A stretch of DNA of 30,273 bases from a virus. Position 1 is the stretch's first letter. Each line of letters starts with the position of its first letter. This document shows positions 1-30,273 of this stretch, one piece after another. Made by a program: the position numbers and the translations under genes. The DNA is taken from positions 1-30,273 of IMG/VR virus record IMGVR_UViG_3300034118_000328. One strand, written 5' to 3'. A model generated the notes under the pieces. It was not told the origin of the DNA, did no database searches, and worked only from the letters and a program-made list of their open reading frames with translations.

Positions 1-832
1 GCAACTTGCACGAGCTGAGCCGCTTGCCGCAACGGTCTTCGGCCAACACGCCGACAGTGTTGTCGTTGACATCAAAGTAGTTGCTGCCTGTGTAGCCGCA
101 CTCACCGCTTCGGTATTGCCACTGGCAAATATTGGCAATGATCTGCCGACGAGGAATTTTGATGCCCGCCAAATCAAACTTGCTTGCCAATTCAAAGCTA
201 ACGACATCGCGGCTTTCGCTTGCTTTGCGATCGATAAACCAGATCTCATCAGGGAACTTGGCATACGGATCGGCGCCAGTTTCACCGTCTAAGTACTTTT
301 TCAGCGTGCGGATACGTGTGACCTTGGCACCGCCCAGATCGTTGCCTGCAGTGGTTGCGTTCACCAGCAGCAGCAACGTTGTGATGGTGCCGCCTAGGTT
401 GGCAATAGTCAGCGTCGGGCGCGGCAGCGTCCCAGTGTTGCTGTAGTCAAAGCCTTCCGCCTTGATCGGCAGCCGCGTGTATGCATTGCCGTTCCAAATG
501 ATGTTGCCCGTGACGTTGGCATTGGCGCCATTGTGGAAGCGGTACACATCACTGCTGCCGTGCAACGTTGCATCAAGCTGCAGCTCAAACAGTTCAATGA
601 TCGCGCTAGGTGCGATCGCAGCCAGCTCATCAAAGACGCTGCTAATCGCAACCCAAGTGACCGTGCCATCGACAATCGTGCTGCCAATATCCGTTGGCCA
701 CGTAGGTTGAGTAGCGCCGCTAGTGCCAGCAACTTGGCACTGGAACACCAAGCCAGAAGCCTGCAGCGTGGTGGCGCGAACGATGTTGCCAACGCTGTAG
801 CTATTAGTAGCAGCCCAAGATGCGTATGCCAT
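1..832 (-). CDS. Minor tail protein L-like (3' end beyond window)
   Basis: The minus strand reads open from an ATG at 832 to the window edge, giving at least 277 residues. The C-terminal part visible here carries the cysteine-rich signature of lambda gpL: a Cys followed by QWQYR, then ECGY, DRCGK and SSCK, four cysteines that in lambda bind an iron-sulfur cluster. gpL caps the tail tip and joins the tip complex. The start overlaps the stop of the M-like gene (ATGA), and the order H-M-L matches lambda. The N-terminal segment of about 60 residues, rich in Gly, Thr and Ala with the sequence QPTWP, looks like a small added beta domain before the L domain; this is inference. The end of the gene is not in the window. 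Confidence 0.85.
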   Translation of the reverse strand, partial: MAYASWAATNSYSVGNIVRATTLQASGLVFQCQVAGTSGATQPTWPTDIGSTIVDGTVTWVAISSVFDELAAIAPSAIIELFELQLDATLHGSSDVYRFHNGANANVTGNIIWNGNAYTRLPIKAEGFDYSNTGTLPRPTLTIANLGGTITTLLLLVNATTAGNDLGGAKVTRIRTLKKYLDGETGADPYAKFPDEIWFIDRKASESRDVVSFELASKFDLAGIKIPRRQIIANICQWQYRSGECGYTGSNYFDVNDNTVGVLAEDRCGKRLSSCKL

Positions 833-1176
833 CAGGGTTCAAATACTTCGCGGAACGTCGCCGTAATTGTTGCCCGACCGTTATATGTAATCGTTTTGTC
901 CCACTGCGGGCAGACCCATTTATAAGTCACTGCCTCATCAGGAGGCGCCCACTCAAACGCGGCATTGTCGTCTGCACGCGCATCTAGAAACGCTTCAATG
1001 GTGTCACTGTTGGCTTCAGTGATGTTCTGCCATGTCAGGGTCCATACCTTTGGATTTTGGTTTAGACCGTAGGTTAGACGCTGCTCATAGCCATCACCGA
1101 ACTGAACCGTGCGGACAATCGGTTGGTTGGCCTTAGAAGCGCCGTAGGTTGGGTTGATAGCAGGAAAGGTAGCCAT
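832..1176 (-). CDS. Minor tail protein M-like
   Basis: The product has 114 residues, close to lambda gpM (about 109). The run VQFGDGYEQRLTYGLN near residue 25 and the later WTLTW are typical of the phage minor tail protein family (PF05939), which sits at the tail tip between tape measure and gpL. The start ATG overlaps the tape-measure stop (TAATG), and the gene stops inside the start of the L-like gene, so the three are translationally coupled. Nothing unusual was seen. Confidence 0.85.
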   Translation of the reverse strand: MATFPAINPTYGASKANQPIVRTVQFGDGYEQRLTYGLNQNPKVWTLTWQNITEANSDTIEAFLDARADDNAAFEWAPPDEAVTYKWVCPQWDKTITYNGRATITATFREVFEP

Positions 1177-3542
1177 TAAGAGAGCAAGCCTCCTGGGCGC
1201 TTCTGTTTAATCAATTCTTGCTGTACCGCAAGACCAATCACCTTGCCGAGCTGGCTTGCCTGTCCAGGATCGCCCTGCACGCTACTACCGCCAGCGTCTA
1301 CGTTCACCACCACGTTACCCATGCCACCAAAGCTGCCAGCAGGTGCGATACCACCGCTGCGACCCGGCATGAACAGTTCGGGACCACGCTCGCCTACCAA
1401 ATACCCCTGACCAGCCATAACAGAACCGCCATTGGCACGCGGCCTAAACAAACCGCCGAGTAAGCCACCACCCGTGCCCGTACCAGACAATGCGCCGAAC
1501 AAAGCAAGGTTGACAGCAACGTCCAGCAACCTATTTGCAATGTTGTTCAATAAATTTGTTGCGACCTCCTGAAGTGTTTTGGTGCCATCAATAGCGCCTT
1601 GGATAGCCTCAACAACGCCGCTCTTAATGCTGTTGCCAACATCGGCATAAATTTGTTTTAACTGCTCAGCCTGTTCCGCTTGCCGCTTAAGTGCTTGGTT
1701 GCGTTCCAGTATTGCTTTTACTTCTCCTTCATTCAATCCTTTGGTGTCTTTCAATATGTCACGCAACTGCTGTTGTAAGATCACTTCTGCTTCATTGCCA
1801 TTTATTCTTGCCTCCAGTATTTTCTGCTCGTCCATAAGTTGCTGAACACGTTGTACGCCGGTTTCACGCTGTTGCAGGTCGTACTGAGCAAGTTCCTGTG
1901 CTGTTTGGATTTGGCTTTGTTTTAATTTTTCAGCAATTTTTGCAATACCAATTTGCTTATCAGCCAACGGTACAGAACTCTGTTCAATCGCATATGCCTG
2001 ATGAAGAAGTTCTGTCTCACGGCCTATTCCTTCAAGCCTGATTCGATCCTCTTCATTTTTAGCAATCGCTGCCTGAGCTAGCAAACCTTGTAATTGAGTT
2101 TGCTGTTGAAGCAGCGCAAGCTCACGAGTAAGCTCAGGTACTTGGCTTTCGCGCGGCTTTTTACCTTTTTTAGGTTTATCCTCATCACTTCCCGGCAATG
2201 TTTGCAAGCCATCTGGCATGGCAGCCGCCAAGGCTACTGCTTCGCCTTGTTGTATTTGGCTTTGAAGAACTGTTGCTCTAGCCTTCAAATTCGCAATGGT
2301 TTGACCACCGGCAGAACGCTGGCCGCCACCTGCGCTTGGTCCTTTTGTTTTATCAATTTGTGTCTGCAAATTCTTTAATTCTGTTCTCGCTTCCTTAAGT
2401 GCTTTGGTATCGCCAGTTAATGCCGCCGCGCCAATCGCACTTGTCCTTTTCTGCGATTGCGTTTGAAAACTTGCCAACGCAACACCGGCAGCAGTAATAC
2501 CCGCCGCCAATGCAACCCATGGTCCGGCTGCAACCAAAGTCGCAACGCCAATCGCTTTGATTAACGTGATAGTGCCGCTGATGACAGGACCGAGGATCAC
2601 CAAAGCGCCAGTAATACCAACGACTGCAGCAGTGAATCCTTTTACAGGTCCAGGAGCGGCAGCAAATTTTGCAATTAAGTTGGTAACCGTTGTGAGCAGT
2701 GGCGTGAAGGCTGGCAATAATTGTGTTCCGATTGCCGCTGCAAGCTCTACCTGCGCTTTTTGAAAGGCACGCAATCTTCCTCCGGCTGTGTCAAAAGACT
2801 GTTCAAGTACGTCTGCGCCTTTTTCCTTGATATTGCGTAAAGCCTGAATCAAAACTGGCGCTGTAACTTTGCCTTCAGCAGCAAAGTCCTTGACTTCGCC
2901 ACGGGCAATTTTTAGGATTTTTGCAATCTCATCGATGACTTGAGGCGTAGCTTCATTCACAGAGCGGAACTCATCCCCAGCCAACCGCCCAGAACCAAGG
3001 GCTTGATTCAACTGAAGCTGAGCAGCAGCCGCCTCTTGCGTCGAAACCTTGTTGATAGCAAGTATGGTGTTAAACCCTTCGTAGACATCTCTGATTTCAT
3101 TGATGGTTGCACCCTGCGGTCCCAAGCGGTTGCCGAGGTCAACCAAGGCGGTCAATGTGGCAGTTTGACTAAGCCGAAACTTATCGGCTGATTGAGCGGC
3201 AACTTGTTGGATGCCAGATAATTTAGTGAATCGTTGCGTTAAAAGCTCTGCTCTTTTTTCTGCCGATTCAAGTTCAACTGCTGCAGAGATTGCACCTTTG
3301 ATCGTGCGGAAGCCTGCATAAGCGCCAACAAGACCCTGAACTGTGGTGGCTTGGTCACGCAGTTTTCTAGTGTTTTGTTCTAGATTGCGTCCAAATTGAA
3401 TGGCACTGGCGCCTGCGTTTCTAGCGGCAGCCTGAACTTTCTGAAACTCAACTTGCAGTGCGCTGGCAGCATTCTGGAGTCGCCGTGTTGCGCTAAGGGC
3501 ATTTCCAATGCCTACTTGTACGTCAACAACAGCAACAGCCAC
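1176..3542 (-). CDS. Tail tape measure protein
   Basis: At 788 residues this is the longest gene in the window and lies where lambda gene H lies. The N-terminal 250 residues match the style of the tape-measure N-terminal domain: helical, with LGSGRLAGDEFRSVNEATPQ near residue 180. Hydrophobic stretches at about 300-370 are likely membrane-inserting segments, followed by Gln-rich coiled coil to about 650 and a Gly-rich C-terminal region. The start is GTG at 3542, chosen because AAGGAGG sits eight bases upstream, one of the best ribosome sites in the window. With about 0.15 nm per residue, a common rule, the tail would be about 120 nm long; this is inference. Confidence 0.9.
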   Translation of the reverse strand: MAVAVVDVQVGIGNALSATRRLQNAASALQVEFQKVQAAARNAGASAIQFGRNLEQNTRKLRDQATTVQGLVGAYAGFRTIKGAISAAVELESAEKRAELLTQRFTKLSGIQQVAAQSADKFRLSQTATLTALVDLGNRLGPQGATINEIRDVYEGFNTILAINKVSTQEAAAAQLQLNQALGSGRLAGDEFRSVNEATPQVIDEIAKILKIARGEVKDFAAEGKVTAPVLIQALRNIKEKGADVLEQSFDTAGGRLRAFQKAQVELAAAIGTQLLPAFTPLLTTVTNLIAKFAAAPGPVKGFTAAVVGITGALVILGPVISGTITLIKAIGVATLVAAGPWVALAAGITAAGVALASFQTQSQKRTSAIGAAALTGDTKALKEARTELKNLQTQIDKTKGPSAGGGQRSAGGQTIANLKARATVLQSQIQQGEAVALAAAMPDGLQTLPGSDEDKPKKGKKPRESQVPELTRELALLQQQTQLQGLLAQAAIAKNEEDRIRLEGIGRETELLHQAYAIEQSSVPLADKQIGIAKIAEKLKQSQIQTAQELAQYDLQQRETGVQRVQQLMDEQKILEARINGNEAEVILQQQLRDILKDTKGLNEGEVKAILERNQALKRQAEQAEQLKQIYADVGNSIKSGVVEAIQGAIDGTKTLQEVATNLLNNIANRLLDVAVNLALFGALSGTGTGGGLLGGLFRPRANGGSVMAGQGYLVGERGPELFMPGRSGGIAPAGSFGGMGNVVVNVDAGGSSVQGDPGQASQLGKVIGLAVQQELIKQKRPGGLLS

Positions 3543-3567
3543 GGCAATGCCTCCTTATGTGCCCAGT

Positions 3568-4100
3568 TTATCGACGAGACCTTGCCTTATCCATCTCAGC
3601 CTTTTCCCGCTTACCCTTCACTTCATAGTAAGCAGCAAAATGCACAAACTCGGCATCGGTCAGCTCACTGCGCAAGCGGCTGACCGTCATGCCAAGCTCA
3701 GTAGCTAGGAAGAACTCAAAGAACAACCAAGAGTCTTCCTCTAGTCGTTTTTTGCTTCATCCAAACTGCCGTCACCACCCAACCCGAACAGGAACAGTTC
3801 CAGCTCGTTCAGCACACGCTCAGGCAGCTCGCGCTGAAGTTTGGCAGCATCAGCAGAGGCAAACGCTTTGGTGCCATCTTCAAGCTCAGCCATTTGGCAC
3901 AGCATCTGCGTGCTGATGTCCAATGCTTCCTCAGAACCAGCCAAGGTGCCAGCACGCTTACGGTCGGCTCGGGTAATTGGCTTGAAATATAGATCCAGCA
4001 CCGCTTGCCCAGCATCATTGGTGACGCTGAATTTACGGCGCTGGTTCAGATCAAAAGCGCCAGTGAGCAGGTCAACGGCGCGGGGTGTAGCAGCAGGCAT
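3568..4100 (-). CDS. Tail assembly chaperone GT, frameshift fusion
   Basis: A -1 ribosomal frameshift at 3753-3747 would join the first 118 residues of the G-like protein to 59 residues in the -1 frame, ending at TAA 3570-3568, for a total of about 177 residues. The T part begins RLEEDSWLFF, has no good start codon of its own, and ends with a basic tail. In lambda, gpG and the rarer gpGT coat and assemble the tape measure. The genes lie between tail tube and tape measure exactly as in lambda. The T part ends 26 bases before the tape measure starts. The frameshift is predicted from sequence, not shown. Confidence 0.82.
3741..4100 (-). CDS. Tail assembly chaperone G-like
   Basis: The zero-frame product has 119 residues and no enzymatic motif. 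It is mostly helical with an acidic C-terminus (LDEAKND), as in tail chaperones. The start ATG at 4100 overlaps the stop of the preceding tail-tube gene (TGATG). It stops seven bases after the slippery site. Position between tail tube and tape measure and the overlap with a T-like reading frame are the main evidence; the primary sequence of G proteins varies widely. Confidence 0.8.
   Translation of the reverse strand: MPAATPRAVDLLTGAFDLNQRRKFSVTNDAGQAVLDLYFKPITRADRKRAGTLAGSEEALDISTQMLCQMAELEDGTKAFASADAAKLQRELPERVLNELELFLFGLGGDGSLDEAKND
3747..3753 (-). promoter_or_regulatory. -1 slippery site A AAA AAC
   Basis: On the minus strand the G frame reads GCA AAA AAC GAC TAG. The heptamer A AAA AAC fits the X XXY YYZ rule for -1 slippage in the zero frame, two codons before the stop. 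Slipping gives entry into an open frame of 59 codons that lacks a start codon. This is the arrangement known for G/GT genes of lambda-like phages. Confidence 0.85.
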
Positions 4101-4519
4101 CAGATACTAAGGGTGAGAGCACCAGATGTGACGAAGTTAACCGTCACAATTTCGATCTCGCCAACCGTAGCACTGTATTCAGAGCCTGTCACCACAAGCG
4201 TGCCGGTAATCTTCTTACCGCCAGTCTCGTCCAAGTACAGCTCAAAAGCTGCATCAGCTTCGTCGGTGGCTTGGTTAACGTCCTTGATCAGGTCTAGCTT
4301 GTCGCCAGAGCCAGGGGCGTCATACAGCAGTTCAATGGTGCCCGAACCGCTGATCAGACCACCCACGTTGGCACGATAAGTGTCGCCGTGATCGGTCACA
4401 TCCAGCGATTCCTTTTCTACGGTCATTGACCATGACCGCACTGCTGCGATCTCGGACAGACCGCCGCTACCGGCTTTGTCAAAGAAGACAGTGCCTTGTT
4501 GACCGCGATAAAAAGCCAT
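4100..4519 (-). CDS. Tail tube protein, copy A
   Basis: The product has 139 residues and shares long stretches with the next gene upstream, including MAFYRGQQG, TVEKESLD, TYRANVGGLISGSGT and SEYSATVGEIE. It is placed as a phage tail tube (major tail) protein from its position between tail terminator and G/GT chaperones, its all-beta look and its size. The gene starts two bases after copy B stops. Which copy builds the tube, or whether both do, cannot be told from sequence. Confidence 0.75.
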   Translation of the reverse strand: MAFYRGQQGTVFFDKAGSGGLSEIAAVRSWSMTVEKESLDVTDHGDTYRANVGGLISGSGTIELLYDAPGSGDKLDLIKDVNQATDEADAAFELYLDETGGKKITGTLVVTGSEYSATVGEIEIVTVNFVTSGALTLSI

Positions 4520-4521
4520 GA

Positions 4522-4938
4522 TCAGATGTCCAGAGAGATGGCGCCGTTGGTCACGAAGTTCAGGGTAATGACTTCGATTTCGCCCACGGTTGCAGAATAC
4601 TCAGCCGAGGTAATGACACCATCAAAACTGATTTTTTTGGTGCCAGTGGTGTCAAGGAATAGCTCAAACAAAGCCAAGCCCTCATCGTTCGCCGTATTGA
4701 CGTGTTCAATGAAGACGTTGGTTTCGTCCGCGCTAGAAGCGGTGTAAAGGATTTCGCAGGTGCCAGAACCGCTAATCAGACCGCCGACATTGGCGCGATA
4801 GGTAGCGCCCAAGGCGGTGGTGTCCAGCGATTCCTTCTCAACGGTCAAAGACCAAGAGCGGGTGCTGGTGATAGCTGCGGCAGAAGAGCCAGCATCGTCA
4901 AACTTGACGCTGCCTTGCTGTCCCCGGTAGAAGGCCAT
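4522..4938 (-). CDS. Tail tube protein, copy B
   Basis: The product has 138 residues and is a clear paralogue of the neighbouring 139-residue protein: they align end to end with hardly any gaps. The strongest differences lie in residues 10-25 and 68-105, which may be exposed loops, and the conserved blocks are probably the beta sandwich core. It follows the tail terminator gene by two bases. Tail-tube identity is inferred from gene order and size. Confidence 0.75.
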   Translation of the reverse strand: MAFYRGQQGSVKFDDAGSSAAAITSTRSWSLTVEKESLDTTALGATYRANVGGLISGSGTCEILYTASSADETNVFIEHVNTANDEGLALFELFLDTTGTKKISFDGVITSAEYSATVGEIEVITLNFVTNGAISLDI

Positions 4939-4940
4939 GG

Positions 4941-5366
4941 TTAGAGATCCTCGAAGGTTTCAAAGGTCAATCTGACCTGTGTTTGGAAGTAACCCTCTGG
5001 AGCTGGCGATGCCACCACCTCGGGTCCAGTAGGCGGATCAAAATGAACGCCACTGACTACTTGCCTATTGTAAAGGTCACGGATTCGCTTACCTATTGTC
5101 AGATTTGCGCCAGGTCCAACACCCTTTGGCGTAAAGACATTCATCACGATGACACCGATGACGCTGTTACTGCTGCCAGTGGTGCCGCCCATCGTCAGGA
5201 AGTTATTGTTGCCAAAGCTGACAAGGCATTGGACAAAGGAACTGTTAGGTGTTGGGGTTGAGGGTTGGTTGTGAAACACAACCGGGATCACTGGTGCCGA
5301 TGCCAGCTCAGTAGCAAGCCTGCCCTCGATGGTTGAGCGGATGGTGTTGAGGTTGACGGCTGCCAT
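4941..5366 (-). CDS. Tail terminator protein (DUF4128/gpU-like)
   Basis: The product has 141 residues and resembles the phage tail terminator family (DUF4128; lambda gpU role), which caps the tail tube at the end that joins the head. Supporting features are an N-terminal helix (NTIRSTIEGRLATE), a central strand pattern with IGVIVMNVFTPKG, and a C-terminal strand VRLTFETF. It lies between the gp10-like completion protein and the tail tube genes, the usual place. The ATG overlaps the upstream stop by one base. The family call is by eye. Confidence 0.7.
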   Translation of the reverse strand: MAAVNLNTIRSTIEGRLATELASAPVIPVVFHNQPSTPTPNSSFVQCLVSFGNNNFLTMGGTTGSSNSVIGVIVMNVFTPKGVGPGANLTIGKRIRDLYNRQVVSGVHFDPPTGPEVVASPAPEGYFQTQVRLTFETFEDL

Positions 5367-5815
5367 CAGTCTTGCCTCCCAATGCGGTCAGCCTGTTGTT
5401 TTGCATATGCTTGCATCTCACGACCAATCAAATCAACCCAACCGGCAGGAGCTTGCGTTGACCAGTCTTCGTAAGCAAGTCTGTAAGCATATGGCAGGCT
5501 GTTTGATATGTGATAGACGTTGCCAATCTTTTCTTGCCCTGCTTGGTAACCGATCGAGACTCGTTTCTCTAATGCAGGCGATGCTGGTGGTTGCGTTTGT
5601 CCACGATATTTACCTGTGGCAGGCTGGTACTCTCCTGCGTCATAGGCTGATGCTTGATTTTCTCCCAATACCCAGCTCCCTCTAAATCTTCCTGTATCAA
5701 CGGGGCTGCCTAGTTTTAGACGGGTTTCGGTTTCAAAGACAACTTCTCGCAGCAGCTTCTCCATTTTTTCCTCGGCGTAGCCTCCGATCTGCGATAGGTT
5801 GATGCGTCGTGCCAC
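5366..5815 (-). CDS. HK97 gp10-like tail completion protein
   Basis: The product has 149 residues. The motif SPVDTGRFRGSW after an N-terminal helix is the hallmark of HK97 gp10-like proteins, which complete the head-tail joint, and the C-terminal helix ends in a basic stretch. Upstream is the head-closure protein and downstream the tail terminator, both overlapping or nearly so. No anomaly was seen. Confidence 0.75.
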   Translation of the reverse strand: MARRINLSQIGGYAEEKMEKLLREVVFETETRLKLGSPVDTGRFRGSWVLGENQASAYDAGEYQPATGKYRGQTQPPASPALEKRVSIGYQAGQEKIGNVYHISNSLPYAYRLAYEDWSTQAPAGWVDLIGREMQAYAKQQADRIGRQD

Positions 5816-6171
5816 TATGCCCTCAGGATTAGCTCGTGCGTAATAGCCGTGTTGTCCTGTTCAATCGTAGTGACCCTAATAATCTGATGGCTCACGCTGC
5901 TGATCACTACACGGTCAGCCGTGCTAGGTGCTGCTGCTAGGTCTGCTGCAGCTACCGTCAGTTTCTTGTCGCTTGCTTGGATCAGCTCGTTCACCTCACG
6001 AGCGTTCACATCCTCAAGCACGCCACGCACTGCAGTATCAGCAGTGGTTTCCACAATGGCTCCAGTGGTTGTGTTGTAAGTTCCTAGAGTCACCACACGA
6101 ATCGTTACCACACCACCAAACTTTGCCATCAACTTGCTGGCAACCTTGCGTAGCGGTACAGCTAATGCCAT
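5815..6171 (-). CDS. Head closure (head-tail joining) protein
   Basis: The product has 118 residues, mostly beta. After a short helix (PLRKVASKLMAKFG) come strands with TIRVVTLGTYNTTTGA and a C-terminal HQIIRVTTIEQDNT. This is the usual make-up of the neck protein that follows the connector in HK97- and SPP1-like phages. The assignment rests on its place between the connector region and the gp10-like gene. Its ATG overlaps the stop of the preceding small protein (TGATG). Confidence 0.6.
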   Translation of the reverse strand: MALAVPLRKVASKLMAKFGGVVTIRVVTLGTYNTTTGAIVETTADTAVRGVLEDVNAREVNELIQASDKKLTVAAADLAAAPSTADRVVISSVSHQIIRVTTIEQDNTAITHELILRA

Positions 6172-6419
6172 CAGAGTTTATATGCTACGCAATGACCGTT
6201 TTGTAGTTTTATACTTGTGAACACGCCATAAATTGTCGTTGCAGAGCTAAATGTTTGACCAGAAATACTATTACCGTCATAGTTTTGGGCAATAATTTCA
6301 TCAACATGCGTATTGCTTGTAAAGTGAATAGCGCCCCATCGTCCAGTGCGTGTAGCTGTATCGCTGACGTAAGTAGCGCCAACTGAGTAATCAATAGCCA
6401 GGTGGTTGGTGTCACTCAT
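6171..6419 (-). CDS. Small structural-like protein, paralogue 2
   Basis: The product has 82 residues from ATG 6419 (a TTG two codons earlier would lie inside the upstream gene). It shares its C-terminal plan with the next gene upstream: GRWG near residue 26, IYGVFTSIKL, and VAYKL at the end. It is probably a virion protein such as a head decoration or fibre-related protein, from its place between connector and head closure. Its bases look richer in A and T than the flanking genes and it carries several rarer codons, so it may have diverged faster or come from elsewhere. Confidence 0.6.
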   Translation of the reverse strand: MSDTNHLAIDYSVGATYVSDTATRTGRWGAIHFTSNTHVDEIIAQNYDGNSISGQTFSSATTIYGVFTSIKLQNGHCVAYKL

Positions 6420-6421
6420 GA

Positions 6422-6649
6422 TCAAAGCCTGTATGCAACAACAGTGCCACTGGTCAGAGTGATGCTGGTAAAGACGCCTTCAATTTCAGTGCTTGCCTTA
6501 AAGGGAATCGCGCTCAACGTGTTGCCGGTCCAGTCCATAGCGGTCAGGCTAGCAATCACCGAATCCTCAAGCGCCACAATCTTGCCAAAGCGCCCGGCAT
6601 GTGCTGCGGTGTCATCAATAAACTCAGCACTGGGATACGGGTAACCCAT
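6422..6649 (-). CDS. Small structural-like protein, paralogue 1
   Basis: The product has 75 residues. It has an N-terminal YPSAEFIDDTAAHAGRFG, then GNTLSAIPF and the end IEGVFTSITLTSGTVVAYRL. Proteins with this plan occur in the head regions of many phages, but no certain function is known to me. It lies two bases from its paralogue downstream and two bases from the connector gene upstream, so all are co-transcribed. Confidence 0.65.
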   Translation of the reverse strand: MGYPYPSAEFIDDTAAHAGRFGKIVALEDSVIASLTAMDWTGNTLSAIPFKASTEIEGVFTSITLTSGTVVAYRL

Positions 6650-6651
6650 GA

Positions 6652-7215
6652 TCAGCTCCGGCGAATCGAAAAGTTGCCTGGTCCACTAATTCTAAGCCCC
6701 GTCAAATACCGCTCCATGATTGGCGGCACTTTGTCAGCGCCCACCGCTCCATAACCCAAATTCGGCGTCACGTCAATGCTGCCAATTTTGACGTTCTTGT
6801 AATCTTCCAAGCCGCTTAAGCCAATGCCATCTGGGTTGTTATTCAGGTAGACCGCCAATACAACCTGCGCCCTTTTGATCTGATCCGGGATTTCAGTGTC
6901 GGTAAAATAATCCGTAGAGATCCGAAACGGGAAGCCGACTGTGTAGGTGTTGATATAGGTGTCTGGCTTGCGCACACCAGTACGCGGCCATTGCAGCGCC
7001 TGCGTATCAGTAGCACGGGCTCCTAAATATCGCTCACGGTCTAACCGTTGTGTTGCGGTATAAAGGGCACGATTTTTTTGATCAGTGGTAGCTGATGCCC
7101 ATGCGGTTACATCAGCATCCTCTACAAGACCATCAATGATCGTCTGGGCGTCCGCCAGAGTCAGATAAGAGTTGGCGCTTGCCGACCCGACGGTTGCGAC
7201 GATTACTACTGCCAT
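6652..7215 (-). CDS. Head-tail connector (DnaT-like family adaptor)
   Basis: The product has 187 residues. NSYLTLADAQTIIDG near residue 15, a Trp-containing helix with ALYTATQRLDRERYLG, and QWPRTGV are typical of the phage adaptor family often mislabelled as DnaT-like ssDNA-binding. These proteins sit below the portal. The gene follows the capsid region, as expected. Its first 83 bases are overlapped in another frame by the end of the small gene at 7133-7330. Confidence 0.75.
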   Translation of the reverse strand: MAVVIVATVGSASANSYLTLADAQTIIDGLVEDADVTAWASATTDQKNRALYTATQRLDRERYLGARATDTQALQWPRTGVRKPDTYINTYTVGFPFRISTDYFTDTEIPDQIKRAQVVLAVYLNNNPDGIGLSGLEDYKNVKIGSIDVTPNLGYGAVGADKVPPIMERYLTGLRISGPGNFSIRRS

Positions 7216-7330
7216 CGTTGGGTGGCTCCTTTGGTTCTAGTGTAGGCGCAGGCTCTGCAATAGAAAGAGAGGCTGCTTCCGTAGAAGCAACCTCACGATC
7301 ACGCAGTCGCCGGAAAGCGAACAGCCCCAT
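7133..7330 (-). CDS. Small capsid-region protein
   Basis: The product has 65 residues: a start MGLFAFRRLRDRE, a Pro/Glu-rich middle and a basic Arg-rich tail. Short proteins with this MGL-AFRRLR start occur after capsid genes in many phages. The start ATG overlaps the stop of the preceding gene (ATGA), which supports its reality. The last 27 codons overlap the start of the connector gene in another frame, so the C-terminal part is constrained by that gene. Function unknown. Confidence 0.6.
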   Translation of the reverse strand: MGLFAFRRLRDREVASTEAASLSIAEPAPTLEPKEPPNDGSSNRRNRRVGKRQLLSDSGGRPDDH

Positions 7331-7701
7331 CAGGCGTTTGCAGCCTTGATTACAGCAAAGCTAAGCACGATGGCTTGGCTAAGCGAACCGCCGGACACGT
7401 TACGCACGGTGACCGCAAAGGATCCCGCTGCAATAGCGTTGGCTTCGACGGTATAGGCACCGGCAGTGCCAGCCGACGAGTGGTTAACGATCACAACGTC
7501 ATTAGCAGCAACAGTGCTGTTGGTGACGGTGAAGCTAACGTTGGTGGCATCAGCGAGTGATGCGTTGTGCATGGTGATCGCCCCACAAACTTTGTTGAGG
7601 GTGACACCAGTGGACTTGCTGGTGGCTTGGGTAACCGCACCACCAGTGCCGCTGACGTAGCCAATGGCACTGCCAGCAGTTACTTCAAAGAGGGAAGCCA
7701 T
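7330..7701 (-). CDS. Capsid-associated beta protein
   Basis: The product has 123 residues, almost all small and beta-prone residues (Gly, Ala, Thr, Val, Asn). It has VTQATSKSTGVTLNK near residue 23 and ends FAVIKAANA. Proteins of this kind lie next to the major capsid gene in many phages and are probable virion or decoration proteins; I know no proven function. It starts 11 bases after the capsid gene stops. Confidence 0.65.
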   Translation of the reverse strand: MASLFEVTAGSAIGYVSGTGGAVTQATSKSTGVTLNKVCGAITMHNASLADATNVSFTVTNSTVAANDVVIVNHSSAGTAGAYTVEANAIAAGSFAVTVRNVSGGSLSQAIVLSFAVIKAANA

Positions 7702-7712
7702 AATTAGTTACC

Positions 7713-8738
7713 TCAATCGAAGTTGGAAGTGTTGGTCGCACGCACGACACCAATATTCTTGGTTTCGTACACCTTCGACCAGTTGCCGATGGTCTCCAGT
7801 TGAGCACGGGTCGGGTTGACAGTGCTCACGCCCCACTTGGCACCAACAGGGTGGTACACGTAGTGGAGGTCGATCGACATGGCATCGCTCTTGGCGAGGA
7901 TGTCACGGTCAGTTTCCGTCTGAAGAGCCAGCTGCTCACCGCTGGCGACAGCGCCGTTGGTGAAGAAGTAAGTGGCATATTCAGTGGAACCGCCACTGCC
8001 TGCGGTCTGCACATCGTCAGAGACGATGACACGCAAGCCCATGTACGTTGGCACGCTGGCGTCACCGCCGTAAGCGCCAACAAGGGAGCCACCGGATTGA
8101 GTGCTGGTAGTGCCACGAGCTTCAAGAGTGGACACGTAGTCGATCGCCTTGCGCTCAACGAGGTCGTAATAGACCTTGCTGTGCATACAAATGGCGGTCA
8201 GCTTGTCACCTTGATCGCCCAGCAGGCTGCGGGCTTCAGCAACGTGCCGAGGGGACAGCACGGTTGGGGTGTCAGCGGTCAGACCATCAATCGTCAGATC
8301 GACGAAGGATGCGCTGTCGTTGCTGCCCAGGCTGCCAAACACACCAGCCAAGCAGGACAGGAGGTCCTTCTGGCGCTGGTTAGCAATGTAGTCAGCAATC
8401 TTGGCGCCGATAGCAGCCATGGGGTCGGAACCTGCGGCAAGTGCAGCGAGGTCACGGCTTTCGAAGGCACGCCCACGGTGCAGGATCACGCCAACTTGCT
8501 TGTCAGCAGTGATTTTGCCAGGGGTCAGCGAGGTGCTGTCAGACAGCACTTCAAAGTCACCAGTCAGGTTTGCCTTAAAGAAAGGCACGTTAATGAAGTC
8601 ACCACCCTCGGTTGCGTTCAGCTCAGCCATCGGCTGCACCACACCGGATGCCAGGAAGGCATCGCGCTGGGTGGTCTGCTCAATGACGTAAGGCGTAAAA
8701 ATCTCGGGGATGATGATGTCAGAGCGAAGAGTCGCCAT
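7713..8738 (-). CDS. Major capsid protein
   Basis: The product has 341 residues, the normal size for an HK97-fold coat protein. It starts with the IIIPEIFTPYVIEQT helix typical of one phage coat family, has INVPFFKANL (a spine-like segment), a long helix region around DPMAAIGAKIADYIANQ, and the C-terminal HYVYHPVGAKWG typical of the same family. Scaffold upstream and connectors downstream fit. The longer plus-strand reading frame across this gene is a shadow. Confidence 0.9.
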   Translation of the reverse strand: MATLRSDIIIPEIFTPYVIEQTTQRDAFLASGVVQPMAELNATEGGDFINVPFFKANLTGDFEVLSDSTSLTPGKITADKQVGVILHRGRAFESRDLAALAAGSDPMAAIGAKIADYIANQRQKDLLSCLAGVFGSLGSNDSASFVDLTIDGLTADTPTVLSPRHVAEARSLLGDQGDKLTAICMHSKVYYDLVERKAIDYVSTLEARGTTSTQSGGSLVGAYGGDASVPTYMGLRVIVSDDVQTAGSGGSTEYATYFFTNGAVASGEQLALQTETDRDILAKSDAMSIDLHYVYHPVGAKWGVSTVNPTRAQLETIGNWSKVYETKNIGVVRATNTSNFD

Positions 8739-8810
8739 GAAGAATCACCAGGGTTGAGTTGGAAGGATGGGCACAGCCCTACATCACCAGCACAGCCGGT
8801 TTGTAACAGC

Positions 8811-9485
8811 TTAGCGGTTAGCTTGAGCCTTCATCCGATCATACAGATCACGATCTGTTCGATACAGTCGTGCCTGTTCAGTCAGATTAAAGCTGTCGCG
8901 GCTAAACGGATTGACCATCCCAGCAGGGACGGCACCGCCAACATTCCCGCCCGATGGCGCACCACTGCCCTGCGGCTTGGGTTGCTTCTGCATCCATGCT
9001 GGCAAAGTCTTTGCCCACTCGGCAACAGGCACACGTTTGTACCCATCAACCACAACCACACTGCCGTCAGCCTCGCGTTCGATAGCTTCAGGCTTCAGCT
9101 TAGTCTTGAGCACCATGTCTGGGTCATGGACAATTTCAGCTAGTGCCGTGACAGCAGGCGTCACCAGCTCCAGTTCTCGCACTCGGGCTTCAAGCTGGCT
9201 GATGCGCTGGTCCTTTTCTGCCGTCGCCTCACGGAACTGCTGCTCCAGAGCTTGTCTTGCTTCTGAATACTTGCCTTGTGATTCAAGTTGCTGTTGCTCG
9301 TAGTTGCGTTTGAATTCCAGCAGCTCGTCAACATTGACTCCATCAGGCACAGCCTTTGCTTGGGCGATGGCTTTTTTGTACTCGTCCAACAGTTCTGAGT
9401 TCTTGCGCCGCATGGCGTCAAGTTCAGCTTGCATGTTGGCTACTTCGGCATTTTGCTCCACAGGAGCTTGTGCTTCATCAGACAT
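8811..9485 (-). CDS. Capsid scaffolding protein
   Basis: The product has 224 residues. Residues 15-110 are a highly charged coiled coil rich in Glu, Gln and Lys; a middle domain has LAEIVHDPDMVLKTKLKPE, and the C-terminal third is Gly/Pro-rich, ending in a basic segment (RLYRTDRDLYDRM). Scaffolds of this type fill the procapsid, and their basic C-terminus binds coat protein. Its position directly before the capsid gene fits. The 72-base gap to the capsid gene has no clear terminator or promoter, only a weak six-pair hairpin. Confidence 0.8.
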   Translation of the reverse strand: MSDEAQAPVEQNAEVANMQAELDAMRRKNSELLDEYKKAIAQAKAVPDGVNVDELLEFKRNYEQQQLESQGKYSEARQALEQQFREATAEKDQRISQLEARVRELELVTPAVTALAEIVHDPDMVLKTKLKPEAIEREADGSVVVVDGYKRVPVAEWAKTLPAWMQKQPKPQGSGAPSGGNVGGAVPAGMVNPFSRDSFNLTEQARLYRTDRDLYDRMKAQANR

Positions 9486-9537
9486 GGACTAGCCACAGGC
9501 TTAGTTACGCTGCGATCGTACAGCTTCTGACACAAAA

Positions 9538-9774
9538 GTGTCAAAACGAGAATTTAATACGCCAATACGGGAACCCTGGAACCCGTTGATCAAACAGATG
9601 CTTGATGCTATTGATCGGCATGAGGATCTGTTGCGACGGACGGGTTGCGGGTGGCACGCTGCCAAAGCCCAGGACTTACGCCGTTACGTTGCAGAACTTA
9701 AAGATTGGATCCACTGCGAGGAGGCTACCACTTTGTCTTGTCAGCCCAATACGCAGGAGACATCTTGCCTTTAG
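9538..9774 (+). CDS. Antisense small hypothetical protein
   Basis: This plus-strand gene sits inside a minus-strand block. The 78-residue product starts at GTG 9538 and has natural-looking sequence with NTPIREPWNPLIKQML, an amphipathic run DAIDRHEDLL, and LRRYVAELKDWIH. Its 3' end overlaps the end of the minus-strand gene at 9725-9997 by 50 bases tail to tail. There is no clear ribosome site before the GTG. Its residue make-up is much more protein-like than the shadow frames nearby. Function unknown; a shadow frame cannot be fully ruled out. Confidence 0.6.
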   Translation: MSKREFNTPIREPWNPLIKQMLDAIDRHEDLLRRTGCGWHAAKAQDLRRYVAELKDWIHCEEATTLSCQPNTQETSCL

Positions 9775-9997
9775 CAATATTGGCAGCATGACGTGCCTTA
9801 AAGCTGGCACGCCTTGCTGTTGCTGCTTTTGATTCACCTTGTCGCGGCGGGCTGCCACTAACGCCCTGCTGCCCAAACCGTATCAACTTGACCGTCTCGC
9901 CGTCTTTTGCAAGTACGGCATGGGACTTGGTTGGGTGGCTTGGCGTGCGCTTCGGCTTGTTGTAGCCGTCAAACTGCTCGCCGCGATAGGTGATCAT
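9725..9997 (-). CDS. Conserved phage small basic protein
   Basis: The product has 90 residues. HPTKSHAVLAKDGETVKLI and RFGQQG, followed by RRASFKARHAANIAKGKM and the end SPAYWADKTKW, match a small protein family widespread in phages (DUF6321-like, by memory). Its role is not established, though it keeps company with head genes. The start ATG overlaps the stop of the upstream gene (ATGA). Confidence 0.75.
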   Translation of the reverse strand: MITYRGEQFDGYNKPKRTPSHPTKSHAVLAKDGETVKLIRFGQQGVSGSPPRQGESKAATARRASFKARHAANIAKGKMSPAYWADKTKW

Positions 9998-10215
9998 CGA
10001 CGGGGTGCTGCCTTCAGCTCCGAACGTTTTTTGATGACTGCGTTGCCAGTTGATTCAGATTTGATCCGAACGATTGGATCGTCCTGACTGCCAACACGAG
10101 TAACACTGCCACCACTGCGTGTAGCAATAGTGGCGCGTTCGCCGCCAATGCTGGTAATTACGCCAAAGGTGCGGGTGCCTTGGTACATCCAACTCACCCT
10201 GTCACCGCGCTTCAC
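9994..10215 (-). CDS. TUDOR/SH3-like small protein
   Basis: The product has 73 residues from GTG 10215, which overlaps the stop of the tiny upstream gene (GTGA). The N-terminus GDRVSWMYQGTRTFGVITSI is typical of small barrel proteins annotated as hypervirulence-associated TUDOR domain, which are common in phage head regions. The C-terminal third is basic. Function in the phage is unknown. Confidence 0.65.
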   Translation of the reverse strand: MKRGDRVSWMYQGTRTFGVITSIGGERATIATRSGGSVTRVGSQDDPIVRIKSESTGNAVIKKRSELKAAPRR

Positions 10216-10310
10216 TTTTTCTTGCCTCCCTTTTTCTTTGTGCCCTTAGCCATCATGGGTTTGGCTTTGCCGCCACCCTTAGCTTTCATGTCGCCGTAAT
10301 GCCCAGGCAT
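10212..10310 (-). CDS. Tiny Lys/Gly-rich basic protein
   Basis: The product has 32 residues from ATG 10310: MPGHYGDMKAKGGG, then PMMAKGTKKKGGKKK. Lys makes up about a third. Tiny proteins with MPGHYG starts and poly-Lys ends are recurrent in phage structural regions. The stop overlaps the start of the TUDOR-like gene, and AAAGGGT lies some bases upstream. Possible DNA-binding or packaged protein; that role is inference. Confidence 0.6.
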   Translation of the reverse strand: MPGHYGDMKAKGGGKAKPMMAKGTKKKGGKKK

Positions 10311-10331
10311 TGACTTAAAGCAATGACCCTT

Positions 10332-10631
10332 TCATGCTACTTGGCTTTCGGCTTGCGCTTCCGGCTTTTTCCTGCTTTTGCTAGGGCGATTGCTACCGCT
10401 TGCTTTTGCGGCTTGCCTGCCTTGATCTCCCGGCTGATGTTTTGGGAGATTACTGCCTGACTCTTGCCTCGCTTCAGGGGCATTGCTAGCAACCATCACG
10501 CCGGTTCTATCGTACCAACCGCCTGTGCCATCAGGTTGCTGGACGTACCGGACCTCAGCACCATTCCGCAGTTCAAACTCCGATGCCTTGCGCCCATCGG
10601 CGTAGGTGTATTTAAGAACGGGTTGGTTCAT
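10332..10631 (-). CDS. Hypothetical protein, disordered basic tail
   Basis: The product has 99 residues. The first 50 look folded ([20 protein letters not shown], then a [16 protein letters not shown] segment), and the rest is Gln/Lys/Ser-rich and probably disordered. The start lies 20 bases inside the end of the minor head gene. I do not recognise a family. Confidence 0.6.
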
Positions 10632-11829
10632 AACGAGCCCGGAGCTGGTCCAAGGTTAGCTCTGTGCCATCTTTGCTAACCAGCTTGGCGATGGCGGCAT
10701 CAGCGCCATACTTGTCCGCCAGCCTGCGAAAGTAGGGAGCCTTGCTGCCCAGCGCTTGCTGCTGACGGGCAAGCACATCTGCTTTGGATTCGCCTGGCAT
10801 CTTGTCGTACAGCCATTTGCCGTAGCTGGTGTTAGCTGGAACCTGACCACCTTGTGCAGCACGGCGTCCTGGCGGTGGTGGGTCAAAGCCAAGCTCCTTA
10901 TAGTCAATGACCGGCACGGTGGTGCTACGGCAGTTGAAGTGCTGCGGCGGCGTTGGTCCTTTGCCATACTCAAACACCTTGCCGTCTAACGCCCGGCAGA
11001 TGGCACTTGTCCTGGTGTCAAGCGTGGCAACGTAGCGGTACTTTTTCGTGATGTCTTGGTTCGCCTCATACACCTGCTGGCTAGCGGTATTTGCTACCTG
11101 ATTGATGCTGGTGCGGACTAGCGCGACGATTTGATTGTCAGCTATAGCTGTTGCCTGACCGCCTGCTGCTGTAATTTCCCTGACGGTCTTGGCGCGTTCA
11201 CCAAACTGCAAACTGCCGATCAACCGTTTGGCAATGGCTGGCGTCGTTTCACCTGTCAGCAAGCCTTGCCGGACAACTTGGCTGAACCGCTCAGCTTGGT
11301 CCACCGCAATGCCACGAAACGCCTTGCTAACGACCTCGCCGTTAGGCAGCGTGATGGTGGCACCTTGAGCAGCCGTGAGGCTAAATGTCTGCGGTGCGCC
11401 CTGTACTGCGGCAAAGAGATCATCGCTAAGTGCCACCACATTGAGCTGCGTGGGGTCAGTCGTCACAACACTCTGCGCAAACTGCGGGCTGATTTCTACC
11501 GTGTTGACAATGTTCCGTGCGCCTGCGGGTAACGCCTTACGCAACTCCTCTGATACAAACTCCGATTGCAACTGGGCTATACCCTGCAGCTCTAGCGCCG
11601 TCAGCTCTGTCGAATCTCCAGCCCAAGTGCCCAGACTATCCTTTAGTTGCGCCAAAATGCCACGCAGCCTTGCAGCTTTGACAGGTGCAGCCAGCTCATC
11701 AATCGTTCGTAACTGATTGACTGCATCAATAATGATGTCGTTATATGCATTGATCACACGCCGAGCAACACTATTACTAAAGCGGTTCAGGTCAATCGCA
11801 TTGCGAAACAACGCCTCAGGTGTGCTCAT
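10612..11829 (-). CDS. Minor head morphogenesis protein (SPP1 gp7 / Mu F-like)
   Basis: The product has 405 residues. The C-terminal core has VRTSINQVANTASQQVYEAN, then YRYVATLDTRTSAICRALDG and PPQHFNCRSTTVPV. This is the conserved pattern of the phage Mu F / SPP1 gp7 head morphogenesis domain (PF04233), with conserved Cys and His that may bind a metal. Such proteins attach to the portal and stay inside the head. A helical N-terminal half precedes the core. The ATG overlaps the upstream stop. Confidence 0.88.
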   Translation of the reverse strand: MSTPEALFRNAIDLNRFSNSVARRVINAYNDIIIDAVNQLRTIDELAAPVKAARLRGILAQLKDSLGTWAGDSTELTALELQGIAQLQSEFVSEELRKALPAGARNIVNTVEISPQFAQSVVTTDPTQLNVVALSDDLFAAVQGAPQTFSLTAAQGATITLPNGEVVSKAFRGIAVDQAERFSQVVRQGLLTGETTPAIAKRLIGSLQFGERAKTVREITAAGGQATAIADNQIVALVRTSINQVANTASQQVYEANQDITKKYRYVATLDTRTSAICRALDGKVFEYGKGPTPPQHFNCRSTTVPVIDYKELGFDPPPPGRRAAQGGQVPANTSYGKWLYDKMPGESKADVLARQQQALGSKAPYFRRLADKYGADAAIAKLVSKDGTELTLDQLRARYEPTRS

Positions 11830-12038
11830 GGCTCAATGCCAAGCTGGCTGGGCTTGTACTGCGACCGGATGCTAACGTTTGCGCCACGCGTCAAGGCGCC
11901 GGTAACTGTAGAAGCAAAGGCGTTGTAACCATCTTGCCCATCTTCCAAAATTACCATTTCATCTACTTCAGCAGGTTTGCCGTCTTTGTAATACGTCATC
12001 CGTACAACTGCCAAAATCTCTTCCGGCAGTTTGCCCAT
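11826..12038 (-). CDS. Small hypothetical protein after portal
   Basis: The product has 70 residues from ATG 12038: MGKLPEEILAVVRMTYYKDG, then EVDEMVILEDG and a C-terminal strand NVSIRSQYKPSQ. I chose this start because the frame further upstream lies inside the portal gene and reads as a shadow. The gene begins eight bases after the portal stop and overlaps the minor head gene start (ATGA). Function unknown. Confidence 0.6.
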   Translation of the reverse strand: MGKLPEEILAVVRMTYYKDGKPAEVDEMVILEDGQDGYNAFASTVTGALTRGANVSIRSQYKPSQLGIEP

Positions 12039-12045
12039 CGTGTAA

Positions 12046-13509
12046 TCAAGCTCCTGCTTCCTCGGCGGTATCTGCATCTTCTGGGTCTTCGCTTCCAGCA
12101 TTATCGCCCAGTCCACCAACCAATCGATCAGCCTGTCCAGCAGATTGTAAATCCAGCCCGCCATTAGAAGTTGCCTCCAGTTCCTCGTCTACATCAAAAT
12201 TATCGCCAAGGACATCGCCTTCGGCTAGCTCACGCAGTAGGGTTTCTTGGCTGATGGTGCCAGCGGTGTAAAGCGATAGCAGAGCTTGGATGTCCTGCGG
12301 TTCAAGGCGTGCGCCAAGGAAGTCACGGTTGACGTAGGAGCTGCCGGCAGCGGTGGCATTGCCGATGAACTGCGCATGAAACTGCAGGCAGTTATCAATG
12401 AGGTCCTGCACGTTCTGTGCAATCACCATCATGGTGCTATCACCTTGGCTACGGTCTAGCCGCTTCGCTTCTGCAGTTTCGGCGCTGAGCTTCTGCCCCA
12501 AAACTGCTGACAACCCTAGCTCGTTGATCTGCCCTGCCAGTTGCTCTAGGCGGCGGAACTGTGCTTCAAAGCTCTTGCCCTGCGGTTCGATGTACTCAGC
12601 GCGACCCTCGGCAGGAAATGCAATCGCCTCACCAGGACCGGCGCTTACTTCCTCTGCAGCAGACGGGAAACCATAAAATGCCAGCATCGGCACGGCGCTG
12701 ATATGCAGTTGGTTGTCTAGGTCTGACTGGATCTGGTAGGTCTTGAGGTTTAGCTCGGCAATGTCCTCAAGCGGTGGGCGCGATTCAAGGAACCCATGCC
12801 GCTGGGCGTAAGCAACGGTGAAGGGGATTTCAGACAAGCTGGTCCGCCCTTCGTCTACCACGCTGAAATCGCCGGTGGCATTCTGCCGATGCAACTGGTA
12901 CTCACCAGGCGTTAGCACCCGCACCTGCTGCACTTCTTTTTCGCCGTAGATGCCGTCAGGTATTGTCACAATCTCTGACAGCCTGAGCTGTGTCAGGACT
13001 TGTTTGCCTTCTACCTGTTCAGTACGCCAGCCAAGGATCTGCCGTGGCGTGTACGTCACCCAGTAAGGTCTACCCCCATCAGACGGTGCATCCACCAAGA
13101 CACCAACGTGCCCATAACGGACCATCTTGCGGGTTGTTTCATAGGTCCAGACGTTGAGGTCATTGCCTTGCAGGTCAACGTCAAACAACTGCTCACGGAT
13201 GATGTCGGCAGTGTCGTCAAGCCGCACGGGCTTACGGGTTAGCATCCCAGCCATCATGCGCTCAAGGCGCTGATAAAAGGGCGGCACCACGCTACGAGCT
13301 AGGCGATTGTCATAAGACTCGTCCAGCTCGCGTGGTTCCTGTGGCAGGTAACGGCGATGCTTTTTGCGCATTCCGTAAGTGCCCTGCAGTAGATCCTCTA
13401 TCAATATCCAGTGAGGTTCCTGCGCGAACCATGCCGTGTTCGGATCGGTGACTTGCGTGACAGTCCGCTGAGCTAGCGGGCGGTCGTAAAAGTTGTATCC
13501 GCTATACAC
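12046..13509 (-). CDS. Portal protein (DUF4055)
   Basis: The product has 487 residues, the normal size for a portal. Features of the DUF4055 family seen are YDNRLARSVVPPFYQRLERM near residue 65, PYWVTYTPRQILGWR near 148, and the helix-rich region with LNLKTYQIQSDLDNQLHISA followed by PMLAFYGF. The last 60 residues are acidic. The start is GTG 13509, without a visible ribosome site. Portals form the dodecameric ring through which terminase loads DNA. Confidence 0.88.
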   Translation of the reverse strand: MYSGYNFYDRPLAQRTVTQVTDPNTAWFAQEPHWILIEDLLQGTYGMRKKHRRYLPQEPRELDESYDNRLARSVVPPFYQRLERMMAGMLTRKPVRLDDTADIIREQLFDVDLQGNDLNVWTYETTRKMVRYGHVGVLVDAPSDGGRPYWVTYTPRQILGWRTEQVEGKQVLTQLRLSEIVTIPDGIYGEKEVQQVRVLTPGEYQLHRQNATGDFSVVDEGRTSLSEIPFTVAYAQRHGFLESRPPLEDIAELNLKTYQIQSDLDNQLHISAVPMLAFYGFPSAAEEVSAGPGEAIAFPAEGRAEYIEPQGKSFEAQFRRLEQLAGQINELGLSAVLGQKLSAETAEAKRLDRSQGDSTMMVIAQNVQDLIDNCLQFHAQFIGNATAAGSSYVNRDFLGARLEPQDIQALLSLYTAGTISQETLLRELAEGDVLGDNFDVDEELEATSNGGLDLQSAGQADRLVGGLGDNAGSEDPEDADTAEEAGA

Positions 13510-13538
13510 AGCTTGATACGCGCAGGCTTTGGCTCAGT

Positions 13539-13856
13539 TTAAGCAGCAGTAAGCGTTACGGACTTGCGACCAATTTTGATCTCAAATTCGTCGCCGGGCT
13601 TAAAACCCATCTCCTGCACGTAACCCTCACCGATGGAGAGCTTACCGTTGAACTGCACCTTGGTCTTATAGGTCAGGCTACGACCGCGCTTGCCAGGCAC
13701 GTTCATCTGCAACCCCTTGGCTTCAAGGAGCGCCTCATAAAACTGGGTGAAGCATACCTTGTCATTTTTGACGTAACCACATTCACGAACGAGGTCTGAT
13801 TTATTCAGATCGCTCAGCTCTTTTACTTTGTTGATGAGATCTTGACCGACGAGCAT
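13539..13856 (-). CDS. cyAbrB-like transcription regulator
   Basis: The product has 105 residues from ATG 13856. It has the two-part layout of cyanobacterial AbrB-like proteins (cyAbrB): an N-terminal helical part with VKELSDLNKSDLVRECGYV and FTQFYEALLEAKG, then a basic GKRGR linker and a C-terminal AbrB-like half with EMGFKPGDEFEIKIGRK. Cellular cyAbrB proteins bind DNA and control nitrogen and carbon genes in cyanobacteria. The Lys-rich strand IKIGRK is the site of contact or modification in that family, by memory. The gene lies 219 bases downstream of the terminase gene, behind a terminator, so it may have its own promoter. A role in switching head genes or host genes is inference. Confidence 0.85.
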   Translation of the reverse strand: MLVGQDLINKVKELSDLNKSDLVRECGYVKNDKVCFTQFYEALLEAKGLQMNVPGKRGRSLTYKTKVQFNGKLSIGEGYVQEMGFKPGDEFEIKIGRKSVTLTAA

Positions 13857-13891
13857 GAGTAGGCTCAAAGGTGGACAGTCGCTAGGATAGC

Positions 13892-13929
13892 TCAAAAACA
13901 GAGAAGCCCCCACTTTTGTGAGGGTTCTC
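13892..13929 (-). terminator. Intrinsic terminator after large terminase
   Basis: On the minus strand a stem of 12 pairs (one bulged base, one G-U) with loop AAAA spans 13929-13901, followed by TGTTTTTG. It faces down the late operon and lies between the terminase stop (14076) and the cyAbrB-like start (13856). It would cut or attenuate transcripts running from terminase into the head genes. Confidence 0.8.
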
Positions 13930-14000
13930 CTGCCCGACGCATGTGGACCTGAACCATCCCTCGGATCGCAGCAGCGGTTGCCCGACTTCAGTTTCAGTTG

Positions 14001-14048
14001 ATCGTGTTGCGCCGGGGCGACCGAAGTTGCTGATCGGGTCAACACGAT
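14001..14048. repeat. Inverted repeat in terminase-cyAbrB gap
   Basis: Arms ATCGTGTTG (14001-14009) and CAACACGAT (14040-14048) are perfect nine-base inverted repeats, 39 bases centre to centre. They lie in the 219-base non-coding gap at 13857-14075. Candidate roles are an operator for the cyAbrB-like protein or a packaging site; neither is shown by sequence. The rest of the gap holds the terminator and a possible TATCCT -10 element on the minus strand at 13889-13884 without a good -35. Confidence 0.5.
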
Positions 14049-14075
14049 GCACGGCAGGGGACTTCGCCGTTGCAA

Positions 14076-15401
14076 TCAATATACCCTGATCCCGGTCCCC
14101 TTGCCAGCCCTTTCGTAAAGCGGGTTGAACGCCCCCAGAACCAAGTAACCCAGTCCATCAGTCCAGTGTTCAATGCCTGCTGTTTTGTCGATGACGTAAT
14201 CGTCGGCACCCTGCTTATAGGTCACGTTTTTCAGTGCTTTGATGGTGTGCTTGCAGCGCGGATGCACAAATAGTTTTAGGTGCCCATCAGCAGTGCGGAT
14301 CATCCAGTTGGTGGCGTTGATCTTGTCCTTCACTGCCCACGGCGCTTTGGGGCTAACGCAGTTGAAACCGTAACGCCTGATGATGTCGTGGTCGGTTTTC
14401 CCGGCAGAACTGGTTTTGCGTGCTGAACCAGTCGGGTCTGGATAAGCAATGATGCGACGATCTGGGAAGCGTGCTTTCAGAAGTTGGCAAACTTCATCGG
14501 TGTTGGACTGGTTGACAGATACCTCATCCCAAATGTGCAGCGTGTCACCCACTCTGCTGCCAAGAACACCCGCCATGACACTGACGTTGAAATCAGTGCC
14601 CCAGTAGATTTCTGCTCCGGTGTCTTGAACGGTCTCAGAAATATTGTCATCACTGAAATCTGGATAAACCCTGCCAGACAAGGTTTCAAAGGATGCAAGA
14701 TATTCTTGGCGAAATGTGCGCTCGTCTAGCGTGCGCCTTGCCGCTTCGACTTCTTCTGCCGGTACGTTGCCGCCTTGAATCGTGCTGTACGAAAAGGTTT
14801 GCCAGTCATTTTCCTCTTGAGCTTGCTCCCATAAGTCATGAAACCAGTTGAGCCCTGCAGGTGTCGTGATAAACCATGCCGGACCACCTTGATCTGAGAG
14901 CGCCGGACGTAAAACCATTTCCCACGCGTCTTGCTTGACATACGCGGCTTCATCAACAATCAAGGTCGAAAGGCTGACGCCACGCAAGGTGTCAGGATTT
15001 TCTGCGCCTTTCAACGCAATGATGCTGCCATTGGTAAGCTCGACGCTAAGTTCAGATTCGTTCCGTTTAACGCAAATCTCCGGCGGCACCATAGTTTTGA
15101 GCTGCCGCCAAGCAATTTGTTTAGCCATGCGGTAGTTAGCCGTGACGTACCAGTTCAGGCTGTTTGGTTTTTCCGTCGCCCAGTTGATTAACCGAGCAAC
15201 ACACAGGTAAGTCTTGCCAAAACGGCGCCCTGAGCAGAGCATCTTAAAACGCTCGGGAGAATCGTAGACAGTGCGCTGCGGCTTGGTCAGTGTGTCATAC
15301 AAAGCGTGCCCTACGGATCTCATCGCCAGTTGTGCATCCTCTGGCGCCTCAATGATTGGCGAAAGTACAGAACCACGAGGTACTGAGCTGAGGAAACCCA
15401 T
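14076..15401 (-). CDS. Terminase large subunit
   Basis: The product has 441 residues from ATG 15401. The ATPase part shows Walker A SGRRFGKT at 57-64, Walker B LIVDEA near 147-152 and a coupling ITTPAG at 178-183. The nuclease part shows WGTDFNVS (Asp 270), AYPDPTGSARKT (Asp 322) and a late acidic HWTDGLGY. It pumps DNA into the prohead through the portal and cuts it. The start overlaps the small-subunit stop by one base. It is the last gene before the terminator at 13892-13929. Confidence 0.93.
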   Translation of the reverse strand: MGFLSSVPRGSVLSPIIEAPEDAQLAMRSVGHALYDTLTKPQRTVYDSPERFKMLCSGRRFGKTYLCVARLINWATEKPNSLNWYVTANYRMAKQIAWRQLKTMVPPEICVKRNESELSVELTNGSIIALKGAENPDTLRGVSLSTLIVDEAAYVKQDAWEMVLRPALSDQGGPAWFITTPAGLNWFHDLWEQAQEENDWQTFSYSTIQGGNVPAEEVEAARRTLDERTFRQEYLASFETLSGRVYPDFSDDNISETVQDTGAEIYWGTDFNVSVMAGVLGSRVGDTLHIWDEVSVNQSNTDEVCQLLKARFPDRRIIAYPDPTGSARKTSSAGKTDHDIIRRYGFNCVSPKAPWAVKDKINATNWMIRTADGHLKLFVHPRCKHTIKALKNVTYKQGADDYVIDKTAGIEHWTDGLGYLVLGAFNPLYERAGKGTGIRVY

Positions 15402-15727
15402 CAATCAAGGATTTTGGCAATCTTGGCGGCGGTGTTGATGCAGCCAAGTGTGACCGCAAGATTTCCGCCTTCCATTGATTTTTTATGGACAATATTGAGT
15501 TGCGATAAGAGCACAGCAGCATATGCTTGCCGGTCAAGGTTCCAGTCGGCTTCCAATTCCTTCATTGCAGCAGCACGGTATTCGTCCACCTGGCGGGTGC
15601 TGAGTCCCCATTCTTGTGCGCCGTATTGCAGGAGATCTGACCGTGTAGCACCATTGGCAATCATGCGTGCTACGCGCATGGTGCGGAACATTTTTTCTGC
15701 TGCTGTGCAGCGCGTCTGACCAGCCAT
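15401..15727 (-). CDS. Terminase small subunit
   Basis: The product has 108 residues from ATG 15727. It has a helix-turn-helix-like N-terminal half (RVARMIANGATRSDLLQYG, then GLSTRQVDEYRAAAMKEL) and a helical C-terminal half. Small terminases recognise the packaging site and load the large subunit. It starts eight bases after the dioxygenase gene stops, so it is in the same transcript as the modification genes. The frame upstream of this ATG lies inside the dioxygenase gene and was left out. Confidence 0.8.
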   Translation of the reverse strand: MAGQTRCTAAEKMFRTMRVARMIANGATRSDLLQYGAQEWGLSTRQVDEYRAAAMKELEADWNLDRQAYAAVLLSQLNIVHKKSMEGGNLAVTLGCINTAAKIAKILD

Positions 15728-15735
15728 GATATGTG

Positions 15736-16536
15736 TTACAGATTTGCAAAGGAGTCTAAGGCATACCAAACATGGGAATTGCGGTAACCACCAGGATGAG
15801 TGGGAATGATTGGGGTTACACCGTGCATGTTTCTCCATGCAGGGTAGACAAGAAGTGAATTATTAGTTTGATCGAAGGCGGCATTGTAATCAGGCACATA
15901 AAGATTGCCACCTGTGGAGTTTTGCCGTTTTGTGATGATGAGATTTATTGCGCCTTTGACATTGGCATTATCTTGATGGATTGGTGCTGCAATATTGCAA
16001 TTTGAGATTGTGGAGGAGAAATATGGAGTGAAGCGCCAAGGTTCAGGAACACGTTTTTGGATAACGGCAAGGTGTTTGGCATGTACGTCTGGGATGTAGT
16101 GAGCGACCAAGCCCATGGCGAGTTTGCCTGCTTTAAGCATGGCGCGGACAAATGTTGATGCTGTTGGTTTGGAATGAACCGATGAGCGTGAGGCATATGG
16201 TCTGCGCATATGTGGCTTAGGTGGCACACTGCCAAGGATGGCGGAATATTGAGAAACAACAAGGTAACGTCTCTTACCATCAGGACCAGGAGGCAAAGGG
16301 CGTTTACGATCCATCATGGTTTTGGGAACACGATCTGAGCGGACTTCAGCGTCTGCGATGTTGACAAGATTTTGTAGGTCTGACGGCAGTTCTTTTAGGA
16401 AAAGTCCTACTTGACTCCCATCAGGATCAAGAAGGATGCAGGATTCGGTAATGGTGGCTGGCTGTGTTGGACAAGTATCACCAATTTTGATGTTGTGTTT
16501 GATTGGGTTAAGGATTATGGACTGAAGTTTTTCCAT
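15736..16536 (-). CDS. TET/JBP-like 2-oxoglutarate Fe(II) dioxygenase
   Basis: The product has 266 residues. The C-terminal 90 residues show a double-stranded beta-helix oxygenase: His187-Gln-Asp189 and His238 as the iron triad, Arg252 in GGYRNSHVWYAL as the likely 2-oxoglutarate contact. Between them, TGGNLYVPDYN and LLVYPAWRNMHGVTPI match the GG-x-L-x-x-P-x-Y and H-G-x-x-P-I pattern of the TET/JBP family, which oxidises the methyl group of 5-methylcytosine or thymine in DNA. The N-terminal 170 residues have conserved-looking PPKPHMRRPYASRSSVHS and a helical part. The start overlaps the glycosyltransferase stop (TAATG). Substrate and even base cannot be told from sequence; a protein or nucleotide substrate is possible but the neighbours favour DNA. 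Confidence 0.8.
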   Translation of the reverse strand: MEKLQSIILNPIKHNIKIGDTCPTQPATITESCILLDPDGSQVGLFLKELPSDLQNLVNIADAEVRSDRVPKTMMDRKRPLPPGPDGKRRYLVVSQYSAILGSVPPKPHMRRPYASRSSVHSKPTASTFVRAMLKAGKLAMGLVAHYIPDVHAKHLAVIQKRVPEPWRFTPYFSSTISNCNIAAPIHQDNANVKGAINLIITKRQNSTGGNLYVPDYNAAFDQTNNSLLVYPAWRNMHGVTPIIPTHPGGYRNSHVWYALDSFANL

Positions 16537-17294
16537 TAGCGGACGATGCGATCAAGAGATTTAGCGTAAGCGGAAATATCTAGTTTGCAGTCAATACGAT
16601 CTTTTTTCTTGATGAGTTTAGTGTATGGAGCCCATTCTGCGGCAAGTTTTGCGGCTGCTTCGTGGTCGCGTTGTTGTTGGTAAAGGCTTTGCAAGCCCCC
16701 GGCATTTGTGCCGACACCTGGGCAAGCGAACCATGAGTGTGTATCAATGATGATGCCATCGGAATGTTTGATAGCTTGCATACAAAAATCACGATCCTCT
16801 TTGAGGTTTAACCTTGCGCGATACTGCCAGGTGATTTTTGGTATGTAGAGCAATGTGCAGACTTCCGCTGTTTTTTTATTGATTTGATAGCGTATTTTGC
16901 CAGTTGAGTAAGACCAAGCGTATTGACAATAATTGATGCCATTAAGCGGGAAACGGTATTGCTCAACCCTTGAATGGAAATCTGAAAGTATTTTGGCTGT
17001 ATCTTTAATAGTTTTGCCTTGCTTGGCATAGCCAAAGCCTTGGACATCATCATCTATCATCCAAATCCATTGTGCGGCAGTGGATTTGGCGTGATCTATG
17101 ATGAAATTACGAACGTAGGCAATGCCCTGATTGTTATCAGGCAATGTCAAAAGGTTTGGGACGCTGGCATTTTGATAAGCAGTACGGTCTTGTGGTTCAA
17201 CAACGTGGATGATGTTGAAATCATGCCCTGCGAACAGGATGTGTGTTTTGGTGGTTGGTCTGCCTTTGGACGGTATGTAGACAGTTGTTGTCAT
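16536..17294 (-). CDS. Glycosyltransferase, TET-associated type (GT-A fold)
   Basis: The product has 252 residues. Signs of a GT-A type enzyme are VYIPSKGRP at 5-13, GIAYVRNFI at 57-65, the metal/nucleotide-sugar motif IDDDV at 80-84, LKEDRDFCMQ near 164-173 (possible catalytic acid) and GVGTNAGG at 193-200. The IPSKGR start, the triple Asp, and the NAGG segment are as I recall for glycosyltransferases that sit beside TET/JBP genes in phages (TAGT). Such enzymes add sugar to the hydroxymethyl base made by the oxygenase. It overlaps the ParB gene upstream (ATGA) and the oxygenase downstream. The sugar cannot be predicted. Confidence 0.8.
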   Translation of the reverse strand: MTTTVYIPSKGRPTTKTHILFAGHDFNIIHVVEPQDRTAYQNASVPNLLTLPDNNQGIAYVRNFIIDHAKSTAAQWIWMIDDDVQGFGYAKQGKTIKDTAKILSDFHSRVEQYRFPLNGINYCQYAWSYSTGKIRYQINKKTAEVCTLLYIPKITWQYRARLNLKEDRDFCMQAIKHSDGIIIDTHSWFACPGVGTNAGGLQSLYQQQRDHEAAAKLAAEWAPYTKLIKKKDRIDCKLDISAYAKSLDRIVR

Positions 17295-17887
17295 GCTGCA
17301 TCCTTCAGGGCGTTAATCAGCATCATGCCAACATATTCACCATTTTTACGAGCCTGAGCAACAAGTGCTTGGGCTTCTTCATAGTCTTCTGGTTCGAAGT
17401 CAATTTGTATTGCTTTACGCACGCCTGCTGCAAATTCAGACAAGTCATCTTCATCATCTTCCAAGGCAGACAGGTCAATGTCTTCTCCAAAGGTAGGAAG
17501 ATCTTCGCCCCAGCCAAGAACAGTAAGATCAAAACCAAGTTCACCCAGCGCCTGCAGTTCTGATTGCAAGAGGTTGTCATCCCAGCCTGAGTTGAGGGCA
17601 AGCTGATTGTCTGCAATGACATAAGCGCGACGTTGCTGTGGCGTCAGATGAGACAGAGTGATGGTTGGAACCGTTTTGAGCCCAAGGATTTTGGCTGCCT
17701 CCAGGCGACCATGCCCAGCGATAATGTTAAGTTGGTCATCAACAAGAATTGGGTTCGTAAACCCAAACTCTTTGAAGGAATTTACGAGGCGTTCGATTTG
17801 AACTGGTGAATGAGTGCGGGGGTTTTTGTCGTATGGCTTGAGTTTGGTTACGGGGGTTTGGTCGATGAACTCTGGTGCAGTGACCAT
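17291..17887 (-). CDS. ParB/Srx-fold protein (ParB-like nuclease domain)
   Basis: The product has 198 residues. Residues 12-95 form a ParB N-terminal domain: KLKPYDKNPRTHS, then FGFTNPILVD, IIAGHGRLEAA with the GHGR box at 58-61, and RAYVIADNQLAL at 87-98. The C-terminal half is acidic and helical and lacks a ParB partition HTH. Lone ParB-fold proteins often accompany phage DNA-modification and methyltransferase genes, and ParB-fold domains are known as CTP or ATP binding and sometimes nuclease-like. Next to a TET/JBP and glycosyltransferase pair, a role in DNA modification or modification-dependent recognition is likely; this is inference. It starts eight bases after the upstream small gene. 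Confidence 0.85.
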   Translation of the reverse strand: MVTAPEFIDQTPVTKLKPYDKNPRTHSPVQIERLVNSFKEFGFTNPILVDDQLNIIAGHGRLEAAKILGLKTVPTITLSHLTPQQRRAYVIADNQLALNSGWDDNLLQSELQALGELGFDLTVLGWGEDLPTFGEDIDLSALEDDEDDLSEFAAGVRKAIQIDFEPEDYEEAQALVAQARKNGEYVGMMLINALKDAA

Positions 17888-17894
17888 TGTGTCG

Positions 17895-18077
17895 TCAGTG
17901 GTTTAGCTGTTGTTTTAGCTGATTCACCTTGGGTTCGACAAGGTGATGTGACGAAACGGTGCCACAGGTGTTGCCGATGCAGACGCGGACACTGCCGTCA
18001 TCGAGCGTATGGCAGATCGGCTGGACGGAAGTAGCGGCTGATTCCACCAGTGAGTTCAGACGGTCTCTGGGGGTCAT
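17895..18077 (-). CDS. Small hypothetical protein
   Basis: The product has 60 residues from ATG 18077: MTPRDRLNSLVESAATSV, then a Cys-containing middle (ICHTLDDGSVRVCIGNTCG) and a Lys/Gln-rich end. Its first 80 bases overlap the end of the next small gene upstream in another frame. The stop lies eight bases before ParB. Both overlapping frames look protein-like; this one is favoured by its close coupling to ParB. Function unknown. Confidence 0.5.
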   Translation of the reverse strand: MTPRDRLNSLVESAATSVQPICHTLDDGSVRVCIGNTCGTVSSHHLVEPKVNQLKQQLNH

Positions 18078-18168
18078 TGGTCTGGTGGTAGAGGGCTGTG
18101 AGGTAGTCGTCCCACAGTTTGAGCCAGTGCGCAACGTCTTGGTTGGTGGGGTTACGGCTTGACTTCAT
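17998..18168 (-). CDS. Small hypothetical protein
   Basis: The product has 56 residues from ATG 18168, overlapping the end of the ribbon-helix-helix-like gene by 17 bases. It contains NQDVAHWLKLWDDYLTALY, an amphipathic, aromatic-rich helix with ordinary residue use. It overlaps the next gene downstream by 80 bases, a long overlap, so one of the two may be wrong. No family recognised. Confidence 0.5.
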   Translation of the reverse strand: MKSSRNPTNQDVAHWLKLWDDYLTALYHQTNDPQRPSELTGGISRYFRPADLPYAR

Positions 18169-18451
18169 TTTGAAGGGAACAGAGGACAGCGGCTGCGATG
18201 CATTCGAGGACTGGGCGCGGTGCACTGCCTCTAGCAGCCCTACAAGCGGCTGTAACAGCGTTCTGATAGGCGTGCAGGGAGAAGGGCGCGGCAAGGGCTA
18301 CAGAGGCGCTAGCGGTCACCGTGGGGTCTCCTAGCGCACGCAGGCGGATGAGCTGCCCGCGTTCGATGTTCAGTTCCTTGGCTTGGCGTAGCAGGTGGTC
18401 GTTCTCGTCTTGGGTGAGATAAACCTTGACAGCGGTTCGTTTTTCAGTCAA
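18152..18451 (-). CDS. Ribbon-helix-helix-like small protein
   Basis: The product has 99 residues from TTG 18451, which lies three bases after the upstream stop. The N-terminus TAVKVYLTQDENDHLLRQAK followed by a second helix resembles the ribbon-helix-helix DNA-binding fold as in MobC- and CopG-type proteins: a strand, then two helices. The rest is Ala-rich and helical. Possibly a repressor of the early minus operon; this is inference. Confidence 0.6.
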   Translation of the reverse strand: MTEKRTAVKVYLTQDENDHLLRQAKELNIERGQLIRLRALGDPTVTASASVALAAPFSLHAYQNAVTAACRAARGSAPRPVLECIAAAVLCSLQNEVKP

Positions 18452-18454
18452 AAG

Positions 18455-18694
18455 TCAGTCCTGAACAGGGTTTCCAGGGTATTCGATCGGTGTCGTCAGT
18501 GCAAGATGACGTTCAACGATCAACCGAGTCAGCGCAGCATGAAGTCCGGGGTCATAGCCCGGAATCATTTTTTCGTCGATCCAGTCTTGAAGTTGCAAAA
18601 GCACAATGTCGGCTGTGTCGATGACTTCTTCAGCAGCAGTTGCCCAGGCATTAGGAATCAACTGAAGACGTTTGTCAAAGCGGTTTGATGACAT
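18455..18694 (-). CDS. Small hypothetical protein
   Basis: The product has 79 residues, mostly helical, with LIPNAWATAAEEVIDTADIV near the middle and LTRLIVERHLAL later. It starts three bases after the upstream gene stops. I do not recognise a family. Tight packing in the replication and modification operon is the main support. Confidence 0.6.
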   Translation of the reverse strand: MSSNRFDKRLQLIPNAWATAAEEVIDTADIVLLQLQDWIDEKMIPGYDPGLHAALTRLIVERHLALTTPIEYPGNPVQD

Positions 18695-18697
18695 AAC

Positions 18698-18931
18698 TCA
18701 AAAAGGGAGCGGGGTTTCGTCATTTGCGGGTACAAAGTCGCGTGGGTTGACCACTTCGACCTTGGGGTCAGCGTCATCGACGGGATCGCGTAGCAGGTTG
18801 CGGTACATGCCTGGGTTGATGTGACCGGGCGGTGGTGCGTCAAAGTCCTCTAGCACGCACCGCTTGGCATCGATGAGGCGCTGCAGGAGCTTGCGGGCAC
18901 CGACAGCGGTTGAGATTGGTTTGAGTGCCAT
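18698..18931 (-). CDS. Small hypothetical protein
   Basis: The product has 77 residues. An N-terminal helix (VGARKLLQRLIDAKRCVLED) is followed by a Pro/Gly-rich segment (PPPGHINPGMYRNLLRD) and an acidic end. The Pro-rich patch with RNLLRDP resembles linker peptides in phage replication regions, but no family is recognised. Its ATG overlaps the upstream stop by one base (TGATG). Confidence 0.6.
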   Translation of the reverse strand: MALKPISTAVGARKLLQRLIDAKRCVLEDFDAPPPGHINPGMYRNLLRDPVDDADPKVEVVNPRDFVPANDETPLPF

Positions 18932-19227
18932 CAGGAGAATGCCTCCTCGCGCTTGCGCTCCTCATCGGCAAACGGATGCAGGACAAATCTGCCAGGGCTG
19001 ACGCCTTCGATGGCAGGCTTGTGGGTCATGTACCGACCGAACTCGTCGTAGCGCCCCACGCAATACGGGTAAGCGTTACGCAGTTGGAACTTATCAAGCT
19101 TGCGCTGCGCTTCATCAAAGTCGTCAGCATCAACGGTACGGAACGCTGGTGCGGTGCCTTCCTTGGCAGCTTTGGGCAGGACGGCAAAAACAAATTGGTT
19201 ACGGCTTTCTGGGCTGAACAGTTTCAT
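18931..19227 (-). CDS. Hypothetical protein in replication block
   Basis: The product has 98 residues from ATG 19227, chosen because it overlaps the stop of the O-like gene by four bases (ATGA); the frame upstream is a shadow of that gene. It has FVFAVLPKAAKEGTAPAFRT and RNAYPYCVGRYDEFGRYM, and ends in a basic/acidic tail. Its position right after the O-like gene suggests a replication helper such as a helicase loader partner, but nothing in the sequence shows this. Confidence 0.6.
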   Translation of the reverse strand: MKLFSPESRNQFVFAVLPKAAKEGTAPAFRTVDADDFDEAQRKLDKFQLRNAYPYCVGRYDEFGRYMTHKPAIEGVSPGRFVLHPFADEERKREEAFS

Positions 19228-19997
19228 CGGATCACATCGGGGATGTAGTTGGTGGTGTTGAGGGGGCGGTCGTTGACGGTGAGGTAACGCTCGTCGCGTA
19301 GCCAGCGGAAGCAATCAGGCAAGGGGCTGACGAACGTGCCCGCTGCGAGGTGCTGATGGCTGATCTCAGTTTCCAATGCTTCGAGCAAGCTGGCAACGGT
19401 TTCGGTCCGGAGAGTTTTCTGCCACTGCCCAAGGGCTTTGGGCTTTGACTGACTGGCAGCGCGTACAGGGGCTGAAAGGTACGTTTTCCAGAACTGCTCA
19501 AAGGCTGGATCGCCTTTGGTTCTACGCCTTGGCGCGGGTTGGTCAGACGCTGCTGGAAACTCGTTTTCCAGCTTTACATGGGTTCTTGTTATGGGTTCTT
19601 GTTCATGGGTTCTTGTTTGTAGGTCGTTTTCGACCTGGGTAGCTAGGTCGTTTTCGACCTGACCCCTAGGTCGTTTTTGACCTGGGTCGTTTTTGACCTT
19701 AGGTCGTTTTCGACCTGGGTGGTCTAGGACGACGTGGTACACGGCACTGGTGCCAGGGCGGCGTTCAACCTCCAGCCAGCCGGTTTCTACAAGTGTGCTC
19801 AAGGACCGCTGAACGACCTTCCGTGAGATACCAGAACGATCTGAGATTGTTTGCAGTGATGCGTAGCAGCCTTTCGGGGAGTTCCAGCCGAACCTGTGTA
19901 ACCAGAGATAAACAACGATGGCTTTTGAATCGATGCCGGCGTCCATGAGTTTGTATGGGACGGCAGCAAAAGCCGTGGACTTAACCGCAGCGGTCAT
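19224..19997 (-). CDS. Phage replication protein O-like, winged helix
   Basis: The product has 257 residues from ATG 19997. Residues 43-85 form a winged helix-turn-helix (YASLQTISDRSGISRKVVQR, then LVETGWLEVERR). The C-terminal part has FEQFWKTYLSAPVRAASQSK, KALGQWQKTL and ending FRWLRDERYL, the layout of replisome-organiser C-termini in many phages. The linker at residues 94-140 is encoded by two repeat arrays. In lambda the origin iterons lie inside gene O in the same place. An earlier GTG at 20042 is in frame, with AGGGG directly abutting it; neither start has a well-spaced ribosome site. Confidence 0.75.
   Translation of the reverse strand: MTAAVKSTAFAAVPYKLMDAGIDSKAIVVYLWLHRFGWNSPKGCYASLQTISDRSGISRKVVQRSLSTLVETGWLEVERRPGTSAVYHVVLDHPGRKRPKVKNDPGQKRPRGQVENDLATQVENDLQTRTHEQEPITRTHVKLENEFPAASDQPAPRRRTKGDPAFEQFWKTYLSAPVRAASQSKPKALGQWQKTLRTETVASLLEALETEISHQHLAAGTFVSPLPDCFRWLRDERYLTVNDRPLNTTNYIPDVIR
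19578..19617. repeat. Three direct repeats ATGGGTTCTTGTT
   Basis: Three perfect 13-base copies lie at 19578-19590, 19591-19603 and 19605-19617. Spacings of 13 and 14 place them in different reading frames of the O-like gene, so the conservation is at DNA level. They directly follow the five-copy array at 19621-19716 and may be part of an origin. Confidence 0.75.
19621..19716. repeat. Five-copy AGGTCGTTTTCGACCT array
   Basis: Copies start at 19621, 19645, 19668, 19684 and 19701. Each is a six-base inverted repeat around TTTT. Copies 1, 2 and 5 are identical, copies 3 and 4 have TTTTTGACCT, and copy 4 begins G instead of A. Spacings of 24, 23, 16 and 17 read in different frames (as KRP, VKND or VEND), so selection acts on DNA, not peptide. 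Candidate iterons bound by the protein of the same gene, or operators. Confidence 0.85.
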
Positions 19998-20021
19998 GTA
20001 AGATTTGCCCGTGATTTGTCT

Positions 20022-20059
20022 ACGCCTTGCAGGGTCCTTCACCCCTGCGGGGCGTTTTT
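20022..20059 (+). terminator. Plus-facing terminator hairpin
   Basis: On the plus strand, 20023-20034 pairs with 20043-20054 over 12 pairs (ten Watson-Crick and two U-G), with an eight-base loop, followed by TTTTT at 20055-20059. It faces right although no plus-strand gene lies to its left. Its loop spans the in-frame GTG at 20042 of the O-like gene, and its T-run ends at the first base of the stop codon (TGA, 20059-20061) of the small RHH gene. Its job is not clear. Confidence 0.6.
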
Positions 20060-20232
20060 CATTGTGGCAGCAGTGGCAAGTCTTTAGTGACGCTGCCCGC
20101 CTTGGTTTCTACCGCTTCAAACAAGAGTTGGTTGACAAATGCCTTGCGGGTCAGATGGGATGGCTGGATTGCGTCAATGCGTGACAAAATAGCTTTGTCG
20201 ATGGCGATGCTTGTTGCTCTGCCAATAGTCAT
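20059..20232 (-). CDS. Small ribbon-helix-helix protein
   Basis: The product has 57 residues from ATG 20232: MTIGRATSIAIDKAILSRID, then QPSHLTRKAFVNQLLFEAV. A strand (TSIAID) followed by two helices is the layout of small Arc/CopG-type repressors. It starts 32 bases from the divergent nuclease gene, so it is well placed to repress both directions. It is the first gene of the minus-strand transcript. Confidence 0.6.
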   Translation of the reverse strand: MTIGRATSIAIDKAILSRIDAIQPSHLTRKAFVNQLLFEAVETKAGSVTKDLPLLPQ

Positions 20233-20264
20233 GAGCGTCGATTTTGGTTTGAAACCGATCTATT

Positions 20265-20903
20265 ATGGCATCACAGCAAAGCGACAGCACGTTGCTCAAG
20301 CCGATTTCTGGTCTCCAGTTCAACAGTGACCTGCATCGTTATCGGTACAACGGGCGTTGGCTGCCATTTAGCGTTTCGCGCATCACCAACCGCACCACAC
20401 CAGAACAGGAGGCGCAGTTTGAGCGAACCAAGCACATTTGGGCGCCACGCGGCACGACTATCCATGCCTTCTGCGAGGCAATGCTGCTAGGCGAAGAGCT
20501 GCCCGAGACTGATTACACGGCGTGGACCGATGAGCTGCAGGAGTGCTGGCTGCTGCGTGACTCTGATGCACTGGCTGTTGAGTACAGGCTGTGCGATGCC
20601 CGCAAGGGCGTTGGCGGCAGCTTTGACTTCCTACTGCGGACATCAAATGGAAAGATCGTGCTCGGTGACCTGAAGACCGTTGGCAGCAACTCAGGCGTAA
20701 CGCAACGCAAGCCAGCCACAGCACAGCTTGGGGGCTACCTTGCCATGTTGATCGACCATCACCCGATGGTGACGGTGGACTGGTGCTACACAGTGGTGGT
20801 CGGTCCTGGGCGCTGCAGGGTAATCCAAAGTGAGCCTGACGAGTGCTTGGGTGCTTGGGTGGATGCTTGGGACGCCTTCAAAGTCCATAGCTGCCCATTC
20901 TAA
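20265..20903 (+). CDS. PD-(D/E)XK nuclease superfamily protein
   Basis: The product has 212 residues. Motifs of the Cas4/RecB/lambda-exonuclease-like fold are seen in order: RGTTIHAFCEAM (62-73), VEYRL (105-109), GGSFDFLL with Asp121, GDLKT with Asp135 and Lys137, and QLGGYLAML (154-162), the usual motif IV. It probably supplies a 5'-3' exonuclease for recombination with the annealing protein and SSB encoded later. The stop is followed by 32 bases and then the first strong promoter. Confidence 0.85.
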   Translation: MASQQSDSTLLKPISGLQFNSDLHRYRYNGRWLPFSVSRITNRTTPEQEAQFERTKHIWAPRGTTIHAFCEAMLLGEELPETDYTAWTDELQECWLLRDSDALAVEYRLCDARKGVGGSFDFLLRTSNGKIVLGDLKTVGSNSGVTQRKPATAQLGGYLAMLIDHHPMVTVDWCYTVVVGPGRCRVIQSEPDECLGAWVDAWDAFKVHSCPF

Positions 20904-20935
20904 ATTGTTTCAAATAATTTCAGCGTGGAAACCGC

Positions 20936-20964
20936 TTGCTTTTTGGTTGGTTTTGCTGTTTAAT
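20936..20964 (+). promoter_or_regulatory. Promoter P1 (TTGCTT-17-TTTAAT)
   Basis: A -35 TTGCTT at 20936-20941 and -10 TTTAAT at 20959-20964 with a 17-base spacer. It lies 33 bases after the nuclease gene and about 44 bases before ATG 21008. It shares most of its bases, including the spacer, with P2 at 23434-23462. It drives the first small-gene operon. Confidence 0.7.
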
Positions 20965-21007
20965 AGAGGTACGGGGCGCTTGTGCTCCACATCTCACTTT
21001 GTAAATC

Positions 21008-21187
21008 ATGCAAACCATTCAAGAGCAACTGGACGCAACCAAGCTGTTGTTGTCTGATGCCCAAACTGAATATGCGCATTCATTTGCTCGTGGCGACTTT
21101 GCCGCATGTGGTCCTGCCAAGCGCCGCGCCAACAAACTGATGCGCGAAGTGCAGTTCTTGGTGGCTCAAAAACTTGCAGCACTCTGA
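21008..21187 (+). CDS. Small helical hypothetical protein
   Basis: The product has 59 residues from ATG 21008, the first gene after P1. It is a helical protein with QEQLDATKLLLSDAQTEYA and basic KRRANKLMREVQFLVAQ. No ribosome site stands out before the ATG. Function unknown. Confidence 0.65.
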   Translation: MQTIQEQLDATKLLLSDAQTEYAHSFARGDFAACGPAKRRANKLMREVQFLVAQKLAAL

Positions 21188-21190
21188 ACC

Positions 21191-21442
21191 ATGAAAACCT
21201 TTGAAGTCGGTCAGGTTTATTACGGCACGCTTTGCGTTGCCCATGGGGACTTCCCAGTTCGTTGCATCAAACGTTCTGACAAGTCTGTTTGGTTTGAGCA
21301 TGTCACTATGCCTCATGCTTACGGCGCAGGACGTTGCAAGCTCCATAAGTTCGATAATGGCACTGAAGCTGCCGAATTTCGTCGTTGGTACATCAGCAGC
21401 ACCAAACTTACTGGAGGCGATTTCGACCCCATGACCATCTGA
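21191..21442 (+). CDS. Small hypothetical protein, beta type
   Basis: The product has 83 residues, starting three bases after the previous stop. It has FEVGQVYYGTLCVAHGDFPV and VWFEHVTMPHAY, a beta-rich pattern with several aromatic residues, and ends in GGDFDPMTI. Resembles small phage proteins of the type found near recombination operons; no function known. Confidence 0.65.
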   Translation: MKTFEVGQVYYGTLCVAHGDFPVRCIKRSDKSVWFEHVTMPHAYGAGRCKLHKFDNGTEAAEFRRWYISSTKLTGGDFDPMTI

Positions 21443-21445
21443 TTC

Positions 21446-21631
21446 ATGTACGAAGTTTTTTGCACCATTACAGATGAACTTGGAACCCGCACTGTCTCAA
21501 CCGGCTCTGCCGCATTTCTTGAAATCGTCGCGTACGACAAGCTTGACCTTCTCAAACGCAACTGCACCATCGAGGGCGCAACGTTCTTCGTTGAATACGC
21601 CCCGCAGACGGATGCGTGGAATTCCTTCTAA
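21446..21631 (+). CDS. Small hypothetical protein
   Basis: The product has 61 residues: MYEVFCTITDELGTRTV, a middle helix AFLEIVAYDKLDLL, and an aromatic end. It is packed three bases after the neighbour upstream and four bases before the next. No family recognised. Confidence 0.6.
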   Translation: MYEVFCTITDELGTRTVSTGSAAFLEIVAYDKLDLLKRNCTIEGATFFVEYAPQTDAWNSF

Positions 21632-21635
21632 AACC

Positions 21636-21758
21636 ATGAACCGCGTCAACAATGCTATTTGCCTGCTGTTTGCTACCGCAGCTTTTGCCATGATTGGATT
21701 TGAGGCTGCCGGTCATCATGGCTCAACCCATTCCGGCACCCAGGAGTTGCGGAGATGA
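21636..21758 (+). CDS. Tiny membrane protein
   Basis: The product has 40 residues from ATG 21636. ICLLFATAAFAMIGFEAAG at 8-26 is a hydrophobic segment, either a signal anchor or one membrane span, with a polar His/Ser-rich end. The stop overlaps the next start (ATGA). Function unknown. Confidence 0.55.
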   Translation: MNRVNNAICLLFATAAFAMIGFEAAGHHGSTHSGTQELRR

Positions 21759-21961
21759 CCACCACCAGCACCAACCGTCGTGACCATGTTTACGTCTGCA
21801 ATTTTGATGCCGTAGAACTTGATCTGTTGTACGAACTGGCACGCGACGCACGCAATAGCCTGCCAGACCCAGAAGATCAAATTGAAGAAGGCAGTTGGGC
21901 TGATGCCATTATCAAGCTCGACTCCAAACTGACTAAGCTTTTTCGCCAACGCCGCCAATGA
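21755..21961 (+). CDS. Small hypothetical protein
   Basis: The product has 68 residues: Thr-rich start, then a helical part VELDLLYELARDARN and SWADAIIKLDSKLTKLFRQ. The gene overlaps its neighbours at both ends by four bases (ATGA). Helical, acidic in the middle and basic at the end. No family recognised. Confidence 0.6.
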   Translation: MTTTSTNRRDHVYVCNFDAVELDLLYELARDARNSLPDPEDQIEEGSWADAIIKLDSKLTKLFRQRRQ

Positions 21962-22089
21962 ACCCCTACAACCTGACGTGGCAAACAAGACTATTGTTTT
22001 GGTTGCTTTCTATGCGCCCAGATGTCACCGCAATCCGTCTGCGCTCTGAAGTAGACCACCTCCAACACTGCCTTGTGAAATCACGATGA
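21958..22089 (+). CDS. Tiny hypothetical protein
   Basis: The product has 43 residues from ATG 21958. It begins MNPYNLTWQTRLLFWLLSMR, an aromatic-rich amphipathic or weak membrane helix, followed by VTAIRLRSEVDHLQHCLVK. ATGA overlaps at both ends support the call. Function unknown. Confidence 0.55.
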   Translation: MNPYNLTWQTRLLFWLLSMRPDVTAIRLRSEVDHLQHCLVKSR

Positions 22090-22271
22090 AACGACCACTC
22101 GTACGCTCTGTGCCAATGGAATTGATTCTCACGGGTTTCCATTGGGAAACCGTCCGGGAGGAATATTTCCTAAAGTACGGGCAATTTGCAAAAGCCCAAG
22201 ACTGCAAACAGCTTCGCGCTTTGTACAAAGAACGTCTTTGGAACGAGTGCGGCATTGACGTTACCCTCTGA
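22086..22271 (+). CDS. Small hypothetical protein
   Basis: The product has 61 residues, overlapping the previous stop (ATGA). It has MELILTGFHWETVREEYF and a helix-rich end with LRALYKERLWNECGIDV. Ordinary soluble small protein; no family recognised. Confidence 0.6.
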   Translation: MKRPLVRSVPMELILTGFHWETVREEYFLKYGQFAKAQDCKQLRALYKERLWNECGIDVTL

Positions 22272-22281
22272 TTTTACAAAA

Positions 22282-23013
22282 ATGAGCATCCCTGCAAACA
22301 TTGAAGCGATCCCCTATCGCTGGTTCGCTACGCCAAGCACCAACAAAAACGGCAAAAAGCAAGGCGGCAAGGTAGCTGTTATGCATTCAAACGCCACAGA
22401 TTTTGCTGACGTGCTGGTATATGAACCGGACAACGAAGAATGGTGGGACCTTGTACCTGCCGATGTGGCAATCCGTGCTGCGATCCGTGGTCCAGCGCAA
22501 AATGAATCAGACCTTATTGCTTTTGCATTGCCATTGGCAAATCAACCCACTGAGACTCAACAACGCATTTTGGAACGGATGCCAGAACTTCAAATCATAA
22601 TCAAACCACAAAGTGAACCAATGCAAACGATCGTAAAAACAGAAGAACCAATCGCACAGGTTCAAAAGAAAACTGATCATGGGCAAGATGCCTTGCAGAG
22701 GCAACAGGCAAAACGACTGCAAAGGTTAGTACTGCAAGGCGAATGGATCGAAAAGCATGAACAACAGTTGAAGGTGATCCAATCTGTTGTTTCGCACGCT
22801 ATGGAAGAATGGTTTAATGACGATTCTGATGAATGTCATAGCAATGCAATGTATCAAATGAATGATGCACTTTGTTTACTTACCGATATTGTTCGCGATT
22901 TGCGCTATAACTGCCATTACCCAGACGAAAGCCGAGAGGGCGTTTTGTACTACCATTCTTTCAATGGTGGGATTACAGAAGTTGTCGATCTCAGCAAGGT
23001 GCCAAAGGAATGA
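22282..23013 (+). CDS. Hypothetical protein, helical C-terminus
   Basis: The product has 243 residues from ATG 22282; the frame upstream overlaps another gene and was dropped. The first 80 residues have a Trp-rich pattern (PYRWFATPSTNKNG, later YEPDNEEWWDLVP), the middle is a Gln/Lys/Glu-rich linker, and the end has a helical part followed by REGVLYYHSFNGG. It is the largest gene of the first operon. Not recognised; a role in early host takeover is only a guess. Confidence 0.65.
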   Translation: MSIPANIEAIPYRWFATPSTNKNGKKQGGKVAVMHSNATDFADVLVYEPDNEEWWDLVPADVAIRAAIRGPAQNESDLIAFALPLANQPTETQQRILERMPELQIIIKPQSEPMQTIVKTEEPIAQVQKKTDHGQDALQRQQAKRLQRLVLQGEWIEKHEQQLKVIQSVVSHAMEEWFNDDSDECHSNAMYQMNDALCLLTDIVRDLRYNCHYPDESREGVLYYHSFNGGITEVVDLSKVPKE

Positions 23014-23210
23014 TCAGACTGGTCAAACATTTGTTTTTTCGCCTGATGTCCAGTTACGAGTATTTGCCACCTGATGATTGCTTGCCGCGATTCCGTGGCA
23101 AGTCCCTCAAAGACTTTGACCCAGAATGGCAGGTGGCTTACTTGGAATACGTGTTCCTGCTGGATTGCTCTAAGCACTACCAGCTAAAGCCTGGTGAGAT
23201 GCCAGACTGA
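23010..23210 (+). CDS. Small hypothetical protein
   Basis: The product has 66 residues, overlapping the previous stop by four bases. It contains PDDCLPRFRGKSLKDFDPEW and VAYLEYVFLLD, soluble in look. It ends the first small-gene operon. Function unknown. Confidence 0.6.
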   Translation: MIRLVKHLFFRLMSSYEYLPPDDCLPRFRGKSLKDFDPEWQVAYLEYVFLLDCSKHYQLKPGEMPD

Positions 23211-23433
23211 TAACGAGGCATTGGGTGACTGGTGCAAACTTCGGTCGCTATGGTTGCTGCCTGCGTAGGGGATACCACTGGTCGGGCTAACTGGTGGATA
23301 AAGGCATCCCAAGCGCAAGAAGCCAAGGTTCCCGTCGTGGACGCGGTGTAGTGCCAGCGGTGCGTGACCGTACATTGGCGCCGCGCAAGCAACCTGCCCA
23401 TGTAAGTCCTCAACCTTTCCAATGGAAAAGGGG
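23211..23433 (+). other. Leader region without clear gene
   Basis: This stretch between the first operon and P2 holds no convincing gene. A 33-codon frame from ATG 23250 to TAG 23351 (MVAACVGDTTGRANWWIKAS) and a basic frame from GTG 23294 (VDKGIPSARSQGSRRGRG) both look partly protein-like but overlap each other. Longer reverse frames look like shadows. The second frame would run through P2. It may hold a small gene, a leader RNA, or decayed sequence. Confidence 0.3.
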
Positions 23434-23462
23434 TTGCTTTTCGGGCGGTTTTGCCCCATAAT
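23434..23462 (+). promoter_or_regulatory. Promoter P2 (TTGCTT-17-CATAAT)
   Basis: A -35 TTGCTT at 23434-23439 and -10 CATAAT at 23457-23462 with a 17-base spacer. The spacer shares GG and GGTTTTGC with P1 at the same positions. It lies about 45 bases before ATG 23508. It would drive the recombination operon to the terminator at 25936-25957. Confidence 0.72.
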
Positions 23463-23507
23463 ACGGAGACGCGGGACAGCCCCGCAGCCCAACGCGCAAC
23501 TCAACCC

Positions 23508-23738
23508 ATGCTTCCTTTCCAGCCCACCGACTGCCCTGAGCTGACCGCCGAGCAAGAAACGGCAATGGCTCATGACCTTGCAGATCAGTTCAATGCCTAC
23601 GTCTGCGAGGAGCTTGTTGGCGTCCTAGCTCACCTGGCGCAAGACGTTCTCAAAGACAACTACATCGACCCTGATTCCATGCTGGGTCACGACCTGATCC
23701 ATGACCTGATCAACCGCATCGTGGTAACCGCCAAATGA
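23508..23738 (+). CDS. Small acidic hypothetical protein
   Basis: The product has 76 residues from ATG 23508; an earlier in-frame start at 23451 would lie inside the promoter. It is acidic and helical with LADQFNAYVCEELVGVLAHL and HDLIHDLINRIVV. First gene after P2. Function unknown. Confidence 0.65.
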   Translation: MLPFQPTDCPELTAEQETAMAHDLADQFNAYVCEELVGVLAHLAQDVLKDNYIDPDSMLGHDLIHDLINRIVVTAK

Positions 23739-23935
23739 AGCACACCGTCCGCCTCCAGCGTGGGCTCTACGTGCTTGTTGATTCCTACGCCAGACCCACC
23801 TTTGCTTCACGCATCCGTCAGCACTTCCCGATTGCCCTTTGCCTGACCAGCATCCTCGTCGCAGGCATCACGCTTCAAGTCATTGAGCAACGCACCATCA
23901 CTGCTTGCCAAACCACCCATCGCGCATCCTTCTAA
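23735..23935 (+). CDS. Small membrane protein
   Basis: The product has 66 residues, overlapping the previous stop by four bases. A basic N-terminal 28 residues precede a hydrophobic span IALCLTSILVAGITLQV (33-49), then a short polar end with one Cys. One membrane span with N-terminus inside is likely. Function unknown. Confidence 0.6.
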   Translation: MKHTVRLQRGLYVLVDSYARPTFASRIRQHFPIALCLTSILVAGITLQVIEQRTITACQTTHRASF

Positions 23936-23937
23936 TC

Positions 23938-24249
23938 ATGTCAACCGCACAAGACCTTATTGATCAACTTGTCACCCTGCGTGCAGACAAAGAAGATCTA
24001 GAAGCCCGTGAGGCATTCCTGCGTGAGCAGCTTGAAGGTGCCATTGCCCTAGGCGAACTTGACCCCTACCAAATCGATGACAGCACCTACGAGTTCGTGA
24101 ACGCCAAGTACGTCCGCTGTGAACGCAACAGTTACAAACTCAGCAAGGAAGCCGAACGGGCAATCAGATCTATTAAAGAACAGGACATCGACGCTGGACT
24201 TGCCCAGCGGAACGTGACAATCTACTACCAGCTCCGCATGAACCCTTGA
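23938..24249 (+). CDS. Hypothetical protein, coiled coil
   Basis: The product has 103 residues from ATG 23938 (two bases after the previous stop). The first 45 residues form a charged coiled coil with LIDQLVTLRADKEDLEARE, followed by a beta part with YEFVNAKYVRCERN. It overlaps the resolvase start by four bases. Resembles small phage proteins in recombination operons, but no function is known. Confidence 0.65.
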   Translation: MSTAQDLIDQLVTLRADKEDLEAREAFLREQLEGAIALGELDPYQIDDSTYEFVNAKYVRCERNSYKLSKEAERAIRSIKEQDIDAGLAQRNVTIYYQLRMNP

Positions 24250-24689
24250 ACACCAGCATCACCTTCGCTGTCCATGGGCTGCCAGCACCTCAAGGTTCAA
24301 AACGGCATATGGGCAACGGGATCATGGTGGAGTCAAGCAAAAAGGTCAAACCATGGCGGCAGGATACAAAATACGCCGCACTGGAAGCCAAGCCAGCCGA
24401 CTGGGATACATCTGGCCCCATGTCTTTGTCCGTTGTCTTTCGGTTCCAAAGACCAGCCGCTCATTACCTGAAAAATGGTCTACGCCCGACCGCCCCCTGC
24501 TACGTCACCTCAGCCCGCAATGGAGACCTTGACAAGCTCCTGCGGTCTACCTGCGATGCCATGACTGGCATCCTCTTCGATGATGACCGCCAAGTCGTCA
24601 GCATCAACGCTATTAAGCGTTACTGCAACACCAACGAACAACCTGGCGCCATCATCACGCTCACTGCGCTAAACCTCACAGACCAATGA
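24246..24689 (+). CDS. rusA: RusA-family Holliday junction resolvase
   Basis: The product has 147 residues. GLPAPQGSKR near residue 11, GDLDKLLRSTCDAMTGIL (93-110) with Asp94, Asp96 and Asp104, DDDRQVV (112-118) and Lys124 match the RusA active-site pattern. RusA cuts four-way DNA junctions. The start is TTG 24246 overlapping the previous stop (TTGA); the first ATG, at codon 22, would remove the PQGSKR motif. The gene precedes an annealing protein and SSB. Confidence 0.88.
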   Translation: MNTSITFAVHGLPAPQGSKRHMGNGIMVESSKKVKPWRQDTKYAALEAKPADWDTSGPMSLSVVFRFQRPAAHYLKNGLRPTAPCYVTSARNGDLDKLLRSTCDAMTGILFDDDRQVVSINAIKRYCNTNEQPGAIITLTALNLTDQ

Positions 24690-25387
24690 CCTTTCCAAAT
24701 CTTGCGGGCGTCATCACCAAAGATGATGTATTCCGCAAAGGCACCGGATCCTACGCCGCAGATTACGTTTCTTGGGCACGGATCGCTAATCACCTGCATA
24801 CCAGCGCCCCCGGCTGGATCATGCAAACCAAAACAGCACCGCATGGCGAGAACCATGTCTGGCGCAGTCCTGATGGCTCTGGTTATTTGACCGTCTACTT
24901 CCTGCATACAGACGGCACAGAGACACCAGATTTTGTTTATGCCATCACCGACAATCGCAATGTTCCGATTGCGTGGGACAAGATCAATAGCCGCATGATT
25001 TGCGATAGCCATCGCCGTGCGCTTTGTGCTGCTGCTGCATTTTTCTTTAGCCTTGGCTACGAGCTATGGGCACGAGAGGAGATTGAAGAGGCAAAGGCTG
25101 ACAGCCCGTTACCAACTGTTGAGCAGCCCGCTGCTGCCAAAGCAAAGCCCGTTGCCGCAGCTACAAAGAAGGAAGAGCCACCTGAGTTGTCGTCAGAAGA
25201 ACTCCCGATCACTGACGGTGATCTAAAAACGATCCGTGACTTGCTGGCAGCAGAACCTGTTGTCAAAAGGAACAAAATCATTAAGGAGTTCAACAAGGAA
25301 TTTGCCGTGCCTGAGGGTGATCTCATGACTGCCCACATCACGCTTCCTAAACACCTGCGCTACATCCAGGAACGGCTATCCACCTAA
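24686..25387 (+). CDS. DUF1071/Sak-like DNA annealing protein
   Basis: The product has 233 residues. An N-terminal YVSWARIANHL segment, the central YAITDNRNVPIAWDKINS and the RRALCAAAAFFFSLGYELWA helix follow the DUF1071 plan, a family grouped with Sak/Erf-type single-strand annealing proteins. The last 100 residues are a linker and a small helical domain (EGDLMTAHITLPKHLRY). It acts with RusA, SSB and the PD-(D/E)XK nuclease in recombination-dependent replication. Start overlaps RusA by four bases. The family call is by eye. Confidence 0.7.
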   Translation: MTFPNLAGVITKDDVFRKGTGSYAADYVSWARIANHLHTSAPGWIMQTKTAPHGENHVWRSPDGSGYLTVYFLHTDGTETPDFVYAITDNRNVPIAWDKINSRMICDSHRRALCAAAAFFFSLGYELWAREEIEEAKADSPLPTVEQPAAAKAKPVAAATKKEEPPELSSEELPITDGDLKTIRDLLAAEPVVKRNKIIKEFNKEFAVPEGDLMTAHITLPKHLRYIQERLST

Positions 25388-25399
25388 CAAGGATCAGCC

Positions 25400-25669
25400 A
25401 TGACCGATGAGATGATGCACGCCCAAATGGCGGCAGCATATGCCGCTCAACGTGCAGAGCTGGTTAAACAGCAGGACAATCATCTCCAACAGCTTCTTCC
25501 GCCTGATTTGGTATCTTTCCTGCAGCATTACATGCAGTCCAGGGAATATACAGCAAGACAGGCATTGTCCGTTATCCTTTACCAATTTTTCGGATCATGC
25601 TCCAAATCACAGCAGTTGGCAACCTTGCCGCCGACCCTGAACTCAAAACCATTGGTGACCGTGAAGTAG
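25400..25669 (+). CDS. Small hypothetical protein overlapping ssb
   Basis: The product has 89 residues from ATG 25400, after AAGGATCAG. It has AQMAAAYAAQRAELVKQQDN and PPDLVSFLQHYMQSREYTARQAL, helical in look. The last 24 codons overlap the start of ssb in another frame, 73 bases in all, an unusually long overlap for this genome. The C-terminal peptide may be unselected. Function unknown. Confidence 0.55.
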   Translation: MTDEMMHAQMAAAYAAQRAELVKQQDNHLQQLLPPDLVSFLQHYMQSREYTARQALSVILYQFFGSCSKSQQLATLPPTLNSKPLVTVK

Positions 25670-25929
25670 CCAACTTCACCTTGATGGTCAACAAAAAGGT
25701 CAAAGGCGAAGACCATACGACAGTGCTCCGCTGTGCCGTATGGGGTCCACGCGCCAAGGTGGTAGGCGATTACCTGACCAAAGGTGCTCAAGTCACCGTT
25801 ACTGGGCAGGCATACGTTGAGACCTTTGCACGGAAGGACGGCAGCCCTGGCGCTTCCTTGGATGTAGCGGTCAATGATTTTTCACTGCCTGCCAAGACAA
25901 AGGTTGCAGTAGACGACATGCCGTTCTAG
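25597..25929 (+). CDS. ssb: Single-stranded DNA-binding protein
   Basis: The product has 110 residues: an OB-fold start MLQITAVGNLAADPEL, VANFTLMVN, RCAVWGPRAKVVGDYLTKGA and QVTVTGQAYVETF as in SSB proteins, and the acidic tip DDMPF, which recruits partner proteins. It is shorter than the cellular protein but complete. It is the last gene before the terminator at 25936. Confidence 0.92.
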   Translation: MLQITAVGNLAADPELKTIGDREVANFTLMVNKKVKGEDHTTVLRCAVWGPRAKVVGDYLTKGAQVTVTGQAYVETFARKDGSPGASLDVAVNDFSLPAKTKVAVDDMPF

Positions 25930-25935
25930 GGTCTC

Positions 25936-25957
25936 GGGGGCTCTGCCCCCTTTTTTT
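25936..25957 (+). terminator. Intrinsic terminator between ssb and sigma
   Basis: GGGGGC (25936-25941), loop TCT, GCCCCC (25945-25950) and seven T (25951-25957). It is a strong rho-independent terminator. It lies seven bases after the ssb stop and eight bases before the sigma-factor ATG, so sigma translation depends on read-through or on a promoter inside ssb. Confidence 0.88.
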
Positions 25958-25965
25958 ATGATCGG

Positions 25966-26892
25966 ATGTCGGACCCTCTGCGCGATTACCTAAACCAGAT
26001 CGGCAAAATCCCGCTGCTAACCGCTGCCGAGGAGATTGAGCTGGGTCATGCCGTGCAGCGGATGGTGGCACTCAGATCAAAGCAGGAACACAGCAGAGAG
26101 GAGCTGCGGCATATCAAAGCAGGCATCCGGGCAAAAAAACGGATGATCCAAGGGAACCTGCGGCTGGTGATTGGCATCGCGTCAAAGTACAAGCACCTTG
26201 CGAATCGCGTCACTCTGCACGACCTAGTGCAGGAAGGCAATATCGGCTTGATCCGTGCCGTTGAGCTCTTTGATCCAGAGCGCGGCTACAAGTTTTCGAC
26301 GTATGCGTACTGGTGGATCCGTCAGGGCATCATGCGTTCAATCCAAGTACAGGACCGGATCATCAAATTGCCATCAGGCGCTAGCGACATCCTGCGCAAG
26401 GTTAAAACTTACATGGTTGAGCATCAGGACCTTTACGGTGAGCCGCCTTCCATCGAGCAATGCGCTGCACATGCTGGCGTTGCACCTAACACCCTTCGGG
26501 ATTACATGCATAGCGCACAGGATGCTGTGAGCCTTGACGCAAAAGCAAGAACGCAAAATGAGGATGGCAGTTCAATCCTTGATTTAATAGCTGCCGAAAA
26601 TGAAAAGCCTGAGGATGATCTAATTTTGACAACCAAGGTACAAGCCGTTCAACAAGCACTTTCGTATATGTGCGAAAACAGCAAAATGATTCTGAGTATG
26701 CGTTATGGGCTAGACGGTGAGGAACCTTGCTCCAAGCGTGAGATTGCCCGAAGGATAGGTATCGCGCAGGACACTACCGCTAGGTTGCTTGTTAACGCAG
26801 AGCGGCAACTAAGGCTGATCCTAAAAGAGGGACCGCCGGGAAAGTATCAACCACAGAAACACAGCTCCAGCTTGATCTGGGGTTGGGGGTAA
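25966..26892 (+). CDS. Sigma-70 family factor, cyanobacterial type
   Basis: The product has 308 residues. It has region 1.2 (DPLRDYLNQIGKIPLLTAAE), region 2 (NLRLVIGIASKYKHL, LVQEGNIGLIRAVELFDPER, KFSTYAYWWIRQGIMRSIQ), region 3 (PPSIEQCAAHAGVAPNTLRD) and region 4 with a helix-turn-helix (SKREIARRIGIAQDTTARLL). The layout is that of cyanobacterial group 2/3 sigma factors, without a long region 1.1. It probably redirects host RNA polymerase to phage promoters. The C-terminal 20 residues after region 4 are extra. The ribosome site is weak (GATCGG) and lies beside the terminator. Confidence 0.92.
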   Translation: MSDPLRDYLNQIGKIPLLTAAEEIELGHAVQRMVALRSKQEHSREELRHIKAGIRAKKRMIQGNLRLVIGIASKYKHLANRVTLHDLVQEGNIGLIRAVELFDPERGYKFSTYAYWWIRQGIMRSIQVQDRIIKLPSGASDILRKVKTYMVEHQDLYGEPPSIEQCAAHAGVAPNTLRDYMHSAQDAVSLDAKARTQNEDGSSILDLIAAENEKPEDDLILTTKVQAVQQALSYMCENSKMILSMRYGLDGEEPCSKREIARRIGIAQDTTARLLVNAERQLRLILKEGPPGKYQPQKHSSSLIWGWG

Positions 26893-26895
26893 GCC

Positions 26896-27144
26896 ATGTC
26901 AGTTAACAGAATGGGGCCGCCGTGTCCTGCTTGCGGTTCCTTGACTACTGATGTCATGCGCACTTGCCGCAGTGAAACAGGAGATTTTCATCGCCGCCGT
27001 GAATGCCCATGCTGTAATCATCGGTTCAATACAATTCAGATGAGAGAACTTTTGGCACCACCAACGAGCGCCAAATGGAAAGATCGCAAGGTCACAATCA
27101 ACTGGCGTCGTGTCAGTAAACAACTGCTTAGCCTGTTGCAATGA
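26896..27144 (+). CDS. NrdR-type zinc ribbon protein
   Basis: The product has 82 residues. CPACGS (Cys10, Cys13), RTCRSETGDFHRRRECPCC (Cys37, Cys40) and NHRFNTIQ match the zinc-ribbon N-terminus of NrdR, the repressor of ribonucleotide reductase genes, which has RRRECxxCxxRFTT. The ATP-cone domain of NrdR is missing; a short basic helix follows. It may bind DNA or act on transcription; the role is unknown. It overlaps the next gene by four bases. Confidence 0.65.
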   Translation: MSVNRMGPPCPACGSLTTDVMRTCRSETGDFHRRRECPCCNHRFNTIQMRELLAPPTSAKWKDRKVTINWRRVSKQLLSLLQ

Positions 27145-27476
27145 AACGCGAGACACTGCACCTGCCGGGTGGTATGTCGGTTGAAACCGGCAAGGATTGG
27201 AACGGGCGGTATTTTATCTGTTACGCCAAGACTGCCAGCGTCATCGTCAGGACAGACAAGGAGATTAAACGCTTCCTGCAGTTGCCCATCAAGACGCCGA
27301 GTCGCGATTCTCTCGACTCTTGGTTGGCATCACTCGCCGCAGCAGACCAAAGCAAAACTCACCAAGCTCCATCACTATCCCAAGAATTATCAGCAGAACA
27401 TTTACAAACGGGTTTTGGACCCGAGTGTCATCTTGATCAATCTGACCCGAATCATCAGACTCGGACGATAATTTAA
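27141..27476 (+). CDS. Hypothetical protein
   Basis: The product has 111 residues, overlapping the previous stop by four bases. The first 70 residues look folded (LHLPGGMSVETGKDWNGRYF, TDKEIKRFLQLPI); the rest is Gln/Ser/His-rich and overlaps the end of the opposite-strand gene at 27289-27675, so it may be weakly constrained. Not recognised. Confidence 0.55.
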   Translation: MKRETLHLPGGMSVETGKDWNGRYFICYAKTASVIVRTDKEIKRFLQLPIKTPSRDSLDSWLASLAAADQSKTHQAPSLSQELSAEHLQTGFGPECHLDQSDPNHQTRTII

Positions 27477-27675
27477 CATTATCGCCAAAGGTCATAATCA
27501 TCTCAAGTTCAGCAATGTGCCCTGTGGCTTGCCTGACCAACTTGGTGTAGTAAGCATTTTGCTTGACGAGGGATGAGCAAAGATGCGCCAACTGCTCAAT
27601 ATCTTCGCAACGATACGCTGATCTACATTGATTCTCCAAACGCAGTTCTTCCTCTACGGAGAACTCAACGACCAT
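27289..27675 (-). CDS. Cyanobacterial-like small protein with membrane end
   Basis: The product has 128 residues from ATG 27675. The N-terminal 60 residues (FSVEEELRLENQCRSAYRCE, LAHLCSSLVKQNAYYTKLVR, GHIAELE) are like a conserved small protein of picocyanobacteria, by memory. A hydrophobic segment FVNVLLIILGIVMELGEFCF near residue 90 is probably a membrane span, followed by a basic tail. It overlaps the plus-strand gene at its end. If cellular in origin, it was taken from the host; role unknown. Confidence 0.65.
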   Translation of the reverse strand: MVVEFSVEEELRLENQCRSAYRCEDIEQLAHLCSSLVKQNAYYTKLVRQATGHIAELEMIMTFGDNVKLSSESDDSGQIDQDDTRVQNPFVNVLLIILGIVMELGEFCFGLLRRVMPTKSRENRDSAS

Positions 27676-27756
27676 CCACTGCCCCCAAGTCATTGGTTTT
27701 AGGCATATCAATCACGGTAGCGAGGGAAGCTAACCTTGGCTTGTCGCGCAGTTTTT

Positions 27757-28983
27757 ATGGCTTCCATCTCCAAGGCTGGTCTCTCGCTAATTAAAGAGTT
27801 TGAGGGGTGCAGACTGACCTCTTATACCTGCGCTGCTGGAGTGCTGACCATTGGCTATGGCAGCACTGGTCCGCACGTTACGCCAGGCAAAACCATTACC
27901 CAAGCCGAAGCTGATGCGCTGCTGCTAAAAGATGTGGCGCGGTTTGAAAAGGGCGTGGATGATTTGATCAAAGTGCCGCTGAAGCAGTGCCAGTTTGATG
28001 CGCTGGTCAGCTTTGCCTTCAACTGCGGCAATGGCGCACTGGAGGAATCAACACTGCGTAAGCGGCTAAACGCAGGCGAGGACCCGAACACCGTCGCCAA
28101 AGAGGAGCTGCCGCGTTGGACAAATAAGGGCTTGGCAGGTTTGGTGCGTCGCCGGACGGCTGAAGTCAACATGTTCTGCTCAGGTGGCGGTGCGGCAACA
28201 GCAGCAAAGACCACGGACCTGACCGCTACCAATAACACCCTGCTAAAAAAGGAGCCGGTGCCTAGCTCTGAGCTGGAAGACAACGAAAAATCGGACATCG
28301 ACAAGGGCAAGGCGTTTAAGGGTGCCAAGGTCCTAGCTACCCAAGACAACCACACCCAAGTTGAACTGCCTTACGGGCTTGGGACTTGGTGGCTCTTTGA
28401 TGGGCACTGGGCTGAGCTGGATGGCAAAGAGGACAAGCCCGAGCCTGCCGGTGATGGCAGCGTCAACCTTTCCGTGCCGTACTTCAACCAAGTTGACAAC
28501 TACACCCAAGCTCAGCGGACCTGCAATAGCTCAAGCTGTGCCATGTGCTTGGCGTTCCTGATGCCAGGCAAAATTAAGGGCGATGATGATTACTTGCGCA
28601 AGCTGCTAACCGGCGGTTATGGCGACACCACCGACCATGGCGCCCAAGGCAGACTGCTGGCGTCATATGGCTTGAAGTCAACTTGGCACACCAACCTCGG
28701 CTTTGATGATCTAGAGAAGGAAATCAAGGCAGGTCGCCCGGTGGTGATCGGCATTCTGCACCGTGGCAGCCTTGCCGCACCTACAGGCGGTCACATGCTG
28801 GTAGTACGTGGCATTACTGCCAAGGGTGACTTCATCGTCAATGACCCCTACGGCAGCGTTAACGATGGCTACAGCGGTCCTGTAACCAACGGCAATCAGG
28901 CTGTTTATAGCCGCGCCATGCTGCAAAAGCGGTGGCTGCCTGAGGGTGCCAAATCGGGCTGGGGCAGGAAGTTTCAGCCTTAG
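27757..28983 (+). CDS. Two-domain endolysin: GH24 muramidase plus C39-like peptidase
   Basis: The product has 408 residues from ATG 27757. Residues 1-142 are a T4-type/GH24 muramidase: LIKEFEGCRLTSYTCAAGVL with Glu16, Cys25 and Thr31 in the E-(8)-D/C-(5)-T spacing, then a LVSFAFNCGNGAL segment. Residues 150-230 are a linker with a possible SH3-like repeat. Residues 238-408 resemble C39-family peptidases: VPYFNQVDNY, TCNSSSCAM with Cys256, GGHMLVV (His346) and VNDPYG (Asp363). Together they would cut both glycan and peptide of peptidoglycan. The Cys in place of Asp in the muramidase is as in P21-type lysozymes. No signal peptide is seen. Confidence 0.88.
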   Translation: MASISKAGLSLIKEFEGCRLTSYTCAAGVLTIGYGSTGPHVTPGKTITQAEADALLLKDVARFEKGVDDLIKVPLKQCQFDALVSFAFNCGNGALEESTLRKRLNAGEDPNTVAKEELPRWTNKGLAGLVRRRTAEVNMFCSGGGAATAAKTTDLTATNNTLLKKEPVPSSELEDNEKSDIDKGKAFKGAKVLATQDNHTQVELPYGLGTWWLFDGHWAELDGKEDKPEPAGDGSVNLSVPYFNQVDNYTQAQRTCNSSSCAMCLAFLMPGKIKGDDDYLRKLLTGGYGDTTDHGAQGRLLASYGLKSTWHTNLGFDDLEKEIKAGRPVVIGILHRGSLAAPTGGHMLVVRGITAKGDFIVNDPYGSVNDGYSGPVTNGNQAVYSRAMLQKRWLPEGAKSGWGRKFQP

Positions 28984-29144
28984 CCAGTGCGCTTGCCTGA
29001 CTGGCTCCACACCTTGAACCAACTGTTCTTGCGGGTGAAGAGACTGTCAGGCAGACGTTCCTCTAGCTCGGCAATAGCGGCTCGATGGTACGGGTCGCTT
29101 TTGTCAAAGTTCTCAAAGAACTTGATGAGCTTTAGCTCCTTCAC
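28980..29144 (-). CDS. Small basic hypothetical protein
   Basis: The product has 54 residues from GTG 29144, overlapping the holin-like stop by four bases (GTGA). It contains LIKFFENFDKSDPYHRAAIA and EERLPDSLFTRKNSWFKVW. It ends four bases into the endolysin end, tail to tail. Helical and charged. Function unknown. Confidence 0.6.
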   Translation of the reverse strand: MKELKLIKFFENFDKSDPYHRAAIAELEERLPDSLFTRKNSWFKVWSQSGKRTG

Positions 29145-29281
29145 CGACGCTTGGGCAGCGTCAACTTGAGCACCTGCAGGATCAACTGCACCCAGCTATT
29201 GGACTTCAGCGGGGACATGCCGATGATTTCTGAGCCAGCGGCAATAACAACGCCAGCGATGGCAAGCTGTTCAGCGGTCAT
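29141..29281 (-). CDS. Small holin-like membrane protein
   Basis: The product has 46 residues from ATG 29281. LAIAGVVIAAGSEIIGM (6-22) and VQLILQVLKLTL (31-42) are two hydrophobic stretches with a Ser/Lys/Asn turn and a basic end (PKRR). Small membrane proteins with SEIIGMSPLKSNS occur in cyanophage lysis regions, by memory. A holin or holin partner is likely but unproven. Confidence 0.65.
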   Translation of the reverse strand: MTAEQLAIAGVVIAAGSEIIGMSPLKSNSWVQLILQVLKLTLPKRR

Positions 29282-29304
29282 ACAAATAAAGCAGACACCT
29301 CAGG

Positions 29305-29547
29305 CTAAGGCTTGACCTCAAGTTTGGCGATCCGCTGCTCGATCTGGTTTAACCGACCGAAAACTTCTACGCGATCAGTACGGAAGTCGTCGTGCAGTTG
29401 CTGGATCTTTTCAGCAACGCTTTCTACTGCCATCGTCAGCCTGAGCACAGAGTCCCGGCTTTCGCCGCTGCGGCGTGAAACACCTGTATAAGCCATTGCC
29501 GCTACAGAGATGCTGGCTCCTGTAACAGCAGCAAGAATCTCAACCAC
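29305..29547 (-). CDS. Membrane-anchored coiled-coil protein
   Basis: The product has 80 residues from GTG 29547. A hydrophobic N-terminus VEILAAVTGASISVAAMAYT is followed by a coiled coil (VESVAEKIQQLHDDFRTDRVEV, then LNQIEQRIAKLEVKP). It resembles a small i-spanin or anchored lysis helper by layout. It is the first gene of the minus-strand trio and lies 27 bases from the divergent holin-like gene. Function is inferred. Confidence 0.6.
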   Translation of the reverse strand: MVEILAAVTGASISVAAMAYTGVSRRSGESRDSVLRLTMAVESVAEKIQQLHDDFRTDRVEVFGRLNQIEQRIAKLEVKP

Positions 29548-29574
29548 GTTCAGGGCTCTAGCTACGCTCTCATT

Positions 29575-29823
29575 ATGGCAACACCTCGGCGCCGGTCCCC
29601 TAATAACACTCGGATTGCCGAGCTGGTCCGGCTGTCGGTGCTCACATGGACCGCAACCTTATTGACTGCCAGCTATGCCGGTTTGCTGCCTAAAATGGAC
29701 CCTACCTTTATTGCCAGCATCTTTACCGGCTCGCTGGCTTGGTACGGTATTAGCAAGATGGAACGCGATGAAACATCGGCTCCTACAGTGAAACCATCGC
29801 GTCCACCTGCAAAAAAGCCATGA
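29575..29823 (+). CDS. Holin-like membrane protein
   Basis: The product has 82 residues from ATG 29575. A basic start PRRRSPNNTR, hydrophobic segments at about 20-38 and 43-60 (LSVLTWTATLLTASYAG; FIASIFTGSLAWYGI), and a Pro/Lys-rich tail. Two membrane spans and charged ends fit a class II holin. It overlaps the next start by four bases (ATGA). Confidence 0.6.
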   Translation: MATPRRRSPNNTRIAELVRLSVLTWTATLLTASYAGLLPKMDPTFIASIFTGSLAWYGISKMERDETSAPTVKPSRPPAKKP

Positions 29824-30176
29824 AATGGCGCCTTCTGCTGCTGGTCTTGGTGTTTCCCGTTCCGGCAATGGCTCAGTCGGTCACGCCCAACTTCACCCAG
29901 GGCAGCATGACCAGCACGACCACCACAACGCAGACCATCAACGAAACGATCCAGACGCAGGTCTTTGGTGGCGCTTATCGCAGCGTGTCAGCCACCAACG
30001 TGACGCCAAGCGGGGACATCAACGCCGCTGGTACTACCTTCAGCGTTACAACCCCTGGCAATACCTACAGCTTGGAAGTGGTAACCCGTGCCGCTGGCAT
30101 CGTCGAACAGACAGACATCACCCGCACCATTACAACCAACGCCACAACCAACTCGCTGTCTGTCTTCTCGCAGTAG
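29820..30176 (+). CDS. Exported Thr-rich protein
   Basis: The product has 118 residues. KWRLLLLVLVFPVPAMAQ is a signal peptide with a likely cut after AMA. The mature part has SVTPNFTQGSMTSTTTTTQT, then a beta-rich sequence. Proteins with this start occur in picocyanobacterial phages and hosts, by memory. Role in lysis, attachment or exclusion is unknown. The next gene overlaps its end in another frame. Confidence 0.7.
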   Translation: MKWRLLLLVLVFPVPAMAQSVTPNFTQGSMTSTTTTTQTINETIQTQVFGGAYRSVSATNVTPSGDINAAGTTFSVTTPGNTYSLEVVTRAAGIVEQTDITRTITTNATTNSLSVFSQ

Positions 30177-30273
30177 TCCTAGCCTTGCCAGCCAAGGCAC
30201 AAGACAGCGGCGGCACCACGGCAATCGCTAATCCTGTGGCGACCTCAACCGGCAGCGTGAGTAATCAAGCTGT
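30152..30273 (+). CDS. Exported protein, partial (runs off window)
   Basis: An open frame carries LAVCLLAVVLALPAKAQD, a signal-peptide core with a likely cut after AKA, then SGGTTAIANPVATST to the window edge. No ATG, GTG or TTG lies in this frame upstream of the signal core, so the true start is unclear; it may use a rare start or be fused to the previous frame by slippage. The end lies beyond the window. Confidence 0.4.

Follow-up and report, generated by a model that had tools for sequence, protein, structure and literature searches.

The stretch of DNA analysed here (the window) is a virus contig of 30273 bases, and our analysis of the home genome covers that contig. Its structural genes (terminase, portal, head and tape measure) lie on the − strand, and a + strand arm carries an exonuclease-like gene, small genes and the genes for RusA, a Sak-like annealing protein, SSB, a sigma factor and an endolysin. 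The portal protein shows 80% identity with that of cyanophage KBS-S-2A, 76% with that of S-H1 and 60% with that of MED4-117, whereas the sigma factor is 42% identical with that of S-CBS3; because of these relatives the virus is judged to be a cyanosiphophage, presumably with a cyanobacterial host. A megablast search of positions 19000–25000 against phages returned no match.

Two promoter-like sites, P1 (20936–20964) and P2 (23434–23462), lie on the + strand of this arm. The P1 unit comprises seven small ORFs (21008–21187, 21191–21442, 21446–21631, 21755–21961, 22086–22271, 22285–23013 and 23010–23210), all on the + strand within 21008–23210; none of these seven genes has a Pfam family at cut-off and five are without a PHROGs match. 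The P2 unit (23508–25929, + strand), defined by ORFs and profile matches, consists of three small genes (23508–23738, 23735–23935 and 23938–24249) and the genes for RusA (24246–24689), the Sak-like annealing protein (24686–25387) and SSB (25597–25929). The initial annotation had proposed two co-regulated operons of small genes, perhaps under a protein that binds the spacer and forming an early regulon: our analysis supports two serial units with matched predicted promoters, in which the matching extends into the spacer, but their content is broader, as the P1 unit also holds a 197 nt RNA and the P2 unit reaches RusA, the Sak-like protein, SSB and, behind a hairpin, the sigma factor.

The P1 and P2 sites and their predicted leaders

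P1 reads TTGCTT-TTTGGTTGGTTTTGCTG-TTTAAT, with the −35 hexamer at 20936–20941, a 17-base spacer at 20942–20958 and the −10 hexamer at 20959–20964. P2 reads TTGCTT-TTCGGGCGGTTTTGCCC-CATAAT, with the corresponding elements at 23434–23439, 23440–23456 and 23457–23462. The positions, letters, −35 element, 17-base spacing and spacer likeness given in the initial annotation were correct by sequence check, and TTGCTT, the spacing, GG and GGTTTTGC in the spacer and the terminal TAAT are common to both sites, which agree at 23 of 30 positions when the count begins at the start of the −35. The annotation had extended this likeness to the bases 3′ of the −10; beyond approximately one adjoining base, P1 and P2 are not notably alike there. 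Both sites have sigma70-type hexamers at a spacing of 16–18 bases, with a −35 that departs from TTGACA at positions 4–6.

A scan of the window for further sites was performed with a two-site pattern: allowing up to three mismatches, it matched only P1 and P2, and none of 100 shuffled windows gave two matches, although this test is circular because the pattern was built from P1 and P2 themselves. When all pairs of 30-base segments with at least 23 matches were counted, the window contained ten such pairs, compared with 1, 1, 0 and 1 in four shuffles, so that the raw identity of P1 and P2 is only mildly surprising. A generic promoter scan, requiring at least four of six matches in each hexamer, listed neither site, and a possible dyad operator in the spacer was dropped, since its z-score of about 3 came from many tests and was not convincing. 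The identity of the two sites is therefore weak evidence taken alone; it is the comparison across phages, described below, that makes the case strong.

With the seventh base after the −10 taken as +1, computation predicts that both transcripts start at a hairpin, at 20973–20988 for P1 and at 23471–23485 for P2 (both + strand), with the first pair at +3 in each case. In most relatives the hairpin of the P2 leader has other letters (ATGAGGC..GCCTCA) and lies at +2 or +3. Across all 27 sites (27/27) the predicted 5′ hairpin opens at +1 to +3, its letters differing from P1 to P2 as well as from phage to phage. Because a hairpin filter served to locate most P2 sites, their leaders are not independent evidence, and the P1 leaders, collected without this filter, provide the fairer sample; 7 of 11 fold at −6 kcal/mol or better, whereas among 216 control windows 22% reach this level with pairing that starts in the first six bases. 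A 5′-terminal hairpin can slow RNA decay that starts from the 5′ end. A window-wide search for promoters followed by a hairpin at +1 gave five cases against 4.15 expected (S.D. 2.3), and a general promoter-plus-hairpin rule, being not enriched, was dropped.

Terminator-like folds are also found at the upstream edge of both sites. A weak hairpin with a T run (20922–20946, + strand; −4.6 kcal/mol, z −0.08) overlaps the P1 −35 and is not statistically supported, and a second (23411–23442, + strand; −8.1 kcal/mol) at the 3′ end of the RNA gene overlaps the P2 −35, and is likewise not statistically supported in the window (z −0.68), being clearer in the related locus L030 (z −2.71).

A structured RNA and a phage sigma factor

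Between the P1 genes and P2 lies a conserved structured RNA of 197 nt (23215–23411, + strand), identified by covariation; positions 23254–23419 are unusually conserved across diverged relatives. Model R1 of this RNA derives from 28 of the 36 distinct sequences (the window and 27 homologues), leaving out eight near copies, and contains 53 pairs in 11 helices. In this alignment 96.3% of cells are paired compared with 87.6% in shuffles, and 23 of the 53 pairs show compensatory double changes compared with 13.4 in shuffles, a value reached in none of 500 shuffles (0/500). Sliding the partner by one to three columns lowers pairing to 35–49% of cells, a repeat of the covariation analysis on 16 sequences gave 21 of 55 pairs, and the + strand is indicated by G-U pairs that do not vary. 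The single-sequence fold was no better than shuffles (z 0.36), so that the case for the RNA rests on covariation, and compensatory base pairs across diverged copies argue for a phage RNA family.

In each of the 23 distinct loci in which both were placed, the RNA lies downstream of the exonuclease gene and has its orientation, a count that excludes near copies of the window; wherever P2 was found, the RNA lies upstream of it. In the window no Rfam family reached its gathering score, only unrelated weak matches appearing at E-values up to 10; with neither an Rfam nor an ARAGORN match, identification as 6S RNA, tmRNA or tRNA was rejected. A blastn search of the RNA against phages gave only short matches at an E-value of 9. 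No convincing match to model R1 was obtained in the parts of S-CBS3, KBS-S-2A, S-CBS1 and S-LBS1 that were fetched. S-H1 and MED4-117 gave no match, and 21 more sigma loci, many of which end short of the place of the RNA, gave none that was convincing. The exact RNA core had a single match in the genome collection, L081, which we dismiss as chance, as it falls within bacterial coding sequence (by eye resembling a PdxH-type oxidase) and lacks the 3′ end of the RNA. The structured RNAs manA, wcaG and PhotoRC-II are, like the 197 nt RNA, found in cyanophages; all three have Rfam accessions in PMC2864571, in contrast with the window, which no Rfam family matches. Neither these promoters nor this RNA are described in the literature covered by our searches, outside which most subscription papers lie.

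The sigma gene (25966–26892, + strand) encodes a sigma-70 family factor of 308 amino acids (phrog_351, E-value 3e-66, with support from Pfam and alignment). Regions 1.2 and 2 score above the Pfam cut-off, with regions 3 (25.2 against 25.3) and 4 (19.6 against 24.1) just below it. The protein has the composition of a group 2 sigma factor, that is, regions 1.2, 2, 3 and 4 without a long region 1.1, the region 1.2 match starting at residue 3. Its best NCBIfam match, the cyanobacterial RpoD/SigA family TIGR02997, reached 252.4 bits, below the cut-off of 384.5. Region 4.2 is divergent, being unlike the SigA helix and varying between phages, whereas region 2.3–2.4 is steady.

Directly before the sigma gene is a terminator-like GC hairpin with a T run (25936–25957, + strand), and such a hairpin with a T tract stands 13–15 nt before the sigma start codon in all 25 loci examined. 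A candidate site P3 (TTGCAG-17-TAGGGT; 25904–25932, + strand) overlaps the 3′ end of ssb and adjoins the hairpin. Although TANNNT recurs in 25/25 sigma loci and TTG at 17 bases in 22/25, this candidate is weak, because the coding of the SSB tail and its stop codon mostly explain the pattern. Homologous sigma genes lie in the replication arms of S-CBS3, KBS-S-2A, S-CBS1 and S-LBS1 (42, 37, 38 and 33% identity respectively). Unlike the window, these four phages have no terminator-like hairpin before sigma and, in the parts fetched, no convincing 197 nt RNA, and no P1/P2-like site scores clearly above the shuffle maximum of 15.6 (the best, in S-CBS3, scoring 15.8).

Recurrence of the two sites and their matching within each phage

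The exact motif occurs in ten IMG/VR stretches, mostly near copies carrying P2 only. One of these, L006, belongs to the L006/L013 contig, which carries P1 unchanged; as this contig is identical with the window over 20000–26900, its P1 is not an independent copy. Diverged site pairs recur at the two matching places in related cyanosiphophage contigs, P1 after the exonuclease region and P2 ahead of the unit leading to sigma, as seen in a scan of 22 sources fetched via the sigma protein together with loci fetched via the RNA. L004-type near copies of the window, with an exonuclease 91% identical, keep P2 and have a different P1, TTGCAT-17-CATCCT as read by eye, and L066 has TTGACA-17-CATAGT at P1. 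A profile of 24 sites has TTGC at its four positions in 20, 23, 19 and 20 sites respectively, and T at both −10 and −7 in 24/24.

A comparison that avoids choosing P1 by eye was made by sliding each P2 33-mer, in every phage, over the 560 bases that follow the stop codon of the exonuclease gene. The P2 sites matched the P1 region of their own phage better (mean 19.35 of 33) than that of other phages (17.12) among 17 phages (P=4e-5), also when near relatives were dropped (12 phages, P=2e-5), when the window was removed (16 phages, P=1e-4) and in an earlier 16-phage set (P=4e-5) that differs by the absence of L077. Near-identical window-type contigs were represented by L004, and loci with P2 and no exonuclease, or an exonuclease and no P2 found, fell outside the test, among them L023, L037, L056, L060, L062, L066 and L068. 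Strong twins (23–26 of 33) are present in 6 of the 17 phages, namely the window, L018, L021, L041, L045 and L061; the other 11, including L004 despite its near-window P2, score 15–17 of 33, which is background, so that close matching of the two sites is a feature of some of these phages only.

The place of the matching was resolved by aligning both sites on the −10 in the 11 phages with a placeable P1. Over −32 to −13 the sites agree at 55% of positions within phages and 43% between phages (P=0.0009), and the within-phage excess is confined to −32 to −19 (P=0.0034 for −32 to −26 and P=0.0089 for −25 to −19). The blocks −80 to −61, −60 to −41 and −39 to −33, the −10 and the leader were not significant in these 11 phages, nor, in keeping with the two window sites, was there any within-phage matching 3′ of the −10 (P=0.54 for −6 to −1, P=0.41 for +1 to +20 and P=0.27 for +21 to +40); TTG plus the −10 alone gave P=0.07. 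The P1 positions in this alignment were chosen by eye when P2 or the −10 was already known and may carry bias, from which the sliding test is free. The matching goes past the sigma hexamers and includes part of the spacer, which is what recognition by a shared DNA-binding factor would require.

These comparisons bear on the origin of the likeness. That P1 and P2 are chance matches with no function would be allowed by their identity alone, which is only mildly surprising, and fits the generic scan, in which promoter-like sites occur at the chance rate; the recurrence of the pair and the within-phage matching that persists without the window (P=1e-4) make this reading very improbable. Recent gene conversion of a long tract was also rejected, as the flanks are not alike within phages. 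The same observation tells against a reading in which P1 and P2 are ordinary host SigA promoters laid over the terminator of the preceding gene, their likeness being descent from one duplicated terminator–promoter module with no special factor: plain duplication, like recent conversion of a longer tract, predicts something other than a spacer that is alike within a phage between flanks that are not. In its favour, TTG and the A/T-rich −10 fit SigA sites, terminator-like hairpins overlap some of the sites, and in Ma-LMM01 SigA-like motifs are reported to precede genes of all classes (PMC5780444); with the terminator folds of the window not significant, we regard it as rather unlikely.

Possible readers of the shared block

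Taken together with the hexamers, the comparison across phages suggests as the most likely interpretation that P1 and P2 are real sigma70-type promoters with shared recognition that are maintained together. The block from −32 to −19, alike within a phage and different between phages, is best explained by one shared reader, and we consider that P1 and P2 are probably sigma70-type promoters of consecutive units of the replication arm, both read by one factor. Each would combine a −35 of the form TTGC.., a 17-base spacer and an A/T-rich −10 with an RNA that starts at a hairpin, and the block just downstream of TTG would be kept alike within a phage by that factor, which could be a small protein that binds the spacer or, through its region 4, the sigma factor in use. 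From P1 would then come the small proteins and the 197 nt RNA, and from P2 the products of the recombination and SSB genes, with the phage sigma gene following behind the terminator-like hairpin. Computation itself shows the sites, their recurrence, where the matching lies, the predicted leader hairpins and the RNA fold; that the promoters are active, that they share a factor, when they act and how the units are ordered is what we infer from these patterns.

A tentative candidate for the reader is the phage's own sigma factor, whose divergent region 4 would bind the block downstream of TTG, making P1 and P2 its regulon and letting sigma feed back on the replication genes. Its gene lies downstream in the same arm, its region 4.2 differs from the SigA helix and varies from phage to phage while region 2.3–2.4 is steady, and distances over P2 −39 to −19 track region 4 beyond regions 1–3 (r=0.51, P=0.000 as printed, 2000 permutations). 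However, a control flank at −80 to −61 tracks region 4 about equally (r=0.48, P=0.002), so that the correlation may only reflect fast evolution, and coevolution of sigma region 4 with P2 is not claimed. The canonical TTGACA −35 of L066, a locus examined without its sigma, also speaks against this reader, as does the position of the sigma gene after P2, from which it follows that some activity of P1 and P2 should not need the phage sigma.

Other phages offer parallels for a site of this kind. The binding element of lambda Q sits within the late promoter, between the −35 and the −10, as does the matched block in the window. By analogy, the spacer block could be where a protein is loaded on RNA polymerase and alters elongation, allowing passage of the hairpin before sigma, and the 197 nt RNA may have a related cis role. 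The hairpin with its T tract before sigma in 25/25 loci would suit such a mechanism, but in contrast with lambda no Q homologue or Q-like protein was found among the window proteins scanned, and the P3 candidate could serve sigma without read-through; we hold this reading to be highly unlikely. In T4, middle promoters carry a MotA box, TTGCTTTA, near −30 and use MotA and AsiA. This box resembles TTGCTTTT of P1 and P2, but the box-like TTGCTTT of the window is not shared by all twin phages, others reading TTGCAA, TTGCGT or TTGTTT, and no MotA family member was found among 26 distinct window proteins (a subset of the ORFs) scanned against Pfam or PHROGs.

Among cyanophages, sigma70-type promoters are on record for Ma-LMM01 (PMC5780444) and P-SS2 (PMC2784084), the latter of which encodes sigma factors; these phages and the window have in common a TTG-type −35, an A/T-rich −10 and a spacing of 16–18 bases before phage genes. 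The window differs in a spacer block that is matched within the phage and in RNA predicted to start at a hairpin, neither of which is encountered for Ma-LMM01 or P-SS2 in the portions of those papers available. An extension of our reading, which we think unlikely, would be a sigma-encoding clade of cyanosiphophages whose replication arm uses a dedicated promoter code, in which the spacer block of the paired promoters coevolves with a phage factor, the RNA of every unit starts at a protective hairpin and the new 197 nt RNA, made from the first unit, has RNA polymerase as its target, either in cis or in trans.

Most viral contigs come without known regulation, and promoter matching within a genome, outside the sigma hexamers, may offer a route to regulons and to the factor that reads them from sequence alone. 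The 197 nt RNA, with strong compensatory evidence and no Rfam match in a widespread group of phages, makes its function a testable question.

Hairpins and structured RNA around P2 and the sigma gene

Strong compensatory evidence points to a structured RNA of 197 nt at positions 23215-23411, for which we found no Rfam match and of which 36 distinct full-length versions were counted among the sequences compared. Most leaders of the predicted P2 transcripts have in common CCCAACGCG or CCCATCGCG, located 5' of the start codon (positions 23489-23497 in the window, and in relatives), and the related phage locus L045 carries a second hairpin with CCCATCGCG farther downstream of this leader. A terminator-like hairpin also lies immediately 5' of the phage sigma gene, at positions 25936-25957, and one is found directly upstream of this gene in all 25 of the clade's loci examined.

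Leftward promoter candidates and minus-strand genes

On the minus strand, positions 20232-20270 form a possible leftward promoter in which TGCCATAAT is followed by a GGTTTCAAACC hairpin near the predicted +1 and then by ATG; its -35 element is weak. In cyanophage MED4-117, a promoter-like site with a hairpin at +2 precedes leftward genes (position 18723 of its sequence L090, minus strand), although its score of 14.3 may reflect chance, because shuffled windows reach 15.6. By the terminase region, a glucosyltransferase-like gene (16536-17294) and a ParB N-terminal-like gene (17291-17887) adjoin one another, both on the minus strand.

Repeats within the helix-turn-helix gene

The minus-strand helix-turn-helix gene at 19224-20042 contains a repeat cluster (19577-19717) in which TAGGTCGTTTTCGACCTG occurs five times and CATGGGTTCTTGTT three times, and similar repeats are present in five related phage loci (L018, L020, L021, L045 and L047). 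The arrangement resembles an origin embedded in an initiator gene, as with gene O of phage lambda.
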